Shown in pieces: positions 1-64,000 of a stretch of 64,000 nt of DNA. Made by a program: the position numbers and the translations under genes. Source of the stretch: Carbonactinospora thermoautotrophica (GTDB taxonomy: Bacteria; Actinomycetota; Actinomycetes; Streptomycetales; Carbonactinosporaceae); NCBI RefSeq assembly GCF_001543895.1, contig NZ_JYIJ01000017.1, forward strand, positions 496,001 to 560,000, given 5' to 3'. How positions within the stretch are numbered: position 1 is the first letter of the stretch; each line of letters starts with the position of its first letter. The notes under the pieces are model-generated. The model searched no databases. It had not been told where the DNA came from and saw only the letters and a program-made list of their open reading frames with translations.

Positions 1-677
1 TACTTGAGCAGTTCGAACACGACCGCGCCGAGCAGCGCGCCCTGCGCGGCGGCCCGCCAGGGCATGCTGATCCGGGGCAGGCCGACGAGCAGGTAGACGA
101 ACAGCACGAAGTCCACGCCGACCGCGATCGCCAGGGCGAACAGCCGCAGCCCGTACCGGCCGAAGAACGTGTCCGCGATCCCCAGTTGCTCGACCACCAC
201 CCGGGTCAGGGTGGTCGCCAGCGTGGACGCCGCCACCGAGAACGCGGCGATGAGCCCGAGCCCGATCAGGACGCCGGTGTCGGCGAGCTTGCGCACCACG
301 AAGTTGCCGGGCTCCTCCTCCAGCCGCCACATGGTGCGCAGCGTCGAGCGGGCGGCGTCCACCCAGCCCAGTCCCGAGTACAGCAGGCCGACGGCGCCGA
401 CCAGCCCGAGTGTGCCCGCGCCCTGGATGATCGGGGTCAGCGGGATCTCCTCCGCGACCCCTGGGATCTGCCTCTTCAGCAGCTCCTCGACGCGGTTCAC
501 CTCGTCCGGGCCGAGCGTGGCGGCGACCACCGCCACCGCCAGCGCCAGCAGCGGGAACAGCGACAGGAACCCGAAGTAGGTGACGGCGCCGGCCATCCGG
601 TCGCCGCCGCCGTCCCGGTACCACGCGTACGCGCGCCAGATCCGTCCGATCACCGGGAGCCGTCGGAGCTTGTCCAT
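1..677 (-). CDS. YihY/BrkB family inner-membrane protein (3' end outside window)
   Basis: The reading frame begins at an ATG (complement of 675-677) and runs off the left edge after about 225 codons, so the C-terminus is missing. The N-terminus has the YihY/BrkB pattern: a basic start, then a DRMAGAVTYFGFLSLFPLLA helix and further hydrophobic helices with short polar loops. The family (formerly mis-annotated as RNase BN) is a multi-pass envelope protein of unknown transport role. It is separated from the 2'-5' ligase gene by about 40 bp on the same strand and could be the last gene of the trpS group. Membrane localisation is clear; the biochemical role is not known. Confidence 0.85.
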   Translation of the reverse strand, partial: MDKLRRLPVIGRIWRAYAWYRDGGGDRMAGAVTYFGFLSLFPLLALAVAVVAATLGPDEVNRVEELLKRQIPGVAEEIPLTPIIQGAGTLGLVGAVGLLYSGLGWVDAARSTLRTMWRLEEEPGNFVVRKLADTGVLIGLGLIAAFSVAASTLATTLTRVVVEQLGIADTFFGRYGLRLFALAIAVGVDFVLFVYLLVGLPRISMPWRAAAQGALLGAVVFELLK

Positions 678-716
678 ACCGGCGTGCGTACCCGGTGAGC
701 GAGACGGCCAGTCGGC

Positions 717-1289
717 TCAGCCGGCCGGCTGCTCGGTCGGATGGGGCCCCGGGAACACCTGCCCGAACACGAAGTCGCGCTGCGGGCGCCACACACCGTC
801 CTGGCCGTGCTCGTACAGGCTGAAGCCCAGCACCTCGAACTTGGCCTCGAACGAGGACAGCTTCTCGAACGCCAGGTCGAGCATCTCGTCCGGCACGTCG
901 TGGGCGACCGTGACGTGCGGGTGGTAGTTGAACTTCAACTCCCGGGCCAGCGGGCCGGAACGGATCCGGCGCTCGATCCGCTCACAGTCGCTGATCCCCT
1001 GGGCGAGCTGGACGAACACCACCGGCGACACGGGGCGGAACGACCCCGTGCCGCGCAGGTGCATCACGAAGGGCCGCTCGTCCGCCGCGACGGCCTGCAG
1101 GTGCCGTTCGATCTCGTCGAGCCGGGCTTCGGACACCTCGGTCGGCGGCAGCAGGGTCACGTGGGTGGGGATGGCGCGGGCGAGCGGGTCGCCGAAGCTC
1201 TCCCGGTAACTCTGCAAGCAGGTCCCGTACGGCTCCGGGATGGCGACGGCCACCCCGATCGTGCGCAGCCGTCCACTCGACCGACCCAT
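717..1289 (-). CDS. 2'-5' RNA ligase / phosphoesterase family protein
   Basis: A 190-aa protein with the two HxT/S-type motifs of the 2H phosphoesterase superfamily: THVTLLPP near residue 45 and HPHVTVAHD in the second half. Members act on cyclic phosphates or 2'-5' phosphodiester bonds in RNA; the real substrate of this subgroup is unknown. I chose the ATG at 1289, just before the first conserved strand (TIGVAVAIPE). A TTG at 1325 overlaps the trpS stop codon (TTGA) and would add 12 residues, but it lacks a clear ribosome site. The position right behind trpS suggests co-transcription. The family call is firm; the physiological role is open. Confidence 0.85.
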   Translation of the reverse strand: MGRSSGRLRTIGVAVAIPEPYGTCLQSYRESFGDPLARAIPTHVTLLPPTEVSEARLDEIERHLQAVAADERPFVMHLRGTGSFRPVSPVVFVQLAQGISDCERIERRIRSGPLARELKFNYHPHVTVAHDVPDEMLDLAFEKLSSFEAKFEVLGFSLYEHGQDGVWRPQRDFVFGQVFPGPHPTEQPAG

Positions 1290-1321
1290 CGAGCAGCCCC
1301 TGTCGAAGCTCCAGTTTCCCG

Positions 1322-3582
<2,261 letters not shown>

Positions 3583-3610
3583 GCCAGGAGCCTCCCGTTG
3601 TCGCCGGTCA

Positions 3611-3650
3611 CGATCAAGGCGTTTCGACGCACGCCGAAACGCCTTGATCG
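3611..3650. terminator. 16-bp perfect hairpin between hlyC-like gene and lhgO
   Basis: A perfect inverted repeat: CGATCAAGGCGTTTCG at 3611-3626 and its complement at 3635-3650, with an 8-nt loop. It lies downstream of the CorC/HlyC-type gene (stop at 3732) and just upstream of lhgO, so it most likely ends transcription of the former. No U-tract follows. Its arm closely resembles the hairpin at 18317-18354 (CGATCGAGGCGTTCCGG), suggesting a shared terminator sequence or small repeat family. Confidence 0.65.
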
Positions 3651-3731
3651 CTTCACGCCCTGCGACTCCACGTTAGCGTCCGAGGCCCCAGGATCCGGCT
3701 CCCGCCCCGGGGGGGGAACCGGCGGGGGGCG

Positions 3732-5051
3732 TCACTCGCCGGAGGCGACCTGATCGCTCTCCCGCAGGCCGGGGGTGGCGATCGAGAAGCGCACCCGCGC
3801 CACCCGGCGACCGTCCAGCTCGGTGACCGTGAACCGGTACCGGCCGAACTCGACCGTCTCCCCCACCGTGGGCAGGTGGCCGAGCTGCGCGATGATGAAC
3901 CCGGCGACGGTCTCGTACGGGCCCTCCGGCAGCCGCAGCCCGGTCTCCTCGGCGAACTCGTCGAGGTTGAGCAGGCCGTCCAGCTCCATGTCCCCGCCGC
4001 GCAGCCGCCGGGCCGGCGCCCCTGAGTCGACGTCGTACTCGTCGCGGATGTCCCCGACCAGCTCCTCGACCAGGTCCTCCAGCGTCACGATGCCGGCGGT
4101 GCCGCCGTACTCGTCGACCACGATCGCCATGTGGTGCCCCTCGCTGCGCATCTCCATGAGCGCCGGCAGCACCGGCTTGGTCGCCGGCAGCATCTTGATC
4201 TCGCGCGCCAGGTCCCCGACCCGGATCGACCGGCCCGCCATCTCCGGGTCGAACAGGTCCCGGACGTGCACGAACCCGATCACGTTGTCCTGCGACCCCC
4301 GGAACACCGGGTACCGGGAGTGCGGGCTGTCGACCACGGTCTTCACCGCGCGGAAGACCGGCGTGTTGGCGTCCAGGAAGTCCACCTCGGTACGCGGCAC
4401 CATGACCTCGCGCAGCTGCCGGTCCGCGGACGCGAACACCTCCTCGATCAGCCGCCGCTCGTCCACGCCGAGCGTCTGGTTGCGCGCGACCAGGTCGCGC
4501 AACTCCTCCTCGGATATCGCCTGGCGCTGGGCCCGCGGGTCGCCGCCGAGCGCGCGCACCACCAGGTCAGTCGACACCGACAGCAGCCAGATCACCGGCC
4601 GGGAGATCTTGGCGATGAAGTCCAGCATCGGCGCGACCAGCAGCGCCAGCCCCTCGGCGCGCTGCAGGGCGAGCCGCTTCGGCGCCAGCTCCCCGAGCAC
4701 CAGCGACAGGTACGAGATGACGAGCGTCACGCCGACGAGCGCGAGCGTGCCGGCCAGCCCCGCGGGGATGCCCAGCCTGGTCAGGTACGGGGTCACGTCG
4801 CCGGCCAGGGTGGCCGCGCCGAACGCGGCGGATAGGAACCCGGTGGTCGTGACGCCGACCTGGACGGCGGCCAGGAAGCGGTTGGGGTCGTCGTGCAGCG
4901 CGACGACCTTCTGCCCGCGCCGGCCACGCTGGGCCAGCTGCCGGACCTGGCTTTCCCGGAGGGAGACCAGCGCGATCTCGGCGGCCGCGAACACGCCGCC
5001 GATCAGCACGAACGCCAGGATCAGCAGGATGTTGCCGACAGGGCTGCTCAC
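3732..5051 (-). CDS. CNNM/CorC-HlyC family membrane protein with CBS domains
   Basis: A 439-aa protein built like the hemolysin C/CorC (CNNM) family. Residues about 1-200 form a DUF21 transmembrane domain (LILAFVLIGGVFAAAEIALVS and later hydrophobic segments). A CBS pair follows around 210-340, containing MVPRTEVDFLDAN and the IVVDEYGGTAGIVTLEDLVE signature. The C-terminal CorC_HlyC domain ends in LDGRRVARVRF. The family is linked to magnesium/cobalt transport or homeostasis; 'hemolysin' is a historical name. The GTG at 5051 is preceded by GAAGAAGG. It is transcribed away from ddaH across a shared intergenic region. Confidence 0.92.
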   Translation of the reverse strand: MSSPVGNILLILAFVLIGGVFAAAEIALVSLRESQVRQLAQRGRRGQKVVALHDDPNRFLAAVQVGVTTTGFLSAAFGAATLAGDVTPYLTRLGIPAGLAGTLALVGVTLVISYLSLVLGELAPKRLALQRAEGLALLVAPMLDFIAKISRPVIWLLSVSTDLVVRALGGDPRAQRQAISEEELRDLVARNQTLGVDERRLIEEVFASADRQLREVMVPRTEVDFLDANTPVFRAVKTVVDSPHSRYPVFRGSQDNVIGFVHVRDLFDPEMAGRSIRVGDLAREIKMLPATKPVLPALMEMRSEGHHMAIVVDEYGGTAGIVTLEDLVEELVGDIRDEYDVDSGAPARRLRGGDMELDGLLNLDEFAEETGLRLPEGPYETVAGFIIAQLGHLPTVGETVEFGRYRFTVTELDGRRVARVRFSIATPGLRESDQVASGE

Positions 5052-5268
5052 GGCGTGCGCCTTCTTCCGCGGGGGCCGGCGTGTCTACTCCAGCCGTCCA
5101 TGCGGACGAGTCTAGGCAAGCCGGGCCCGACCCCGGGCGTCACCGCTCGGCGGTGGTACGCAATGGATCGCTGTTTTCAGCTCAAAAGACGCAATGAAGT
5201 GGCCCAGAACAAGCAATGATTCGGAATTTACCAATGTCTCGCCCGCTTCTTACGCTGGTGCCCAATCC

Positions 5269-5296
5269 CCGGAACCGCGGCTTGCCGCGGTTCCGG
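5269..5296 (+). promoter_or_regulatory. 12-bp GC-rich hairpin in the ddaH leader
   Basis: CCGGAACCGCGG (5269-5280), loop CTTG, then its perfect complement (5285-5296), ending 15 nt before the ddaH ribosome site (CAGGAG at 5312-5317). It is not followed by a U-tract. Upstream, in an unusually AT-rich stretch, GCAATG occurs three times (5160, 5191, 5213). The hairpin could be an attenuator, a transcript-stabilising 5' structure or an operator; the sequence does not decide between them. Confidence 0.5.
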
Positions 5297-5325
5297 CGTT
5301 GCGCCCGACCGACAGGAGCGTGCGC

Positions 5326-6132
5326 ATGCCGACCAGTTCGCCACGGCACTACCTCATGTGCCCGCCCGAGCACTTCACCGTCTCGTACGCGATCAACCCG
5401 TGGATGGACCCGAGTCAGCCCGTCGACACCGGTCTGGCGCTGCGGCAGTGGGAGACGCTGCGGGACACCTACCGGCGGCTCGGCCACCGGGTCGACGTGA
5501 TCGAGCCGGTGCCCGGCCTGCCCGACATGGTGTTCGCCGCCAACGGCGCGACCGTCATCGACGGCAAGGTGCTCGGCGTGCGGTTCGCGAACCCGGAGCG
5601 CGTCCCCGAGGGGCCCGCGTACCTCGCCTGGTTCAAGGAGCACGGGTACGACGAACACCAGGAGCCGACCCACGTCAACGAGGGCGAGGGCGACTTCCTG
5701 TGGACCGGGAAGTACCTGCTCGCCGGCACCGGCTTCCGCACCGAGCGGGCCGCGCACGCCGAAGCGCAGGAGTTCTTCGGGTACCCGGTGATCTCCCTCC
5801 AGCTCGTCGACCCGCGGTACTACCATCTGGACACCGCGCTGCTCGTGCTGGACGAGGAGAACATCGCCTACTACCCGGAGGCGTTCTCCCCGGGCAGCCG
5901 GCGCGTGCTGGAGCGGCTGTACCCGGATGCGATCATCGCCAGCGCGCAGGACGCCGCCGTGCTGGGCCTCAACGCCGTGTCCGACGGGTACCACGTGGTG
6001 CTGCCCGCCCAGGCGACCGGCCTGGCCGCCCGACTGCGCGAGCGCGGGTACGAACCGGTGCCCGTCGACCTCTCCGAACTGCTCAAGGGCGGCGGCAGCG
6101 TGAAGTGCTGCACGCTGGAGATCCGGGCCTGA
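5326..6132 (+). CDS. ddaH: dimethylargininase (N-dimethylarginine dimethylaminohydrolase)
   Basis: A 268-aa amidinotransferase-superfamily enzyme that hydrolyses methylated arginines, or arginine-like guanidines, to citrulline and an amine. Visible catalytic features are the N-terminal PDMVFAANGA strand, the NEGEGDF substrate loop, the catalytic His in YYHLDTALLVL (about residue 167) and the nucleophilic Cys in GSVKCCTLEI near the C-terminus (261/262). The ATG at 5326 follows a good ribosome site. An ORF extension to 5194 is possible but would run through the leader hairpin and is not conserved-looking. Length (about 260-280 aa) fits the family. Confidence 0.9.
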   Translation: MPTSSPRHYLMCPPEHFTVSYAINPWMDPSQPVDTGLALRQWETLRDTYRRLGHRVDVIEPVPGLPDMVFAANGATVIDGKVLGVRFANPERVPEGPAYLAWFKEHGYDEHQEPTHVNEGEGDFLWTGKYLLAGTGFRTERAAHAEAQEFFGYPVISLQLVDPRYYHLDTALLVLDEENIAYYPEAFSPGSRRVLERLYPDAIIASAQDAAVLGLNAVSDGYHVVLPAQATGLAARLRERGYEPVPVDLSELLKGGGSVKCCTLEIRA

Positions 6133-6260
6133 CCCGCGCGACCGGACGTGGCCGGGGGCTGCGCTCCCGGAGCGCCACGGTGTTGAACACCGCTCGCGTA
6201 CTTGGCCGGCGCGAAGCCGGGCACAGGAGTCGACAGACGCCGAACACGGGAGGTGGTGCG

Positions 6261-7253
6261 GTGAGACTCCTGGTGACCGGCGGCGCCGGCTACGTGGGCA
6301 GCGTGGTGGCCGCCCAGCTCCTCGAGGCCGGACACGAGGTGACCGTGCTGGACGACCTGTCGTGCGGCCGGCGGGACAGCGTGCCGGACGGCGCGGCGTA
6401 CGTGGCCGGGGACGTGGCCGCCAAGGCTGGCGAGGTCCTCGCCGCCGGCGGGTACGACGGCGTGCTGCACTTCGCCGCGAAGTCCCTGGTCGGCGAGTCG
6501 GTCGAGGACCCGCGGGCGTACTGGGAGGCCAACGTGGGCGGCGCGCTCGCCCTGCTGGCCGCGATGCGCGAGCACCGGGTGCCCCGGCTGGTGTTCTCCT
6601 CGACCGCCGCGGTGTACGGGGACCCGCAGACCGTGCCCGTGCCCGAGGACGCGCCCTGCCGGCCCGCCAACCCCTACGGCGCATCGAAGCTCGCCGCCGA
6701 CCACGCCATCGCCGGGTATGCGCGGGCGTACCGACTGGCCGCGGTCAGCCTGCGGTACTTCAACGTGGCCGGCGCGTACGGCCGGTACGGGGAGCGGCAC
6801 GACCCGGAGACCCACCTGATCCCGCTCGTGCTGCAGGCCGCGGCCGGGCAACGGGACGCGGTCACCGTGTACGGCACGGACTACCCGACCCCGGACGGCA
6901 CCTGTGTGCGCGACTACATCCACGTCGCCGACCTGGCCCGCGCCCACCTGCTCGCGCTGGACGCGCTGGGCGAGGTGATCAAGCCGGGCACCTGGCGGGT
7001 GTACAACCTGGGCAACGGCGACGGCTTCTCGGTATGGCAGGTGATCGAGACGGCCGAACGGGTGACCGGCCGGGCGGTCCCGGTCCGGGAGGGCGCGCGC
7101 CGCCCCGGCGACCCGGCCGTGCTGGTCGCGTCCAGCGCCCGGGCGCGGGCGGAGCTGGGCTGGACACCCACGCGCCCCGCCCTGGCCGACATGATCGCCG
7201 ACGCCTGGGCGTTCCTCACCGAGAGCGCGGCCCTGACCCGGCTCCCTGCGTGA
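6261..7253 (+). CDS. galE: UDP-glucose 4-epimerase
   Basis: A 330-aa extended short-chain dehydrogenase that interconverts UDP-glucose and UDP-galactose. The N-terminal NAD site is LLVTGGAGYVGS, the FSSTAAVYGDP segment carries the Ser/Thr, and the catalytic Tyr-Lys pair is in NPYGASKLA. The conserved SLRYFNVAGAYG, GTDYPTPDGTCVRDYIHV and VYNLGNGDGFSV motifs follow. The GTG at 6261 sits behind GGGAGGTGG. It is 128 bp after ddaH and 102 bp before cutA, so it probably has its own leader. Likely role: galactose entry into sugar-nucleotide pools or cell-surface glycan supply. Confidence 0.95.
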   Translation: MRLLVTGGAGYVGSVVAAQLLEAGHEVTVLDDLSCGRRDSVPDGAAYVAGDVAAKAGEVLAAGGYDGVLHFAAKSLVGESVEDPRAYWEANVGGALALLAAMREHRVPRLVFSSTAAVYGDPQTVPVPEDAPCRPANPYGASKLAADHAIAGYARAYRLAAVSLRYFNVAGAYGRYGERHDPETHLIPLVLQAAAGQRDAVTVYGTDYPTPDGTCVRDYIHVADLARAHLLALDALGEVIKPGTWRVYNLGNGDGFSVWQVIETAERVTGRAVPVREGARRPGDPAVLVASSARARAELGWTPTRPALADMIADAWAFLTESAALTRLPA

Positions 7254-7355
7254 GGATTCCGCGGAGTGCGGGTGGCGGCGACGCCTGCTCTTGGGTCATC
7301 GACGGGCCGAGTCCGTCTAGCCTGGCGACAGACGTCGTCGAAGGAGGATCGCGGA

Positions 7356-7685
7356 GTGGCCGAGGAATACCTTCAGGTGATCACCACCACGGACGCCAAG
7401 GACGCGGCCGACCAGCTCGCCCGCTCGATCGTCGAGGCGCGGCTCGCCGCGTGCGTGCAGGTTCTTGGCCCCATCAGCGCCACCTACTGGTGGGAGGGCA
7501 AGGTCGAGTCGGCCGAGGAGTGGCTGCTCCAGATGAAGACCACGGCGGACCGGTACGAGGCGCTCGCGGAGCACATCAAGACGCACCACTCCTACGACAC
7601 GCCGGAGATCGTCGCGACCCCGATCACGAACGGCAGCGCGGACTACCTGTCCTGGGTTCGAGCGGAGACCCGCCCCCGCGAGTAG
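7356..7685 (+). CDS. cutA: divalent cation tolerance protein CutA
   Basis: A 109-aa CutA1-family protein with the typical QVITTTDAKDAADQLARSIV start, the RLAACVQVLGPISATYWWEGKV core and the HSYDTPEIVATPI tail. CutA proteins form very stable ferredoxin-like trimers; their precise function beyond metal tolerance is unsettled. The GTG at 7356 is preceded by an excellent AAGGAGGA at 7341-7348, which decides the start over an upstream in-frame ATG at 7266. It converges on the toxin gene at 7788. Confidence 0.95.
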   Translation: MAEEYLQVITTTDAKDAADQLARSIVEARLAACVQVLGPISATYWWEGKVESAEEWLLQMKTTADRYEALAEHIKTHHSYDTPEIVATPITNGSADYLSWVRAETRPRE

Positions 7686-7787
7686 CTCAGGCGACCGCGC
7701 GAAACCGCTCGGCGAGGCTCCTTGCTCGTGCGCCCTCCTGCTGGTCCCCTCGCGGAGTCGGCCGGGGCGGCTTCGTCGTTCCCGGGG

Positions 7788-8030
7788 TCACTTCGCCCAG
7801 ATGATCTCCTTGATCGTGATCGTCTGGCGCATGTCGTCGAAGTAGAACACCAGCCCGTGCTTCCCGAAGGACGCGGAACGGTGGAACGGATTCCCGCCGA
7901 CAGACCGCCCAACCACTGTGGGATCACGGGCAAGCGCCGCCAACAGGGCACGCAGAGCGACCTTCGCCGCGAGGGGAAGCGTCTTGCGGACGGCATCCGC
8001 ATACGGATCGAAGATGATCCGATACGCCAT
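7788..8030 (-). CDS. RelE/ParE-type toxin of a DUF6247-linked pair
   Basis: An 80-aa protein with the compact RelE/ParE look: YRIIFDPYADAVRKTLP at the N-terminus, a helical middle (AALARDPTVVG), and the final strand block GLVFYFDDMRQTITIKEIIWAK. Such proteins act as mRNA interferases or gyrase poisons; which applies here is unknown. Its ATG overlaps the stop of the upstream gene by one base (TGATG), the usual antitoxin-toxin arrangement with translational coupling. A paralogous C-terminus (VVYVDDMRNTISVVNIVWAK) lies at the right edge (63856-64000). Confidence 0.75.
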   Translation of the reverse strand: MAYRIIFDPYADAVRKTLPLAAKVALRALLAALARDPTVVGRSVGGNPFHRSASFGKHGLVFYFDDMRQTITIKEIIWAK

Positions 8031-8638
8031 CAGAGATCGTCCGTTTCGGGGTCATAGGGGATGCCCACGAATGTGCCGGTGGCGATCTCCCGTTCGACCC
8101 GCTCGACCTGTTCCCGCGCGCCGGGCTTGGCGCACAGTTGGGCGCGTGGCCACCAGCGTTCCACGGCGTCGAAGGCGTCGGCGAGGTCGAAGGTCTCCTT
8201 GGCCTTGTCCAGAGCGGCCCGCCACTCGGCCTCGAACTCCTCGCGCCAGTCGGGGTCGAGCATGTCCCGGACGGCGGTGGCGGTCCTCGGCACGCGCGGC
8301 GCGTAGGGGCTCACGACCTCATCGACCCCCGCAGGGGCGGGGCCGCCAGTCTCCGCTGGCACGGGCTTGATGCTGGCCAGGTACTCCCGTTCCTCGCGGG
8401 CGGCCTGCTCCCGCCCGCCGGGCCTCTGGCAGAGCTGGGCGCGTGGCCACCAGTCCTCCACCAGCGCGGCGACCGCTTGACCTTCCGGGAACTTCTCGTC
8501 CTGGGCGAGGGCCTGCCAGTAGGCGTGCTCGAACTGTGCCCGCCAGTCCGGGTCGAGGGCTTCCCGCACCGCGGCGGGGGTCTTGTCCACGCGGGGGGTG
8601 TGGGGAGTCACGACGGGGATGTCGTCGCTGCGGCTCAT
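8030..8638 (-). CDS. tandem-duplicated DUF6247 family protein, probable antitoxin
   Basis: A 202-aa soluble protein made of two copies of one roughly 80-residue module. Each contains a (E)ALDPDWR(A/E)(Q/E)FE segment, an acidic helix and a WWPRAQLC(Q/A)KPG block, separated by a short Pro/Ala linker. Single-module DUF6247 proteins are common in actinomycetes next to RelE-type genes, and I infer an antitoxin role from the coupled toxin downstream. The ATG at 8638 is chosen because the region beyond it is low-complexity and unlike the module; no strong ribosome site is visible. The in-gene duplication is unusual. Confidence 0.7.
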   Translation of the reverse strand: MSRSDDIPVVTPHTPRVDKTPAAVREALDPDWRAQFEHAYWQALAQDEKFPEGQAVAALVEDWWPRAQLCQRPGGREQAAREEREYLASIKPVPAETGGPAPAGVDEVVSPYAPRVPRTATAVRDMLDPDWREEFEAEWRAALDKAKETFDLADAFDAVERWWPRAQLCAKPGAREQVERVEREIATGTFVGIPYDPETDDL

Positions 8639-8742
8639 GCGCGGGATTGTGCCGTCCGCGCGGGTCCGGCGGTGCCCAGTCGTGGTGTCCTGTAGCCCGT
8701 CCGGGTGAGGGGTTGGCGCATACCCGCCACATACAACGAGAA

Positions 8743-8774
8743 CCGCCCGGTCCCTCACACGAGGGGCCGGACGG
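8743..8774. terminator. hairpin in the divergent region between the DUF6247 gene and the XRE regulator
   Basis: A stem of about 14 bp (8743-8756 with 8761-8774, loop ACAC, one mismatch and one wobble pair) lies in the 274-bp region between two divergent genes. A second 7-bp stem, CTCAGGC/GCCTGAG, follows at 8785-8815. No flanking gene ends here, so it may be a leader structure or a relic terminator of a lost gene rather than an active terminator. The rest of the region shows only the GGAGG ribosome site of the next gene. Confidence 0.4.
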
Positions 8775-8912
8775 CTTCGCTGTTCTCAGGCCGCGGGTGC
8801 TGGCCGTAGCCTGAGACGTGATCTAGTCGCTAAGAGGATACGGGCTCCGCCGGCACTGGAGCACTTCCGGGCGGCGGATCTTCGTACCCGTCACCTGTGC
8901 TGGAGGTGACCG

Positions 8913-10124
8913 GTGCCAGCCGAAGAGCTGACCATCGGCAAGCGCATCCGCGCCTGCCGCCGCTTCCGGGGTATGACCCTGCAGGAACTCGCCGACCTCT
9001 CGGGCCTGTCGAAGAGTTTCCTGTCGATGGTCGAGAACGGCCAACGGACCATAGATCGGCGCTCGCACCTGGATGCCATCGCTGACGTGCTGCAGGTGTC
9101 CTTGAGCGAGATCACCGGGCAGCCCAGCGCGAGCGTCGACCGGGCGAGCATCGCGGCACACGCGGCCGTGCCGGCGTTGCGTGTCGCGCTGATGGACAGC
9201 ACGCTCGACGACCCGCCCGAGGTGCCCGCGCGGCCGTTGCCAGACCTCACCGAGGACATGCGCGCCGCTGCGCCGCTGCGCAGGCGGAGAGACTACGCGA
9301 GGCTCGGCAAACTGCTGCCCGATGTCATCACTGAGCTGCACGTCATCGCGTCCACCGGGAGCAGCGCGCAGCGTGCCGAGGCGCTGCGGCTGCTCATCCA
9401 GGCGTGCCAAGCCGCGGGGTTCATGCTCAAGTACCTGGGGTACGCGGATCTGGCCGCGTTCGCCGCTGAACGGGCGCGGGACGCGGCTGAGCGCCTGGAC
9501 GATCCGGTATGGACGGGTGTGGCCGAGTTCATGCACTCCCACGCTCTCATGTCCGCACGAGCCCGGTCTCGCGCCCTGCGCACCAGTGTCCGCGCGGCCG
9601 AGCGGCTGGAACACCATCTGGACGACGGGCCAACGGCCGAGATGTACGGGATGCTGCACCTGACAGCAGCGCTCGCGAACGCCACCCTCTCGCAGGACAG
9701 CACAGCGTGGGATCACCTCGACGAGGCAGCCCAGATCGCCGCGCGCACCGGTGAATGCCCCGCTGAGCCGCTGCACATGGGATTCGGGCCGACGAACGTG
9801 GGGTTCTGGCGTGTGGCCGTGGCGCTGGAGTTGGGTGAGCCAGACAAGGCCGTCGAAGCGGCGCGCGAGGTGGAACCGGGCCGGCTTGGTGCGGGACGGC
9901 AGGCGGCGTACTGGAGTGACGTGGGTCGGGCGCTGGCGCAGATACCAGGCAAGCAGCGGGAGGCGGTCAAGGCGCTGCGCACGGCTGAGCGGCTGGCGCC
10001 GCAGATGGTCCGGGCGAACCCGATGGTGCGCGACACGGTGGCCACGATGCTGAACCGGGCTCGCGCGCAGGCGGGCGACCGGGACCTGCGCGGCCTGGCA
10101 TACCGGATGGGCATCCCGCACTGA
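8913..10124 (+). CDS. XRE-family regulator with TPR-like C-terminal domain
   Basis: A 403-aa protein. Residues about 6-62 form a Cro/C1-type helix-turn-helix (IGKRIRACRRFRGMTLQELADLSGLSKSFLSMVENGQR). The remaining roughly 330 residues are alanine-rich paired helices resembling tetratricopeptide repeats. This architecture is abundant in actinomycetes, where it often controls an adjacent small gene set, sometimes responding to a peptide or small molecule. The GTG at 8913 follows TGGAGGTGA. A perfect inverted repeat lies directly after its stop codon (10125-10140), followed by the small-gene cluster it probably regulates. Confidence 0.85.
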   Translation: MPAEELTIGKRIRACRRFRGMTLQELADLSGLSKSFLSMVENGQRTIDRRSHLDAIADVLQVSLSEITGQPSASVDRASIAAHAAVPALRVALMDSTLDDPPEVPARPLPDLTEDMRAAAPLRRRRDYARLGKLLPDVITELHVIASTGSSAQRAEALRLLIQACQAAGFMLKYLGYADLAAFAAERARDAAERLDDPVWTGVAEFMHSHALMSARARSRALRTSVRAAERLEHHLDDGPTAEMYGMLHLTAALANATLSQDSTAWDHLDEAAQIAARTGECPAEPLHMGFGPTNVGFWRVAVALELGEPDKAVEAAREVEPGRLGAGRQAAYWSDVGRALAQIPGKQREAVKALRTAERLAPQMVRANPMVRDTVATMLNRARAQAGDRDLRGLAYRMGIPH

Positions 10125-10140
10125 GTTCACAGCAGTGAAC
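10125..10140. promoter_or_regulatory. candidate operator, GTTCAC inverted repeat
   Basis: GTTCAC-AGCA-GTGAAC starts at the base after the XRE stop codon and lies 83 bp upstream of the first small gene (10223). A short symmetric site next to an XRE regulator is a natural operator candidate; the assignment is inference only. Confidence 0.45.
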
Positions 10141-10161
10141 TTTCCGGGCGTGATCTTCCCT

Positions 10162-10222
10162 ACGGTCTCCCTCGTCGTGACAGAGAGTAGCGGCGCTGCT
10201 ACGTGATGATGAGGGAGACCGT
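10162..10222 (+). promoter_or_regulatory. leader with long-range stem covering the ribosome site of the 51-aa gene
   Basis: ACGGTCTCCCTC at 10162-10173 is perfectly complementary to GAGGGAGACCGT at 10211-10222. The second arm contains the Shine-Dalgarno sequence and ends directly before the ATG at 10223. Between the arms, GTAGC/GCTAC (10187-10202) can form an inner hairpin. If the transcript starts upstream, the 12-bp stem would hide the ribosome site, a layout typical of translational switches. No known riboswitch consensus was recognised. Confidence 0.55.
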
Positions 10223-10378
10223 ATGGTCAGCCGCGAGACTCTTGAACACACTCTCGCCGCGTTACGCGATCAGCCGGCCCAGCCGCCCGTCCCGATCCGC
10301 CTGGTCCCGGGCGGAACCCCGCTGCCGGCCCGGACCCCGGCCGGGATCCCCAGACAGCACCGAGGTGAGGGCCGGTGA
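10223..10378 (+). CDS. small hypothetical protein, first gene of XRE-linked cluster (51 aa)
   Basis: ATG at 10223 with ribosome site GAGGGAGA, 51 codons, stop TGA overlapping the next GTG (GTGA). The product begins MVSRETLEHTLAALRDQ, an amphipathic helix, then becomes proline/arginine-rich. No family was recognised. Its start lies at the end of a 12-bp stem that could regulate its translation. Short size, coupling to the next gene and a good ribosome site support it as a real gene. Confidence 0.55.
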   Translation: MVSRETLEHTLAALRDQPAQPPVPIRLVPGGTPLPARTPAGIPRQHRGEGR

Positions 10379-10815
10379 CCATCCCCCCGCGGCAGAGCCC
10401 CAACGGCCACGTCACCCACTTCCCGCCGGCCCCGCCCACGCTGGAGGAATACCTGCGGGACATCCGCGCCGGGGCGCAGATCCAGAACCCGACCCTGGCC
10501 GACCTGATGACCTACCGGGAATGGACCGGCCTGCTGGCCGGTCTGGTGGTGAGCCTGCTCGACACCCACCCGAACACATCCGGCCCAGCGTCGAAGCCCA
10601 CGCCAGGAGCTGGGGGTGGAAAGGGTGACCGAGCCGATCACCGGGATGCGCGCCGTGGTCGACCCCGCGTGTGCCACCTGCCACGGCACCGGCCAGGTGA
10701 ACGGCAACCCGTGCGGCCCGTGCTCGCTGCCGCTGACCCCGAGCGAGATCGCCTTCCTGTACGGGAAGAAGGTGCCCGATGCGCCGGCTCAGCCGTGAGG
10801 CCGAGGTCACGCTGA
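10375..10815 (+). CDS. small hypothetical protein overlapping the CxxC gene
   Basis: GTG at 10375 overlaps the previous stop. The first 80 residues look protein-like (PTLEEYLRDIRAGAQIQNPTL, then DLMTYREWTGLLAGLVVSLL). From about codon 84 the frame continues for 63 more codons as arginine-rich sequence that overlaps the CxxC protein gene (10616-10798) in another frame. The tail is probably not selected for in this frame. Either the protein really ends in this unusual tail, or a frameshift has removed an earlier stop. Confidence 0.5.
   Translation: MTIPPRQSPNGHVTHFPPAPPTLEEYLRDIRAGAQIQNPTLADLMTYREWTGLLAGLVVSLLDTHPNTSGPASKPTPGAGGGKGDRADHRDARRGRPRVCHLPRHRPGERQPVRPVLAAADPERDRLPVREEGARCAGSAVRPRSR
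10616..10798 (+). CDS. small zinc-ribbon-like protein with two CxxC motifs (60 aa)
   Basis: GTG at 10616 lies six bases after AGGAG (10605-10609); a second GTG at 10625 is possible. The 60-aa product has the motif CATCHGTGQVNGNPCGPC near residues 19-36, which can bind one zinc ion in the manner of DnaJ-type or GATA-like knuckles. Its function is unknown. It overlaps the end of the preceding frame by 183 bp and the next gene by 20 bp, so the small genes are packed end to end. Confidence 0.6.
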   Translation: MERVTEPITGMRAVVDPACATCHGTGQVNGNPCGPCSLPLTPSEIAFLYGKKVPDAPAQP

Positions 10816-10886
10816 TCCTGCTCCTCGGCCTGGCCCTGCTCGCGCTACCCGGCCTGCTCTACGCCCTGGGCTGGCTACCCCGCTGA
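10779..10886 (+). CDS. single-span small membrane protein (35 aa)
   Basis: ATG at 10779 after AAGAAGG, stop TGA at 10884-10886. The 35-aa product is a short basic start (MRRLSREAEV) followed by one hydrophobic helix, TLILLLGLALLALPGLLYAL. It overlaps the CxxC gene by 20 bp. A single-pass micropeptide at the end of an XRE-controlled micro-operon is reminiscent of type I toxin or prophage-like small membrane proteins, but that is only a resemblance. Confidence 0.45.
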   Translation: MRRLSREAEVTLILLLGLALLALPGLLYALGWLPR

Positions 10887-10994
10887 CCAGCCCAGCCCGG
10901 CCGCCCCGACCCTCGCCGCCTCCCCGGGGCGGGGACGGCCCCCGCACGGCCCGGCCGGCACACCGTCCCCCGGGGTGCCCGCCGGCCGGGCCCT

Positions 10995-11044
10995 CGTCGA
11001 GTGTGCGTGTCGTCACACGTGTGTGACGACACGCACACTCGACG
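10995..11044. repeat. dispersed palindromic element, copy 1 (full length)
   Basis: A perfect 24-bp stem with a 2-nt loop. The left arm begins CGTCGAGTGTGCGTGTCGTC at 10995 and the right arm ends at 11044. The same core occurs at 22215-22254 and 55481-55529. This copy lies between the small-gene cluster and the glycosylase-like gene, in a 260-bp stretch with no other coding signal. Confidence 0.85.
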
Positions 11045-11146
11045 GGTCGGCGACGCCACCGAAGCCGGCGGGCCGTTCGGGCTAAAGGGTCGCAAGGAAC
11101 CAGCAGCTACAGCCTCGACGGATCTTCCGGCCGTCATAGTTGGGGC

Positions 11147-11950
11147 ATGCGAATGCGACTGCTGATGTGTGACCATCCGGCGTGGCAGCGTGCCGAGGAC
11201 GGGACCGCGTACCGGGTCGTCCGTGGTGAGGGCTCCTTGTGGCTCGTCACGTGGCGGCGCGGCGACCAACCGGAGACGAGGTTCCTCGGCGGCTCGGACG
11301 CCGCCGGTCCGCACATGGACGTCTTCGTCGCGCCGCCCGGTGGTCACCGTCTGCCCGCGGCGCTGTCGTCGGCGCTGGTCGCTCTCGGGCCGGTCGGACG
11401 CGTGCGCAATCCCGACCTGTGGGACGCGTTCGCGAACTCGATCATCCGGCAAGTCATCCGCGCCGGCCACGCACGCAAGCTGTACCGGCGCTTCGCCGAA
11501 GCCTTCGGCGAACGCGTCGAGACCCCGCACGGGCCGGCATGGTTGTTCCCGAGCCCGGAGACCATCGTCGATTTGGACGACGATGCGTTTCGGGCGATGG
11601 GCCTGACGTTCCATGCGCCCGCGCTGCGCGCTGCCGCGCTGGCCTACTCCGAACGCGGGGAGAAGTGGCTCACCCTCGCCCCATGCGACCTGTTCGAGGA
11701 GTTGCAGACCGTGACCCGCGTGGGTTCCTGGTCGGCGGGCGCGACGGTCGCGGACTTCCTGCACGACTGGTCGCTGTACCCCTACGGCGACCGCGCCGTC
11801 CGTACCTGGGCGACGCGCGCCGGAGGGACCTTGTGGCCGGACTCCGAGTCGGAGTTCGCGCGCGCCTGGCAGGCGGCGACCGGCGCTCACCTGTCCACGC
11901 TCACCCTCTTGACACTCGCTTGGGGGGTAACCCATGGAGACACCGGCTAG
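11147..11950 (+). CDS. HhH-GPD-type DNA glycosylase-like protein
   Basis: A 267-aa protein without a signal peptide. The middle (NPDLWDAFANSIIRQVIRAGHARKLY) and the later VTRVGSWSAGATVADFL segment resemble the helix-hairpin-helix and following helix of AlkA/MutY-type glycosylases. They are followed by YPYGDRAV, where the catalytic Asp of that family usually lies. Such enzymes remove damaged bases. The N-terminal 70 residues form beta strands as in AlkA. The similarity is from motif reading only, and the hairpin is somewhat degenerate. Its stop overlaps the next small gene. Confidence 0.6.
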   Translation: MRMRLLMCDHPAWQRAEDGTAYRVVRGEGSLWLVTWRRGDQPETRFLGGSDAAGPHMDVFVAPPGGHRLPAALSSALVALGPVGRVRNPDLWDAFANSIIRQVIRAGHARKLYRRFAEAFGERVETPHGPAWLFPSPETIVDLDDDAFRAMGLTFHAPALRAAALAYSERGEKWLTLAPCDLFEELQTVTRVGSWSAGATVADFLHDWSLYPYGDRAVRTWATRAGGTLWPDSESEFARAWQAATGAHLSTLTLLTLAWGVTHGDTG

Positions 11951-12185
11951 GCCGATCGTCGGCAGTTCGATCAACAGTCTGATCAGTGGAGCCGACCTCG
12001 ACCGGGAGATCGACGCCGAAGCCCACGGCCTACCCGTCCGCGTGGTACGAGAGCTGATCAACCAGCTCCAGCCGCGCTGGGTGGGCTTCCACCTCCTCGC
12101 TCCCACCTACCCGGTCAGCGCTGCACGCCGACCGCGTCGAGCAGCAGGTACGGCCGGCCACGGGTGCCGACGACCACGACCTTGA
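11934..12185 (+). CDS. hypothetical protein, probably truncated (83 aa)
   Basis: ATG at 11934 overlaps the end of the glycosylase-like gene and follows GGGGGGT. The first 60 residues (PIVGSSINSLISGADL, then HGLPVRVVRELINQLQPRW) look like genuine protein. The last 20 or so are arginine-rich and lie antisense to the 3' end of the subtilase gene. I infer that the gene lost its original 3' end at a junction near 12110. No family was recognised. Confidence 0.4.
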   Translation: METPARPIVGSSINSLISGADLDREIDAEAHGLPVRVVRELINQLQPRWVGFHLLAPTYPVSAARRPRRAAGTAGHGCRRPRP

Positions 12186-14796
12186 GCGTGTGCGTCCCGC
12201 GCGCGGGCGACAGCGCCGGGGTCGTGTACAGGGTCTGGCGCACCTTCGTGCTGGAGCTGTAGGTGTCCACCGTGGCCAAGTACCTGCCGTCCACGTAGAT
12301 CTTGATCTGGCCGCATGAGGCGCACCTGTCGCCGACCACGTGGAACCTGGTGGCGTACTGCTGCAGCGTGAAGTACGCCCCGGCCGCGCTGGACCGCTTG
12401 ACCGTGGTGTAGTACCGGCTGGAGGGCGCGACGTTCGTCCAGGTGCCGTAGTACTTGAGCGCGGTCGAGCGGTCGTCGTACGGCGTGACCATCGGGTACA
12501 TCCCCGTCCACGGGCCGACGTTGCCCTTGGTATCGATCGCCTGGACCCGGAAGTAGTACGTGTTGCCCTGGGACCCGGTGAAGGTCGCGCTGGTGGCGGC
12601 GGTGCCGTTCTGCCAGCGCTTCCACGCCGCGTACGACCAGGTGCCGTTGCTGTTGCGCACCGGGTAGGTGTACTCCACGTTGTACTTGTTGCCGCTGCCC
12701 GGAGCGCTCCACCTGATCGGCACCGCCGTCGTCGTGGACACCGCGGTCGCGATCGACGGGACGGTGATCGACGCCACCGGGGTGTCCACCGTCAGCTTGT
12801 ACACCCCCCAACTGCCCTCCGGCTCCGGCGTCGACCAGTTCTCCGGCGTCTCGTAGAACGGGACGTACCCGAAGATGTACCGGCCGGAGCGCGGCGCGGT
12901 GAACGTGCGGGTGCCGTCGTTGGTGGCGCCCGCCGTGTCCACGAGCCACGGCTCGTCGTACACGGTCGGGGAACCGTCGGTCTTCTCCGGCGCCCAGACG
13001 AACAACGGCGCGGCCTTCGGGCCGGGGTAGTCGATCGTGTACCGGACCTGCGCGCCCGCCGGCAGGTTGACGCCGATGCCCCACGACTCGTAACCCCACG
13101 TGGCGGAGTCGAACGAGTACGTGGTGGCCGTCTTCCCCGGGTGCGCGTCACCGCCCGCGTTCTTCGGGTCGAAGACCACGGGGATCGTGTCCGGGATCGG
13201 GTTCGCGCCCGTCCCCACGGGGGAGGCGGTGAGCTGCTGGACGGTGGTGTAGTCGGCGCCGCTGGACGGCGGGACGTAGCGGCTGTCCACCGCCTTCACC
13301 ACGCCGAACGGGGTCGCCTCGTCGACCGCCGTCGTCGAGGCCGCGAAGGAGCCCACCGTGGCCGAGAGGTTGACCGTGGCGCCCTGCGCCGCGCCCGGGG
13401 TGACCACGACCGCGCGTACCGCGTGCGTGCCGTCCTCGTAGCCCATCACCGACCCGTTGTCCACGAACAGGGTGGCGAACGGCGCGGTGCCGGTTATTCG
13501 GCGCAGCGATTCCAGGCCGGACGCCCGGCCGCTGCCGACCGCGACGGCGTACCGGCCGCCGGGTGCGGCGATCTCCCGCCCGCCGGACTTCAGGGCGGCG
13601 GCGACCGCGTCGGCGGCGGAGGCGCCCCTCGGCGTGCCGAGGCGCGCGTACAGGTCGGCGGCGAGGCCGGCCACCAGCGGGGAGGCGAAGCTGGTGCCTT
13701 CGACGGTGTCCACGTACCCGCCGTTCCAGCTCCGCACGGCGCCGGGCGCGACCAGGTCGACCTCGGCGCCGTTGCTCCACGGCGCGACCGCCCAGCCGCC
13801 GGCCCCGGCGGGCTCCAGCGCGCCGACCGACAGCACGCCCGGGTGGCCGGCCGGGTACGAGGGGCGCAGCGCCCCGTCGTTGCCGGCCGCGGCGACGAAC
13901 AGCAGCCACGGGGCCAGCCGGCGCGCCTCGGCGAGGGCGTCGCGGATCGCGAACGAGGCGTACGGGGAGCCCAGGCTCAGGTTGACCACCGTCTGGACGG
14001 GCGCGCCCTCGGTGGCCGCGTCCTGGGCGGCGTCTTGGGCGGCCTTGATGATGGCGGCGGCCACGGCCAGGGAGGTGCCGCCGCCGCCCTCGTCCAGCAC
14101 GCGGTACGCGCGCACGCGGGCCTCGGGGGCGGAGCCGGTCACGCCGTCGCCGTCGTCGTCGCCGGCGATGAGCGCCGCCACCGCGGTGCCGTGCCAGTGG
14201 GACGGGACGGTGCCGCCGGGCGAGTAGTTGCCCTGGCTGTCGAAGGCGCCGCCGTCCCGGACGCGATCCACACCCGCCAAGTCGGGGTTGCTCGGGTCAA
14301 CGCCGGTGTCGATGACGCCGACGATCTGGCCGCCGCCGCGCAGGCGGGGGTCGCCGGTCCACTCGGCGGCGGCCACGTCCATGGCGGAGGCGATCTCGGG
14401 CTGCTCCACCCCGTACGCGACGACGTAGGTGAGCGGCTCGGCCCACAGGACGTTCGGATCGCGGCGCAGCTCGCGCACGGCGGCCCGGGCGTCGGCGACG
14501 TGGAGCACGTCGAGCTGGAGCCGGGTGCGGGCGGCGGCGACGCGCTTGCCGTACCGCTGCGCGACGGCGCTCCTGCGGCTGGGGCTGGTCCCCGGCTTGT
14601 AGCGGACCACCACCGTGGTCCGCGACGGGGCGGGCGCGCTTCGCTGGCCGGCCAGCGGCTTGCGGTGGAGCCACGAACTGACCTTCGCCGGCTTACCGCG
14701 GTCGTCCCGCCGGTCGGCCACCGCGGGTATCGCGACGGTCAGGGCGAGACACACGCCGGCGCTGACCGCGCCCAGCAGGGTCTTCTTCACGGGCAT
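12115..14796 (-). CDS. secreted subtilisin-like serine protease with FN3-type and C-terminal beta domains
   Basis: An 893-aa S8 peptidase. Starting at MPVKKTLLGAVSAG (ATG 14796) it has a Sec signal peptide ending near AVADRRDD. A propeptide-like inhibitor domain follows (VVVRYKPG and VLWAEPL, about 60-125), then the catalytic domain with Asp163 (VIDTGVD), His202 (HWHGTAVAALIAG), the oxyanion Asn306 (AAAGNDG) and Ser369 (GTSFASPLVAGLAA). After residue about 480 come beta-rich regions, including a fibronectin-III-like module (YFRVQAIDTKGNVGPW) and a C-terminal domain (YYTTVKRSSAAGAYF) that probably binds polymer or cell wall. An upstream ATG at 14844 would spoil the signal peptide. Confidence 0.92.
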   Translation of the reverse strand: MPVKKTLLGAVSAGVCLALTVAIPAVADRRDDRGKPAKVSSWLHRKPLAGQRSAPAPSRTTVVVRYKPGTSPSRRSAVAQRYGKRVAAARTRLQLDVLHVADARAAVRELRRDPNVLWAEPLTYVVAYGVEQPEIASAMDVAAAEWTGDPRLRGGGQIVGVIDTGVDPSNPDLAGVDRVRDGGAFDSQGNYSPGGTVPSHWHGTAVAALIAGDDDGDGVTGSAPEARVRAYRVLDEGGGGTSLAVAAAIIKAAQDAAQDAATEGAPVQTVVNLSLGSPYASFAIRDALAEARRLAPWLLFVAAAGNDGALRPSYPAGHPGVLSVGALEPAGAGGWAVAPWSNGAEVDLVAPGAVRSWNGGYVDTVEGTSFASPLVAGLAADLYARLGTPRGASAADAVAAALKSGGREIAAPGGRYAVAVGSGRASGLESLRRITGTAPFATLFVDNGSVMGYEDGTHAVRAVVVTPGAAQGATVNLSATVGSFAASTTAVDEATPFGVVKAVDSRYVPPSSGADYTTVQQLTASPVGTGANPIPDTIPVVFDPKNAGGDAHPGKTATTYSFDSATWGYESWGIGVNLPAGAQVRYTIDYPGPKAAPLFVWAPEKTDGSPTVYDEPWLVDTAGATNDGTRTFTAPRSGRYIFGYVPFYETPENWSTPEPEGSWGVYKLTVDTPVASITVPSIATAVSTTTAVPIRWSAPGSGNKYNVEYTYPVRNSNGTWSYAAWKRWQNGTAATSATFTGSQGNTYYFRVQAIDTKGNVGPWTGMYPMVTPYDDRSTALKYYGTWTNVAPSSRYYTTVKRSSAAGAYFTLQQYATRFHVVGDRCASCGQIKIYVDGRYLATVDTYSSSTKVRQTLYTTPALSPARGTHTLKVVVVGTRGRPYLLLDAVGVQR

Positions 14797-15013
14797 GCAC
14801 GGCCTCACTGCGCAGAACGAGGAAGCGCTCGGCGGGTGTGGCACGCTGATCCGGCCTGTAGACGGCGTGGTCGCGGGGCGGCACCGCCGAGGAGCCGAGA
14901 GGCAGGCTGATCATGCCACAGCCGTTCGACCTGAGTCGATGCGCAAAAACCCTGGCTGACCTGGAGAAATGAGACGAATCCAGGAATTCGGTCCGGCAAC
15001 GTTTCAGACACGA

Positions 15014-15046
15014 AAGCGCCTCCGCCGCGACCCGGCGGAGGCGCTT
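15014..15046 (-). terminator. terminator of the icd-mdh transcript
   Basis: AAGCGCCTCCGCCG (15014-15027), 5-nt loop, perfect 14-bp complement (15033-15046), located 13 bp beyond the mdh stop codon. Read on the minus strand it ends in a short T-run (GCGCTTTCG), consistent with intrinsic termination. Confidence 0.8.
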
Positions 15047-15059
15047 CGCTTCGCGCGCG

Positions 15060-16016
15060 TTACAGGTTCTCCACGTCGGCCTGCTTGCTGCGGACCGCCT
15101 CGGCGGCCTGCTTGAGGGCGGCCAGCTCGGAGTCGGTGAGCTCGCGCTCGACCACGCGGCGCACGCCCTCCTTGCCGATCTCGGCCTCCACCCCCAGGTA
15201 CACGCCGGAGATGCCGTACTCCCCGTCCACCCAGGCGCAGACCGGCATGATCGCGCCGGAGTCCTCGGCGACCGCCCTGGCCATGCGGGCCGCCGCGGCC
15301 GACGGCGCGAAGTACGCCGAGCCGGTCTTCAGCAGGCCCACGATCTCGGCGCCGCCGTTGCGGGTGCGCTCGACCAGCTCGTCGATCTTCTCCTTGGGCA
15401 GCAGGTCGGCCAGCGGCTTGCCGTCGACCGTGCAGGCGGACGGCACCGGCACCATCGTGTCGCCGTGCGAGCCGAGGGTCAGCGTCTTGACCGAGGCCAC
15501 CGGCACGTTCAGCGCCTCGGCGACGAAGTGGCTGAACCGGGCGGTGTCGAGCATGCCCGCCTGGCCCATCACCTTGTGCTTCTCGAAGCCGGACACCTTG
15601 GCGGCCAGCGCGGTCATCTCGTCCAGCGGGTTGGAGACCACGATCAGCACCGCGTTCGGCGAGTGCTTGGCGATGTTCTCGGTGACCTGGCGGACGATCT
15701 TGGCGTTGACCTCGATCAGGTCCATCCGGCTCATGCCCGGCTTGCGGGGCAGGCCGGCGGTGATGATCACGATGTCGGAGCCGGCGGTCTTCTCGTACCC
15801 GGAGCCGTCCTCCTTGGTCGTGACACCGACGACCTTGGTCTCGAAGCCCTCGATCGGCCGGGACTGGTTCATGTCGAGGGCCAGGCCCTCCGGCTTGCCC
15901 TCGACGATGTCGGTGAGCACGACCTCCTCGAAGATGTCGTACTCGGCCAGCCGCTGCGCCGTCGTGGAGCCGTAGAAGCCGGCGCCGACGACCGTTACCT
16001 TGCCCTTGCGCGCCAT
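15060..16016 (-). CDS. mdh: malate dehydrogenase (LDH-like, NAD-dependent)
   Basis: A 318-aa TCA-cycle enzyme oxidising malate to oxaloacetate. The Rossmann start is KVTVVGAGFYGSTTAQRL. The segments ITAGLPRKPGMSRMDLIEVN and VSNPLDEMTALA follow, and the proton-relay His is in LGSHGDTMVPV. The GLPRKPGMSR loop has the Arg pair typical of malate-specific rather than lactate-specific members. It lies 33 bp behind icd on the same strand, so the two TCA enzymes are probably co-transcribed; the terminator follows immediately. Confidence 0.96.
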   Translation of the reverse strand: MARKGKVTVVGAGFYGSTTAQRLAEYDIFEEVVLTDIVEGKPEGLALDMNQSRPIEGFETKVVGVTTKEDGSGYEKTAGSDIVIITAGLPRKPGMSRMDLIEVNAKIVRQVTENIAKHSPNAVLIVVSNPLDEMTALAAKVSGFEKHKVMGQAGMLDTARFSHFVAEALNVPVASVKTLTLGSHGDTMVPVPSACTVDGKPLADLLPKEKIDELVERTRNGGAEIVGLLKTGSAYFAPSAAAARMARAVAEDSGAIMPVCAWVDGEYGISGVYLGVEAEIGKEGVRRVVERELTDSELAALKQAAEAVRSKQADVENL

Positions 16017-16049
16017 CGCTGCAAGTCTCCCTCTGTCTGTCGGCCGCTC

Positions 16050-17267
16050 TCAGGCGGACATCTTCTTCTGGAGGTTCTCGTCGAGCGCGGCCAGGAACTC
16101 CTGGGTGGTCAGCCAGGGGGTGTCGCCGCCGACCAGGAGCGCCAGGTCCTTGGTCATCTTGCCGCTCTCGACGGTTTCGACGCAGACCTGCTCGAGCTTC
16201 TTGGCGAAGTCCACCACCTCGGGCGTGTTGTCCAGCTTGCCGCGGTGCTGCAGGCCCCGGGTCCAGGCGAAGATCGACGCGATCGGGTTGGTGGAGGTCG
16301 GCTTGCCCTGCTGGTGCAGGCGGTAGTGCCGGGTCACCGTGCCGTGCGCGGCCTCCGCCTCCACGGTCTTGCCGTCCGGGGTCATCAAGACGCTGGTCAT
16401 CAGGCCGAGCGAGCCGAAGCCCTGCGCCACGGTGTCGGACTGCACGTCGCCGTCGTAGTTCTTGCAGGCCCACACGAAGCCGCCCTCCCACTTCAGGGCC
16501 TGGGCGACCATGTCGTCGATCAGCCGGTGCTCGTAGGTGATGCCGGCCTTCTCGAACTGGTCCTTGAACTCGGTCTCGAAGACCTCGGCGAACAGGTCCT
16601 TGAACCGGCCGTCGTAGGCCTTGAGGATCGTGTTCTTCGTCGACAGGTAGACCGGGTAGCCGCGCTCCAGCCCGTAGTTGAAGCAGGCGCGGGCGAAGTC
16701 CCGGATCGAGTCGTCGAAGTTGTACATGCCGAGCGCGACGCCGCCGCCCTTGAACTCGGCGACCTCGAACTCCATCGGCTCACCACCGTCGGCCGGGGTG
16801 TAGGTGATCGTCACCTTGCCCGGGCCGGGCACCACGAAGTCGGTGGCCTTGTACTGGTCGCCGTGGGCGTGACGGCCGATGATGATCGGCTTGGTCCAGC
16901 CGGGCACCAGCCGCGGGATGTTGCTGATGATGATCGGCTCGCGGAAGACCACGCCGCCGAGGATGTTGCGGATGGTGCCGTTCGGCGACTTCCACATCTT
17001 CTTGAGGCCGAACTCCTCGACCCGGGCCTCGTCCGGCGTGATCGTCGCGCACTTGACCCCGACGCCGTACTTCTTGATCGCGTTCGCCGCTTCGACGGTG
17101 ACCTGGTCGTCGGTGGCGTCGCGATTCTGGATCGACAGGTCGTAGTACTTCAGGTCGATGTCCAGGTACGGCAGGATCAGCTGGTCCTTGATGAACTTCC
17201 AGATGATCCGGGTCATCTCGTCGCCGTCGAGCTCGACGACGGGGTTCTGGACCTTGATCTTCGCCAT
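16050..17267 (-). CDS. icd: isocitrate dehydrogenase (NADP+), dimeric eukaryote-like type
   Basis: A 405-aa enzyme converting isocitrate to 2-oxoglutarate and CO2. The start [20 protein letters not shown] is diagnostic of the homodimeric, eukaryote-type IDH. It is followed by the substrate-binding [12 protein letters not shown] and the [13 protein letters not shown] segment. Length matches the roughly 400-aa family, not the roughly 740-aa monomeric enzyme found in many actinobacteria. ATG at 17267. Gene order icd-mdh makes a short TCA operon read toward 15 kb. Confidence 0.95.
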
Positions 17268-17402
17268 GGAAGGGACGTCCCTCTCGTGCCGACCGGCGGG
17301 CGCCCAGCCCGGGCCAGTGATCTCTCGTCATCAAGACACTTTCGCGTCTCCGAGCCTAACCCAGCCGCTTCGCACCCGGGAGAGGGGTCCGGCGGTGCGC
17401 GG

Positions 17403-17852
17403 TCAGTTCGGCGGCGGGATCACCACGGTCAGGGTGACGAGGATGAGGCCGAGCGCGGCCAGCGTGATCACGTCGACCACGCGGCTGCGGACGGCCAGGA
17501 CGCCGGCCTCCTTCGGGGACAGGAACGCGCGCAGGCCGGCGGCCAGCAGCACCGACAGGCTGATGATCATGGTGCCGCGCCGGAAGTGGTGCGCCCCCAC
17601 GACGATCAGGCCAACCAGGACGCCGGTGAGCACGACCAGGATGGGCCACTCCGGCAACCGCCTCAACCCCCTCGCCGGCGCGGGCTTCGCCCGCCGCTGA
17701 CGCCCCGACTGCGGCGGGACCTTCGCGGACGCAGGCGTCGCCGTGGACGGCGCGGGCTGTGTCGCGACCGCCGTCCGGGGCGGGCGGGTGGCCGCCGTGG
17801 ACGCTTCGGCGCTCGGGCTGTCCACGGGGCCGCCGGAGGCGACCAGGTTCAT
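17403..17852 (-). CDS. DUF3017 domain membrane protein
   Basis: A 149-aa protein: about 65 residues of Ser/Ala/Pro-rich cytoplasmic tail, then RLPEWPILVVLTGVLVGLIV and two further helices (MIISLSVLLAAGLRAFL and VDVITLAALGLILVTLTVVI), the DUF3017 signature. Its function is unknown. This family is typically found between folD and mdh in Streptomyces-like genomes, and that order is kept here apart from the insertion of the YciI and citrate synthase genes. ATG at 17852 chosen; the upstream extension is antisense to the YciI gene. Confidence 0.85.
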   Translation of the reverse strand: MNLVASGGPVDSPSAEASTAATRPPRTAVATQPAPSTATPASAKVPPQSGRQRRAKPAPARGLRRLPEWPILVVLTGVLVGLIVVGAHHFRRGTMIISLSVLLAAGLRAFLSPKEAGVLAVRSRVVDVITLAALGLILVTLTVVIPPPN

Positions 17853-17960
17853 CGCCACCAGGCTACGCCGCCGCCGCGTGATTCCCCAACGTCCCTGGTC
17901 GGCGCGTTCCGCCGGGGCGCGGTAGGGTCCGGTCCGTCCCCGCTGAACCAGGAGAGAGAC

Positions 17961-18227
17961 GTGGCGAAGTACGTGGCCCAGCTCGAGTTCACCGACCCCG
18001 CCCGCCGGCTGGAGGTCCGGTCGGCCCATCGCGAGTACTGTCGCGAGCTGTTCGCGCGGGGCAGCCTGGTCATGGCCGGCCCGTGGGCGGACGAGACCGG
18101 GGCGCTGCTCGTGTACGAGGCGGCGGATGAGGCCGCGGCGCGCGAACTGCTGGCCAAGGACCCGTACACGCTGGCCGACGTGTACCGGCTGGTGCTCTTC
18201 CGGGAGTGGCGCCAGGTCCTGCCCTGA
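17961..18227 (+). CDS. YciI family protein
   Basis: An 88-aa alpha/beta-barrel protein of the YciI/YCII family. It has YVAQLEFTDP at the start, the central SAHREYCRELFARGSLVMAG (His as the putative active-site residue), and KDPYTLADVYRLVLFREW. These dimeric ferredoxin-like proteins are structurally characterised, but their reaction is mostly unknown. The GTG at 17961 follows CAGGAGAG. It reads against DUF3017 upstream and converges with citrate synthase, separated by a perfect hairpin. Confidence 0.9.
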   Translation: MAKYVAQLEFTDPARRLEVRSAHREYCRELFARGSLVMAGPWADETGALLVYEAADEAAARELLAKDPYTLADVYRLVLFREWRQVLP

Positions 18228-18316
18228 CCGCCCGGTGCGCGCTTCGCGCACGGCGCGCTCGGCGAAGCCAGCGGGCGCGGCCCGGCGACCGGGGCCGCTC
18301 GCCCGCATGCTGGAGA

Positions 18317-18354
18317 ACGATCGAGGCGTTCCGGTGCCGGAACGCCTCGATCGT
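18317..18354. terminator. 18-bp perfect bidirectional hairpin between YciI and citrate synthase genes
   Basis: ACGATCGAGGCGTTCCGG (18317-18334), two bases, then the perfect complement (18337-18354). It sits between convergent genes and could end both transcripts. Its arm matches the hairpin at 3611-3650 at most positions. Confidence 0.75.
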
Positions 18355-18381
18355 CGCGTGGGAGGGCGGCAGGGACGCCCG

Positions 18382-19512
18382 TCAGGGCCGCTCGTCGATA
18401 GGCACCCACTTCTGGCCGCGCGGACCGATGTACTCGCTGTCCGGACGGATCAGCCGGTTGTCCGCTTGCTGCTCCATCACGTGCGCGGTCCAGCCGGACA
18501 TCCGGGAGATCGCGAACACCGGGGTGAACAGGTCGGTGGGGATGCCCAGGTAGTGGTAGACGCTGGCCGCGTAGAAGTCCACGTTCGGGTACAGCCCTTT
18601 GACCTCCTTGACGACCTGCTCCATCTTGCGCGACATGTCGTAGTAGAGCCGGTTACCGGTGATCTCGGCCAGCTCCTCCGACAGCTTGCGCAGGTGGGTC
18701 GCCCGCGGGTCCTCGGTCTTGTACACGCGGTGGCCGAAACCCATGATCTTCTTGCCGGCGCCCAGGGTCTCGCGTACGAACGCCTCGACGCCGTCGACGC
18801 CGCCCTCGATCGACTGCAGCGTCTTCATCACCGCCTCGTTGGCGCCGCCGTGCAGCGGACCGCGCAGCGCGCCCATCGCGCCGGTGATCGCCGAGTGCAT
18901 ATCCGACAGGGTCGCGGCGATCACGCGCGCGGTGAACGTGGAGGCGTTCATCGTGTGGTCGGCGTGCAGCACCAGGCACTCGTCGAAGATCCGCGCCTCA
19001 CGCTCGCCCGGCCGCTTGCCGGTGATCTGCAGCAGGAAGTTGCCCGCGATCCCCAGCTCGGGGTCGGGCTCCGGAACGGTCGTACCGGTACGCGCCGCGT
19101 GGTATCGGGCGACCAGGACCGGCATCTGGGCGACCAGGCGCAGGGCCTTGCGCTCGTTGGCCTCGGGCGAGGAGTCACCCGCGTCCGGATCGTCCGCGGA
19201 CAGCACCGACACCAGCGACCGTAGCGCCTCCATGGGGGTGCCGGACTGGGCTACCAGGGGGAGCAGGGCCTCGACCGTTTTCCCCAGCACGCGGTTCGCC
19301 GCCAGCTCGGCGGTGAACCGGTCGAGCTCGGCACGGTTCGGAAGCTTGCCCCGCTGGAGCAGGTACACACACTCCTCGAAGGAGACGCGCCCAGCCAGGT
19401 CGTGGATGTCGTAGCCGCGGTAGAAAAGGCGGCCGGCCTTGCCGTCGATGTCGGAGAGCGCTGTCGACGCCGCGACGACATCGGCGAGGCCGCGAGCCGG
19501 CTTGTCAGCCAT
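18382..19512 (-). CDS. gltA: citrate synthase (short type, citrate/2-methylcitrate synthase-like)
   Basis: A 376-aa enzyme condensing acetyl-CoA and oxaloacetate. Catalytic blocks are visible: HADHTMNASTFTARV (His), RGPLHGGANEAVM, GFGHRVYKTEDPRA (His) and YPNVDFYAASVYH (Asp). The short length, without the N-terminal extension of hexameric Gram-negative enzymes, groups it with dimeric Gram-positive and methylcitrate-synthase-like forms, so propionyl-CoA use is possible. ATG at 19512 after a GGGAGG-like site. It adds a third TCA enzyme to this block but has its own terminator and a 168-bp upstream region. Confidence 0.93.
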   Translation of the reverse strand: MADKPARGLADVVAASTALSDIDGKAGRLFYRGYDIHDLAGRVSFEECVYLLQRGKLPNRAELDRFTAELAANRVLGKTVEALLPLVAQSGTPMEALRSLVSVLSADDPDAGDSSPEANERKALRLVAQMPVLVARYHAARTGTTVPEPDPELGIAGNFLLQITGKRPGEREARIFDECLVLHADHTMNASTFTARVIAATLSDMHSAITGAMGALRGPLHGGANEAVMKTLQSIEGGVDGVEAFVRETLGAGKKIMGFGHRVYKTEDPRATHLRKLSEELAEITGNRLYYDMSRKMEQVVKEVKGLYPNVDFYAASVYHYLGIPTDLFTPVFAISRMSGWTAHVMEQQADNRLIRPDSEYIGPRGQKWVPIDERP

Positions 19513-19680
19513 GCTGGTAGTCCTCCCGGGGATCAGGGCCCAACTCTATAGGCGTACCTCGCGGACCTACTTGCTCGGTAGAGGCCGACCAGAACGTGAT
19601 ACATCCACGGGAAAGCGTCCAGTGCCTGCCGGGGCCGGTATTCCGGTCAGGCCGCGGGTGGTGGCCGGGCGGCATCCCGC

Positions 19681-20526
19681 TCAGGACGCTTCGGCCGCCT
19701 CGACCACGTTGGTCAACAGCATCGCGCGCGTCATCGGGCCAACACCTCCGGGCATCGGGGCCACCCATCCGGCGACCTCACGGACCCGCGGGTCGACGTC
19801 CCCGACGAGACCCGCCTCAGTACGGGTGATACCCACATCGAGCACGACGGCTCCCGGCTTGACCATGTCGGCGGTGACGAGCCCCGGCACCCCGGCCGCG
19901 GCCACCACGATGTCCGCCTGCCGCACGTGGCGGGCCAGGTCCTTGGTCCCGGTGTGGCACAGCGTCACGGTGGCGTTCTCGCTACGGCGCGTCAGCAGCA
20001 GACCGAGCGGACGGCCCACGGTCACGCCACGGCCGATGACCACGACCTCCGCGCCGGCGATCTTCACGTCGTACCGGCGCAACAGCTCCACGATGCCCCG
20101 CGGAGTGCACGGCAGCGGCGCGGGCTGGCCCAGCACCAGCCGGCCCAGGTTGGTCGGATGCAGCCCGTCGGCGTCCTTGGCCGGGTCCATCAGCTCGAGC
20201 ACGCGATTGGCGTCCAGGCCCTTGGGCAGCGGTAGCTGCACGATGTACCCGGTGCAGGCCGGGTCTTCGTTCAGCTCCCGGACCACCGCCTCCACCTCGG
20301 CCTGGGTCGCGTCGGCGGGCAGCTCGCGCTGGATGCTCGCGATGCCGACCGCCGCGCAGTCGCGGTGCTTGCCGGCCACGTAGGAGCGGCTGCCCGGGTC
20401 GTCGCCGACGAGGACGGTGCCGAGCCCCGGCGCCACGCCGCGCTCGCGCAGCGCCGCCACCCGCCGCCGGAGTTCGTCCCGGATGGCCGCCGCCGTCGCC
20501 TTGCCGTCGAGAATTTGCGCAGTCAC
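19681..20526 (-). CDS. folD: bifunctional methylenetetrahydrofolate dehydrogenase/cyclohydrolase
   Basis: A 281-aa one-carbon enzyme that turns 5,10-methylene-THF into 10-formyl-THF, the donor used by purH and purN nearby. Signatures are [15 protein letters not shown] (catalytic Lys), [47 protein letters not shown] and [18 protein letters not shown] use the GTG at 20526 (VTAQILDGK), preceded by GAGGATGGGG; an ATG at 20544 would add six residues. It is divergent from the Ser/Thr kinase gene. Confidence 0.95.
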
Positions 20527-20666
20527 AGAACCCCATCCTCGCATGCTCGCGGCACGATCTGGCGGCGGGTGACGCGGACCGTGGTGATCTCGGCGCGGAG
20601 CCGAACAAGAACGTGAAACACTGAGTGCCCGAAGCCATCCCGAGGAGCCTGTTCGAAGGAGAAGAC

Positions 20667-22211
20667 GTGGTCTTCGGGCGAATCCGGGGCCGCCGCGACG
20701 GCGGCGGCCCAGACGGGGTCGACGCGCCGCCCGGGTACTCCCAGCTGGAGGAGATCGACCACGGTGGGTTCAGCGTGGTCTACCGGGCGCACCAGGACCG
20801 CTTCGACCGGGTCGTCGCGCTGAAGATCCTCACGGTGCCGTCGCTCGACGAGAAGGCGATCCGCCGGTTCGAGATGGAGTGCCGGACCATGGGCCGGCTC
20901 TCCAACCACCCGAACATCGTGACCGTCTACGACGCCGGCGTGACCCCGATGCGCCGGCCGTACCTCGCGATGGAGTACTGCTCCGGCGGCTCGCTGCAGC
21001 GACGGGTGGACCACGCCGGCCCTCTCGACGTCGCGGAGACGCTGCGGGTCGGCATCAAGATCGCCGGCGCCCTCCACGCCGCGCACCAGGAAGGCATCCT
21101 GCACCGCGACATCAAGCCGCAGAACATCCTGTACACCTCGTTCGGCGAGCCGGCGCTGGCCGACTTCGGCATCGCGCAGATGGCCCAGCCGGACGCCACG
21201 GTGACCAGCGCCGGCTTCACGATCGCGCACTGCGCGCCCGAGATCCTGGAGGGCAAGCCGGCGTCGGTCGCGACGGACGTCTACGCCTTCGGCTCGACGT
21301 TGTACGCGCTGCTCGCGGGTGAACCGCCGTTCGCGACCGAGGCGCGGGCCGGGCTCGCCCCGCTGATCCAGCGGATCATGCGGAACGAGCTGCCGCCGCT
21401 GCCGCGCACCGACGTGCCGGACGCGCTGCTCGAGATCCTGTACCGCTCGATGTCGATCAACCCGGCCGAGCGGTTCCAGACGGCGGCCGAGATGGGTGAG
21501 GCGCTGGCCCGCGTCGAGCCGCCCAAGAGCGCGGCGGGGCCGGCCGTGTTCTACCGGCCGGACCAGGCCACGACGGTCCAACCGGACCAGTACCACAAGC
21601 CGGAGCCGGTGTACCGCCAGTACGTCCAGCCGCCGCGGCTCACCGACCAGTACGTGGCGCCGCAGGCCCAGCCGGCCGTGCCCTCGCCGACGCGACCGCC
21701 GGACCAGTACGTCCCGGTGCAGCAGCCGGCGCCGAACTCGCCCCCGGCCAGCACCACCGGCGACAGCTTCCTCACCCCGCCCTCGTGGGAGCGGCGCGAC
21801 CTGAAGGTGCCCCTGATCGTCGCGGGCGCGGCGGCCGGCCTGCTCGCCGTCGGCGGGCTGGTGTGGGCGCTGCTGCCGGACCAGGGCGGCGAGGAGCCGG
21901 AGTTCCAGGCCGTGCAGCTCCCGCCGGACGCGCGGGCCAAGTTCCGACCCACGCAGGTCACGGCGCGAAGCGCCGGCGGCAAGGTCACGCTGCGCTGGTC
22001 CCTACCGGACGCGGCACGGCAGGCCGGCACCGGGGTGCTGATCCAGCAGAGCCCCGGCCGGCAGATCACCCTGCCCGGGCTGCCGACCCAGCACACCGTG
22101 ACGCTGCCCTCGAAGGACCGTTTCTGCTTCACGGTCGCGGTGCTGCTCGACCCCGCCAAGAGCGGCGGGCACGACATCGCGTCCAGCAGCACGACCTGCG
22201 TGGCGGGCTAG
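20667..22211 (+). CDS. membrane-anchored Hanks-type serine/threonine protein kinase
   Basis: A 514-aa kinase. The catalytic domain occupies about 25-285: Gly-rich [12 protein letters not shown], Lys53 in [15 protein letters not shown] with Asp148, DFG at about 166 and a PEI-type motif ([12 protein letters not shown]). A proline/glutamine-rich linker with repeated DQYV elements follows. One membrane helix ([20 protein letters not shown]) comes near 395, and a small extracellular domain resembling an FN3 fold ends the protein. The GTG at 20667 has GAAGGAGA (20655-20662); an earlier GTG at 20625 lacks one. It likely senses an external signal; no PASTA repeats are present. Confidence 0.9.
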
Positions 22212-22214
22212 CAG

Positions 22215-22254
22215 CCGCGTCGAGTGTGCGTGACGACACGCACACTCGACGCGG
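22215..22254. repeat. dispersed palindromic element, copy 2 (short form)
   Basis: A perfect 18-bp stem, CCGCGTCGAGTGTGCGTG (22215-22232), loop ACGA, complement at 22237-22254. It begins 4 bp after the kinase stop codon, between convergent genes, and shares the core of copies 1 and 3 but lacks their inner TCGTCAC section. In this position it could also act as a bidirectional terminator. Confidence 0.85.
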
Positions 22255-22290
22255 GGTGGCCGCCGGGGATGGCGCCGACCCCGGCCGGGG

Positions 22291-23862
22291 TCAGTGTGCG
22301 AAGTGTCGCGTCCCGGTCAGGTACATGGTCACGCCGGCCGCCTTCGCGGCGGCGACGACCTCCTCGTCGCGGACCGAGCCACCCGGCTGCACCACGGCCT
22401 TCACGCCCGCGTCGATCAGCACCTGCAGGCCGTCCGGGAACGGGAAGAACGCGTCGGAGGCGGCCACCGAGCCGGCTGCCCGCTCCCCCGCCCGGGACAC
22501 CGCGAGCCGCGCGGAGTCGACGCGGTTCACCTGGCCCATGCCGACCCCCACCGTGGCGCGGTCGGCGGCGAGCAGGATCGCGTTCGACTTCACGGCGCGG
22601 ACCGCCCGCCAGGCGAAGACCAGGTCGGCGAGCGTCGCGGGGTCGGCCGGCTCACCGGAGACCAGCTTCCAGGCGGCCGGGTCGTCGCCGGGGGCGTCGA
22701 TGCGGTCCGCGGTCTGCCACAGCACCCCGCCGCTGATCGGCCGGAACTCGGCCGTCGCCAGGTACGGCTCGGGGCACCTCAGCAGCCGGATGTTCTTCTT
22801 GCGGGTGAGGATCTCCAGCGCCTCGGGCTCGAAGTCGGGCGCGCACACCACCTCGGTGAAGACCTCGGCGACCTGCTCGGCCATCGCCCTGGTGACCGGC
22901 CGGTTGGTGGCGATCACGCCGCCGAAGGCGCTCACCGGGTCGCAGGCGTGCGCCTTCCGGTGCGCCTCGGCGATCGGGTCCGCGGGGTCCGTGCCGACCG
23001 CGATGCCGCACGGGTTGGCGTGCTTGATGATCGCCACGCAGGGTTCGGAGAAGTCGTACGCCGCCCGGCGCGCCGCGTCGGTGTCGACGTAGTTGTTGTA
23101 CGACATCTCCTTGCCGTGCAACTGCTCGGCGTCGGCCAGCCCGCCGCGATGGTCGGTGTACAGCGCGGCCGCCTGGTGCGGGTTCTCGCCGTAGCGGAGC
23201 ACCGCCTTGCGGTCCCACGCGGCGGCCAGGAACGTGGGGAACCGGTGCTCGTCCGCGGGCGCGTACACCTCGTGGAACCAGGACGCGACCGCCACGTCGT
23301 ACGCGGCGGTGTGGGCGAACGCGGCGGCGGCCAACTGCTTGCGCTGCTCATACGTGAACCCGCCGGCGCGGACCGCGTCCAGCACGTCCGGGTACCGGGC
23401 CGGGTCGACCACGACCGCGACGGACGGGTGGTTCTTGGCGGCGGCGCGGACCATGGCCGGGCCGCCGATGTCGATCTGCTCCACGCACTCGTCCGGGGTG
23501 ACGCCCGGCCGGGCGACCGTCTCCCGGAACGGGTACAGGTTCACGACCACCAGGTCGAACGGCGCGATCCCGAGCTCCTCCAGCTGGCGGACGTGGTCGC
23601 CTTGGCGCAGGTCGGCGAGGATGCCCGCGTGCACCTTCGGGTGCAGCGTCTTGACCCGGCCGTCCAGGCACTCCGGGAAGCCGGTCAGCTCCTCGACCGG
23701 GGTCACCCGGACGCCGGTCGCAGCGATGCGGGCCGCGGTCGAGCCGGTCGACACGATCTCCACCCCGGACTCGGCCAGCCCCCGGGCCAGGTCCTCCAGC
23801 CCGGTCTTGTCGTAGACGCTGACCAGCGCCCGGCGGATCGGTCGCCTATTGATCGAATCCAC
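22291..23862 (-). CDS. purH: bifunctional AICAR formyltransferase/IMP cyclohydrolase
   Basis: A 523-aa enzyme for the last two steps of IMP synthesis. The N-terminal IMP cyclohydrolase domain (about 1-200) shows [30 protein letters not shown] and VNLYPF. The C-terminal transformylase carries [28 protein letters not shown], the catalytic KHANPCG motif and [12 protein letters not shown]. Start is GTG at 23862. It overlaps purN by 17 bp, so the two 10-formyl-THF-using enzymes are translationally linked. Confidence 0.97.
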
Positions 23863-24505
23863 CGATCTGTACCCTTCTTCCCTCGATGCGGTAACCCTCG
23901 CGGACCAGCCGGCCCACCGTCTCCACCAGCAGCGTGCGCTCGACCGACTTGATGCGCTCGTGCAGGCTCACCTCGTCGTCGTCGGCCAGCACGGGCACCG
24001 GGGCTTGGGCGATGATCGGCCCGGAGTCCACCCCCGAGTCGACGAAGTGAATGGTGCATCCGGTGATCTTCACCCCGTACGTGAGCGCGTCACGCGGACC
24101 GTGGACGCCGGGGAACGACGGCAGCAGCGCCGGATGCGTGTTGATGACCCGGCCGCCGAAGCGGGCCAGGAAACGCGGGCCGAGCAACTTCATGAAGCCG
24201 GCCGAGACGATCAGGTCGGGCTCGTAGGCGGCCACCGCGTCGGTCAGCGCCTGGTCCCACGCCGGGCGATCCGGGTAGTCCTGGGTGCGTACCACGAACG
24301 TGGGCACGCCCGCCTTGCACGCCCGCTCCAGGCCCTCGATCCCGTCCCGGTCCGCGCCCACGGCCACGACCCGCGCGCCATACGCGGGGTCTGCGCACGC
24401 GTCGAGCAGGGCCTGGGCGTTGGTGCCCGTGCCGGACAGCAGGATCACGAGCCGGGCCGGGCGGCCTGGACCCTGGTACAACGGTGGAACCTGATATTCC
24501 GCCAC
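23846..24505 (-). CDS. purN: phosphoribosylglycinamide formyltransferase
   Basis: A 219-aa enzyme that formylates GAR using 10-formyl-THF. Signatures are [49 protein letters not shown] (catalytic Asn and His) and [20 protein letters not shown] with the Asp. I chose the GTG at 24505 ([11 protein letters not shown]) with AGGAAGAGG in front; an open frame upstream to 24730 is not conserved-looking. It leads a purN-purH operon; the 255 bp upstream hold its promoter region. Confidence 0.95.
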
Positions 24506-24760
24506 AGGCCTCTTCCTCGCTAATTCAAGCACGGCAACAGGACCGCGCCGATTCGTCGGCCCGGAGGGCCTGTCGATCCCGGCCCCCGTATCGACGCGGA
24601 CCGCGTCATCGACACACCCCATACCCCGACGTGCCTTCGCCAGCCGGTGACCGTCGCCGACAGGCCCTAAGCCAGTCTGAAGGACCCGCCGATTGGACGC
24701 GACCCCGGCGGTCAGCAACGATAACGGCATCGGAAAGTCGGATCAGCACCAGGAGGCGCC

Positions 24761-25261
24761 TTGTCCGAGCCGGGCGAGCGGGACCCCTACGCCCCGCCAC
24801 CGGACGATGCTCCGGAGACACCGGATCCGCCGCGCCCGCGGGGTGATTCCGGCCTCCCCGGGTCGGGTGGGACGTACGGCGGCTCCGGCGACCCGCGCCA
24901 CCCGGGCGCCGCCCAGCCGGACCATCAAGGGACCCGTGCCCTGCTCGCCGGTATGGCCTCGTTGCTGTTCCTCCTGTGGTTCCCCCCGCTGGGCCTGCTG
25001 TTCGGCGTGTTCGCGCTGGTGGCGGGCGTCCGGGCGGTGCGGGCCCGCCGGGCCCGCGGGCTGTCCTCGCCCAGCGGCGTCGGCGCGATCGTCTTCGGCT
25101 CGACCACGATGCTGCTGGCCCTGCTGGGCGTCGTGGTGGTGAGCGTCCTGTACCGGGAGTTCAGCGCGTACGCCGAGTGCATGGCCGGCGCGAACACCGA
25201 GAAGGCCAAACAGATCTGCCAGGACCGGTTGATCGACGCGCTGGAGCGGCGGTTCGGATGA
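24761..25261 (+). CDS. hypothetical membrane protein with proline-rich N-terminus (DUF4190-like)
   Basis: A 166-aa protein started by TTG at 24761, four bases after AGGAGG. The first 55 residues are Pro/Gly/Asp-rich and cytoplasmic. Two hydrophobic helices follow (GMASLLFLLWFPPLGLLFGV, then the TTMLLALLGVVVVSVLY block), separated by a basic loop, and then a C-terminal segment with two Cys (YAECMAG, KQICQDRLIDALE). It resembles DUF4190-type proteins of unknown role, and the next gene has the same plan. The pair are likely paralogs. Confidence 0.7.
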   Translation: MSEPGERDPYAPPPDDAPETPDPPRPRGDSGLPGSGGTYGGSGDPRHPGAAQPDHQGTRALLAGMASLLFLLWFPPLGLLFGVFALVAGVRAVRARRARGLSSPSGVGAIVFGSTTMLLALLGVVVVSVLYREFSAYAECMAGANTEKAKQICQDRLIDALERRFG

Positions 25262-25361
25262 CCGGTCGATATTCGGATCATCCCGGGGTGGCGTGGTAAC
25301 TACCTTTCTGGGAGATTCCTTTCCCAGGAGATCTCATCCGCCGTAACGCCGCGGAGGTGAC

Positions 25362-25817
25362 GTGACCGCTACCGAGCGTGATCAGCGGCAGCCAGGCGGT
25401 TCGGGCAGGCGCCTGGACGTGCCCGTAGCCCCGGCGCGGCTCGCGGCGTACGCAGAGCTGGCCACCCGACCGGAACTGCCGCAACGCAACGCCCCGGGGA
25501 TCGCCGCCGTGCTGCTGGCGGTCCTCGGCCTGTTCCTCTGCTGGGCGCTCGGCATCGGGGCCGTGCCCGCGATCGCCGGCCTGGCCTGCGGCGGCGTCGC
25601 GCTGCGCCGCGCACGTGCCGGTCAGGCCAGCCGGCCGCTCGCGGTGACCGGCCTGGTCCTGGCCGGCCTGGCCCTGGCCGTCTCGGTGTTCTTCCTCGTC
25701 GTCGAGGGCCGGCAGATCCGCTCGGCCGAGGACTGCTTCGACCGGTCGAGGCACCCGACGTGGCTGGACCGCCAGCATTGCCTGGAACAACAGCTCCGCT
25801 CTGGCGAGGGCCGCTAG
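25362..25817 (+). CDS. hypothetical membrane protein (DUF4190-like paralog)
   Basis: A 151-aa protein, GTG at 25362 after GGAGGTGA. Two hydrophobic helices (IAAVLLAVLGLFLCWALGIG and LAVTGLVLAGLALAVSVFFL) flank a GGVALRRARAGQ loop, as in DUF4190 proteins. The C-terminal segment again has two Cys about 20 residues apart (EDCFDRSR, QHCLEQQL). The layout repeats that of the preceding gene, suggesting duplication; possibly a disulfide-bearing extracytoplasmic tail. Function unknown. Confidence 0.7.
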   Translation: MTATERDQRQPGGSGRRLDVPVAPARLAAYAELATRPELPQRNAPGIAAVLLAVLGLFLCWALGIGAVPAIAGLACGGVALRRARAGQASRPLAVTGLVLAGLALAVSVFFLVVEGRQIRSAEDCFDRSRHPTWLDRQHCLEQQLRSGEGR

Positions 25818-25849
25818 CCAAAAAAGCGTGCCGGCGGTGAGCCGGCCGC

Positions 25850-27142
25850 CTAGCGGGTCGCGCGGCCGAGGCGGGGCGCCCCACGCCGGACAGCGCGACG
25901 GCGGACGAACGTGGCGACGCTCGCGGTGACCACGGCGACCACGGCGACCTCGGCGCCGCCGGCCGTCGCGACCGGCCCGACGGGCGGGCCCAGCTCGGAC
26001 ATGCGCCCTCCGGCGATCGGGCCCCTGGACACCGTGGCGAGCAGGGCCAGTGCGAGCCCCGTGCCCAGCCCGGTGCCGAGCCCGGCGGCCAGGGCCCAGG
26101 CGTAGGACGACGGCTCCACCAGGTGTTCGGCCGCGCGTCCCTGCACCCGCGCGCTGTGTCCTCGCTCCGCCCACTCGCGGCCGGCGTCGCGCACGAGCAG
26201 CAACCCGCCGGCCATCCCGGCCAGCACCGGGATCGCGTACAGCGCGTACCACCAGGCGGGCGCCGGCCCGTGCGCGGGCAGCGCGGCGAACAGCGGCAGC
26301 GCCGGCACCGCACCGAGATGCGTGCCGCCCAGCGCGACCGCGGCGTCCGTGCCGACCGCGAAGCCCGGCCCCAGCAGGTACGCCACCCCCCACACGGTGG
26401 CCGTAGGCACGAACGCCAGGCACACCGCGAGCACGCCCACTCCGCCTACCGGCCCCGCGTCCAGCTCGGTCAGCATCCGCTCCGCCTCGCCGAAGTGCGC
26501 GATCAGGCCGGCCGCCACCATGCCCGCCCCGCCGGCGAGGAGCACGGCCACGGCGGCCGCGGTCGCCCGGCCGAGGACGCGCAGCTCGAACGGCACCCGG
26601 CGCAGCGCGGGACCCAGCAGCCGCGCGCCGCGCAGCACACCCGCGCCGCCGCAGGTGAGCACTAGGGTGGCCGCGCCGGCCAGCGCCCGGCCCGGATGCG
26701 GGCGCACGTCCTGGGCGGGCCCGAAGGCCGCGAGCAGGACGAGCGCCGCGTACCCGAGCACGAACGCGGCCAGGACCTGCACGACGTGCCAGGCGTCCCG
26801 GACGCGCGCGGTGGTGGCGGCCCAGCGGCCGGCGCGGAACAGCAGGTAGGCGGGCAGCAGGGTCAGCCCGAGCGGCGTCAGGGCGTACGTCCCGGTGGGC
26901 AGCTGGAGGCTGGCGTGCTGGGCGACCAGCCAGATCTGGACCACTGCCCGCAGCGCCCGCTCGGCACCGACGCCGCCGCGCGGGGCCGCCGCCCAGCAGA
27001 CGAGCACGAGGCCGGCGATCAGGACCAGCCCCATGCCCGCGGCCCACACCGCGGCGACCAGGCCGACGGTGAGCGCGGAGCGCGGGTGCTGGCGGCGCGG
27101 TCCCGGCGAAGACGCCTGGGCGGTGCTCTGGGTGGCCGTCAC
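25850..27142 (-). CDS. DUF6350 family multi-pass membrane protein
   Basis: A 430-aa protein with about ten hydrophobic helices, beginning RSALTVGLVAAVWAAGMGLVLI. It also has long alanine/valine-rich spans such as AGMAGGLLLVRDAG. This matches the family that in Streptomyces-like genomes lies near purN, sometimes labelled cell-division membrane protein; the actual role is unknown. The GTG at 27142 is chosen because the region upstream holds no membrane helix and is antisense to the 27275 gene leader. Confidence 0.75.
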   Translation of the reverse strand: MTATQSTAQASSPGPRRQHPRSALTVGLVAAVWAAGMGLVLIAGLVLVCWAAAPRGGVGAERALRAVVQIWLVAQHASLQLPTGTYALTPLGLTLLPAYLLFRAGRWAATTARVRDAWHVVQVLAAFVLGYAALVLLAAFGPAQDVRPHPGRALAGAATLVLTCGGAGVLRGARLLGPALRRVPFELRVLGRATAAAVAVLLAGGAGMVAAGLIAHFGEAERMLTELDAGPVGGVGVLAVCLAFVPTATVWGVAYLLGPGFAVGTDAAVALGGTHLGAVPALPLFAALPAHGPAPAWWYALYAIPVLAGMAGGLLLVRDAGREWAERGHSARVQGRAAEHLVEPSSYAWALAAGLGTGLGTGLALALLATVSRGPIAGGRMSELGPPVGPVATAGGAEVAVVAVVTASVATFVRRRAVRRGAPRLGRATR

Positions 27143-27274
27143 GGTCCCATGCTGGCAACGCGGGCACCCGATCCGTCGTAAATCAACCGCTGTCGGAGTG
27201 TCATGGACCAGGTTTGAGACTGGCCCCTCCGGCAAGATGAATGCCGGGAAAGTCCGGCTACGGGGCGGTGTGTC

Positions 27275-27811
27275 ATGAACACACGCACGGTTTCGCTGGT
27301 GCTCACGGCCGCTGCGTCCCTGGGAGCGTTGATCGGCTTGCTCCTCACGGTGCCGGACGGCCCACGGTACCTGACGGTCCGCACCCCGGCCGTCGTCGAG
27401 TACACGCCGACGGCCACGCCCCGGCCCGACCAGCCCAGCCCCGACTTCGGGTACCTGGAAGGCGAGGAGCGCCGGGAGGGGGTCACGTACCTGGTGTTCA
27501 ACCGCGCGACCCTGCTGACCGGCGCGCGTGCCACCGCGGAAGCCGACCGGTACGGGCAGCAGCGCCTCGGGTACTTCGTCGTGGACGAGAACCCGCGGGT
27601 GCGCCGGTTCGCGCTGGCGGAGGGAGCCAGGCTGTCCGGCTCGCAGCTCCTCACCGGGCAGCCGCAGCCGACCGAGGTGACGCTGGACCGGCTGCTCAAC
27701 TACCTGGACCGGCACGCCGACGAGCGGCCGCTGCCGGTGTGGCTGCGCTACGACGCGGCCGGGCGGATCGTGGCGGTCGAGGAGCAGTACCTGCCCGGCT
27801 ATTCGGCCTGA
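27275..27811 (+). CDS. hypothetical secreted or membrane-anchored protein
   Basis: A 178-aa protein whose N-terminus is a single hydrophobic segment (TVSLVLTAAASLGALIGLLL) after MNTR, so it is exported or anchored. The rest is soluble and mixed alpha/beta, with TYLVFNRATLLTGA, YFVVDENPRVRRF and PVWLRYDAAGRIVAVEEQYL. I do not recognise a family. It stands alone, upstream of the IS200/IS605 element and divergent from the DUF6350 gene. Confidence 0.7.
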   Translation: MNTRTVSLVLTAAASLGALIGLLLTVPDGPRYLTVRTPAVVEYTPTATPRPDQPSPDFGYLEGEERREGVTYLVFNRATLLTGARATAEADRYGQQRLGYFVVDENPRVRRFALAEGARLSGSQLLTGQPQPTEVTLDRLLNYLDRHADERPLPVWLRYDAAGRIVAVEEQYLPGYSA

Positions 27812-27908
27812 GCGCCCGGGTGTGCCGGGCACGGCCCGGTTCCGTCACGCACTACCCTGCCCGCATCGCCGCCCTGGTTGCCAGCGTGATCGAAATTCTT
27901 GGGCGCAG

Positions 27909-27931
27909 ACCCCTGGCTTCAGCCGTGGGGT
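27909..27931 (+). repeat. left-end imperfect hairpin of the IS200/IS605 element
   Basis: ACCCC-TGGC, loop TTCA, GCCG-T-GGGGT: nine base pairs (one G-T wobble) with one unpaired T on the 3' side. A bulged T in the end hairpins is the hallmark recognised by Y1 transposases of this family. Confidence 0.75.
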
Positions 27932-27988
27932 TAGCCCATCCCTCTCGATTCTCAGACATTAGATAGCTCAAAGCTGCATACTGTTCGG

Positions 27989-28387
27989 GTGGCTGTAACA
28001 CTGCGGTCGAACGGCAACGTCGTCTTCCAGTGCGCGTACCACGTCGTGTGGTGCCCAAAGTACCGGCGGCGCGTGCTGGGCGGCCGGATCGAAGAGCGGT
28101 TGAAGGACATCATCCGCGAAGTGGTGGACGAGAAAGGGGCATGGCTCGTGGAGATGGAGGTCATGCCCGACCACGTCCATCTGCTGGTCGAAGTCGATCC
28201 GCGGTACGGCATCCACCGCCTGGTGAAGGCCATCAAGGGCCGCTCGTCCCGCGTGCTGCGGGAGGAGTTCCCGCACCTGAAGTCGCGGTTGCCGACGTTG
28301 TGGACGAACTCCTACTTCGTAGCCACGGTCGGCGGCGCGCCACTGGCGGTGGTGAAGCGGTACGTCGAGCAGCAGAAGGGCCGCTGA
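27989..28387 (+). CDS. tnpA: IS200/IS605 Y1 transposase TnpA
   Basis: A 132-aa HUH-superfamily transposase that cuts and joins single-stranded transposon ends. The HUH motif is His62-Val-His64 (MPDHVHLLVEV) and the catalytic tyrosine is Tyr125 (VVKRYVEQQ). The conserved CAYHVVWCPKYRRR start and the SSRVLREEFPHLK segment are present, and the length is normal. GTG start at 27989. The stop codon directly abuts the ATG of tnpB. All catalytic residues are present, so the enzyme may be active. Confidence 0.93.
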   Translation: MAVTLRSNGNVVFQCAYHVVWCPKYRRRVLGGRIEERLKDIIREVVDEKGAWLVEMEVMPDHVHLLVEVDPRYGIHRLVKAIKGRSSRVLREEFPHLKSRLPTLWTNSYFVATVGGAPLAVVKRYVEQQKGR

Positions 28388-29581
28388 ATGCTGACCGGCC
28401 GCCGCTACCTACTTGCGGTCACCCCCGAGCAGGAGGAGTTCGCCGAGAAGATCGGTGACGCCTGCCGGGTTGTGTGGAACACCGCCTTGGAGCAGCGCCG
28501 ACAGTACCGGCGGCGCGGCGCGTTCATCGGTTACGTGGAGCAGGCCCGGCAGATGGCCGAGGCCAAGAAGGACTTCCCGTGGCTGGCTGAGGCCCCGTCG
28601 CATACCCTTCAACAGACCCTTCGTGACCTGGAGCGGGCCTGCACGAGGCACGGGACGTTCAAGGTCCGCTGGCGGTCCAAGCGCAAGAGCGCGCCGACCT
28701 TCCGTTTTCCCGATCCGGAGCAAATCACCGTAGAACGGGTCAACCGCCGGTGGGGCAGGGTGAAGCTGCCGAAACTTGGCTGGGTGCGGTTCCGGTGGAC
28801 ACGCCCGCTCGGCGGGCAACTTCGCAATGCCACCGTGCTCAAGGACGGTGGCCGCTGGTACATCTCCTTCTGCGTCGAAGACGGGCTGGTGGAGTCCGCA
28901 CCGAACGGCAAGCCACCAGTGGGTGTGGACCGGGGTGTGGCTGTCGCAGTCGCGACCTCCGATGGGTGGTTGCGCGACCGGCAGTTTGTCACCGCCGGGG
29001 AGGAAAAGCGCCTGAAGCGGCTTCAGCAGCAGCTCGCCCGGCAGCGGAAGGGCTCCAACCGGCGCGCGGCCACCCGGGCGAAGCTGGCCAAGCTGAACGC
29101 CCGCATCCGCGCCCGGCGTACCGACTTCCTGGCGTGGACCGCCAACCGCCTCACCCGTGACCACGGACTGGTCGTCGTCGAGGACCTGAACATCAAGAAC
29201 ATGACGGCCAGCGCGAAGGGAACCGTCGAACAGCCAGGCCAAAACGTCCGGCAGAAAGCCGGGCTGAACCGGGCGGTCCTGGCCAAGGGCTGGGGCGGAC
29301 TGCTGACCGCCTTGGAGCACAAGGCTCGCCGCAACGGCTCCCGGATTCTGCGGGTGCCACCTGCGTTCACGTCGCAGACCTGCCATGCCTGCGGGCACTG
29401 CGCGCCGGACAACCGTGAGAGCCAAGCGGTGTTCCGGTGCCGCGCCTGCGGGCACCTGGACCACGCGGACGTGAACGCCGCGAAGAACATCCTCGCCGCC
29501 GGGCTGGCGGTGACAGGGCGTGGAGACCTCGCCGTTAGGCGGTCTGCGAAGCGCCAACCACCCGTGACCGAGGTCGCGTGA
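28388..29581 (+). CDS. tnpB: TnpB RNA-guided nuclease (IS605 OrfB)
   Basis: A 397-aa protein of normal TnpB length. The N-terminal wedge/helical region (about 1-170) precedes the RuvC-like domain with Asp181 (VGVDRGVAVAV), Glu265 (LVVVEDLNIKNM) and Asp361 (LDHADVNAAKNIL). The four-Cys zinc finger is CxxC 332/335 and CxxC 351/354. In characterised TnpBs this nuclease is guided by an omega-RNA from the transposon right end and cuts DNA next to a short motif, favouring transposon retention. The intact acidic triad suggests activity. The ATG immediately follows the tnpA stop. Confidence 0.93.
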   Translation: MLTGRRYLLAVTPEQEEFAEKIGDACRVVWNTALEQRRQYRRRGAFIGYVEQARQMAEAKKDFPWLAEAPSHTLQQTLRDLERACTRHGTFKVRWRSKRKSAPTFRFPDPEQITVERVNRRWGRVKLPKLGWVRFRWTRPLGGQLRNATVLKDGGRWYISFCVEDGLVESAPNGKPPVGVDRGVAVAVATSDGWLRDRQFVTAGEEKRLKRLQQQLARQRKGSNRRAATRAKLAKLNARIRARRTDFLAWTANRLTRDHGLVVVEDLNIKNMTASAKGTVEQPGQNVRQKAGLNRAVLAKGWGGLLTALEHKARRNGSRILRVPPAFTSQTCHACGHCAPDNRESQAVFRCRACGHLDHADVNAAKNILAAGLAVTGRGDLAVRRSAKRQPPVTEVA

Positions 29582-29650
29582 ACGCGCCTCAGCCACGGGA
29601 ATCCCCCGCCTTCAGACGCGGGGAGGAAGTCAACCGGCGGCCGGTCAATC
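29480..29650 (+). ncRNA. candidate omega-RNA (right-end guide RNA) of the IS605 element
   Basis: By family rule, the guide RNA scaffold overlaps the 3' end of tnpB and ends at the transposon right end, here the GCGGGGAGGAAGTCAA boundary near 29633. The guide is the flanking host DNA that follows. The 29585-29633 part contains the conserved right-end hairpin. Position and extent are inferred from the family, not seen directly; the 5' end is a guess. Confidence 0.45.
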
Positions 29651-29699
29651 CGGCCGGGACGACGAGCGCCCCGGGCGAGTTCCGGCCCAGGGCGCTCGT

Positions 29700-29891
29700 A
29701 GAGCGTGTTGCGGAACCACTTGTCCGGCTCGCCGGCCCCGCATCCACGCCGGCTACCGGGGGTGCGGGGTGTCCCCCGCAAGGCACAGCGTCGCGAAGGC
29801 CGGACAAGCCACGCCGGTACGTGGCTTGTCCTCCGCCTTGCCGGCGGGATGACCGGCTCGCTGATCGAACAGCGATTCCGCAACACGCTCT
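29700..29891. mobile_element. MITE-like 192-bp element with 16-bp perfect terminal inverted repeats
   Basis: AGAGCGTGTTGCGGAA at 29700-29715 is repeated exactly in inverse at 29876-29891. The interior has no convincing coding frame but has strong secondary structure, including a perfect 12-bp hairpin GGACAAGCCACG (29802-29813 with 29820-29831). CTTGTCCGGC near 29719 can pair with GCCGGACAAG near 29799. The right end stops 3 bp before the sucD stop codon. No clear target duplication is visible. Probably a non-autonomous transposon mobilised by an element elsewhere; together with the IS605 right end it fills the 313 bp between tnpB and sucD. Confidence 0.7.
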
Positions 29892-29894
29892 TAG

Positions 29895-30782
<888 letters not shown>

Positions 30783-30797
30783 TGTCTGCGCCGTCCC

Positions 30798-31973
30798 TTA
30801 CTTCGCCGCGAGCTCGGCGGCGCGCCGCGCGGCCCCGTCCATGGTGTCCACCTGCTGGATGAGCGGGTGCGCCGCCTCGGTGAGGATGCGGCGGCCTTCC
30901 TCGGCGTTGTTCCCGTCGAGCCGCACGACCAACGGCTTGGTCAGCTCCTCACCGCGGTCCTCCAGCAGCTTCAGCGCCTGGATGATGCCGTTCGCCACCG
31001 CGTCGCAGGCGGTGATGCCGCCGAAGACGTTGACGAACACGCTCTTCACGGCCGGGTCGGAGAGGATGATCTCCAGGCCGTTGGCCATCACCTCGGCCGA
31101 GGCGCCACCGCCGATGTCCAGGAAGTTGGCCGGCTTGACGCCGCCGTCCAGATCCTCGCCGGCATAGGCGACCACGTCGAGCGTGCTCATGACCAGGCCG
31201 GCGCCGTTGCCGATGATGCCGACCTCGCCGTCGAGCTTGACGTAGTTGAGGTCCTTCTCCTTGGCCCGCTGCTCCAGCGGGTCGGTCGCGGCCTTGTCGA
31301 TGAACGCCGCGTGCTCCGGGTGGCGGAATTCGGCGTTGTCGTCGAGCGTGACCTTCGCGTCGAGCGCCAGGATCTTGCCGTCGCCGGTCTTCACCAGCGG
31401 GTTGACCTCGACCAGCGTGGCGTCCTCGGCGGTGAACACCTTCCAGAGGATCTGCAGCACGTCGGCGACCTGGTCGGCGACCTCGGCCGGGAACCTCGCG
31501 GCCTCGACGATCTCCCGCGCCTTGGCCGCGTCCACACCGGTCAGGGGGTTGACGAAGACCTTGGCCAGCGCCTCGGGCTTGGTGGCCGCGACCTCCTCGA
31601 CGTCCATGCCGCCCTCGACGGTGGCCATGGCCAGGAAGGTACGGTTGGCGCGGTCGAGGAGGAAGGAGACGTAGTACTCCTCGGCGATGTCCGCGGCCGG
31701 GGTCAGCATCACCCGGTGCACGGTGTGGCCCTTGATGTCCATGCCGAGGATCGCCCGGGCCTTCTCGACGGCCTCCTTCGGGTTCGCGGCGAGCTTGACG
31801 CCCCCCGCCTTGCCCCGGCCGCCGGTCTTGACCTGGGCCTTGACCACGACGCGCCCACCCAGCCGCTCGGCTGCGGCTCGCGCCTCGTCCGGGCTCTCGA
31901 CGACTTCGCCGGGAAGTACCGGCACGCCGTGCTTGGCGAAGATCTCCCTCGCCTGGTACTCGTACAGGTCCAC
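30798..31973 (-). CDS. sucC: succinyl-CoA synthetase beta subunit
   Basis: A 391-aa ATP-grasp subunit: [21 protein letters not shown] at the start, [20 protein letters not shown] for nucleotide binding, [21 protein letters not shown], and [20 protein letters not shown] with [14 protein letters not shown] in the C-terminal domain. I use the GTG at 31973, preceded by AGGACGG; an upstream in-frame ATG at 32060 lies in the promoter region. It is the first gene of sucCD. Confidence 0.96.
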
Positions 31974-32162
31974 GCGCGTCCGTCCTAAAGTCGCGGGAAC
32001 GTTGCTACGGCCAGCCGCGTGGTCTTCCCCCGGGGAAGAAAGACGGAAGGGCGTCCTCACCGCTCCCTTGCGGCTGCTGCTACTTCGGGAGAGTAGTCAA
32101 GGGCCGCCGACCGGCCGACATCGCCTGCTTGAGATATTGGTCACCCCTTCGCGAACCGGGTG

Positions 32163-32196
32163 GTCGGCTCACGCACCGCGCGGTGCGTGAGCCGAC
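32163..32196. terminator. 34-bp perfect palindrome between icmB-like gene and sucC
   Basis: GTCGGCTCACGCACCG (32163-32178), CG, then its perfect complement (32181-32196), ending 7 bp beyond the stop of the B12-binding gene (32203). It fits an intrinsic terminator without a strong U-tract and insulates the downstream sucC promoter. Confidence 0.75.
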
Positions 32197-32202
32197 TGGG
32201 TC

Positions 32203-32622
32203 TCAGGCCGGCTGGGGTTCCTCCTGGCCGAGGTTGGCGCGCACCCAGTCGACGATCACCTGAGTCGGCGTGCCCGGGGTGAAGATCTCGGCCACGCCCA
32301 GCTTCTTCAGCTCGGGGATGTCGGCGTCGGGGATGATGCCGCCGCCGAACACCTTGATGTCCGTCGCGTCCCGTTCGCGCAGCAACTCCAGTACACGAGC
32401 GAACAGCGTCATGTGCGCGCCGGACAGGATCGACAGGCCGATCGCGTCCGCGTCCTCCTGGATCGCGGTCTCCACGATTTGCTCCGGGGTCTGGTGGAGC
32501 CCGGTGTAGATGACCTCCATTCCGGCATCCCGCAGCGCTCGGGCCACCACCTTCGCGCCGCGGTCATGTCCGTCGAGGCCGGGCTTGGCGACGACGACGC
32601 GGATCGGGCCGAACCCGCCCAT
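32203..32622 (-). CDS. icmB: B12-binding small subunit of an acyl-CoA mutase (IcmB-like)
   Basis: A 139-aa stand-alone cobalamin-binding domain. The lower-ligand motif DxHxxG is present as [15 protein letters not shown], followed by [11 protein letters not shown] and [17 protein letters not shown]. Size and sequence fit the small subunit of isobutyryl-CoA mutase or 2-hydroxyisobutyryl-CoA mutase. Neither large subunit nor chaperone is in the window, so the partner must be elsewhere. Linkage near sucC and pcrA matches my recollection of Streptomyces icmB. ATG at 32622 after CAGGAGG. Confidence 0.75.
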
Positions 32623-32736
32623 GGCTGCCTCCTGCGAAGTTAACGCCCGTTTGCAGATTCGCAGGGTAACCCACGCGTGGCACCGGTCAAATCAGGAACT
32701 CAGCGTCCAACCGGGCCGAGCTCCCTGAAGAACATC

Positions 32737-32772
32737 ACTCGTACGGGGATCTCGCGACCACTCGTATGGGGA
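32737..32772 (+). promoter_or_regulatory. tandem direct repeats upstream of the M23 peptidase gene
   Basis: ACTCGTACGGGGA (32737-32749) and ACTCGTATGGGGA (32760-32772), 23 bp apart, in the 335-bp gap (32623-32957) between the divergent icmB-like and M23 genes. They look like a two-site operator or iteron pair. The rest of the gap has an imperfect stem-loop around 32870-32900 but no recognisable riboswitch. Confidence 0.45.
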
Positions 32773-32957
32773 GTCACGGCTGCGATCTCTTGACCAACGC
32801 CCCAGCTACTCGCGAGTATCGCTCCGCCGATAAATCCGGGAGGTGTACCCAAATCGGGATCTTCCTACACCGGTTTCGGCCGGAAGGTTGTAGACCCCCC
32901 CGGGTGACCCACTACATTCGCGACCGGCACCGGTCTCCGACGAAAGGGTTTGGCACA

Positions 32958-33821
32958 GTGGCGAGTGGTCGTCACGTGGCCGGCAAACATCGCCGGGCCA
33001 CTGCCCCCACGTCACGTCGTTCCCAACTCAACGCGGCCGGTATCCAGCCGCTGCCGCCGCAGCGTGCGCAGGGCCGCGTCCACAGCCGGATCGAGCGCCG
33101 GCCGGAGCAGCGCCCGCCGGGGCGCCCCGCCAGCCTCGGGGCGACTCCGTTCGCGGTAGCCGGCGTGGCCGCCGTCGCGGTCGCCGCGGTCGGCGGCGTC
33201 GCCCTCCCCGGCACCGACGTCGAGGCGGCCCGCACCGACGCCGCAGCCGCCGATCTCGCACTCCAGCGCATCCCGCTGGACCAGCAGCTCCACGCGCTGC
33301 GGTCCGACGCCTCAGTGCTCGCGGAGCGCGCCAGCCGCGCGCAGGAACGGCTCGAGTTGAAGGAGGCCCAGGAGAGGGCCAGGCGCCTGGCCGAGGAGCA
33401 GCGTCGAAGGGCCGAGCTGCTGCGCCCCAAGTACGCCTTGCCGATCAGCGGCGACTACGTCATCACCGCCACGTTCGGCGACTCCGGCTCCCGCTGGTCG
33501 ACCGTGCACAAGGGCCTCGACTTCGCGGTGCCCTCGGGGACCAAGGTCCGGGCCGTCGCCGACGGCACCATCATCAAGGCCGGCTGGGACCACTGGTGGG
33601 GCTGGCACATGGTGATCCGGCACAAGGACGGGACGGAGTCCTACTACTGCCACCTGTCGTCGTTCGTCCGGCGCCGCGGCCCGGTGAAGGCCGGCGAGAC
33701 GATCGCGCGCTCCGGCAACACCGGCAACTCCAGCGGCCCGCATCTCCACCTGGAGATCCACATCGACGGCAACCCCGTCGACCCGGCCCGCTGGCTGCGC
33801 AAGCACGGCCTGGACCCGTAA
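32958..33821 (+). CDS. M23 family metallopeptidase (LytM domain), membrane-anchored
   Basis: A 287-aa cell-wall peptidase. The N-terminus is cytoplasmic and basic, one membrane helix (AVAGVAAVAVAAVGGVAL) lies near 66-83, and a charged coiled coil spans about 110-155. The LytM domain has the zinc ligands His184 and Asp188 (HKGLDFAV) and the HLH motif His262-x-His264 (SGPHLHLEI). It is predicted to hydrolyse peptidoglycan cross-bridges. I use GTG 32958; a longer open frame from 32766 runs through the operator-like repeats. It converges with pcrA. Confidence 0.88.
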   Translation: MASGRHVAGKHRRATAPTSRRSQLNAAGIQPLPPQRAQGRVHSRIERRPEQRPPGRPASLGATPFAVAGVAAVAVAAVGGVALPGTDVEAARTDAAAADLALQRIPLDQQLHALRSDASVLAERASRAQERLELKEAQERARRLAEEQRRRAELLRPKYALPISGDYVITATFGDSGSRWSTVHKGLDFAVPSGTKVRAVADGTIIKAGWDHWWGWHMVIRHKDGTESYYCHLSSFVRRRGPVKAGETIARSGNTGNSSGPHLHLEIHIDGNPVDPARWLRKHGLDP

Positions 33822-33980
33822 GTCCCCGGCTGTCCGGCGGGCGCGCCAGTACGGGCGGATCCCCGGGGGCGCCGGCACGGGGCGCAGGCGCGCCGTGCGC
33901 GACCAGCCCCGCCCGCCCGAGGCGCGATGCGCTGCCCGGCCGATGGACGCGGGAACGCGCCGACGCCGCGCGGTCCGCCG

Positions 33981-36377
33981 CTAAAGCTTCTCGACCGGCG
34001 CGTATCGCAGCAGCAGGCGCTTCACCCCGGCGGAGCCGAAGTCGATCGTCGCGGTCGCCCGCTCGCCGGCGCCCTCGGTGGACACCACCCGGCCGAGCCC
34101 GAACTTCTCGTGGGTGACCCGGTCGCCGGGGGACAGCGCCGGGACCTCCCGGTTGCCCGGCGTCCTCGCGGTCGCCGCCGGCCCGGCCGCGCCGGGCGCC
34201 GCCTGGGACTCGGATGCCGCTTCCCCTCGCCGCCACTCGACCAGCTCCGGCGGGATCTCCTCCAAAAACCGCGACGCGGGGTTGTACTGCGGCGCGCCCC
34301 AGGCGCTGCGGACCATGGCCCGGCTGAGGTACAGCCGCTCGCGGGCGCGGGTGATGCCCACGTACGCCAGCCGCCGCTCCTCCTCCAGCTGCTGGGTGTC
34401 GCCGAGCGAGCGCAGGTGGGGGAAGACCCCGTCCTCCAGGCCGGTGAGGAACACCACCGGGAACTCCAGGCCCTTGGCGGTGTGCAGGGTCATCAGCGTG
34501 ACCACGCCGCCGTCGCCCGCGGCGTCGGGGATCTCGTCGGAGTCGGCGACCAGCGAGACCTGTTCCAGGAAGTCCGCGAGGGTGCCCTCCGGGTTGGCCT
34601 GCTCGAACTCCAGCGCGACCGCGGCCAGCTCCTGGAGGTTCTCCACCCGGGTCTGGTCCTGCGGGTCGGTGGAGTTCTGCAGCTCCGCCAGGTACCCGGT
34701 GCGCTCCAGCACCGCCTCCAGCACGGTGGCCGGGCCGGCGCCGGACTCCACCACGGTGCGCAGCTCGCCCATCAGCTCGTTGAACGCCCGGATCGCGTTC
34801 AGCGAGCGGGTCGAGATCCCGTACGCCTCCTCGCAGCGGGCCAGGGCCTGGCCGAAGGAGATGCGCTCGCGCTGTGCCAGCGCTTCGACGCACGCCTCGG
34901 CCCGCTCTCCGATGCCGCGCTTGGGCACGTTGAGGATGCGCCGCAGCGAGACCGTGTCCTCGGGATTCGCGAGCACGCGCAGGTACGCGAGCGCGTCGCG
35001 CACCTCCTTGCGCTCGTAGAACCGCACGCCGCCGACGACCTTGTACGGCAGGCCGACCCGGATGAAGACCTCCTCGAACACCCGGGACTGCGCGTTGGTC
35101 CGGTAGAACACCGCGACGTCGCCCGGCTTGCAGATCCCCTCGTCGGTGAGCCGGTCCACCTCGTCCGCGACGAACGCGGCCTCGTCGTGCTCGTTGTCCG
35201 CGACGTACCCCACGATCCTCGGGCCGTCCCCGGCCTCGGACCACAGGTTCTTCGGCTTGCGGTTGCGGTTGCGGGAGATGACCGCGTTGGCGGCGGTGAG
35301 GATCGTCCGGGTGGAGCGGTAGTTCTGCTCCAGCAGGATCGTGGTGGCGTTCGGGAAGTCCTCCTCGAACTGGAGGATGTTGCGGATCGTCGCGCCCCGG
35401 AACGCGTAGATCGACTGGTCCGCGTCGCCCACGACGCACAGCTCGGCCGGCGGCACGTGCGCCAGCGCCTCCGCGCCGGGCCGCACCAGGTCACCGTCCA
35501 CGGTCCGCTTGCCAGCCGTGTGCTCGCCGCCGACCAGCTCGCGGATCAGCACGTACTGGGCGTGGTTGGTGTCCTGGTACTCGTCCACCAGCACGTGCCG
35601 GAAGCGGCGCCGGTAGTGCTCGGCCACGTCGGGGAACGCCTGGAGCAGGTTGACCGTGGTCATGATCAGGTCGTCGAAGTCCAGCGCGTTCGCCTCGCGC
35701 AGGCGCCGCTGGTACAGCCGGTACGCCTCGGCGAGCGTCCGCTCCAGGTGCGTGTTCGCCCTGGCCGCGAAGGTCTCCTCGTCGACCAGCTCGTTCTTGA
35801 GGTTGGAGACCTGGACGGAGAACGACCGGGGCGGGTACCGCTTGGGGTCCAGGTCCAAGTCGCGGCAGACCAGGGTCATCAGCCGCTGAGCGTCGGTCTG
35901 GTCGTAGATCGAGAACGTCGAGGTGAAGCCGAGCTTCTTGGCCTCCCGGCGCAGGATGCGCACGCAGGCCGAGTGGAACGTGCTCACCCACATCGCCTTG
36001 GCGCGCGGACCGACCAGGGCCTCGACGCGCTCTTTCATCTCGCCGGCGGCCTTGTTGGTGAACGTGATCGCCAGGATCTGGCCCGGCTGCACGCCGCGCG
36101 CGGCCAGCAGGTACGCGATCCGGTGCGTGAGCACCCGGGTCTTGCCCGACCCGGCGCCCGCCACGATGAGCAGCGGCGACCCCTCGTGCAGGACGGCGGC
36201 GCGCTGCTGCGGGTTCAGCCCCTCGAGCAGCCGCTCCGGGTCGACCTGGCCGGGCCGGTGGGCCCGCGGTTCGTCGTACCCGGCGCTGTGGTCGGCTCGG
36301 TGGTCGGCAGCGGCGGGTGCACGGGACGGGTCCTCGCCGAACCCGGGCAGCGGCAGATCGTCGAAGAGCGTGGACAC
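33981..36377 (-). CDS. pcrA: ATP-dependent DNA helicase PcrA/UvrD family
   Basis: A 798-aa superfamily 1A helicase for DNA repair and clearing of replication blocks. The Walker A motif is IVAGAGSGKT (71-80). Motifs Ia (ITFTNKAAGEMKERV), II (LVDEYQDTN), III (VVGDADQSIYAFRGA), IV (LEQNYRST), V (TLHTAKGLEFPVVFL) and VI (AYVGITRARERLYLS) follow in order. There is a roughly 20-residue insertion between motifs II and III. The C-terminal Tudor-like tail (GDRVTHEKFGLGRVV) is typical for RNA polymerase interaction. GTG start at 36377. Confidence 0.96.
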   Translation of the reverse strand: MSTLFDDLPLPGFGEDPSRAPAAADHRADHSAGYDEPRAHRPGQVDPERLLEGLNPQQRAAVLHEGSPLLIVAGAGSGKTRVLTHRIAYLLAARGVQPGQILAITFTNKAAGEMKERVEALVGPRAKAMWVSTFHSACVRILRREAKKLGFTSTFSIYDQTDAQRLMTLVCRDLDLDPKRYPPRSFSVQVSNLKNELVDEETFAARANTHLERTLAEAYRLYQRRLREANALDFDDLIMTTVNLLQAFPDVAEHYRRRFRHVLVDEYQDTNHAQYVLIRELVGGEHTAGKRTVDGDLVRPGAEALAHVPPAELCVVGDADQSIYAFRGATIRNILQFEEDFPNATTILLEQNYRSTRTILTAANAVISRNRNRKPKNLWSEAGDGPRIVGYVADNEHDEAAFVADEVDRLTDEGICKPGDVAVFYRTNAQSRVFEEVFIRVGLPYKVVGGVRFYERKEVRDALAYLRVLANPEDTVSLRRILNVPKRGIGERAEACVEALAQRERISFGQALARCEEAYGISTRSLNAIRAFNELMGELRTVVESGAGPATVLEAVLERTGYLAELQNSTDPQDQTRVENLQELAAVALEFEQANPEGTLADFLEQVSLVADSDEIPDAAGDGGVVTLMTLHTAKGLEFPVVFLTGLEDGVFPHLRSLGDTQQLEEERRLAYVGITRARERLYLSRAMVRSAWGAPQYNPASRFLEEIPPELVEWRRGEAASESQAAPGAAGPAATARTPGNREVPALSPGDRVTHEKFGLGRVVSTEGAGERATATIDFGSAGVKRLLLRYAPVEKL

Positions 36378-36483
36378 TTTGCGAGTCTACGCGGCGAACC
36401 TACGCGGCCCGGCGCACACGCCTCCTCCCCGCAGGCCACCGAGGGGCGCGGTACCCGTCGTCAACGGACCGGGCGGAGCGTGG

Positions 36484-36837
36484 TCAGACCCAGAAGACCG
36501 CGATGGCGACGTTCAGCACGGTCAGGCCGCCGATCGCGAAGAACACGCCCTTGCCCACCGCAGGCTTGGCGCGGTTCGCCCAGGCCAGGAGCAGGATCAC
36601 GACGAGGACGGCCAGTTTCACGCCGACCTTGGCGTTGTTGACGTCCTTGTCCAGCGCCTCGTCGACGCCCACCAACGCGAGCCCGGTGATGAGTTGGGTG
36701 AGCCCGCCGTGGATCATCGCCGGCACGATTCGCTTCTCCGCGGCCGTCATCTGGCCGAGGAAGCCGGCGAGCAGCGCGGCGAACCCGATGAAATGGAGGA
36801 AGACCAGCAGCAGCCGCAGGAACTCCATGCGCGCCAT
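36484..36837 (-). CDS. small four-helix membrane protein
   Basis: A 117-aa protein with about four membrane helices: LLLVFLHFIGFAALLAGFLG, MIHGGLTQLITGLALVG, LAVLVVILLLAWANRA and FFAIGGLTVLNVAIAVF. The family is found beside pcrA in actinomycetes, but I know no function. ATG at 36837 with AGG five bases before; MEFL four codons inside is an alternative. It lies upstream of pcrA on the same strand with a 106-bp gap and may share its transcript. Confidence 0.75.
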   Translation of the reverse strand: MARMEFLRLLLVFLHFIGFAALLAGFLGQMTAAEKRIVPAMIHGGLTQLITGLALVGVDEALDKDVNNAKVGVKLAVLVVILLLAWANRAKPAVGKGVFFAIGGLTVLNVAIAVFWV

Positions 36838-36899
36838 GTTACCTACGGCTTGTCGGAAAATCCGGCGCGGCGATGCCCGCGCGTCGCTGACCCGAAATC

Positions 36900-36980
36900 G
36901 CCTGCCATCTTTTGTGCTTATTTTGTACTAATTTCTTCAGGAAAGTCGGAATAGTTCTCTGGTGAATTCCGACACGCCCA
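36900..36980 (+). promoter_or_regulatory. AT-rich promoter region and inverted repeat upstream of the riboswitch
   Basis: A stretch far richer in A/T than its surroundings, containing TTTTGTGCTTATTTTGTAC and a perfect 8-bp inverted repeat GTCGGAAT (36947-36954) / ATTCCGAC (36968-36975). It precedes the ydaO riboswitch and probably contains the promoter and a regulator site for the NlpC/P60 gene. Confidence 0.45.
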
Positions 36981-37060
36981 TATGGATTCGGTTACCAGGG
37001 ACTTATTAAGCTCCCTCCCCGAGTGCTCGCTCGGTCAGCCGCCCGCCCGGGCGGCAGCGG

Positions 37061-37256
37061 GCGCTCCCGCCGAATCCGGCGCCGCCCCGTGCCCCGGGGC
37101 CAGGCCGGAACCGGGGAACCACGTTCTCGGGGTGAATCGGCGAGCGCGGTCCCCGCCCGAGCAACCAGCCCGGCGCGTGCGGCCGCTTTGCCGTAGGGCG
37201 TTACTTCCTTGGCCCGAACCCGTCAGCTAACCCGGTAGGCGGCCGAGGAAGGAAGG
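37061..37256 (+). promoter_or_regulatory. ydaO-yuaA (c-di-AMP) riboswitch
   Basis: The leader carries the family's conserved blocks in order: GCCGAATCCGGCGCCGCC (from 37069), GGGGTGAATCGG (about 37128), GAGCAACCAGCC (about 37159), TAGGGCGTTACTTCCTTGG (about 37193), CCCGTCAGCTAACCCGG (37219-37235) and TAGGCGGCCGAGGAAGGAAG. This riboswitch class binds c-di-AMP and normally turns gene expression off. In actinomycetes it commonly controls cell-wall hydrolases. The GTG start of the NlpC/P60 gene is 14 bp downstream of the last block. Confidence 0.9.
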
Positions 37257-37270
37257 GGAGTGTCGCCCTA

Positions 37271-38281
37271 GTGGCGTCCGAACGAACCCGGCGGCCCCGC
37301 ATGAGGTTGCTTCTGGCCCTGTGCACCACGGCCGTCGCGGCCAGCGTTCTCCTACCCGGATCCGTCCAGGCCCAGCCGGAACCGTCCCTGCAGGACGTGC
37401 AGCGGCAGGTCGAGGCCCTGTACGGGCAGGCTGAGGTCTCCACGGAGAAGTACAACGGCCTGCAGGAGAAGCTTCAAGAGAAGCAGAAGCAGCTCCAGCT
37501 GATCAACCAGCGCATCGCCCGGCAGCAGAAGAAGCTCGAGGAGATGCGCAAGACGATCGGGGCGATCGCGTCCGCGCAGTACCGCAACGGCGGCATGGAC
37601 ACGACGCTCCAGCTGCTTCTGGCCAACAACCCGCAGAAGTTCCTCGAGCAGGCCGCGAGCCTCGACCAGTTGACGCAGCAGCAGGCCGACCAGCTCCGCC
37701 GGATCGCAGCCTCACAGCAGCAGTTGAACAGCGACAAGCGGGCCGCGGCCCGGGAGATCGCCGAGATCGAGCAGCTGCGCAAGCAGATGGAGGCCCACAA
37801 GAACGAGATCGTGGGCAACCTGAACAAGGCGCAGCGGCTGCTCAACGGGCTCAAGGCCGAGCAGCGCCGCAAGCTCCAGGCCGCTGATCGCGGCGACGAC
37901 GTCAAGTACATCGGCGCGGCCAGCGGCGACGCCGCGATCGCGATCGAGTTCGCTCGGCGCCAGCTGGGCGAGCCGTACGAGTGGGGTGCGACCGGCCCGG
38001 ACTCGTGGGACTGCTCGGGTCTCACCATGAGGGCTTGGGAGCAGGCCGGGGTGGACATCCCGCGCACCTCCCAGGCCCAGTACGACGCGCTCCGTAAGGT
38101 GCCGCGCAGCCAGCTACGCCCCGGTGACCTGGTGTTCTTCGGATACAACGGGGAGGTCAGCCACGTCGGCATCTACGTCGGGAACGGGCGCATGATCCAT
38201 GCCACCCACCCGGGCAGCACCGTGCAGCTGGACCCGGTGGACAGCATGAACAAGCCGTACATCGGCGCCGCCCGCCCGTGA
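37271..38281 (+). CDS. secreted NlpC/P60 peptidoglycan hydrolase (RipA-like)
   Basis: A 336-aa exported endopeptidase. The Sec signal peptide is RMRLLLALCTTAVAASVLLPG, with cleavage likely after SVQAQ (about residue 35). A long coiled coil occupies about 40-205, as in RipA/CwlO-type hydrolases that dock on FtsEX. The NlpC/P60 domain has catalytic Cys248 (DSWDCSGLTMRAW), His298 (SHVGIYVGNG) and His310. GTG at 37271. Expression is probably set by the c-di-AMP riboswitch in its leader, linking second messenger and wall turnover, and a strong terminator follows. Confidence 0.93.
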   Translation: MASERTRRPRMRLLLALCTTAVAASVLLPGSVQAQPEPSLQDVQRQVEALYGQAEVSTEKYNGLQEKLQEKQKQLQLINQRIARQQKKLEEMRKTIGAIASAQYRNGGMDTTLQLLLANNPQKFLEQAASLDQLTQQQADQLRRIAASQQQLNSDKRAAAREIAEIEQLRKQMEAHKNEIVGNLNKAQRLLNGLKAEQRRKLQAADRGDDVKYIGAASGDAAIAIEFARRQLGEPYEWGATGPDSWDCSGLTMRAWEQAGVDIPRTSQAQYDALRKVPRSQLRPGDLVFFGYNGEVSHVGIYVGNGRMIHATHPGSTVQLDPVDSMNKPYIGAARP

Positions 38282-38300
38282 GGAGCTCGCCCGATCCGCT

Positions 38301-38345
38301 CTCGACGCCCCCGCGGAGCCACCGCGGGGGCGTCGAGGTTTTTCT
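38301..38345 (+). terminator. intrinsic terminator after the NlpC/P60 gene
   Basis: CTCGACGCCCCCGCGG (38301-38316), loop AGCCA, perfect 16-bp complement (38322-38337), then GGTTTTTCT... with five T. It is the most canonical Rho-independent terminator in the window. Confidence 0.93.
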
Positions 38346-38399
38346 CCGCTCCGCGCCGGTTCGAAAGCCGGAACTTGCGCAGCGAAGTCAAGCGAACGG

Positions 38400-38434
38400 T
38401 GACCAGTTGGTAGCACAAGTGCTACAGTCATGGT
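38400..38434 (+). promoter_or_regulatory. vapBC promoter with palindromic operator, probably leaderless
   Basis: A perfect palindrome GTAGCAC-AA-GTGCTAC (38410-38425) overlaps a -10-like TACAGT (38423-38428). A weak -35-like TGACCA (38400-38405) sits 17 bp upstream. The antitoxin ATG is only 7 bp after the -10 and has no ribosome site, so the mRNA is probably leaderless. The operator overlaps the core promoter, as expected for autoregulation by an antitoxin-toxin complex. Confidence 0.6.
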
Positions 38435-38701
38435 ATGGGTGAGCCAGCCGAGATCTCCGTGCGGGACCTGAGGAACCACGTGAGCGAGGTTCTTCGCCGG
38501 GTAGAGGCCGGCGAACGCCTCCGGGTGACCGTGGATCGCCGGCCGGTGGCCCAGATCATCCCCCTGCCACTGAAGCGGGAAGCGTTGCCGGTCGCCGAAT
38601 TCCTCCGCTGGCGGGAGCGGACAGGCGGTGCGGATCCCCAGCTCACCGACGAGCTTCGTGACGTGCTGGCCGACACGACCGACGATCTGGAGATCGGGTG
38701 A
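38435..38701 (+). CDS. antitoxin of Phd/YefM type (VapB partner)
   Basis: An 88-aa antitoxin. The N-terminal Phd/YefM DNA-binding fold is EISVRDLRNHVSEVLRRVEA, followed by GERLRVTVDRRPVAQIIP. The acidic C-terminus (DELRDVLADTTDDLEIG) would wrap and inhibit the toxin. The ATG at 38435 is likely used on a leaderless transcript. Its stop overlaps the toxin start (GTGA). It binds, by inference, the palindrome at 38410-38425. Confidence 0.88.
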   Translation: MGEPAEISVRDLRNHVSEVLRRVEAGERLRVTVDRRPVAQIIPLPLKREALPVAEFLRWRERTGGADPQLTDELRDVLADTTDDLEIG

Positions 38702-39078
38702 GGGCCCTCGCCGACACGAGCCTGTTCATCGGACGCGAACAGGACCGGCCGCTCAACGGGGACCTGCCCGAGGAACTCGTCGTGTCCGTCGTCACCGTGG
38801 GCGAGTTGCGGCTCGGCGTGCTCATGGCCGCCACCCTGGAGGCCCGGAGCAGGCGGCTGGAAACGCTGCGGCTCGTCGAGTCGCTGGAGCCGCTGCCCAT
38901 CGACGACCAGGTCGCCGCCGCATGGTCGAGGCTGGTCGCCGAGCTCAGGGCAGCGGGCAGGAAAGCCCCGATCAACGACACGTGGATCGCCGCCACCGCG
39001 CTCGCCCACGACCTTCCCGTCGCCACCCAGGACGCCGACTACGACCACATGCCCGGTCTCAAGGTCATCCGGCTATAA
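38698..39078 (+). CDS. vapC: PIN-domain toxin VapC
   Basis: A 126-aa PIN-domain ribonuclease. The acidic metal-binding residues are in RALADTSLFIG (Asp), SVVTVGELRLGVL (Glu), KAPINDTWIAATALAH (Asp) and VATQDADYDHM (Asp). VapC toxins cut tRNA or rRNA and stop growth when the antitoxin is degraded. GTG start overlaps the antitoxin stop by 4 bp. The intact catalytic set suggests an active toxin. Confidence 0.9.
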   Translation: MRALADTSLFIGREQDRPLNGDLPEELVVSVVTVGELRLGVLMAATLEARSRRLETLRLVESLEPLPIDDQVAAAWSRLVAELRAAGRKAPINDTWIAATALAHDLPVATQDADYDHMPGLKVIRL

Positions 39079-39230
39079 ATGTGCTGAGCCGAGGCTCACG
39101 GGCCGGGAGGATGGGGAGCCCGGAACATGGGACTGGCCGTCGGGTCCTGTCCAGCGTGGCGAAAGGCGCACGGGCTCGGGCGCGTCGTCGAGAGCCGCGC
39201 CGTGGGGCGGAGGGCTGGGCCGTCCGTTCC

Positions 39231-39972
39231 TCACTCCGGGAGGACCTGGAGGCCGAGTCCGGCTAGCAGCGTGTTCGCCTGGGCGACCGAGATGATCGCG
39301 CCCTTGAGGTTGGGGGTGTCGTTGAGGCTGATGTCGCCGAGGTCCGCGCCGCGCAGGTCGGCACCGGTGAACTTCGCTCCGCGCAGGTTCGCGCCGTGGA
39401 GGCTGCATTCGTCGAAGATCGCGTTGGTGAAGTTGGCTCCGCCGAGGTCGGCGCCGCTGAAGTTGAGCCGCCCGAGGCGTCGGCCGGAGAAGTCCAGCCC
39501 GGGAGGATGGCCATCTTCAGCAGGCAGCGGGCGAACTCGTAGCCGATGCCTCGGACCTTGGTGAAGGCCGCTCCGGTGAGCCGGCAGTCGAGGAAGCGGC
39601 AGCCGCTGATCACCGCGCCGCCCCAGCGGGAGTTCGCCAGGTCGATGCCGCGGAAGGTCGCGTCTTCGGCTTCGGCGTCTGTCAGGACGAGGAACGATGC
39701 CGACCGCCGACCCGGGTGGTCTCGTCGAGGAACGCCCCGGTGAGGTCGGCGTGGGCGAGCCTGCAGTCCTCGAACTTCGCGGCGCGCAGATTGACGCCCC
39801 GCAGATTGGCCTCGGTGAAGTCGCATCGGCAGAAGACGTAGGGCTCCTCGCCAGGGTCGCCGACGAGCTTGCGCAGGTCCATCCCGGAGAAGTCGGTGTC
39901 CTCGATCTCACGCTCGTGGCGCAGCAACTCCTCGGGCGTGCGGGTTCCGGGGTGGTCGGGCAGTGCGTCCAC
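39231..39972 (-). pseudogene. pentapeptide-repeat protein gene broken by two frameshifts
   Basis: Three consecutive stretches in three different frames together make one pentapeptide-repeat protein of about 245 residues. The first (39972 to about 39705) has DTDFSGMDLRKLV and DFTEANLRGVNLRAAKFEDC. The second (about 39710-39505) has EDATFRGIDLANSRWGGAVI and TGAAFTKVRGIGYEFARCLL. The third (about 39505-39231) has LDFSGRRLGRLNFSGADLGG and LRGAKFTGADLRGADLGD. The frameshifts near 39705 and 39505 disable translation unless they are sequencing errors. Such proteins form right-handed beta-helices; some protect DNA gyrase. Confidence 0.75.
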
Positions 39973-40010
39973 GGGGTCCCCTTCTGGCGGATGGCGAGTC
40001 TGTGATCAAC

Positions 40011-40457
40011 CTACGGCCTCGTGAGCGCTGACAGCTCGTCAGCCGCCTCCCGACGCCACTGATCGTCCCGGCGCATATAGTCCAGCAGCGAAGCAGCTCG
40101 CACGCGTCGGTGCTTGCCGACCATTCGATACTCGATCTCACCCGCCTCGAGAAGGCCGATGAGGTATGGGCGCGAAACGTTGAGCAGGTCAGCGGCCTGC
40201 TGGGTGGTCAGCTCGGCGTGAGTCGGCACCACGGAGACGCCGTGCCCGGCCGCCATGTAGGCGAGGATCCGCGCGAGCAGTTCGACGGCGCCACGCGGCA
40301 CCACCAGCTCTTCCCCGTCCTCCTCGACCACGAGCCGAACCTTCTCCCGCCCCTCCGGGTGTCGTGCGAGGTAGGCGCGAACATGGTCCAGGGCCGCGTC
40401 AGCCGTCGAGATGTCATCCTTGTCCGGCTCGACGGACTCGATAGCCAATAGCGTCAT
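40011..40457 (-). CDS. excisionase-type HTH protein, orphan antitoxin-like regulator
   Basis: A 148-aa protein. The C-terminal half is an excisionase-family winged helix (LTTQQAADLLNVSRPYLIGL, then EIEYRMVGKHRRVRAASLLDYM). The N-terminal half resembles the dimerising part of the same antitoxin family (VRLVVEEDGEELVVPRGAVELL). Members usually precede a PIN-domain toxin on the same strand, but here the pentapeptide pseudogene follows and no PIN gene is seen, so it appears to be an orphan. ATG at 40457 with GGGGAGGAG. 9-bp repeats upstream may be its operator. Confidence 0.8.
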   Translation of the reverse strand: MTLLAIESVEPDKDDISTADAALDHVRAYLARHPEGREKVRLVVEEDGEELVVPRGAVELLARILAYMAAGHGVSVVPTHAELTTQQAADLLNVSRPYLIGLLEAGEIEYRMVGKHRRVRAASLLDYMRRDDQWRREAADELSALTRP

Positions 40458-40493
40458 GAGGGATACTCCTCCCCGCGCTGAACCTCCAGTATC

Positions 40494-40529
40494 CGCAACA
40501 TTCGAACCAATCGCAATATTCGCAACGAG
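40494..40529. promoter_or_regulatory. four 9-bp direct repeats in the promoter of the excisionase-type gene
   Basis: CGCAACATT, CGAACCAAT, CGCAATATT and CGCAACGAG follow one another without gaps, 37-72 bp upstream of the start at 40457. Head-to-tail short repeats are the usual target of Xis-type winged helices, so autoregulation is inferred. The rest of the 298-bp gap to 40755 shows no gene. Confidence 0.5.
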
Positions 40530-40755
40530 CTGCTATGAGCTGTGGCTGGACAGCCCAGAACGGCGGCGAGCCCGAAACCACGGGACCGGCTCGAGCCCAG
40601 GCGGCTGCTGTGAGCCTCACCTGGCCCCCACGCTCCGTACGCCCATGACGGCGCGAGCACACCGAGAGCACAAGGCGGGTGCGAGCGTGTAGGTGGTACC
40701 GAGGGCCACCGGCAGGCGTGGTGGCGGTGGCCCTCGGGCTTGTCCAGGGGACTGG

Positions 40756-41505
40756 TCATTTGGTGGCTATCACGTAGAGGCTCCCCCATGCCCGTTTCGG
40801 GTTGGCGATGGCTGGGTCGAAGGTCCACGGCTCGACGCGGCTGAACCGGGCCTCGATGAAGAGGTTGACGAGCTTGTCGTAGTCATAAGCCCAGTAGTGC
40901 GGGCTGTACTTGGCGCTGTCGTCCTGGTCGCGGAAGACGTAGTTGACCAGGTCGAGGTAGGTGTTGAAGTCGTCCAGGCAATCACGGTTGGCGTACCAGC
41001 GGCTCAGCATCTCGGCGAACAGCTCTTGGTCGCCGTTGAGGTAGCCGCGCAGTACGAACCTGGCGTCGGGAACGCCAGTCACGACCTGGCCTTCTGGCGC
41101 GAGGATGCGGTGAACCTCGCGGGCGAAGAGCTTGGCTGAGCGCGGGTAGTCGATGTGCTCCAGGAAGTGTTCAGAGAAGACGAACTCGGCTGTGCCGTCA
41201 GCCAGCGGGATGCCCTCGCGTACGTCCCAGATGAGGTCGGCGGGCGGTACGAGGTCGATGTTGAGGAATCCAGCGATGCGGTGGTTGCCGCCGCCGATCT
41301 GAATCCGACTCGTAGCCAGGTCAGTGACTCCGTGCGGATACTGACGTCGGCTCGTCCAGTGGTTCTTGTACAGCTCGATTTCCTTCAGGGCGGCACGGAA
41401 TGTGCGCGCGAGCCCATGAGTGATCGCCGGTGAGGCGAGGGCCGAGACCAACTGCCGCCGGATCTTGTCCACCTGTGCCGGGCTGAGGCTGTCAGTGTCG
41501 CGCAT
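40756..41505 (-). CDS. SAM-dependent methyltransferase (type 11 family)
   Basis: A 249-aa class I methyltransferase. SAM-site elements are IQIGGGNHRIAGFLNIDLV (about residue 75), the acidic DLIWDVREGIPLADGTAEFV and the SEHFLEHIDYPRSAKLFARE post-motif, as in enzymes with the pattern LNLGSG...GWINVDL. The first 65 residues are helical. The substrate is unknown. ATG at 41505 with GGAGAAGGTG; an extension to 41604 reads into the previous gene. It is the last gene of a four-gene minus-strand cassette, 34 bp after the 484-aa unknown. Confidence 0.85.
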   Translation of the reverse strand: MRDTDSLSPAQVDKIRRQLVSALASPAITHGLARTFRAALKEIELYKNHWTSRRQYPHGVTDLATSRIQIGGGNHRIAGFLNIDLVPPADLIWDVREGIPLADGTAEFVFSEHFLEHIDYPRSAKLFAREVHRILAPEGQVVTGVPDARFVLRGYLNGDQELFAEMLSRWYANRDCLDDFNTYLDLVNYVFRDQDDSAKYSPHYWAYDYDKLVNLFIEARFSRVEPWTFDPAIANPKRAWGSLYVIATK

Positions 41506-41539
41506 TGGGTACACCTTCTCCCTCCAAGCGGCGGTCTTT

Positions 41540-42994
41540 TCAGGAGTCGAGTCCCGCGCTGGCTGGGCGCTCGCCCGCTGGCCGCTGTCCGGGGATGCCT
41601 GCACCGTGGTTCATCGCTGACTCTGGGTTCCACCTGTTGTTGCGCATGAGGGTGTACTTGATGTCCACCAGACGCGGCGCGATCGTGAGGTCCAACGGCT
41701 CGACGGGGCGCAGGACGCCGGGGCCGGTCAGCTCAGCGCGGAAGATCCTGTAGTCCAGGTTGGGGTAGGCCGGGTTGATGCCGACCTCTCCCTTGGGGAT
41801 CGTGCCGTTGAATGGTGTGACGATGTCCATGTGGTTCCAGTAGTTCCACGCCTGAAGGGCCTTGTACTGATCGAAGTAGAAGTAGAAGTCTGGGTAGCGT
41901 CCGAACGTTCGCAATTCCCGATGGATCAGGTGGCCGATCAGGGGGGCGACTCGCTTGCGCAGCTCGTCGAACTCCCAACGCGTGCGGTGCCAGTCGTCCG
42001 GGCTCGCGTACGGGGAGAAGAGGCGAGCATGGACCAGGAAGCACAGCCGTTCAACCAGGTAGCGCATCGCATGGTCAGGATCGAGGGTGTCGTCCACTTG
42101 ACGTAGCAGGCAGGCGAGGCCCTTGGGGGAAGGACGGAACTTGGTGAGGTCGAACCTGCCCGCCATACCGGGAAAGGCGGCGAACAGCATCTCCTTGTAG
42201 AGCCAGTTGTTCATCTCCCCGGCGTCTTTCAGGCGCTGGGTGCGCTCGGTGGTCGAGTGCAGCATCAGGTACTCGGCCAGCGTCTCGAAATATAGGTAGC
42301 CCAGGATCGGCAATCGTCCGATCGTTTCGTCGAGCACACGCAGGAATGTCTCAGCGGGCACGTCGGCCTGGTCGTGGGAGATGGCGGTGGACAGGGCGAG
42401 GAACGCTGTGGAGTTTTTCACTCGACTGACGATGGTCTCGCGTAGCCGGTGCCGCTCGGCCTTGGACAGCAGGTATTCCAGATGCAGGAAGATCTGTAAG
42501 TGGATCTCGCCGAGTCGCAGGTAGTCGATGCCAGCCAGGCCCCTGTAGGCGTCGGGGGGCAGGTTGATCTCCACGATGAGCGGTGTGGGCGGACCTGCCA
42601 GGTTGCCGATCTTTTTGACGAACGCGGGAGCTTCTTTGGTCAGGACATACTCGCCGAGATTGTGCATTCGGTAGCCGTCGCCCTCGGACGTGAGCGGCGA
42701 GCAGTAGACGCTGCCGACCAGGCAGCCGCCCGAGGGGTAGAGCACTCCGTGCTCGTTGATCTGCTCCAACGCGTGCGTCACATGTAACAGATGGAGCCTT
42801 GTTCCCCTCGTCAGCGCGTCGAACAGACTGTTGCGCACCAGCAACTCCCCGTTCGGTGTCTCATGAACCAGTCGCTGCCACCACTGCGCTGTTTGCTCGG
42901 CCAACGGATCCTCACCGGTCCGTGGCTGGCCCAAAGGGTGAAAGAAAACGTGCGCGTCAGCCCACTCGTGGTAGAAGTCCGGGAAGTCGATCAC
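41540..42994 (-). CDS. unrecognised 484-aa protein of the cyclase/HD/methyltransferase cassette
   Basis: I do not recognise this family. It is soluble and lacks a signal peptide. The segment LHLLHVTHALEQINEHGVLYP (about 67-87), then GGCLVGSVYCSPL and a later Tyr-Val/Glu-containing stretch, recalls the start of ADP-ribosyltransferase-like or RNA 2'-phosphotransferase-like folds (H-T ... I...G), but that is weak. The middle is all-helical (IFLHLEYLLSKAERHRLRET), and the C-terminus is aromatic-rich (YPDFYFYFDQYKALQAWNYW). GTG start overlaps the HD gene stop by 4 bp, so the two products are made together. Confidence 0.8.
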   Translation of the reverse strand: MIDFPDFYHEWADAHVFFHPLGQPRTGEDPLAEQTAQWWQRLVHETPNGELLVRNSLFDALTRGTRLHLLHVTHALEQINEHGVLYPSGGCLVGSVYCSPLTSEGDGYRMHNLGEYVLTKEAPAFVKKIGNLAGPPTPLIVEINLPPDAYRGLAGIDYLRLGEIHLQIFLHLEYLLSKAERHRLRETIVSRVKNSTAFLALSTAISHDQADVPAETFLRVLDETIGRLPILGYLYFETLAEYLMLHSTTERTQRLKDAGEMNNWLYKEMLFAAFPGMAGRFDLTKFRPSPKGLACLLRQVDDTLDPDHAMRYLVERLCFLVHARLFSPYASPDDWHRTRWEFDELRKRVAPLIGHLIHRELRTFGRYPDFYFYFDQYKALQAWNYWNHMDIVTPFNGTIPKGEVGINPAYPNLDYRIFRAELTGPGVLRPVEPLDLTIAPRLVDIKYTLMRNNRWNPESAMNHGAGIPGQRPAGERPASAGLDS

Positions 42995-43767
42995 ACAAGC
43001 CCCCGATCGGTCAGAGCGGTGATGACGCTCTCCGTGCTGCCTATCCCTGCGGCATACGCGGATTCGGATCGCACAACGAGATCGAAGGCGAACTCCTTGA
43101 GCCGATCAGGGGCCACGACTCGGACGAAGCGGTCGTCCGGCCACCACTTCAGCTTAGGCAGCCGGTAGCGATCCAGGGCGTCAGCGGTCTTCAGCAGGTC
43201 GCTGACGGTGCGCGCCGTTGCATGGTCGGTCTCATCCACGGGCGTGAACTCGGCGTACGGGATCTCATGCAGCCGTATCGCAACGGCAGCCTGCCGAATC
43301 CGCTCGGGTTGATTGTTCGGCAGTCCGAAGTGTTCTAGGACCATCGCGGCGCTACGCAGGAGCCAGCGCGCCCCTCGCTCCCCGTGGCCTCGATCATCTT
43401 GGTCGTGCTCTCGGCGACAGTCGTGGACCGCCGCCGCCACGATCAACGTGACCGTTTCCTCAGTGCCCAGCTTGCGGGTCTCGGCCAGGAGTGCGGCGAG
43501 GGCGGCGGTGCGCATCGCATGCCGTACTCCGTGGATGGAGTCGGCCAGCCGAGGCTCCGCGTACCACGTGAGCGGAAGGCCGGTGAGCGGCAGTAGCCGA
43601 CGAGCAAACGGACGCAGGGCAGGAAGCTCAGGATCGCGGGCGGTTCGAAAGCTGGGGCGGTGCGCGGTGATCCAGCCCACCGTTGTCGCATCCATGTACT
43701 GGTGGCGGGGAAGCTGCTTGCGTTCGGCTAAGGCGACCAGGCTGTCGCCAGGCACAGTGGTACTCAT
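42991..43767 (-). CDS. HD-domain phosphohydrolase-like protein
   Basis: A 258-aa protein with an HD-type metal site: SIHGVRHAMRTAALAALLAE supplies the first His, AAAVHDCRREHDQDDRGHGE the HD pair and a further His, and HEIPYAEF the next His. HD enzymes hydrolyse nucleotides or cyclic nucleotides. The upstream neighbour is a (truncated) class IV adenylate cyclase/CYTH gene, so a linked synthesis/breakdown function is conceivable. ATG at 43767 after GTAGGAACG; stop overlaps the next gene (GTGA). Confidence 0.8.
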   Translation of the reverse strand: MSTTVPGDSLVALAERKQLPRHQYMDATTVGWITAHRPSFRTARDPELPALRPFARRLLPLTGLPLTWYAEPRLADSIHGVRHAMRTAALAALLAETRKLGTEETVTLIVAAAVHDCRREHDQDDRGHGERGARWLLRSAAMVLEHFGLPNNQPERIRQAAVAIRLHEIPYAEFTPVDETDHATARTVSDLLKTADALDRYRLPKLKWWPDDRFVRVVAPDRLKEFAFDLVVRSESAYAAGIGSTESVITALTDRGLV

Positions 43768-43835
43768 CGTTCCTACCCCCCGGTGATTGACGACCATGGG
43801 ATGTGAGGACGCGGCTCTGTCCGGCCGCACTCCGG

Positions 43836-44294
43836 CTACTTGGCGGCCTGTGCTTCCTCGAAGGCGCGCGTGAACTCCTTCAACTCCTGCTCGGTCATCA
43901 GACGCACACCCAGCTCGTCGGCCACGCGCTGGATCCGTTCAGTCGCCGCCGCAGCTTCGGTCGCCTCGCTCTCCACCAGCACCTCGAACTCGGCGTGGTG
44001 TCCCCACGCCTCGCTCCATTTCACCGCGATCTCGACATCGCGGTACCGGAAATTGCGGCGCTGGTTGAATGCCCGGTGCATCGTTTCCTCGAACCCGAGC
44101 GCGTTGAAGATCTGTACCGCCTTCTCCACATCATCGAGGGCGATCGGAATCTCGATCTCGGGGAAGGCTGTGCCCTGCCCGATCCGGTTGGTCTTCAGCG
44201 AGATCTTCCCGGTGCCGGCGGTGATGCCCTTGACGACCTTGAGCAGCATCTCGGGCAGCACGTAGAAGTAGATGTCCCTATCGTCCGCGCCTAG
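43836..44294 (-). pseudogene. class IV adenylate cyclase / CYTH-domain gene, 5' end removed by IS481
   Basis: The remaining 152 codons begin at the IS border (LGADDRDIYFYVLPEMLLK) and continue with TGKISLKTNRIGQG, FPEIEIPIALDDVEKAVQIF, FRYRDVEIAVKWSEAWGHHAEFE and a C-terminal helix. This is the CYTH fold of CyaB-type cyclases or thiamine-triphosphatase-like enzymes, but the N-terminal strand with the ExExK motif is missing. Without the start codon and catalytic strand the gene is dead. It was the first gene of the minus-strand cassette, so the promoter of the whole group has probably been lost too. Confidence 0.8.
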
Positions 44295-45358
44295 GTGTGC
44301 TGTCCCGGGACGTTGGTGACAGCGGCGTGTCGGTCTTGAAATGAGGTGGACCTCCCGGGCAGGTGTGGTGCTGCCACGCAATCACACCAAGCGTTCGGGA
44401 GGTCCTCGATGCCCCACCGTAACGCACCCTTGTCCGAGACCGGGCGTCTTCGGCTGGCCCGCTGCGTGGTCGAGGACGGGTGGCCGCTGCGGGCCGCGGC
44501 CGAGCGGTTCGGGGTGTCCCACACCACCGCCAAGCGATGGGCCGACCGGTACCGCCAGCAGGGCGCGGCGGGCATGGTCGACCGGCCCAGCCGCCCGCAC
44601 CGCTCCCCGACGCGCACACCAGCGGAGGTGGAAGAACGGATCGTGGCGTTGCGGCGGGCGCACAAGATCGGGCCGGTGCGGATCGCCGCCCGGGTCGGGG
44701 TGGCACCCTCCACGGTGCACCGGGTGCTGGTGCGCCGGGGGCTGCCCCGCCTGGACTGCTGCGACCGGGCCACCGGGGAGCCGATCCGCCGCTACGAACG
44801 CCGCGCACCCGGGGAGCTGGTGCACGTGGACGTGAAGAAGCTCGCCCGGATCCCCGACGGGGGCGGGCACCGGGTGCTGGGCCGGGCCGAGGGCCGCAAG
44901 AACCGTGGCGGGTACGGCTACGCCTTCATCCACACCGCGCTCGACGATTACTCCCGGCTGGCCTACTCGGAGATCCTCACCGATGAGAAAGCCGGCACCT
45001 GCGCAGGCTTCCTCACCCGCGCGGTGGCCTGGTTCGCCGCCCACGGGGTGACCGTGGAGCGGGTGTTGACCGACAACGCCTGGGCCTACACCAAGACCAC
45101 CTGGCGCACCACCTGCGCCCGGCTGGGTATCCGCCCGGACTACACCCGCCCGTGGCGGCCGCAGACCAACGGCAAGGTGGAACGCTTCCACCGCACCCTG
45201 GCCGAGGAATGGGCCTACCACCAGCCCTACCCCTCCGAGGCCGCCCGCCGCGCGGTGTTCGGTGACTGGCTGGACTGGTACAACTACCACCGGCCCCACA
45301 CCGCCCTCGGCGGCCACCCACCCGCCACCCGCGTCACCAACCTGTCCGAACAACACAC
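44295..45358 (+). mobile_element. IS481-family insertion sequence
   Basis: A 1064-bp element with imperfect terminal repeats: left end GTGTGCTGTCCCGGGACGTT, right end (inverse) GTGTGTTGTTCGGACAGGTT, both continuing GGTGAC. It is bordered by CTAG (44291-44294) on the left and TTAG (45359-45362) on the right. IS481 elements prefer CTAG sites; the unequal borders argue against a simple insertion with target duplication. One transposase gene fills the element. It separates two 5'-truncated divergent genes. Confidence 0.85.
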
Positions 45359-45362
45359 TTAG
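44409..45362 (+). CDS. IS481 family transposase (DDE type)
   Basis: A 317-aa integrase-core transposase. An N-terminal helix-turn-helix (RAAAERFGVSHTTAKRWADR) and a second HTH (IAARVGVAPSTVHRVLVRRG) are followed by the catalytic core with Asp141 (LVHVDVKKLARI), Asp222 (ERVLTDNAWAY) and Glu258 (TNGKVERFHRTL), and the tail WYNYHRPHTALGGHPPA. All three acidic residues are present. ATG at 44409 after GGGAGG. The stop TAG lies in the TTAG border sequence, so the terminal codon is supplied by the target DNA. Confidence 0.93.
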   Translation: MPHRNAPLSETGRLRLARCVVEDGWPLRAAAERFGVSHTTAKRWADRYRQQGAAGMVDRPSRPHRSPTRTPAEVEERIVALRRAHKIGPVRIAARVGVAPSTVHRVLVRRGLPRLDCCDRATGEPIRRYERRAPGELVHVDVKKLARIPDGGGHRVLGRAEGRKNRGGYGYAFIHTALDDYSRLAYSEILTDEKAGTCAGFLTRAVAWFAAHGVTVERVLTDNAWAYTKTTWRTTCARLGIRPDYTRPWRPQTNGKVERFHRTLAEEWAYHQPYPSEAARRAVFGDWLDWYNYHRPHTALGGHPPATRVTNLSEQHT

Positions 45363-46450
45363 CGCTTTTCGCCGAGCACCTGGACATTCCGCTACGGCTG
45401 GTGCAACGTGCTGCGGTAAGCCCCGGAGGCGAAGATCCCCTTGGCTCAGTGGCTCCCTTGCTGGAAGAAAGCGGTGACGATCCGGTGAATCGCCGTCAAT
45501 TTCTCGCCGCGACTACTGTCCTGGCACTCCAAGACAGCTCGGAGACGAGCGCGCTTGGCTGGCGTGACGTCCGGCAGGTCGAGCTCGCGGTGCAAGGGCT
45601 GACCGCCTTGGACGACGCCCAGGGCGGCGATGACCTGTTCGAGATCGCGGCCGGACAGCTCCAGCGGGTCCAATCTCTCCTCAACGAGACGAGCTACACC
45701 GACGAGATGGGTAGCCGTCTCCTTCGCGCCGCGGGCCGGCTGGCCGAGCACACCGGCTGGCTCGCCTTCGATGCCTACCGCCATCAAGCAGCCCGTGCCT
45801 ACTTCAACGAGGCGCTTTACCTGGCTGAACTCGCAGGTGATTCGCAGCTCGCGGTGCTCACCTTCGCCAGCATGTCGATGCAGGCGCGGCACGCAGGGCG
45901 GCTGCGCGAATCAGTCGCCGCAGCCCGAGCGGCCAGAGAACGAGCTGCCCGGTGGGCACCGCCGAGGCTGCTGTCCGAACTGTGGATTCGCGAAGCCTAC
46001 GCTCTCGCCGAGATGCGCGATCCTCAGTTCCGCAAGGCTCTTCATGAAGCGTACCGGGCGTTTGAATGCTCCGACCCGCCAGCCGCCGACGACTGGTACG
46101 CGTTCTACGACGACGCTCACTTCCTGGTGTCCGAAGCTTCATGCAACGCCCGCTTCGGGGATCATCGACGCGCGGTCGCCGTCTGGAGTCAGGCACTGCG
46201 CCAGCACGACGCCTCGTACGTCCGCAACCATGCTCTGTACAACCTGGCGTACGCCGACTCCCTTGTCCGTGTGAAGGAACTTGAGGAAGCCTGCCACGTG
46301 GGGTCCATCGGCGCCGAGATTCTGAAGCGCGGCGTCACCTCAACAAGGACCCGGGTGAGACTCCAGCAACTGGTCAGCGCGATGCGGGGTTTCCGCAGCG
46401 AGCCGGTCGCAGCCGAGTTCCTTGCCCGGTATGGAAACATGGCCGCATGA
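45363..46450 (+). pseudogene. XRE/TPR regulator fragment, N-terminal DNA-binding domain removed by IS481
   Basis: The open frame begins at the IS border with FAEHLDIPLRLVQRAAVSP, a segment that in XRE/TPR regulators directly follows the helix-turn-helix, then NRRQFLAATTVLAL and about 300 residues of paired helices (AARAYFNEALYLAELAGDSQ). The expected first 70-80 residues with the HTH are absent, so it cannot bind DNA as a regulator unless fused. It resembles the intact regulator at 8913. Internal GTG 45401 could start a headless product. ATGA overlap with the next gene. Confidence 0.8.
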
Positions 46451-46992
46451 TCCACATCGAGGTGACCGAAGGACCAGACACGCGTCCCCTGGCGAGCAAG
46501 ATCGAGCCTGTCTACGCAGAGGTCTACGCCGAACCCCCGTACCACGAGGGACCCGACGACGTCGCCGGTTTCCTCGAGTGGTACGACGCGAGCGTCGGCC
46601 AGCAACGCGTACGGGTGGTCACCGCCTACGAGAACGACGAGCTGGTCGGCTTCGCACTGGGCTATCCACTGCGTCCGGGCACTTCCTGGTGGACCCGCCT
46701 GCTCGACTCGCTGCCGCCAGACTTCGACACCACCGAGACCGGAACCCGCACGCTCGCCCTCATCGAACTGGCCGTCCGCAAGCCCTGGCGTCGCCAGGGG
46801 ATCGGCCGACGCCTGCATGACGCCTTTCTCGACGTTCCAGACGCCGAGCGCGCCACCCTCACCGTCCGTCCAGAACCAGAGGCCGCACCTGCGCGCGACG
46901 CCTACCGCAAGTGGGGATGGCGCAAGATCAGCCGAAAGCAGCCGCAAGCAGACGGGCCGATCTACGATCTAATGGTCAAGGATCTGGTGTAG
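46447..46992 (+). CDS. GNAT family N-acetyltransferase
   Basis: A 181-aa acetyltransferase. The acetyl-CoA binding block is LALIELAVRKPWRRQGIGRRLHDA in motif A (RRQGIG), with VVTAYENDELVGFALGYPLR before it and a motif B-like AYRKWGW near the end. It transfers an acetyl group to an unknown amine. ATG at 46447 overlaps the stop of the regulator fragment (ATGA), so its expression formerly depended on that gene and may now rely on the IS or a new promoter. It converges with the response regulator gene. Confidence 0.88.
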   Translation: MIHIEVTEGPDTRPLASKIEPVYAEVYAEPPYHEGPDDVAGFLEWYDASVGQQRVRVVTAYENDELVGFALGYPLRPGTSWWTRLLDSLPPDFDTTETGTRTLALIELAVRKPWRRQGIGRRLHDAFLDVPDAERATLTVRPEPEAAPARDAYRKWGWRKISRKQPQADGPIYDLMVKDLV

Positions 46993-47087
46993 CGAAGACG
47001 AGGTCGCCCCGCCCTGCCGCGCACCGGACGCGGAGGAGACGCAGGCAAGCTGCAAGCCGGCGCGGCACCTCGTCCACCCGCCCCCGC

Positions 47088-47759
47088 TCACACCAGCCGG
47101 CGGTCAGACGCCCAGCGGCTCAGCTCGTACCGGTTGGAGAGCTGGAGCTTGCGCAGCACGCTGCTCACGTGGGTCTCCACGGTCTTCACGCTGATGAACA
47201 GCTGCTTGGCGATCTCCTTGTACGCGTAGCCACGCGCGATCAGCCGCAACACCTCACGCTCGCGCTGGGTGAGCCGGTCCAGCTCCTCGTCCACCGCGCG
47301 GGCGTCCGGGCGGGCGAAGGCGTCCAGCACGAAGCCGGCCAGCCGCGGGGAGAACACCGCGTCCCCCTCGGAGACACGGCGGATCGCGTCGGTCAGCTCG
47401 GGCCCGGTGATGGTCTTGGTGACGTACCCGCGGGCCCCGGCGCGGATGACGCCGATCACGTCCTCGGCGGCGTCGGACACCGACAGGGCCAGGAACCGCA
47501 CCTGCGGGTAGGCGCGCACGCACTGGTGCAGCACCGCCTGCCCGCCGCCGCCCGGCAGGTGCACGTCGAGCAGAACGACGTCGGGCCGGGTCTCGCCGAT
47601 CACGCGCACCGCGGACTCGACGTCCGCCGCCTCCCCGACGACCTCGACCGCGTCGCCCAGCTCCGCCCGCACGCCGGTACGGAACATCCGGTGATCGTCG
47701 ACCAAGACCACCCGGACGGGTCGCGGGGCCGGCGTCCCGGCCTCGTTCGTCTCACTCAT
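47088..47759 (-). CDS. LuxR/NarL-family response regulator
   Basis: A 223-aa two-component regulator. The receiver domain (about 15-135) has VRVVLVDDHRMFRTGV with the acidic pocket, the phospho-acceptor Asp in PDVVLLDVHLPGG, and conserved Ser and Lys (LALSVSD, GYVTKTI). The C-terminal LuxR HTH is LTQREREVLRLIARGYAYKE followed by KTVETHVSSVLRKLQL. It overlaps the kinase gene by 4 bp (ATGA). It probably controls the divergent pspC-like operon, whose leader carries two 20-bp-spaced repeats. Confidence 0.94.
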   Translation of the reverse strand: MSETNEAGTPAPRPVRVVLVDDHRMFRTGVRAELGDAVEVVGEAADVESAVRVIGETRPDVVLLDVHLPGGGGQAVLHQCVRAYPQVRFLALSVSDAAEDVIGVIRAGARGYVTKTITGPELTDAIRRVSEGDAVFSPRLAGFVLDAFARPDARAVDEELDRLTQREREVLRLIARGYAYKEIAKQLFISVKTVETHVSSVLRKLQLSNRYELSRWASDRRLV

Positions 47760-48976
47760 CCTGACGTGCTCCTCGTCATCTCCAGCTGAACCTCGGTGCC
47801 CTCGCCGGGTGTGCTGCGGATCCGGGCCGTACCGCCGTTGCGCCGCATGCGCCCGATGATGGACTCGCGGACGCCGAGCCGGTCCTCGGGTACGGAGTCG
47901 GGGTCGAAGCCCGGGCCGCGGTCCCGGACGAAGATCGCCACCTGGTCGGGCTCCACCTCGGCGTACACCGAGATGGGCGCGCTGCCGGCGTACTTGGCCG
48001 CGTTCACCATCGCCTCGCGCGCGGCCTGCAGCTGGGCGCCGAGCCGGGCGTCCAGGGCGCAGTCTCCCACGCAGACCACCTCGATCGACACCCCGTGCGC
48101 CTCCTCGATCCGGGCGGCCAGGTCCTCCACGGCGGCGGCCAGGGTCTGGTCGGCGGCGCTGTCCGGGCGGTACAGCCAGGTGCGCAGAGCACGCTCCTGG
48201 GCACGGGCCAGCCGCAGCACCTCCTTGGGGTCCTGGGCGTGCCGCTGGATCAGCGCCAGCGTGTGCAGCACCGAGTCGTGGACGTGCGCGGCCAGCTCGG
48301 CGCGCTCCTGGGAGCGGATGCGCTCGCGGCGCTCAGCGTCCAGCTCCCGGAGCAGCCGCAGCCAGTACGGGCTGGAGACCAGGGCCAGCCCCACGACGGT
48401 GACCGCGGCGCCGAGCAAGGCGTTCTTGGCCACGTCCCACGCGCCCTCGGAGGCGATGAGGAGGGCCGCGCCGACGAGGATCAGCGCGACGCCCCCGACG
48501 GTACGGGTGAGGCCGAGCCAGCGGCGCGTCCCGCCGACCGTGCTGTCGTCGATCTGCTGCCACAGGATCGCCACGCCGCCGCCGACCACGACCAGCGGCC
48601 AGGTCAGCCAGCTCACGCCGAAGCCGGCGGTCTGGGTGAGCATGAGCATGCCGGCCGCGATCCCGATCAGCGGCCACACGATGCGCGGCTGCGGGGTGCG
48701 GGGCGCGACGGCGTCCGGCTCCTTGCCCAGCGGCACCACGATCCAGAAGGCCGCGTACAGCACCACGCCGGCGAGCCCGGTGAACGCGAGCAGCACGAAC
48801 ACGATCCGCACCAGCAGCGGGTCCACGCCCAGGTGCAGGGCGAGCCCGCGGGCCACGCCGCCGAGCAGCCGGCCCTGCGCGCTGCGATACAGCTTGCGGG
48901 GCGCGGGCCGGTCCGGCGGGCGCGGCGGGCCGACGGGCGGTGCCGCGGACGGCGGCGCGTTGCTCGAGGTGGCCAC
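47756..48976 (-). CDS. PspC-domain sensor histidine kinase
   Basis: A 406-aa kinase. An N-terminal PspC domain (LYRSAQGRLLGGVARGLALH, then IVFVLLAFTGLAGVVLYAAF) is followed by several membrane helices. The HisKA_3-type phospho-acceptor is in AAHVHDSVLHTLALIQRHAQ and the ATPase domain has REAMVNAAKYA and VRDRGPGFDP. Such MacS/LiaS-like kinases sense envelope stress. I use GTG 48976 (VATSSNAPP); an ATG at 49012 is an alternative, and neither has a clear ribosome site. The partner regulator is downstream, and a second PspC protein is divergent. Confidence 0.88.
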   Translation of the reverse strand: MATSSNAPPSAAPPVGPPRPPDRPAPRKLYRSAQGRLLGGVARGLALHLGVDPLLVRIVFVLLAFTGLAGVVLYAAFWIVVPLGKEPDAVAPRTPQPRIVWPLIGIAAGMLMLTQTAGFGVSWLTWPLVVVGGGVAILWQQIDDSTVGGTRRWLGLTRTVGGVALILVGAALLIASEGAWDVAKNALLGAAVTVVGLALVSSPYWLRLLRELDAERRERIRSQERAELAAHVHDSVLHTLALIQRHAQDPKEVLRLARAQERALRTWLYRPDSAADQTLAAAVEDLAARIEEAHGVSIEVVCVGDCALDARLGAQLQAAREAMVNAAKYAGSAPISVYAEVEPDQVAIFVRDRGPGFDPDSVPEDRLGVRESIIGRMRRNGGTARIRSTPGEGTEVQLEMTRSTSG

Positions 48977-49045
48977 GAGAGGATGGTCACACGCGCGGGT
49001 GCGCGGGCGCATCCGGGGCGGTCCCGGCCGCCTCTCAGGGTCGGT

Positions 49046-49078
49046 TTCCGGGATAGGCCAGGGGCGTTCCGGATAGGC
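49046..49078. promoter_or_regulatory. 20-bp-spaced direct repeats in the divergent PspC region
   Basis: TTCCGGGATAGGC (49046-49058) and TTCCGGATAGGC (49067-49078); the shared GGATAGGC cores start exactly 20 bp apart, two helical turns. They lie 32 bp before the PspC gene start. A NarL-type regulator bound as a tandem dimer would fit, making this a candidate site for the adjacent response regulator. Confidence 0.5.
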
Positions 49079-49109
49079 GGGGCAGGGCGGCGCGACGAAC
49101 GATGGAGCC

Positions 49110-50573
49110 ATGACCGACGAGAACACCAACCCTTCGGGCCGTCCGGAGAGCGCTCCGCACGCCGCGGACAGCGCTGGGGACCGCGCCGGGGAACAGAGCG
49201 CACCCGGCGGTCCCGGATCGGTCCCCCCACCGCCACCGCCGCCACCCCCGGCGGATGCGGCCCGGCGGCTGCGGCGCAGCAAGACGGACCGCAAGGTCGC
49301 GGGCGTGTGCGGCGGGCTGGGCGAGTACCTGGACGTCGATCCGGTGATCTTCCGCGTGCTGTTCCCGGTGTTCGCCGTGTTCGGCGGGACCGGCCTGCTG
49401 CTGTACGCGCTGGCGTGGCTGCTCATCCCGGACGAGGGCGAGGAGCGGTCGGAGGCCCAGCGGCTGGTGGAGGGACACCTCGACGGCGGGGCCGCGCTCG
49501 CTGCGGGCGCGGCCGTGCTGGGCTTCCTGGTCCTGCTCGGCTTCATGAGCGGGTGGCCGGACAACGTCTTCGGCCTGCTCGTCTTCGGCCTGGCGTTGTA
49601 CTTCGTCATCCGCCTGTTCCGGGGCGATCGCCGGCGTGCGCCCGGCTGGCCGCAGCCCAACCAGGGGTACGCGGGGTTCGCGCAGACCCCGGGCCCAGCC
49701 GGACCGGGGGACCCCACCGCGCCGGTGCCGCCGTGGTGGCGGAGCGCCACGCCGCCCGGCACCTCCGCGAGCCCGGGTGGGGCCGAGGAGCCCACCGCGC
49801 GCATGCCGCACCCGTACGCACCGCCGCCCCCGAGGCGGCCCCGGGAGCGCTCGGTGCTCACCTGGGTGGTGCTGAGCCTGGCGCTGATCGCGGCTGGCGT
49901 GCTGCTCGCCGCGGACGCCGCGGGCGCGGAGGTCGGTGCCGGCGTCATCCTCGCGACCGTGCTGCTCGTCCTGGCCGGCGGCCTGATCGTGAGCGCCTGG
50001 TACGGGCGAGCCCGCGGCCTGATCCTGCCGGCCGTGCTCGTCACCCTGCTCCTGACCGCCAACGTCGGCGTGAACAGGTTGGACTTCCGCGACTTCGACC
50101 TCCGCGACGGGGTGGGGACCACGACCTGGTACGCGGCGGAGGCAAGGTCCGGCCCGCTGTACCACGCGGTGGGCGACGTCTCCCTGGACTTGACCGAGCT
50201 GGGGCAGGGGCAGCAGCTCGACCGCGTCGTGGCACGGGTCGGGATCGGGGAGTTGCGCGTCGTCCTGCCGCCCGACCTGCCGGTGCGGGTGAACGTCGAG
50301 GTGGGCGCGGGTCAGATAGTCGCGCCCGGGTACGAGCGGGACGGCACGGACGTGGAGCTGCACACCACCCTGGTGCCACCAGGCGTGGACGGGCGGTCCG
50401 CGGATCCGAAGACGACGCTGGACCTCTCGGTCGGGACCGGCAACATCCACATCACGTACGCCCCGGCCGGCGCGCCCGCGCCGCCGCCGACGGGGTTCGA
50501 CCCGACCCGGGCGCCCACGCCCACCGCGACACCCGCCGCCCTCTCCCCGACCCCCACGACCACCCCGAGGTGA
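49110..50573 (+). CDS. PspC domain protein with LiaF-like C-terminus
   Basis: A 487-aa membrane protein. After a proline-rich tail (a run of 9 Pro near residue 40) comes a PspC domain (RRLRRSKTDRKVAGVCGGLG, then VLFPVFAVFGGTGLLLYALA) and further helices at about 130-165 and 250-310. A C-terminal extracytoplasmic LiaF/DUF2154-like beta domain follows (VGDVSLDLTELGQGQQ, VARVGIGELRVVLP). It likely senses or modulates envelope stress with the divergent PspC kinase. The tail is Thr/Pro-rich. ATG at 49110; the repeats at 49046-49078 may control it. Confidence 0.88.
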   Translation: MTDENTNPSGRPESAPHAADSAGDRAGEQSAPGGPGSVPPPPPPPPPADAARRLRRSKTDRKVAGVCGGLGEYLDVDPVIFRVLFPVFAVFGGTGLLLYALAWLLIPDEGEERSEAQRLVEGHLDGGAALAAGAAVLGFLVLLGFMSGWPDNVFGLLVFGLALYFVIRLFRGDRRRAPGWPQPNQGYAGFAQTPGPAGPGDPTAPVPPWWRSATPPGTSASPGGAEEPTARMPHPYAPPPPRRPRERSVLTWVVLSLALIAAGVLLAADAAGAEVGAGVILATVLLVLAGGLIVSAWYGRARGLILPAVLVTLLLTANVGVNRLDFRDFDLRDGVGTTTWYAAEARSGPLYHAVGDVSLDLTELGQGQQLDRVVARVGIGELRVVLPPDLPVRVNVEVGAGQIVAPGYERDGTDVELHTTLVPPGVDGRSADPKTTLDLSVGTGNIHITYAPAGAPAPPPTGFDPTRAPTPTATPAALSPTPTTTPR

Positions 50574-50579
50574 TGCCCG

Positions 50580-50831
50580 ATGCGACGCCACGAGACCGAC
50601 TTCACCTCGCTGATCGCCGGGCTGCTGTTCGCGGGGATCGCGATCGCGTACCTGCTGCACCTGGCCGTCGGCTTCACCATCGACCCGGAACTGGTGGTGC
50701 CGGCCCTGCTGATCGGGCTCGGCGTCGCGGGCCTGGCCGGCTCGCTGGTCGCGGTGCGCCGCCGCAACGGCGGGCCGGGCCAGCCGCTCGGGGAGACCGA
50801 GACGTTCGAGGACGACCACGCCAGCCGCTGA
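50580..50831 (+). CDS. small two-helix membrane protein, PspC operon
   Basis: An 83-aa protein with two hydrophobic helices (FTSLIAGLLFAGIAIAYLLH and LVVPALLIGLGVAGLAGSL) and an acidic C-terminus. It begins 6 bp after the PspC gene stop with GAGGTGATG in front, so it is in the same operon. Small proteins of this plan often follow pspC-like genes in actinomycetes; no function is known. A bidirectional terminator follows. Confidence 0.75.
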   Translation: MRRHETDFTSLIAGLLFAGIAIAYLLHLAVGFTIDPELVVPALLIGLGVAGLAGSLVAVRRRNGGPGQPLGETETFEDDHASR

Positions 50832-50840
50832 GCAGACGAC

Positions 50841-50869
50841 GAGGGCGTCCGGCCCGTCCGGACGCCCTC
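50841..50869. terminator. bidirectional terminator between PspC operon and glycerophosphodiesterase gene
   Basis: GAGGGCGTCCGG (50841-50852), loop CCCGT, perfect complement (50858-50869), extended by outer CAGAC/GTCTG. It lies between convergent stops at 50831 and 50880. Confidence 0.85.
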
Positions 50870-50879
50870 CGTCTGCGCG

Positions 50880-52049
50880 TCAGGAGGCCTGACGCTCCTG
50901 CTGTTCCCAGAAGTCCGCGCGCGCGTCCACGGCGGTGTCCGGGTTGTCGGAGAACACGCCGTCCACGCCGAGGCGGTAGAAGGTTTCGTACTCGGCGTAC
51001 GCGTCGCCGTAGCCGCCGGGGTCGGTCCCCCGGCGCAGGTCGGCGGGGAGGAACTGGTTCTCGTTGCGGAACGTCCACGAGTGCACCAGCAGCCCCAGCT
51101 CGTGCGCGTCCCGGACCAGCGTGGTCGGCGGGAGCGCCTGCTGCGTCCGCGGGTCCCAGGGCACGATCCGCTTCTTCGCCGGGCCGATCCCGTCGGCGAA
51201 GGTGGCGATCCACTTCAGTCCCTCGGGCTTGACCAGGTCGTCGTAGGTGCGGGGGTCGCCCTTGGCGACGAAGTCCGCGGGCGCGCCTTTCTCGTCGATC
51301 AACTGGACCAGCCGGACGCCGACCAGCCGGTCCAGGCGCTGGAGCGCGCCGGGCTCGAACGACTGGATGAGCACCGGGGCGTTGCGGCCCGCCCAGCCGT
51401 TGCGCTTGAGCGTGGCGGCCAGCGCCTCCTCCAGCGGCAGCCCGATCGACCGGAAGTACGTGGGGTGCTTGGTCTCCGGGTAGATCCAGATGCGCCGCCC
51501 GGTGCGGCGGGTCTCCTCCCGGGCCAGGTCGATGACCTCCTGGAGGGTCGGCACCTGGTACCGGCCGTCGTACAGGGTGTTGTGCGGCCGCAGGCTCGGG
51601 ATGCGCTCCTTGGCGCGCAGGGTCTTGAGCTCGGCCAGCGTGAAGTCCTCGGTGAACCAGCCGGTGATCGTCTGGCCGTCGATGACCTTGGTCTTCTTGC
51701 GGTTGGCGAACTCCGGCCGACTCGCCACGTCGGTGGTACCGCCGATCTCGTTCTCGTGCCGGGCCACGAGCACGTGGTCCTTGGTCGAGACCAGATCCGG
51801 TTCGATGACGTCGGCGCCCATCTGGATGGCCAGCTTGTACGCGGCCAGGGTGTGTTCCGGCCGGTACCCGCTGGCACCGCGGTGGCCGATCACGGCCGGC
51901 TCGGGCAGCGACAGTCGTTCCGCCACCTCCTCTGCCCTGGGCGCCGGCGCCGCCTCGGCCGGCCCGGAAACGGCGAGGGAGGACAGCATCGCGGAAACCA
52001 CGGCGACTCCTGCGGCGAGTACGGCTGTCGCCCGTGTGCGAGTCAGCAC
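50880..52049 (-). CDS. glpQ: secreted glycerophosphodiester phosphodiesterase
   Basis: A 389-aa exported GDPD enzyme. A Sec signal peptide (TRTRATAVLAAGVAVVSAML) precedes the TIM-barrel domain with VIGHRGASGYRPEHTLAAY (catalytic His), DVIEPDLVSTKDHVLVARHE (metal Glu/Asp and second His) and IWIYPETKHP. It releases glycerol-3-phosphate from deacylated phospholipids or teichoic acids outside the cell, a phosphate or carbon source. I use GTG 52049, six bases after AGGAG. Length and the large insertion (residues 125-200) fit the periplasmic GlpQ type. Confidence 0.93.
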   Translation of the reverse strand: MLTRTRATAVLAAGVAVVSAMLSSLAVSGPAEAAPAPRAEEVAERLSLPEPAVIGHRGASGYRPEHTLAAYKLAIQMGADVIEPDLVSTKDHVLVARHENEIGGTTDVASRPEFANRKKTKVIDGQTITGWFTEDFTLAELKTLRAKERIPSLRPHNTLYDGRYQVPTLQEVIDLAREETRRTGRRIWIYPETKHPTYFRSIGLPLEEALAATLKRNGWAGRNAPVLIQSFEPGALQRLDRLVGVRLVQLIDEKGAPADFVAKGDPRTYDDLVKPEGLKWIATFADGIGPAKKRIVPWDPRTQQALPPTTLVRDAHELGLLVHSWTFRNENQFLPADLRRGTDPGGYGDAYAEYETFYRLGVDGVFSDNPDTAVDARADFWEQQERQAS

Positions 52050-52311
52050 GAGCGCTCCTCTCTCCTCGCGGTCGTCGGCCAGCTCCTGACCGCCGGCCGA
52101 TCCACCGCGGGCATGATGCAAGCCAGCGATCACTAAGTCGCGGGAAACGCCGAACGTCGCCGGGATTTCCACCTGGGTGCGATTTCGTGACGATCACCGG
52201 TGCGGCTCGCGAGCGTAGCGGAAGGCGCTGAAGCCGCGACAGCCGGACCGCGGGTCCCACCCGTCCGAGGCGCAGGCAAATAGCAGAAAGCGTGAGAAAA
52301 ACCCGCAAGAA

Positions 52312-52329
52312 AAACAGTCTTGACTGTTT
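52312..52329 (+). promoter_or_regulatory. TetR operator-like palindrome AAACAGTC-TT-GACTGTTT
   Basis: A perfect 8-bp inverted repeat (52312-52319 / 52322-52329) in an A/T-rich tract in front of the TetR gene. It contains TTGACT (52320-52325), which resembles a -35 box. A palindrome of this size upstream of a TetR gene is the usual autoregulatory operator. Confidence 0.7.
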
Positions 52330-52355
52330 GTTTTTTCGGGAGCATGCTTCCCGGC

Positions 52356-52955
52356 ATGTCAGCGCCCACCCGCAGCCGGCAGGAGGAACGCAGCGCGGCG
52401 ACCCGGCAACGCCTCATGGAGGCGACCATCGAGTGCCTGGTCAAGCGCGGATGGTCCGGCACCACCACCACGCTCGTCGCCGAGCGCGCCGGCGTGTCCC
52501 GGGGCGCCCAGCTGCACCACTACCGGACGCGCAGCGAGCTGGTCATAGCCGCGGTGGAGCACCTCGCCGAGGTCCGCGTCGCGGAGATCCGCCGCGAGGC
52601 CGCCGGGCTGCCGCAGCAGCGCACGCAGGCGGTCCTCGACATGCTCGCGCGGCTGTACACCGGGCCGCTGTTCGTCGCCGCCCTGGAGCTGTGGGTGGCC
52701 GCCCGCACCGACGAGGAGCTGCGCGCCGCCCTGGTCCCGCTGGAGGCACGGTTCGGCCGGGAGGCCCACCGGCTGACCGTCGAGCTGCTCGGCGCCGACG
52801 AGAGCAAACCGGGGGTGCGGGAGGCCGTGCAGGCCACGCTCGACCTCATGCGCGGGCTCGGCCTGGCGAGCCTGCTCACCGACGACAGCGCCCGCCGCGG
52901 CCGGCTGCTGCGGCAGTGGGCGAAGATCCTCGACCAGACCTTGCGGGAGGCTTGA
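52356..52955 (+). CDS. TetR-family transcriptional regulator (AcdR-like)
   Basis: A 199-aa regulator. The N-terminal HTH is RQRLMEATIECLVKRGWSGT followed by TTLVAERAGVSRGAQLHHYRT. The helical C-terminal domain would bind a ligand, plausibly an acyl-CoA of the operon it heads. ATG 52356 is chosen by family start; an ATG at 52344 also fits, and neither has a good ribosome site. Its stop overlaps the next gene (TGATG), so it is the first gene of the ten-gene catabolic operon and probably represses it through the palindrome at 52312-52329. Confidence 0.9.
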   Translation: MSAPTRSRQEERSAATRQRLMEATIECLVKRGWSGTTTTLVAERAGVSRGAQLHHYRTRSELVIAAVEHLAEVRVAEIRREAAGLPQQRTQAVLDMLARLYTGPLFVAALELWVAARTDEELRAALVPLEARFGREAHRLTVELLGADESKPGVREAVQATLDLMRGLGLASLLTDDSARRGRLLRQWAKILDQTLREA

Positions 52956-53749
52956 TGGTCGACCTGGCCGGACTGCTGGACGACCTGCGGGCCGAGGGCG
53001 ACGACCTCGACCGGCTGGTGGCCGACCTCCCCGCCGAGCGCTGGGCCACGCCCACGCCGGCCGAGGGGTGGACCATCGCCCACCAGATCTCCCACCTCGC
53101 CTGGACCGACGCCAAGGCGTTGCTCGCGCTCAGCGACGCCGCGGCGTTCCAGGCCGAGACCCAGCGGGCGGGCGACGACCTGTCCAGGTACGTGGAGGAC
53201 GGCGCCGCCGAGGGGACGCGCGAGGAGCCGGCCGCGCTGCTCGCCCGGTGGCGCGCCGGCCGGGAGCGGCTGGCCACGGCGCTCGGCGAGCTGCCGGACG
53301 GGGTCAAGCTGCCCTGGTACGGCCCGCCGATGAGCCCGGCGTCCATGGCGACCGCCCGGATCATGGAGACCTGGGCGCACGGCCAGGACGTCGCCGAGGC
53401 GCTCGGGGTCCGGCGCGAGCCCACCCGCCGGCTGCGGCACGTCGCCCACCTCGGGGTCCGCACCCGGGGCTTCTCGTTCCTGGTCAACGGGCGGCAGCCG
53501 CCGGCCACCGAGATCCGGGTCGAGCTGACCGCGCCCGACGGCGAGGTGTGGACCTGGGGACCGGAGGACGCGCCCGAGCGGGTGACCGGCCCCGCCCTGG
53601 ACTTCTGCCTGCTGGTCACGCAGCGCCGGCACCGCGCCGACCTGGCGCTGGTGGCCGAAGGCGAGACCGCGGACCAGTGGCTGGACATCGCGCAGGCCTT
53701 CGCCGGCCCGCCGGGGACCGGCCGCAAGCCCGGGGGGCGGGAAGCATGA
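52955..53749 (+). CDS. TIGR03084 / mycothiol-dependent DinB-fold family protein
   Basis: A 264-aa protein with the DinB/MDMPI fold: LLDDLRAEGDDLDRLVADLP at the start, the metal His of AEGWTIAHQISHLAWTDAKAL, and TARIMETWAHGQDVAEALGV with further His/Asp. The C-terminal region (VELTAPDGEVWTWGPEDAP) is the sterol-carrier-like tail typical of TIGR03084 members. The family is close to mycothiol-dependent maleylpyruvate isomerase, but its reaction is unknown; it recurs in acyl-CoA catabolic operons with AtuA-like proteins. Start and stop overlap neighbours. Confidence 0.85.
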   Translation: MVDLAGLLDDLRAEGDDLDRLVADLPAERWATPTPAEGWTIAHQISHLAWTDAKALLALSDAAAFQAETQRAGDDLSRYVEDGAAEGTREEPAALLARWRAGRERLATALGELPDGVKLPWYGPPMSPASMATARIMETWAHGQDVAEALGVRREPTRRLRHVAHLGVRTRGFSFLVNGRQPPATEIRVELTAPDGEVWTWGPEDAPERVTGPALDFCLLVTQRRHRADLALVAEGETADQWLDIAQAFAGPPGTGRKPGGREA

Positions 53750-55455
53750 CGGCGCCGCTGCGCGTCGGCAACGCCTCCGGGTTCTACGGCGACCGGCTCA
53801 CCGCGATGCGGGAGATGCTGGAAGGCGGCCCGCTCGACGTGCTGACCGGCGACTACCTGGCCGAGCTGACCATGCTCATCCTCGGCCGCGACCGGCTGAA
53901 GGAGCCAGGCACCGGGTACGCGAAGACCTTCCTCAAGCAGTTGGAGGACTGCCTGGGGCTGGCGCTGGACAAGGGGGTGCGGATCGTCGCCAACGCGGGC
54001 GGCCTCAACCCCGCCGGGCTCGCCGACAGGTTGCGGGAGCTGGCCGACCGGCTGGGCCTGGCGCCGCGGATCGCTTATGTCGAAGGCGACGACCTGATGC
54101 CGCGCGCGGACGAGCTGGGGCTGGGCCAGCCGCTGGCCGCCAACGCCTACCTCGGCGCGTGGGGCATCGCCGAGGCCCTGAAGGCCGGCGCGGACGTCGT
54201 GGTCACCGGCCGGGTCACCGACGCCTCCCTGGTCGTCGGCCCGGCGGCGGCGCACTTCGGGTGGGCGCGCGACGACTGGGACCGGCTGGCCGGCGCCACC
54301 GTCGCCGGCCACGTGCTGGAGTGCGGCGCCCAGGCCACCGGCGGCAACTTCGCCTTCTTCACCGAGCTAGTCAAGGCTGGGGCTGACCTGCGCCGCCCGG
54401 GCTTCCCGCTCGCCGAGATCCACCCCGACGGCTCGTCGGTCATCACCAAACACCCCGGCACCGGCGGCGCGGTGACCGTCGACACGGTGACCGCGCAACT
54501 GCTGTACGAGATCGGCGGCGCCCGGTACGCGGGGCCCGACGTCACGACCCGGTTCGACACGATCCGGATCGAGCCGGCCGGGCCGGACCGGGTGCGGATC
54601 AGCGGGGTGCGGGGCGAGCCCCCGCCGCCCACCGTCAAGGTGGGCCGCAACTTCCTCGGCGGGTTCCGCAACGAGGTGACGTTCGTCCTGACCGGCCTGG
54701 ACATCGAGGCCAAGGCCGAGCTGGTCAAGGCGCAGCTGACCGCCGCCCTGGCGAACCGGCCGCCGGCGGAGATCCGCTGGACTCTGGCCCGCACCGACCA
54801 CCCGGACGCGGGCACGCAGGAGGAGGCGAGCGCCCTGCTGCGGGTCACGGTCAAGGACCCCGACCCCGGGGTCGTGGGCCGGCGGTTCTCCGGCGCGGCC
54901 GTCGAGCTGGGGCTGGCCAGCTACCCGGGCTTCACGCTCACCGCGCCGCCCGCCGACGCCTCCCCGTGCGGGGTGTACCGGCCGGCGTACCTGCCGGGCG
55001 AGCTGGTCGAGCACACCGCGGTACTGCCCGACGGCACGCGGGTCCCGGTCGCGCCGGCTCCGGCCACCCGGGAGCTGGCGGACGTCGCCCCGCCCGCGCT
55101 GCCCGAACCGCTCCCGCCCGGCCCGACCCGGCGCGTGCCGCTCGGGTACGTGGCCGGCGCCCGCAGCGGCGACAAGGGCGGCGACGCCAACATCGGGGTC
55201 TGGGCCCGCACCGAGGAGGCGTGGCGCTGGCTCGCCCACTTCCTCACCGTCGATCAACTGCGCCACCTGCTGCCCGAGACCGCCGCCCTGCCGGTGACCC
55301 GGCACGTGTTCCCCAACCTGCGCGCGGTCAACTTCGTCATCGAGGGCATCCTCGGCGACGGGGTGGCCGCCGGGGCCAGGTTCGACCCGCAGGGCAAGGG
55401 GCTCGGCGAGTGGCTGCGCTCCCGTCTGGTACCCGTGCCGGAGGTCCTGCTATGA
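53746..55455 (+). CDS. AtuA-like acyclic terpene utilisation family protein
   Basis: A 569-aa protein of the AtuA/DUF1446 family: [20 protein letters not shown] at the N-terminus, [40 protein letters not shown] and [16 protein letters not shown] in the first 220 residues, and the C-terminal domain with [20 protein letters not shown]. In Pseudomonas, atuA belongs to the citronellol/geranyl-CoA pathway, but the molecular role is unknown. ATGA overlaps at both ends bind it to its neighbours. Full length, no damage. Confidence 0.85.
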
Positions 55456-56683
55456 CCGACACCGCGACCTCCCACCGCGACGAGTGTGCGTGTCGTCACG
55501 CCACAGGCGTGGGACGACACGCACACTCGATGCGAACCTTGGCAGGCGGGTGGGATACCCCGGAGCGCAAGGCCCTGCGCGACACCGTGCGCCGGTTCGT
55601 CGAGCGGGAGGTCCGGCCGCACCTGGCGGACTGGGAGCGCGCCGGGGAGGTCCCGAGAGCGCTGCACGCCAAAGCGGCCGAGGCCGGGCTGCTCGGCGTG
55701 GGCTTCCCCGAGGAGGTCGGCGGCTGCGGCGGCGACCTGCTCGACATGATCGTGGTCACCGAGGAGCTGATCCAGGCCGGCGGCTCCTCCGGCCTGTGCG
55801 CGGCGCTGCTCACGCACGGCATCGCCGTCCCGCACATCGTGGCGGCGGGCGACCCGGACCTCGTCGACCGGTTCGTCCGCCCCACCCTCGCCGGCGAGCT
55901 GATCGGGGCGCTCGGGGTGACCGAGCCGGACGGCGGCTCCGACGTGGCGGCCATCCGCACCACCGCGGTGCGGGACGGCGAGGTGTACGTGGTGAACGGC
56001 GGCAAGACCTACATCACCTCCGGCTGCCGCGCGGACTTCGTCACCACCGCGGTCCGCACCGGCGGACCCGGGCACGAGGGCGTCAGCCTGCTGGTGATCG
56101 AGCGCGGCACGCCCGGGTTCACGGTGACGCGCCGGCTCGACAAGCTGGGCTGGCACTGCTCCGACACCGCCGAGCTGGCCTTCGCCGACTGCCGGGTGCC
56201 GGCCCGCAACCTGGTCGGCGCGGAGAACGCCGGCTTCGCCCTGCTCATGTGGCAGTTCCAGGTGGAGCGGCTGATGCTCGCCGTCCAGGCGTACGCGACC
56301 GCGCAGCGCTGCCTGGACCTGACCCTGGACTGGGTGCGGCTGCGCTCGACGTTCGGCCGGCCGCTGATCTCCCGCCAGGTGGTGCGGCACCGGCTGGTCG
56401 AGATGGCGCAGCGGATCGACCTGGCACGCACCTACACCCGGGCGGTCGCGGAGCGGTTCACCGCCGGGGAGGAGGTGACCGCCCAGGTCTGCATGGCCAA
56501 GAACGCCGCGGTGGAGGCGTGCTCGTACGTGGTCGACGCGGCGGTCCAGTTGCACGGCGGCTACGGGTACACCCGCGACGCCGAGGTGGAACGGCACTAC
56601 CGCGACGCGCGGATCCTCGGCATCGGCGGCGGCGCGACCGAGGTGCTGACCGAACTGGCGGCGCGACGAATGGGGTTCACGGC

Positions 56684-56687
<4 letters not shown>
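55452..56687 (+). CDS. acyl-CoA dehydrogenase with an in-frame palindromic insert
   Basis: A 411-aa FAD acyl-CoA dehydrogenase. After residue 27 the sequence is regular ([20 protein letters not shown], then [48 protein letters not shown] and [16 protein letters not shown]). Residues about 10-26 ([17 protein letters not shown]) are encoded by the dispersed palindrome and have no counterpart in the family. The ATG 55452 has GGAGGT seven bases before and overlaps the previous stop; a second ATG at 55530 would skip the insert but has no ribosome site. Alternative name: citronellyl/isovaleryl-type dehydrogenase. Confidence 0.9.
55481..55529. repeat. dispersed palindromic element, copy 3, inside a coding region
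   Basis: CGAGTGTGCGTGTCGTC (55481-55497) pairs with its perfect complement at 55513-55529. The inner ACGCC/GGCGT (loop ACA) continues the stem with a GG bulge. The frame remains open through it. The core is shared with 10995-11044 and 22215-22254. Confidence 0.85.
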
Positions 56688-58282
<1,595 letters not shown>

Positions 58283-58289
58283 GGGCCGC

Positions 58290-60251
58290 ATGATCGACCG
58301 ACTCCTGGTCGCCAACCGCGGCGAGATCGCCCGCCGCGTCTTCCGCACCTGCCGTGACCTGGGCATCACCACGGTCGCGGTGTACTCCGACGCCGACGCC
58401 GACGCGCCCCACGCGCGCGAGGCCGACCTGGCGGTGCGGCTGCCCGGCAACCCGCCGGGCGAGACGTACCTGCGCGCCGACCTGCTGATCCGGGCCGCGC
58501 ACGAGGCGGGCGCCGACGCCGTGCACCCCGGGTACGGCTTCCTGTCCGAGAACGCCGCCTTCGCCCGGGAGGTGCTGGACGCCGGCCTGGTCTGGGTCGG
58601 CCCGCCCCCGGCGGCGATCGAGGCGATGGGCTCGAAGATCGCGGCGAAGGAGCTGATGCGCGCGGCGGGCGTGCCGGTGCTCGACGCGCTGGACCCCGCC
58701 CAGGTCAGCGAGGCCGACCTGCCGGTGCTGGTCAAGGCCTCAGCCGGCGGCGGCGGGCGCGGCATGCGGATCGTCCGGTCGCTGGCGGAGCTGCCCGCGC
58801 AGCTGGAGGCGGCGCGGGCGGAGGCCGCGAGCGCCTTCGGCGACCCGACCGTGTTCTGCGAGCCCTACCTGGAAGGCCGCCACATCGAGGTGCAGGTGCT
58901 GGCCGACCGGCACGGCACGGTGTGGGCGCTGGGCGAGCGGGAGTGCTCCATCCAGCGGCGACACCAGAAGGTGGTCGAGGAGGCGCCCTCGCCCATGGTC
59001 GACGCCGGGATGCGCGCCCGGCTGTGCGAGGCCGCGACGAGGGCGGCGCGGGCCGTCGGGTACGTGGGCGCCGGCACGGTCGAGTTCCTGGCCGCGCCGG
59101 ACGGGCGGTTCTTCTTCCTGGAGATGAACACCCGGCTGCAGGTGGAGCACCCGGTGACCGAGTGCGTGACCGGGCTGGACCTGGTGCGCTGGCAGATCCG
59201 GATCGCCGAGGGCGCGCGCCTGCCGGAGACACCCCCGGGGTTCGACGGCCACGCGATCGAGGTGCGGCTGTACGCCGAGGACCCGGCCGAGGGCTGGCGG
59301 CCGCAGAGCGGCACGCTGCACCGGTTCGCCGTGCCAGGGGTGGACGCGGAGTTCCGGGTGCCCGGCTCGTACGGCCTGCGGCTGGACTCGGGCGTGGCGG
59401 ACGGCAGCGTGGTCAGCGTCCACTACGACCCGCTGCTGGCCAAGGTGATCGCCTGGGCGCCGACCCGCGAGGAGGCGGCCCGGCGGCTGGCGACCGCGCT
59501 CAGCCGCGCCCGGATCCACGGCCTCGGCACCAACCGGGACCTGCTGGTGCGGGTGCTGCGCCACCCGGCGTTCCTGGCCGGCGAGACCGACACCGGGTTC
59601 TTCGACCGGCACGGGCTCGACGTACTCGCCGCACCGCTCGCCGACAAGCGGGCCGAGTCGCTGGCCGCGCTGGCCGCGGCGCTCGCCGACGCGGCGGCCA
59701 ACCGGGCCGGCGCGCGGGTGCTGGCCAGTATCCCCTCCGGCTGGCGCAACCTGCCGTCCCAGCCGCAGCGCAAGGCGTACCAGGCGCCGTCGGGCCGGAT
59801 CGAGGTCGCGTACCGGCTCGGCCGCGACGGCCTCGCGGCCGAGGGGTACGACGAGATCGCCCTGGTCAGCGGCGCACCCGACCGGGTGGTGCTGGACGTG
59901 GCCGGGGTCCGGCACGCGTTCGCCGTGGCCGCCTACGACGGCCTGGTCTGCGTGGACTCCCCGCTCGGCGCGGTGACCCTGCGGCCGGTTCCCCGGTTCC
60001 CCGACCCCGAGGCGAAGGTCGAGGCCGGCTCGCTGCTCGCCCCCACGCCGGGCGCGGTCATCCGCGTCGACGTCGCCGAGGGCGACCGGGTCGCGGCCGG
60101 GCAGACGCTGCTGGTGCTGGAGGCCATGAAGATGCAGCACCCGATCGCCGCGCCCGAGGCCGGCGTGGTCCGCGCGCTGCGCGTCACGGCCGGCCAGCAG
60201 GTCGAGGCCGGGGCCGTCCTGGCCGTCGTCACCCCGCAGGAGGAGCCGTGA
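58290..60251 (+). CDS. acyl-CoA carboxylase alpha subunit (biotin carboxylase/carrier)
   Basis: A 653-aa biotin-dependent subunit. The biotin carboxylase domain (1-450) has RLLVANRGEIARRVFRTCRD, VHPGYGFLSENAAFA, VKASAGGGGRGMRIV (ATP grasp) and MNTRLQVEHPVTECVTGLDL. A BT-type linker follows, and the biotinyl domain ends the protein with EAMKMQHPIAAPEAGVV, biotinylation Lys614. It carboxylates biotin for transfer by the adjacent beta subunit. ATG at 58290; the stop overlaps the second dehydrogenase (GTGA). Confidence 0.94.
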   Translation: MIDRLLVANRGEIARRVFRTCRDLGITTVAVYSDADADAPHAREADLAVRLPGNPPGETYLRADLLIRAAHEAGADAVHPGYGFLSENAAFAREVLDAGLVWVGPPPAAIEAMGSKIAAKELMRAAGVPVLDALDPAQVSEADLPVLVKASAGGGGRGMRIVRSLAELPAQLEAARAEAASAFGDPTVFCEPYLEGRHIEVQVLADRHGTVWALGERECSIQRRHQKVVEEAPSPMVDAGMRARLCEAATRAARAVGYVGAGTVEFLAAPDGRFFFLEMNTRLQVEHPVTECVTGLDLVRWQIRIAEGARLPETPPGFDGHAIEVRLYAEDPAEGWRPQSGTLHRFAVPGVDAEFRVPGSYGLRLDSGVADGSVVSVHYDPLLAKVIAWAPTREEAARRLATALSRARIHGLGTNRDLLVRVLRHPAFLAGETDTGFFDRHGLDVLAAPLADKRAESLAALAAALADAAANRAGARVLASIPSGWRNLPSQPQRKAYQAPSGRIEVAYRLGRDGLAAEGYDEIALVSGAPDRVVLDVAGVRHAFAVAAYDGLVCVDSPLGAVTLRPVPRFPDPEAKVEAGSLLAPTPGAVIRVDVAEGDRVAAGQTLLVLEAMKMQHPIAAPEAGVVRALRVTAGQQVEAGAVLAVVTPQEEP

Positions 60252-61426
60252 ACTTCACCGAGACCCCCGAGCAGCGGATGTTGCGCCAGGCGGTCGCCGA
60301 GCTGGCCGCCCGGTACGGCTACCAGTACTTCATCGACAAGGCCAAGTCGGGGGGGAAGACCACCGAGCTGTGGGAGGAGGCCGGCCGGCTCGGGTACCTG
60401 GGCGTGGCCGTGCCCGAGGAGTACGGCGGCGGGGGCGGCGGCATCTACGAGCTGGCGATCGTGTGCGAGGAGCTGGCCGCCGGCGGCTGCCCGCTGCTGC
60501 TCATCGTGGTGTCGCCGGCGATCGCGGCCACCGTCATCGCCAAGGTCGGCACCGAGGATCAGAAGAAGCGGTACCTGCCGGGCTTCGCCGACGGGTCGCT
60601 GAAGATGTCGTTCGCGATCACCGAGCCGGACGCGGGCTCCAACTCGCACCGGCTGGCCACGGTGGCGCGCCGGGATGGGACCGACTGGCTGCTGACCGGG
60701 CGGAAGGTGTTCATCTCCGGGGTGGACGAGACCGACGCCACCCTGGTGGTGGCCCGGCTGGCGGAGTCCAGTACCGGCAGGCTGCGCCCGGCCCTGTTCG
60801 TGGTGCCGCGCGACACCCCGGGCTTGGAGTACCGCGAGATCCCCATGGAGGTGACCTCGCCGGAGAAGCAGTTCCAGGTGTACCTGGACGAGGCCCGCTT
60901 GCCCGCCGACGCGCTGGTCGGCGGGGAGGACGCGGGCCTGCCCGCCCTGTTCGCCGGCCTCAACCCCGAGCGGATCACCATCGCCGCGTACGCCAACGGC
61001 ATCGCCCGGTTCGCGCTCGCCAGGGGCGTGGCGTACGCGCGGGCCCGCCAGGTGTGGGACGTGCCGATCGGGCAGCACCAGGGGATCGCCCACCCGCTGG
61101 CGCAGGCGAAGATCGCGGTCGAGCTGGCCCGGCTCGCCACCCAGAAGGCGGCATGGCTGTACGACCAGGGCGAGCGCGGCGCTGACGGCGTCGACGACAC
61201 AGCCGTGGGCGAGGCCGCGAACATCGCCAAGTACGCGGCCGCCGAGGCCGCCATCGACGCGGTGGACAAGGCCATCCAGGCGCACGGCGGCAACGGTCTC
61301 ACCACCGAGTACGGGGTGGGGGCCTTGTGGTCGATCGTGCGCGCGGCCAGGATCGCACCCGTGAGCCGGGAGATGATTCTCAACTTCGTCGCCCAGCACA
61401 CCCTCGGTCTCGGCCGCTCCTACTGA
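60248..61426 (+). CDS. acyl-CoA dehydrogenase (second of the operon)
   Basis: A 392-aa acyl-CoA dehydrogenase with ETPEQRMLRQAVAELAARYG at the start, SFAITEPDAGSNSHRLATVA, TGRKVFISGVDETDATLVVA (FAD), GVAYARARQVWDVPIGQHQG and KAIQAHGGNGLTTEYGVGAL. The deamino-acid pattern is that of medium/branched-chain dehydrogenases. GTG start overlapping the alpha-subunit stop. Two distinct dehydrogenases in one operon suggest two oxidation steps flanking the carboxylation. Confidence 0.93.
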   Translation: MNFTETPEQRMLRQAVAELAARYGYQYFIDKAKSGGKTTELWEEAGRLGYLGVAVPEEYGGGGGGIYELAIVCEELAAGGCPLLLIVVSPAIAATVIAKVGTEDQKKRYLPGFADGSLKMSFAITEPDAGSNSHRLATVARRDGTDWLLTGRKVFISGVDETDATLVVARLAESSTGRLRPALFVVPRDTPGLEYREIPMEVTSPEKQFQVYLDEARLPADALVGGEDAGLPALFAGLNPERITIAAYANGIARFALARGVAYARARQVWDVPIGQHQGIAHPLAQAKIAVELARLATQKAAWLYDQGERGADGVDDTAVGEAANIAKYAAAEAAIDAVDKAIQAHGGNGLTTEYGVGALWSIVRAARIAPVSREMILNFVAQHTLGLGRSY

Positions 61427-61450
61427 ACCGCCTTTCCCCTGGAGGCACGG

Positions 61451-63025
61451 ATGGTGTTCCGCAGCCCGTTCCCGGACATCACGGTCCCCGACGTTCCCGT
61501 GCACGAGCACGTCCTCGCCCAGGCCGCCGAGTACGGCGACCGGCTGGCGCTGGTGGACGGCGCCGGCAGCGGGACGCGGATGACGTACACCCAGCTCGTC
61601 CAGGCGGTGCGGCGGCTCGCCGCGGGCTTCGCCTCGATCGGTGTCCGCAAGGGCGACGTGATCGCGATCTTCAGCCCGAACACGGTCGCCTACCCGGTGG
61701 TGTTCTACGCCGCGACCATGGCCGGGGCCACGGTCACCACGGTGAACGCGCTGTACACCGCGGCCGAGCTGGCCGACCAACTGCGCGACTCGGGCGCCCG
61801 CTACCTGGTGACGATCTCACTCTTCCTGGACCGGGCCCGGGAGGCCACGGCCGAGGCGCCGGTGGACGAGATCCTCGTCTGCGACACAGCCGAGGGGTGC
61901 CGCTCGATCCAGGAGCTGATGGCGATCGACGCCCCCGCGCCGGATGTGGAGTTCGACCCGGCCGAGGACGTGGCGGTGATGCCGTACTCCAGCGGCACCA
62001 CGGCCCTGCCCAAGGGCGTGCTGCTCACCCACCGCAACATCGTCGCCAACATGATCCAGACCAACTCGGTGCTGCACATGGGCGAGGGAGAGCGGCTGGT
62101 CGCGGTGCTGCCGTTCTTCCACATCTACGGCATGGCCGTGCTGATGAACCACGCCCTGGCCAACGGCGCCACGGTCGTGGTGCTGCCCCGGTTCGAGCTG
62201 GAGCAGTTCCTGGACGTGCTGGCCGAGCACCGGATCACCCGCGCGTACGTGGCCCCGCCGATCGTGCTCGCGCTGGCCAAGCACCCGATCGTCAGCTCCT
62301 ACGACCTGTCGTCGCTGCGGCTGGTGCTGAGCGCCGCCGCGCCGCTCGACCCGGACCTGGCCGAGGCGTGCGCGCGGCGGATCGGCTGCAAGGTCGCGCA
62401 GGGGTACGGCATGACCGAGCTGTCCCCGGTGTGCATGGTCGTGCCGGACAGCGACGATGACCTCCCGGCCGGCACGGTCGGCAAGCTGATCGCTGGCACC
62501 GAGGGCCGCCTGGTCGACCCGGCCACCGGCGCGGACGTCGGCGTCGGTGAGACCGGCGAGCTGTGGGTGCGCGGCCCGCAGGTGATGAAGGGCTACCTGA
62601 ACCGGCCGGACGAGACCGCGAACATGATCGACGAGGACGGCTGGCTGCGCACCGGCGACATCGCCCGGGTCGACGCCGACGGCAACTGGTACATCGTCGA
62701 CCGGGTCAAGGAGCTGATCAAGTACAAGGGCTACCAGGTGCCGCCCGCCGAGCTGGAGGCGGTCCTGCTCACCCACGAGAAGATCGCGGACGCGGCCGTG
62801 ATCGGCGTGCTGGACGAGGAGGGCAACGAGGCGCCGAAGGCCTTCGTGGTCCCCGCCGCGGGTGCCGCGCTCACCGAGGACGAGGTGATCGCGTACGTGG
62901 CGGAGCGGGTCGCCCCGCACAAGAAGGTGCGCCGCGTGGAGTTCATCGACGCCGTCCCCAAGGCGGCCTCCGGCAAGATCCTCCGCAAGGAACTGCGGGC
63001 CCGGGAAGCGCGGGTGCGGTCGTGA
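61451..63025 (+). CDS. acyl-CoA synthetase / 4-coumarate-CoA ligase-like AMP ligase
   Basis: A 524-aa ANL-superfamily ligase that activates a carboxylic acid to its CoA thioester. Core motifs: YSSGTTALPKGVLLTHRNIV (P-loop), FFHIYGMAVLMNHALANGAT, SAAAPLDPDLAEACARRI, QGYGMTELSPVCMVVP, LRTGDIARVDADGNWYIVDR, KYKGYQVPPAELEAVLLTHE and the C-terminal catalytic Lys in PKAASGKILRKELR. It probably makes the acyl-CoA entering this pathway. ATG at 61451 after GGAGGCACGG; 24 bp gap to the preceding gene, 4-bp overlap with the next. Confidence 0.93.
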   Translation: MVFRSPFPDITVPDVPVHEHVLAQAAEYGDRLALVDGAGSGTRMTYTQLVQAVRRLAAGFASIGVRKGDVIAIFSPNTVAYPVVFYAATMAGATVTTVNALYTAAELADQLRDSGARYLVTISLFLDRAREATAEAPVDEILVCDTAEGCRSIQELMAIDAPAPDVEFDPAEDVAVMPYSSGTTALPKGVLLTHRNIVANMIQTNSVLHMGEGERLVAVLPFFHIYGMAVLMNHALANGATVVVLPRFELEQFLDVLAEHRITRAYVAPPIVLALAKHPIVSSYDLSSLRLVLSAAAPLDPDLAEACARRIGCKVAQGYGMTELSPVCMVVPDSDDDLPAGTVGKLIAGTEGRLVDPATGADVGVGETGELWVRGPQVMKGYLNRPDETANMIDEDGWLRTGDIARVDADGNWYIVDRVKELIKYKGYQVPPAELEAVLLTHEKIADAAVIGVLDEEGNEAPKAFVVPAAGAALTEDEVIAYVAERVAPHKKVRRVEFIDAVPKAASGKILRKELRAREARVRS

Positions 63026-63789
63026 CCGGGGAACTGGTCCACCTGGACGTCGATGGCGTGATAGGGGTCATCACCCTCGACTCGCCGCACAACCGCAACG
63101 CGCTGTCCGCGCGGCTGGTCGCCGAGCTGTCCGACCGGCTCGACCAGGCCGCGGCGGACGATGCGGTGCGGGCGATCCTGCTGCGCAGCGCCGGCCCGGT
63201 GTTCTGCTCCGGCGCGGACCTGACCGAGGCGGCCGAGGTGGAGCCGGGCGCGCGGGCGCTCGCCCGGGTCCTGCGGGCGATGGTCTCGGCGCGCAAGCCG
63301 GTGGTGGCGAAGGTGGCCGGGCCGGTCCGCGCGGGCGGCGTCGGGCTGGTCGCCGCGGCCGACATCGCCCTGGTGGCCGACACGGTGACGTTCGCCTTCC
63401 CCGAGGTGCGGCTCGGGCTGTGCCCGGCGGTGATCTCGCTGACCACGCTGCCGCGCATGGAGCCGCGGGCCGCCGCCCGGTACTTCCTGACCGGTGAGGA
63501 GTTCTCCGCGGCCGAGGCGGCGCGGATCGGCCTGATCACGCAGGCGGTGCCGGCCGAGGAACTGGACGCGGTCACCGACCGGGTGCTCGACCGGCTGCGC
63601 CAGGCCGCGCCGAAGGCGTTGGAGCGCACCAAGGAGCTGCTCACCCGCGCGGAGCGCGCGGTCATCGACGACCTGAGCGAGCACCTGGTCTCGCTCACCG
63701 CCGAGCTGTTCGCCTCCGCTGAGGGCCGGGAGGGCATACGCGCGTTCCTGGAACGCCGCCCGCCCGCCTGGGCCCGTCAGGGCGGATAA
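63022..63789 (+). CDS. enoyl-CoA hydratase/isomerase family protein
   Basis: A 255-aa crotonase-fold enzyme: GVIGVITLDSPHNRNALSAR, GPVFCSGADLTEAAEV (oxyanion hole), AGPVRAGGVGLVAAADIALV (second oxyanion/Gly) and TFAFPEVRLGLCPAVISLT with the Glu. In leucine/citronellol-type routes it hydrates the glutaconyl-type intermediate. Some catalytic positions are shifted (FPEVRLG fits a hydratase). GTG start overlaps the ligase stop. Last gene of the operon, followed by a hairpin. Confidence 0.9.
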   Translation: MTGELVHLDVDGVIGVITLDSPHNRNALSARLVAELSDRLDQAAADDAVRAILLRSAGPVFCSGADLTEAAEVEPGARALARVLRAMVSARKPVVAKVAGPVRAGGVGLVAAADIALVADTVTFAFPEVRLGLCPAVISLTTLPRMEPRAAARYFLTGEEFSAAEAARIGLITQAVPAEELDAVTDRVLDRLRQAAPKALERTKELLTRAERAVIDDLSEHLVSLTAELFASAEGREGIRAFLERRPPAWARQGG

Positions 63790-63801
63790 CCCCGCACGCG
63801 C

Positions 63802-63842
63802 GGGTCGCCCCGCCTCATCCTCATTCAGGGGTGGGGCGGCCC
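63802..63842. terminator. hairpin ending the catabolic operon
   Basis: GGGTCGCCCC (63802-63811) and GGGGCGGCCC (63833-63842) form a 10-bp stem (one T-G wobble) with a structured 21-nt loop. It lies between the enoyl-CoA hydratase gene and the convergent toxin gene and can serve both. Confidence 0.6.
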
Positions 63843-63855
63843 GTCGTACCCGAGG

Positions 63856-64000
63856 TCACTTCGCCCAGACGATGTTGACGACGCTGATCGTATTCCTCAT
63901 GTCGTCGACGTAGACCACCAAACCCTCATCGCTGCCTCCGAACGGGCAGCAGCGCGTGAACGGGTCGCTCCCGTATGGCCGACCGAACAGGATCCTGGGC
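63856..64000 (-). CDS. RelE/ParE-type toxin, second copy (5' end outside window)
   Basis: The last 47 codons are present, with stop TGA at 63856-63858. The end GLVVYVDDMRNTISVVNIVWAK parallels the toxin at 7788 (GLVFYFDDMRQTITIKEIIWAK). DNA similarity continues for about a dozen bases past the stop codon in both copies. A partner antitoxin would lie beyond the window. The middle region PFTRCCPFGGSDEG differs and has two Cys. Confidence 0.7.
   Translation of the reverse strand, partial: PRILFGRPYGSDPFTRCCPFGGSDEGLVVYVDDMRNTISVVNIVWAK

Follow-up and report, generated by a model that had tools for sequence, protein, structure and literature searches.

Four co-directional genes lie on the minus strand of the window, the 64,000-nucleotide stretch of Carbonactinospora thermoautotrophica DNA that was analysed. 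In the list of open reading frames (ORFs) their order on that strand is CYTH, HD, U484 (a protein of 484 amino acids) and methyltransferase. The genes and their neighbors are as follows.

38435-39078: Phd/YefM-PIN pair, a toxin-antitoxin pair near the cassette
40756-41505, minus strand: class I SAM methyltransferase, intact (Pfam Methyltransf_11, E 1e-5)
41540-42994, minus strand: U484, intact, no Pfam match
42991-43767, minus strand: HD-family phosphohydrolase, intact (Pfam HD, E 0.004, below cut-off)
43836-44290, minus strand: CYTH/triphosphate-tunnel protein, 5′ end lost (Pfam CYTH, E 7e-6, over cut-off)
44291-45362, plus strand: IS481-family element that truncated the cassette, with its transposase at 44346-45362 (NF033577, E 2e-106)
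45401-46450, plus strand: NsdA-family regulator, N-terminally truncated (NF053720, E 4e-75, profile positions 93-432)

The HD and U484 genes overlap by 4 bp (42991-42994), and the spacing is 68 bp between CYTH and HD and 34 bp between U484 and the methyltransferase gene. A previous sequence-only reading had described four co-directional genes with a 4-bp overlap and short gaps beside toxin-antitoxin-type genes and IS elements; the ORF coordinates confirm the arrangement, and the Phd/YefM-PIN pair and the IS481 element are the neighbors in question. The GC content of the cassette is 63.3%, compared with 71.0% for the window. None of the ORFs adjoining the window cassette is a pPIWI-RE gene.

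A cassette damaged by an IS481 element

The IS481 element is bounded by 30-nt terminal inverted repeats (44291-44320 and 45333-45362; 77%), and no target duplication was seen at its flanks (CTAG and TTAG). The window CYTH protein is 67% identical to the intact Streptomyces filamentosus homologue (locus L008) from residue ~30 of the latter onward, and lacks ~34 N-terminal residues, including the ExEx[K/R] motif. Because the inverted repeat begins at 44291, we attribute the truncation to insertion of IS481. The four ORFs read earlier as a four-gene cassette are all present, but the real unit is, therefore, three intact genes and a fragment. The NDK gene and the ~100-amino-acid gene found in relatives (see below) are absent beside the IS481 element. 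The genome holds no second CYTH copy and only one NDK gene, 41% identical, which is probably the housekeeping copy. The truncated NsdA-family gene is possibly the former divergent neighbor of the cassette, and NsdA-like genes (27-31% identity) also flank loci L035, L036, L105, L110, L113 and L115. What the window carries is a transposon-damaged, decayed copy of a mobile enzyme cassette; with NDK and the active site of CYTH gone, this copy can probably no longer perform every step of the pathway.

Intact copies of the cassette occur in many Streptomyces and in a few CPR bacteria with very small genomes. In Streptomyces, the module consists of a divergent pair of Nudix genes followed by genes for NDK, a ~100-amino-acid TPR-like protein, CYTH, HD, U484 and the methyltransferase. 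The ancestral unit was thus larger than the cassette first delimited, and its NDK, ~100-amino-acid and Nudix genes are all absent from the window. One member of the Nudix pair has a canonical Nudix box, and the other has a degraded box and is linked to an HTH. Among 51 U484 loci, CYTH was present at 45, HD at 46, the methyltransferase at 47, NDK at 38 and Nudix at 33. The survey of gene neighborhoods bore out co-occurrence, with CYTH, HD, U484 and the methyltransferase together at 45 of the 51 loci, in different phyla and in altered gene orders. Five of the loci belong to CPR-type genomes, and because the core is retained there despite rearrangement, we regard the linkage as functional. The CPR bacteria that carry the core have genomes near 1 Mb; their copies lack NDK and Nudix nearby, four of the five have a P-loop kinase, and one (L048) has a cytidine-deaminase-like gene. 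The Micromonosporaceae copies have an extra P-loop kinase downstream of U484.

The distribution of the cassette is patchy (32 of 296 Streptomyces), some copies adjoin portal and tail-type genes, and several cassettes lie in predicted prophage contigs. Within Streptomyces, the divergence of HD, CYTH and methyltransferase is correlated (r 0.89-0.93), whereas the correlation of U484 with its partners is weaker (r 0.52-0.56). What had been called an unrecognised cassette is indeed a conserved, mobile set of nucleotide-type enzymes.

Candidate activities of the encoded proteins

In PDB profile searches, the cassette CYTH came closest to PH1819 (2een, E 2e-7) and the Pfu protein (1yem, E 3e-7), which, with SaTTM, are archaeal-type CYTH triphosphate tunnel metalloenzymes. 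With these enzymes it shares the two-Glu ExE and the conserved Lys/Arg set. It differs in that the N-terminal metal-binding motif of the complete homologues aligned reads ExExR instead of ExExK, and in that the YFYVLPxxLLK strand deviates from the usual basic motif; the N-terminal strand, motif included, is missing from the truncated window copy. Class IV adenylate cyclases carry an N-terminal HFxxxxExExK signature and have the second Glu of the β8 ExE changed to Ala (ExA), and by the published rule a CYTH protein that has no HF and keeps both ExE Glu residues is a triphosphatase (PMC8233210). In the CYTH alignment, E131 and E133 of ExE are invariant, window copy included, and none of the 12 complete homologues aligned has an HF motif before ExExR. 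By the same rule, the intact cassette CYTH copies look like triphosphatases, and the missing HF motif together with the retained ExE speaks against class IV adenylate cyclase (CyaB) identity, the CYTH fold being what the two have in common. The description "nucleotide-cyclase-like" thus fits the fold but is not supported as a function.

The sequence-only reading was correct in calling the next protein an HD protein. Its metal ligands H83, H115-D116, H128, H167 and D190, and also D196, are invariant in a 15-row alignment, and its best PDB match is an HD hydrolase (2pq7, E 3e-4); it has the H...HD...D ligand set and is a predicted HD phosphohydrolase. The SAM methyltransferase assignment likewise holds, with Methyltransf_11 over cut-off and the SAM motifs kept: QxGGG and NxD are invariant or nearly so, as expected of the glycine-rich SAM loop and the acidic residue after β2 of a class I enzyme. 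In the same alignment, the window protein is 49-53% identical to three CPR copies, and its ATG start is backed by homologues.

U484 has no sequence match in Pfam, NCBIfam, PADLOC, PHROG or PDB. The 41540-42994 protein had been suggested to have an ADP-ribosyltransferase (ART)-like start. Two independent AlphaFold models (pLDDT 82.7 for the AF2 model) both ranked the diphtheria toxin ART catalytic domain first, so that the suggestion has a reproducible top structural match, but the match is weak (Z 4.1 over 124 residues at 4.0 Å; Z 3.0 over 139 residues at 4.9 Å). Foldseek gave no significant structure in PDB or BFVD, a result that excludes no family, and hhalign, a weak test here, gave no match to small alignments of DarT (4 rows, one in the wrong frame) and KptA (20 rows). 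Among 47 sequences, H71, T73, Y97, H111, H165, E237, E241, R359, R362, K401 and E403 are invariant, as are the motifs HxT, Y and PKGE. The HxT first strand recalls the HFTH with which DarT begins, and H71, Y97 and E403 are candidates for the triad of the ART superfamily. Judging from the models, residues ~1-175 and ~395-435 of U484 would form the two parts of a putative ART-like domain, with a helical insert (~176-390) between them. Unlike the ART superfamily (diphtheria-toxin-type, DarT, KptA), it would have its core split by this insert of ~215 residues, and it has many additional invariant residues. U484 appears to be a novel, undescribed central family; no description of the cassette was found in the open-licence literature.

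U484 outside the cassette

At four Streptomyces loci (L038, L039, L117 and L051), a U484 homologue directly follows a pPIWI-RE gene, a few bases apart, an arrangement still kept in L117 at 64% identity. These loci lack CYTH, HD and methyltransferase, whereas the clade of the window lacks pPIWI-RE. In clade B, the neighbors of U484 are a TauD-family dioxygenase, an NDP-sugar dehydrogenase, an SDR epimerase, a Gfo/Idh oxidoreductase and glycosyltransferases, and on plasmids and prophages of Streptomyces, homologues adjoin sugar-nucleotide enzymes. In plasmids only a distant clade was found, and the phage collection contained none. Thus, U484 does occur apart from the other three proteins, but in separate sub-clades only; the clade of the window keeps its partners almost everywhere.

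Possible roles of the cassette

Our best reading, which we regard as tentative, is a mobile nucleotide-modification pathway: the module, of which the window carries a decayed copy, would spread horizontally and synthesize or process an unusual nucleotide. The patchy distribution, the plasmid clade, the portal and tail-type neighbors and a cassette GC content below that of the window point to mobility. Phosphorylation of the nucleotide to the di- or triphosphate would fall to the dedicated NDK and to the nucleotide kinase-like protein of those loci that encode one. The putative ART-like U484 might then couple ADP-ribose derived from NAD+, or some other nucleotide-sugar moiety, to an acceptor, and the methyltransferase would decorate the product. 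The triphosphatase-type CYTH, the HD hydrolase and the catalytic Nudix could strip phosphates and clear side products. The second Nudix may sense the pathway nucleotide and control the divergent operon; with its HTH, degraded box and divergent orientation it resembles NrtR-type regulators, except that its HTH is N-terminal and weakly matched. No such gene lies in the window. The NDK and Nudix steps cannot be universal because the CPR copies have neither nearby. The product would most likely be a small nucleotide-derived molecule, an antimetabolite or conjugate, and the pathway may be cargo of plasmids and prophages that helps the host compete against phages or other bacteria. Against the pathway as proposed stand the weaker correlation of U484 with its partners and the ART match at Z 3-4.

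One could envision four alternatives. The cassette could be a piece or the core of a cluster for a nucleoside-type specialised metabolite that is exported, though we think this rather unlikely: the clade B neighbors (dioxygenase, sugar-nucleotide enzymes, glycosyltransferases), the ABC transporters and amino-acid permeases that recur in clade A flanks, and the NDK, Nudix and HAD genes, which fit handling of a toxic nucleotide, all suit it, but genomes of ~1 Mb are an odd place for an antibiotic cluster, and the clade A flanks otherwise vary, with no PKS/NRPS-like constant neighbors. We consider unlikely a role in anti-phage or anti-plasmid defence, in which ART-like U484 would modify nucleic acid or protein upon infection, or a modified nucleotide would flood the cell, with CYTH, HD and Nudix shaping or reversing the effect. 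The pPIWI-RE loci, the prophage contigs, the patchy distribution and the toxin-antitoxin pair near the window copy speak for it. Against it, none of the four proteins had a PADLOC 2.0.0 match up to E 1, there is no conserved typical effector (nuclease or pore), and known defence genes were sparse in the flanks of 16 Streptomyces cassettes (a single type I R-M locus plus a few mad2/mad3 matches); PADLOC gave no clear defence-island enrichment among 106 flanking proteins from mechanical gene calls without a matched control.

HD domains are frequently phosphodiesterases, and the CyaB profile TIGR00318 gave a weak match to CYTH (27.9 bits, cut-off 57.95). Both would fit cyclic-nucleotide signalling, in which CYTH as a class IV cyclase makes a cNMP, HD degrades it and U484 is the effector. 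We set this aside as very improbable on the CYTH motifs, with HFxxxxExExK lacking and ExE kept instead of the ExA of genuine class IV cyclases (PMC8233210), and the N-terminal motif entirely lost in the window. The CYTH fold also covers RNA triphosphatases (PMC8233210), so that the cassette might instead process or cap RNA ends: CYTH would remove the 5′ triphosphate, U484 add ADP-ribose to the 5′ end and the methyltransferase mature the cap, while Nudix and HD undo it. A set of triphosphatase, transferase, methyltransferase and Nudix resembles capping chemistry, and the pPIWI-RE link of one U484 sub-clade hints at nucleic acids; we nonetheless think it improbable, as NDK and the nucleotide kinase-like and cytidine-deaminase-like partners better suit free nucleotides, no RNA-binding domain was found, and the ART identity of U484 is weak. 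A broader joint reading, itself quite unlikely, is that U484 founds a new ART-like family in an undescribed nucleotide (or RNA 5′-end) ADP-ribosylation pathway; that this pathway, common to actinomycetes and CPR bacteria, is a new kind of nucleotide-based conflict system; and that pPIWI-RE operons and the sugar-nucleotide clusters of prophages and plasmids each recruited U484 independently.

For the window itself the gain is modest: its copy is damaged and serves as a pointer to intact cassettes. Streptomyces and CPR bacteria share the core in spite of its rearrangement, which strongly supports the existence of a pathway overlooked by current annotation, the central protein being absent from Pfam, NCBIfam, PHROGs and PADLOC. 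Since the U484 family also occurs beside pPIWI-RE and in prophages, involvement in biological conflict can be put to a direct test. Should U484 turn out to be an ART, nucleotide-centred bacterial systems would gain a branch that uses NAD+.

The cassette in the window and its damage

The sequence-only reading had described four co-directional genes with a 4-bp overlap, and ORF calls confirm such a unit on the minus strand, with the correction that the window copy is a damaged remnant. The genes, and a truncated neighbour, are as follows.

43836–44290, minus strand: CYTH gene, recognised by family scan
42991–43767, minus strand: HD gene, weakly recognised by family scan
41540–42994, minus strand: U484, the 484-aa central protein, for which family scans give nothing
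40756–41505, minus strand: class I methyltransferase (MT), recognised by family scan
45401–46450, far side of IS481: NsdA-family regulator (family match), N-terminus missing

The overlap (GTGA) joins HD and U484. The GC content of the cassette is 63.3%, compared with 71.0% for the window, and the window HD, U484 and MT keep all residues that are invariant in their family alignments. The toxin-antitoxin-type and IS neighbours reported earlier were also found, as a Phd/YefM antitoxin and PIN-domain toxin pair at 38435–39078, which overlap by 4 bp, and an IS481 element from 44291.

IS481 (transposase match E 2e-106; inverted repeats 44291–44320 and 45333–45362) starts within the CYTH gene, which, relative to intact relatives, lacks approximately 34 N-terminal residues, ExEx[K/R] among them. 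The bases flanking the element are CTAG and TTAG, i.e., there is no target duplication. An IS481 insertion followed by a deletion would fit the unmatched flanks and the truncated genes on both sides. The Streptomyces-type NDK, which there precedes CYTH, was not found elsewhere in the window genome, where only a 41% identical NDK is present. In another locus, L034 (3402–5240), CYTH lies in two pieces around an inserted 409-aa reverse ORF, the same gene having been hit separately from that of the window.

Directly downstream of the cassette, an HTH_17/excisionase-like protein is encoded at 40011–40457 (minus), and this gene may share a mobile segment with the cassette. A pentapeptide-repeat gene (39231–39972, minus) seems split across two frames, which suggests a frameshifted pseudogene. 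KptA (PF01885), a known ADP-ribosyltransferase (ART) family, occurs in 52 of 60 genomes searched and was not found in the window genome.

Relatives of the cassette and other settings of U484

When 84,980 species genomes were scanned, U484 turned up at 51 loci, hosted by Streptomycetaceae, two Micromonosporaceae, three named genomes of CPR, which are tiny-genome bacteria (Nomurabacteria, Woesebacteria and Shapirobacteria), and two unclassified MAGs. One of these MAGs (L048) is assigned to CPR too, because the Nomurabacteria genome falls in the same phylum sample. U484 is present in 32 of 296 Streptomyces genomes and in 2 of 380 in a CPR phylum sample, already known ones counted in; among 396 sampled actinobacterial genomes, no other contained it, bar one marginal match. 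It is absent from all 50,697 phage records. Seven IMG/VR contigs carry it, followed downstream by portal-, head-tail- and tail-like genes (read from sequence, without model confirmation), and a distant clade resides on plasmids of Streptomyces and Nonomuraea.

HMM searches of the 51 loci detected MT in 47, HD in 46, CYTH in 45, a TPR-like gene of approximately 100 aa in 39, NDK in 38 and Nudix in 33. In Streptomyces, a divergent Nudix pair comes first, followed by NDK, the ~100-aa gene, CYTH, HD, U484 and MT. Among CPR loci the order is CYTH-HD-U484-kinase-MT in L043 and L044, HD-U484-MT with CYTH reversed in L042, and kinase-deaminase-U484-MT-CYTH-HD in L048. That the core content is kept despite this shuffling is the best evidence that the cassette genes share a function. 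Within Streptomyces, the correlation between pairwise divergences is 0.89–0.93 among HD, CYTH and MT, and 0.52–0.56 between these and U484. The U484 tree places the window copy with Micromonosporaceae and CPR (support 98/99), long branches leaving the detail unsure. Three cassettes (L008, S. filamentosus; L015, Streptomyces sp. CC208A; L025, S. bikiniensis) are enlarged by a CYTH-like gene, a HAD phosphatase, an HD-like protein, a Nudix and a second methyltransferase.

In clade C (L038, L039, L117 and L051), U484 lies immediately 3′ of a pPIWI-RE gene (Pfam match E 1e-110 in L039) and a ~1,030-aa P-loop-like gene. Both partners in L117, where U484 is at 9036–10481, are 64–70% identical, and the trio is therefore conserved; the L051 copy is broken into several frames. 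The clade B1 set comprises a TauD-family dioxygenase, an NDP-sugar dehydrogenase, U484 and a family-4 glycosyltransferase, and the B2 set an SDR epimerase, in some a Gfo/Idh oxidoreductase, HD, U484 and a family-2 glycosyltransferase. The dioxygenase/dehydrogenase/U484/glycosyltransferase set was seen for clade B in L056–L060, L062 and L103–L109, several of which adjoin phage portal or head-tail-like genes. On a Nonomuraea plasmid, a gene annotated to a Pycsar effector family (L063:16312–16902) lies approximately 5 kb from a clade B U484.

The putative activities of U484, CYTH and Nudix

The possible ART-like start proposed for U484 receives weak but reproducible support from structural models. 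U484 has zero matches in Pfam, NCBIfam, PADLOC, PHROGs and PDB sequences; profile comparison with the ART families DarT and KptA (small alignments, 4 and 20 rows) gave no match, and a Foldseek search with the window U484 as modelled by AF2 (pLDDT 82.7, pTM 0.84) returned zero significant matches. With VIA-align, the diphtheria toxin catalytic domain, an ART, ranked first for this model (Z 4.1, 4.0 Å over 124 residues), and the helical part matched HEPN-fold toxins. An independent clade B model (pLDDT 86.3), compared with 1,000 chains, gave the same domain as the sole row with Z >2 (Z 3.0, 4.9 Å over 139 residues). Each Z is too low to be trusted by itself; the ART-like reading is based on the agreement of two models of ~35% identical proteins on one domain. 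In both, the match covers the N-terminal strands and strands beyond the helical part, and the putative ART core would therefore be split by a helical insert of ~215 residues. H71 (in HxT), Y97 and E403 (in PKGE), invariant across 47 U484 sequences, are candidate ART triad residues.

The proposal that CYTH is a nucleotide cyclase was not upheld. Class IV cyclases require HFxxxxExExK together with an ExE motif whose second Glu is replaced by Ala (PMC8233210), and the family alignment of the cassette CYTH, whose closest relatives of known structure are CYTH proteins from archaea, has neither; a triphosphatase is therefore predicted. One member of the Nudix pair carries a canonical box. The other starts with an HTH-like N-terminal region, and its box, reading REtlDEtG, lacks the key Glu; by analogy with NrtR, this second protein resembles a nucleotide-sensing regulator.

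Possible roles of the cassette

The constant partners act on nucleoside phosphates. The simplest account is a pathway for making, modifying and clearing an unusual nucleotide, in which U484 would be the key transferase. Its use could be the defence or the metabolite role envisioned by the sequence-only reading. Mobility, occurrence in prophages and the association with pPIWI-RE point to a role in conflict, and the associated sugar-nucleotide enzymes and transporters to a secreted product; the flanks of 16 Streptomyces cassettes, taken without a matched control, hold transporters and HATPase regulators, and known defence genes are few there. We commit to nucleotide modification and do not choose between these two uses. 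The window copy points to a family undescribed in the databases and open-licence literature searched. We rate the cassette as joining a known kind, the nucleotide-centred accessory cassettes, and its central family, U484, may be new.

Follow-up and report, generated by a model that had tools for sequence, protein, structure and literature searches.

A dispersed palindromic repeat of Carbonactinospora thermoautotrophica with a copy in frame at the start of an acyl-CoA dehydrogenase gene

Introduction

When a palindrome occupies the first codons of a gene, is it read into protein, or does translation begin beyond it? This question is raised by an acyl-CoA dehydrogenase gene of Carbonactinospora thermoautotrophica, which lies in a 64,000-nt stretch of contig NZ_JYIJ01000017.1 (here called the window; positions given without a contig or locus refer to it). 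On the plus strand of the window, an AtuA-family gene (53752-55455, 5' end inferred; Pfam AtuA, 1.3e-157, and AtuA_ferredoxin, 9.9e-18), the dehydrogenase gene (55452-56687) and carboxylase-like genes, these last named by look only, follow one another in an operon-like run. From ATG 55452, a start placed by alignment and by the starts of orthologues, the dehydrogenase has 411 residues, with Pfam domains Acyl-CoA_dh_1, _N and _M.

The palindrome and its reading frame

The inverted repeat spans 55476-55534, with 22-nt arms that are 91% complementary and lie 15 nt apart. Reading from ATG 55452 meets no stop codon in the repeat, and the preliminary description of this locus, which had placed a palindrome in frame in the dehydrogenase gene, is thus confirmed on this point. 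Bounded as other copies of its family are (see below), the element itself is a 55-nt segment, 55478-55532, to which no strand is assigned; its arms match those of the other copies, and it encodes residues from about D10 to M27. Arms of this kind (17 nt, up to three mismatches) occur six times in the window against 0.82 expected, and none of 100 shuffled sequences reached six. RNA corresponding to 55425-55560 (136 nt) is predicted to fold with a free energy of –73.5 kcal/mol (z = –5.25). Matches to two known RNA families, mir-279 (30.5 bits, E 0.001, gathering score 56) and sR44 (15.4 bits, gathering score 45), were below threshold and were judged to be chance.

Where translation starts

ATG 55452 is preceded at a distance of 6 nt by the Shine-Dalgarno sequence GGAGGT (55440-55445, plus strand) and overlaps the TGA of the AtuA-family gene (55453-55455) by 4 nt. 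A second in-frame candidate on the same strand, ATG 55530-55532, forms the right end of the palindrome. Here the gene copy has ATG where the family consensus is ACG, and it is this uncompensated change that creates ATG 55530.

To compare starts, we used 15 close relatives with upstream DNA (L064-L078) from among 20 dehydrogenase relatives found. Each of the 15 shows an NTGA start codon in frame where one is expected, and in 14 it overlaps the upstream stop by four bases. The overlapped stop belongs to an AtuA-type frame in 13 of the 15 and to a TetR-like gene in L077; in L071, a TetR-like gene ends a few bases earlier, so the ATGA there makes no overlap. Several orthologues also carry the GGAGG...GCT-NTGA arrangement of the window, with a near-identical Shine-Dalgarno sequence. 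These data support the earlier assignment of the start to ATG 55452, with GGAGGT and the stop overlap, and we regard this start as likely. In six Saccharothrix loci (L066, L068, L072, L074-L076), the stretch matching the AtuA C-terminus is apparently in another frame than the main part of AtuA, as if there were two genes.

The same comparison bears on the N-terminal residues, which the preliminary description had called foreign-looking and had proposed to compare among orthologues. No palindrome arm (up to three mismatches) is present at any of the 15 close orthologue loci, and the insert in the window protein derives from a repeat, as that description had suggested. N-terminal sequences were aligned for 12 of these proteins and relatives, drawn from the 15 plus the distant L079, 11 of them being close orthologues. 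In 14 of the 15 close orthologues, 3-13 residues precede the conserved xTPER motif, versus 34 in the window protein. One caveat here is that L073 also has 34 residues before xTPER and lacks the palindrome, so a long N-terminal tail alone proves nothing.

The genus and the family are each represented by one genome, and among the sequences compared there was no close relative with an empty site. L063, the nearest of them, breaks off at the equivalent of window base 55541, nine bases past the palindrome, as an assembly break at a repeat would look. L063 (JASBVL010000097.1) is binned as 'Sphaerobacter sp. Bu17', and its dehydrogenase is 97.7% identical in DNA over 1,140 bases; its assignment to a Sphaerobacter bin is probably a binning error. 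A consortium of Carbonactinospora with Sphaerobacter is described in the available text of PMC9977764. The distant relative L081 has one arm-like match with three mismatches, 1.4 kb beyond the gene, which we judged to be chance.

Could translation begin instead at ATG 55530, leaving the palindrome as an untranslated leader hairpin that slows the dehydrogenase or uncouples it from the AtuA-family gene? This start is in frame, it would leave 7 residues before WDTPER, close to the length in most orthologues, and our codon-usage gene caller, a crude one, prefers it to 55452. Moreover, untranslated leader repetitive extragenic palindromes (REPs) occur at some 5' ends, and many repeats at predicted N-termini may be leader sequence, according to the available text of Di Nocera et al. 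(PMC3733652). However, ATG 55530 has no visible Shine-Dalgarno sequence and sits at the foot of a strong hairpin, whereas 55452 offers a good site, a conserved stop overlap and a frame that is open throughout. We consider a leader hairpin unlikely, although it is the most serious competitor of translation through the palindrome.

A predicted disordered tail

To see where the palindrome-coded residues would fall in the protein, we examined an AlphaFold2 model built from 13 sequences (mean pLDDT 75.4, pTM 0.79). Throughout residues 1-31, pLDDT stays below 50 (about 30-35); helical structure first appears at residue 31. All of the palindrome-coded residues (about 10-27) fall within this low-pLDDT tail, which is predicted to be disordered and in which the enzyme would probably tolerate them. 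The palindrome is probably translated into a floppy extra tail.

A genome-wide palindrome family

The palindrome proves to be one of many, which the preliminary description could not have seen. The strict pattern GTGTGCGTGTCGT-N0-30-ACGACACGCACAC occurs at 53 places on each strand of the 5.13-Mb genome, and the reversed control pattern at none. Together with the arm counts in the window and the z score of the fold, these numbers rule out a chance inverted repeat. With flanking bases included, the consensus unit is CGTCGAGTGTGCGTGTCGTCAC-(variable centre)-GTGACGACACGCACACTCGACG, and strict elements measure 41-55 bp (cores of 29-43 nt plus 12 nt). In 48 of the 53 copies, the outer six bases (CGTCGA or a variant) are all paired with those at the opposite end; farther out, pairing looks like chance. 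At least 15 shortened, asymmetric or half copies are also present, several of the form CGTCGAGTGTGC-GTGTCGTCACGCGAA-GCACACTCGACG. Within the window, the arm search located a shortened copy just behind a stop codon (22218-22251) and, with flanks considered, an intergenic copy in a repeated cassette (10995-11044); neither is assigned a strand.

That cassette is duplicated and carries 16 of the 53 palindromes (window 8913-11170 and L009, L011, L015, L017-L019, L026-L028, L033, L037, L039, L043, L050 and L053). Three further pairs have at least 80 bp of flank in common (L008/L020, L014/L040 and L041/L048), so about 35 of the 53 copies can be counted as independent. A small group (L007, L023, L031) has about 20-60 bp of common flank. 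A larger mobile unit around the palindrome was considered and rejected. No target-site duplications were seen by eye around the copies. HTH regulator genes lie near two of the cassette flanks examined (window 8913-10121; L084). Directly before the palindrome, in the window (10946-10993) and in other cassette copies, is a GC-rich hairpin, followed in many of them by a T run (GCCGGCCGGGCCTTTT), like an intrinsic terminator.

To learn how far the family extends, we searched for the exact-arm pattern elsewhere. There were no matches in 292 other genomes of the order, none in a collection of 84,980 species (from which short contigs had been left out and this genome itself may be absent), and none in viral contigs, the last result ruling out a viral source by exact arms. 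When 394 genomes of the class were searched less strictly at the DNA level, partial matches appeared in 26 of the 393 others, at one or two places each (E 0.0002-0.009). The widest of these covered query bases 9-63 at 77% identity, none covered the whole palindrome, and the matches resemble chance. This last search is a weak test because few candidates were scored per genome: it returned four matches at two places in the own genome, versus 53 copies. As far as searched, the family appears private to the Carbonactinospora lineage, and we found no description of it in the open-licence PubMed Central literature.

Copies in and between genes

We next asked where the copies lie relative to genes, using the gene caller with codon usage trained on the fetched loci. 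By this measure, 27 of the 53 copies are between tandem genes, 18 between convergent and 7 between divergent genes, and one is inside a gene; the dehydrogenase copy is counted as intergenic because the caller picks the start at 55530. Neighbouring 3' ends lie within 30 bp in 27 of 63 cases, compared with 1 of 41 for neighbouring 5' ends, the one being the dehydrogenase. Given the 55452 start, strict copies inside genes number two of 53 (in the dehydrogenase gene and in the DNA glycosylase gene described below), the rest being mostly intergenic and often close downstream of a 3' end. Coding sequence makes up a fraction of 0.825 of the window and 0.743 of the fetched loci; had the copies been inserted at random and none purged, most would therefore lie in genes. 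This suggests that in-gene copies have been purged by selection.

The one copy that the caller places inside a gene is at position 44835 of contig C18 (L031, gene 806-1723), in a DNA glycosylase of the Fpg/Nei kind, which we take to be nei-like. Pfam domains Fapy_DNA_glyco, H2TH and zf-FPG are present (the last 0.1 bit under the cut-off), and the palindrome falls between the H2TH domain and the zinc finger. Of the 53 copies, it alone is flanked left and right by DNA that clearly codes in a single frame, a test that the dehydrogenase copy cannot pass because just nine codons precede it. None of the 15 shortened or degenerate copies was flagged as in frame. We looked for orthologues in 24 other genomes of the order and kept 20 strong matches, leaving out four weak ones (G006, G014, G016, G020). 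Between the conserved H and YxY, the linker has 49 residues here versus 18 in all 20 strong orthologues, some linkers having been read by eye. The excess of 31 residues corresponds to 93 bases, more than the 50-base palindrome, and the copy has some flanking bases in common with the intergenic copies L007 and L023; the inserted unit may therefore include flank.

With these two separate genes, the range of protein-embedded palindromes is extended to an actinomycete, and the nei-like gene provides the clean comparison. Disordered tails and linkers are indicated as the places where they are tolerated.

Symmetry of arms and centres

At the outer six positions, which were free in the search, six changes have a matching change in the opposite arm and nine do not; in 10,000 shuffles of the right arms, matches averaged 0.28 and never exceeded 3. 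The matched changes are of three kinds (L034/L035/L040, L041/L048 and L051), and three events is the safe count because relatedness inflates the number (L041 and L048 share flanks). There are 24 distinct centres, 12 of them perfectly symmetric, and 37 of the 53 copies have a perfect centre compared with 2.2% of shuffled centres, although assembly errors may occur at hairpins. The centre of the dehydrogenase copy, CACGCCACAGGCGTGGG, is less symmetric than that of any other copy (four mismatched pairs), which would be consistent with drift of an old copy constrained by its coding role.

What seems to be retained is thus the symmetry and not a particular sequence. A hairpin under selection would account for this, and so would the templating of one arm by the other; we tentatively favour the latter as the spreading route. 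Through the matched two-sided changes in arms and centres, one could examine how repeats without a known transposase copy their long palindromes and maintain the symmetry. A further, asymmetric subfamily (L056, L057, L061, L062, L083, L086 and L091) has 12-bp outer arms, some imperfect, around a GTGTCGTCACGCGAA-like middle, and could be the ancestral form of the symmetric palindromes.

The symmetry data also bear on whether the palindromes are sites under sequence selection, bound by a host protein or organising the chromosome, with the dehydrogenase copy there to regulate that gene. The arms are nearly invariant among strict copies, which the search itself favoured by demanding exact inner arms, and the copies are spread over eight contigs, as such sites might be. 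However, the variety of centres and the matched arm variants point to retention of symmetry, the 16 cassette copies travel with a duplication, and the exact arms did not turn up in the order or in the species collection. We therefore think a role as binding sites very unlikely.

A serine-recombinase element splits two copies

Two palindromes are interrupted at their centres by the same kind of element. On contig C17, facing arms lie at 643294 and 652992, 9.7 kb apart (L124, spanning 642800-653500, with arms at its positions 496 and 10177). The protein encoded at the right end of the intervening element has 474 residues and combines Resolvase, Recombinase and zinc-ribbon domains; its gene adjoins the junction. 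Another palindrome contains the same element ends, located where contigs C16 and C13 stop; this second copy of the element is judged from its ends only, because the full recombinase gene was found once. Both events fit one attP-like sequence, GCAAGCATACGCGTGTGCTTGC, with crossover in ACGCG at the palindrome centre. Thus, in two events with the same element ends, a palindrome is split by a recombinase-coding element, and the split palindromes look as if they act as its attachment sites (putative attB). The element also encodes HTH_17 and HNH domains and a small-terminase match under the Pfam cut-off, and therefore looks phage-derived. Third-position GC in its genes is about 0.70-0.78, compared with 0.97 and 0.89 in the genes just outside, a difference that points to late acquisition.

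The split copies suggest a recombinase with a repeated palindrome as its natural target; we found no serine recombinase targeting such repeats described in the open-licence PubMed Central literature. Spread of the palindromes by this element, as its own attachment sites, is the least probable account of the family, for although two palindromes are split by the same ends and the recombinase gene of the complete copy stands beside its junction, the arms of the deduced attP (GCAAGCA/TGCTTGC) differ from the palindrome arms, the low third-position GC suggests that the element came late, and serine recombinases recombine at existing sites and do not create them.

A broader picture, which we offer tentatively and hold to be rather doubtful as a whole, is that of a new kind of nearly loopless palindrome family that templates itself, one arm being copied from the other in a hairpin intermediate so that mutations become two-sided at once. 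Such palindromes would occasionally enter proteins, and their centre would have been adopted by a phage-like serine-recombinase element as a multi-copy landing site. If this is true, dozens of places in the genome, the dehydrogenase gene included, are potential docking sites for the element.

A likely history of the dehydrogenase copy

Taking the evidence together, we think it likely that a small non-coding palindromic repeat of the REP/RPE kind (RPE, Rickettsia palindromic element), private so far to this lineage, was inserted in frame in the first dehydrogenase codons and is translated from 55452 through the palindrome. On this account, a copy would have entered the early codons without shifting the frame, and translation, starting at ATG 55452 by coupling to the AtuA-type stop, would read through it. 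The 18 or so added residues would sit in a disordered tail before the first helix, where the enzyme could tolerate them and the insertion could survive; we infer that the tail is made and harmless. Elsewhere, insertions would have lasted almost exclusively in intergenic DNA, often close after a 3' end, and there the hairpin may end or protect transcripts at the RNA level. Spread may have followed a hairpin-DNA route in which one arm is copied from the other. No transposase for the palindrome family was identified in the genome.

Relation to known repeats

The preliminary description had drawn a parallel with RPEs. These are about 150 bp long and form ten families, with 44 in-gene insertions in R. 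conorii, according to the available text of PMC10969869. As in Rickettsia, palindromic repeats lie here in frame in unrelated protein genes, and the nei-like copy strengthens the analogy. Membership in the RPE family does not follow, as size and architecture differ: RPEs are longer and many are in genes, whereas the elements here measure 41-55 bp and two of 53 are in genes, a distinction drawn from published descriptions of RPEs. Overall, the earlier interpretation is largely right as an analogy and unproven at the protein level. In the broad sense of an intragenic palindromic repeat, the family has multiple copies (53 against none for the control) and members that are in frame and missing in orthologues, in the nei-like gene and, given the 55452 start, in the dehydrogenase gene. 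Such insertions had been called rarely described; this can hold at most for actinomycetes, since in-gene palindromes are reported in several species outside Rickettsia in the available text of PMC3733652, in which the words actinobacteria and streptomyces do not occur.

The same text groups RPE-4, RPE-6 and dRS3 among the CGTC-tagged REPs (PMC3733652). As described there, these resemble the present family in beginning with CGTC, in lacking a flanked transposase, in lying behind 3' ends, and in that many of the REP-carrying genes act in DNA synthesis and repair, as the nei-like gene does here. However, their CGTC tag is unpaired whereas here CGTC pairs with GACG, their stem of 8-9 bp and loop of 4-5 nt contrast with arms of at least 19 bp and loopless symmetric copies, and they have a CCA tail whereas the flanks here are not conserved as CCA. 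REPs are also described as landing sites for insertion sequences (PMC3733652, available text), and in both cases dispersed palindromes are insertion targets; here, however, the guest encodes a large serine recombinase, and at each of the two sites seen the palindrome is divided in its centre.

The GTAG-tagged REPs, which are associated with RAYT transposases, are likewise dispersed and mostly intergenic hairpins, some of them in genes. Unlike them, the consensus here has no GTAG, and no Y1 transposase locus is flanked on both sides by palindromes. The features tested place the family outside both the GTAG and the CGTC superfamily. Seven Y1_Tnp matches are present in the genome, two of them apparently halves of a single gene, and within loci of about 3 kb around them no palindrome occurs except at L093, where it is 1.1 kb away and on one side only. 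As the palindromes do not flank the Y1 matches, an IS200/IS605 or RAYT mobiliser was rejected. By eye, L093 and L095 look like ordinary IS605-type pairs with TnpB-like neighbours.
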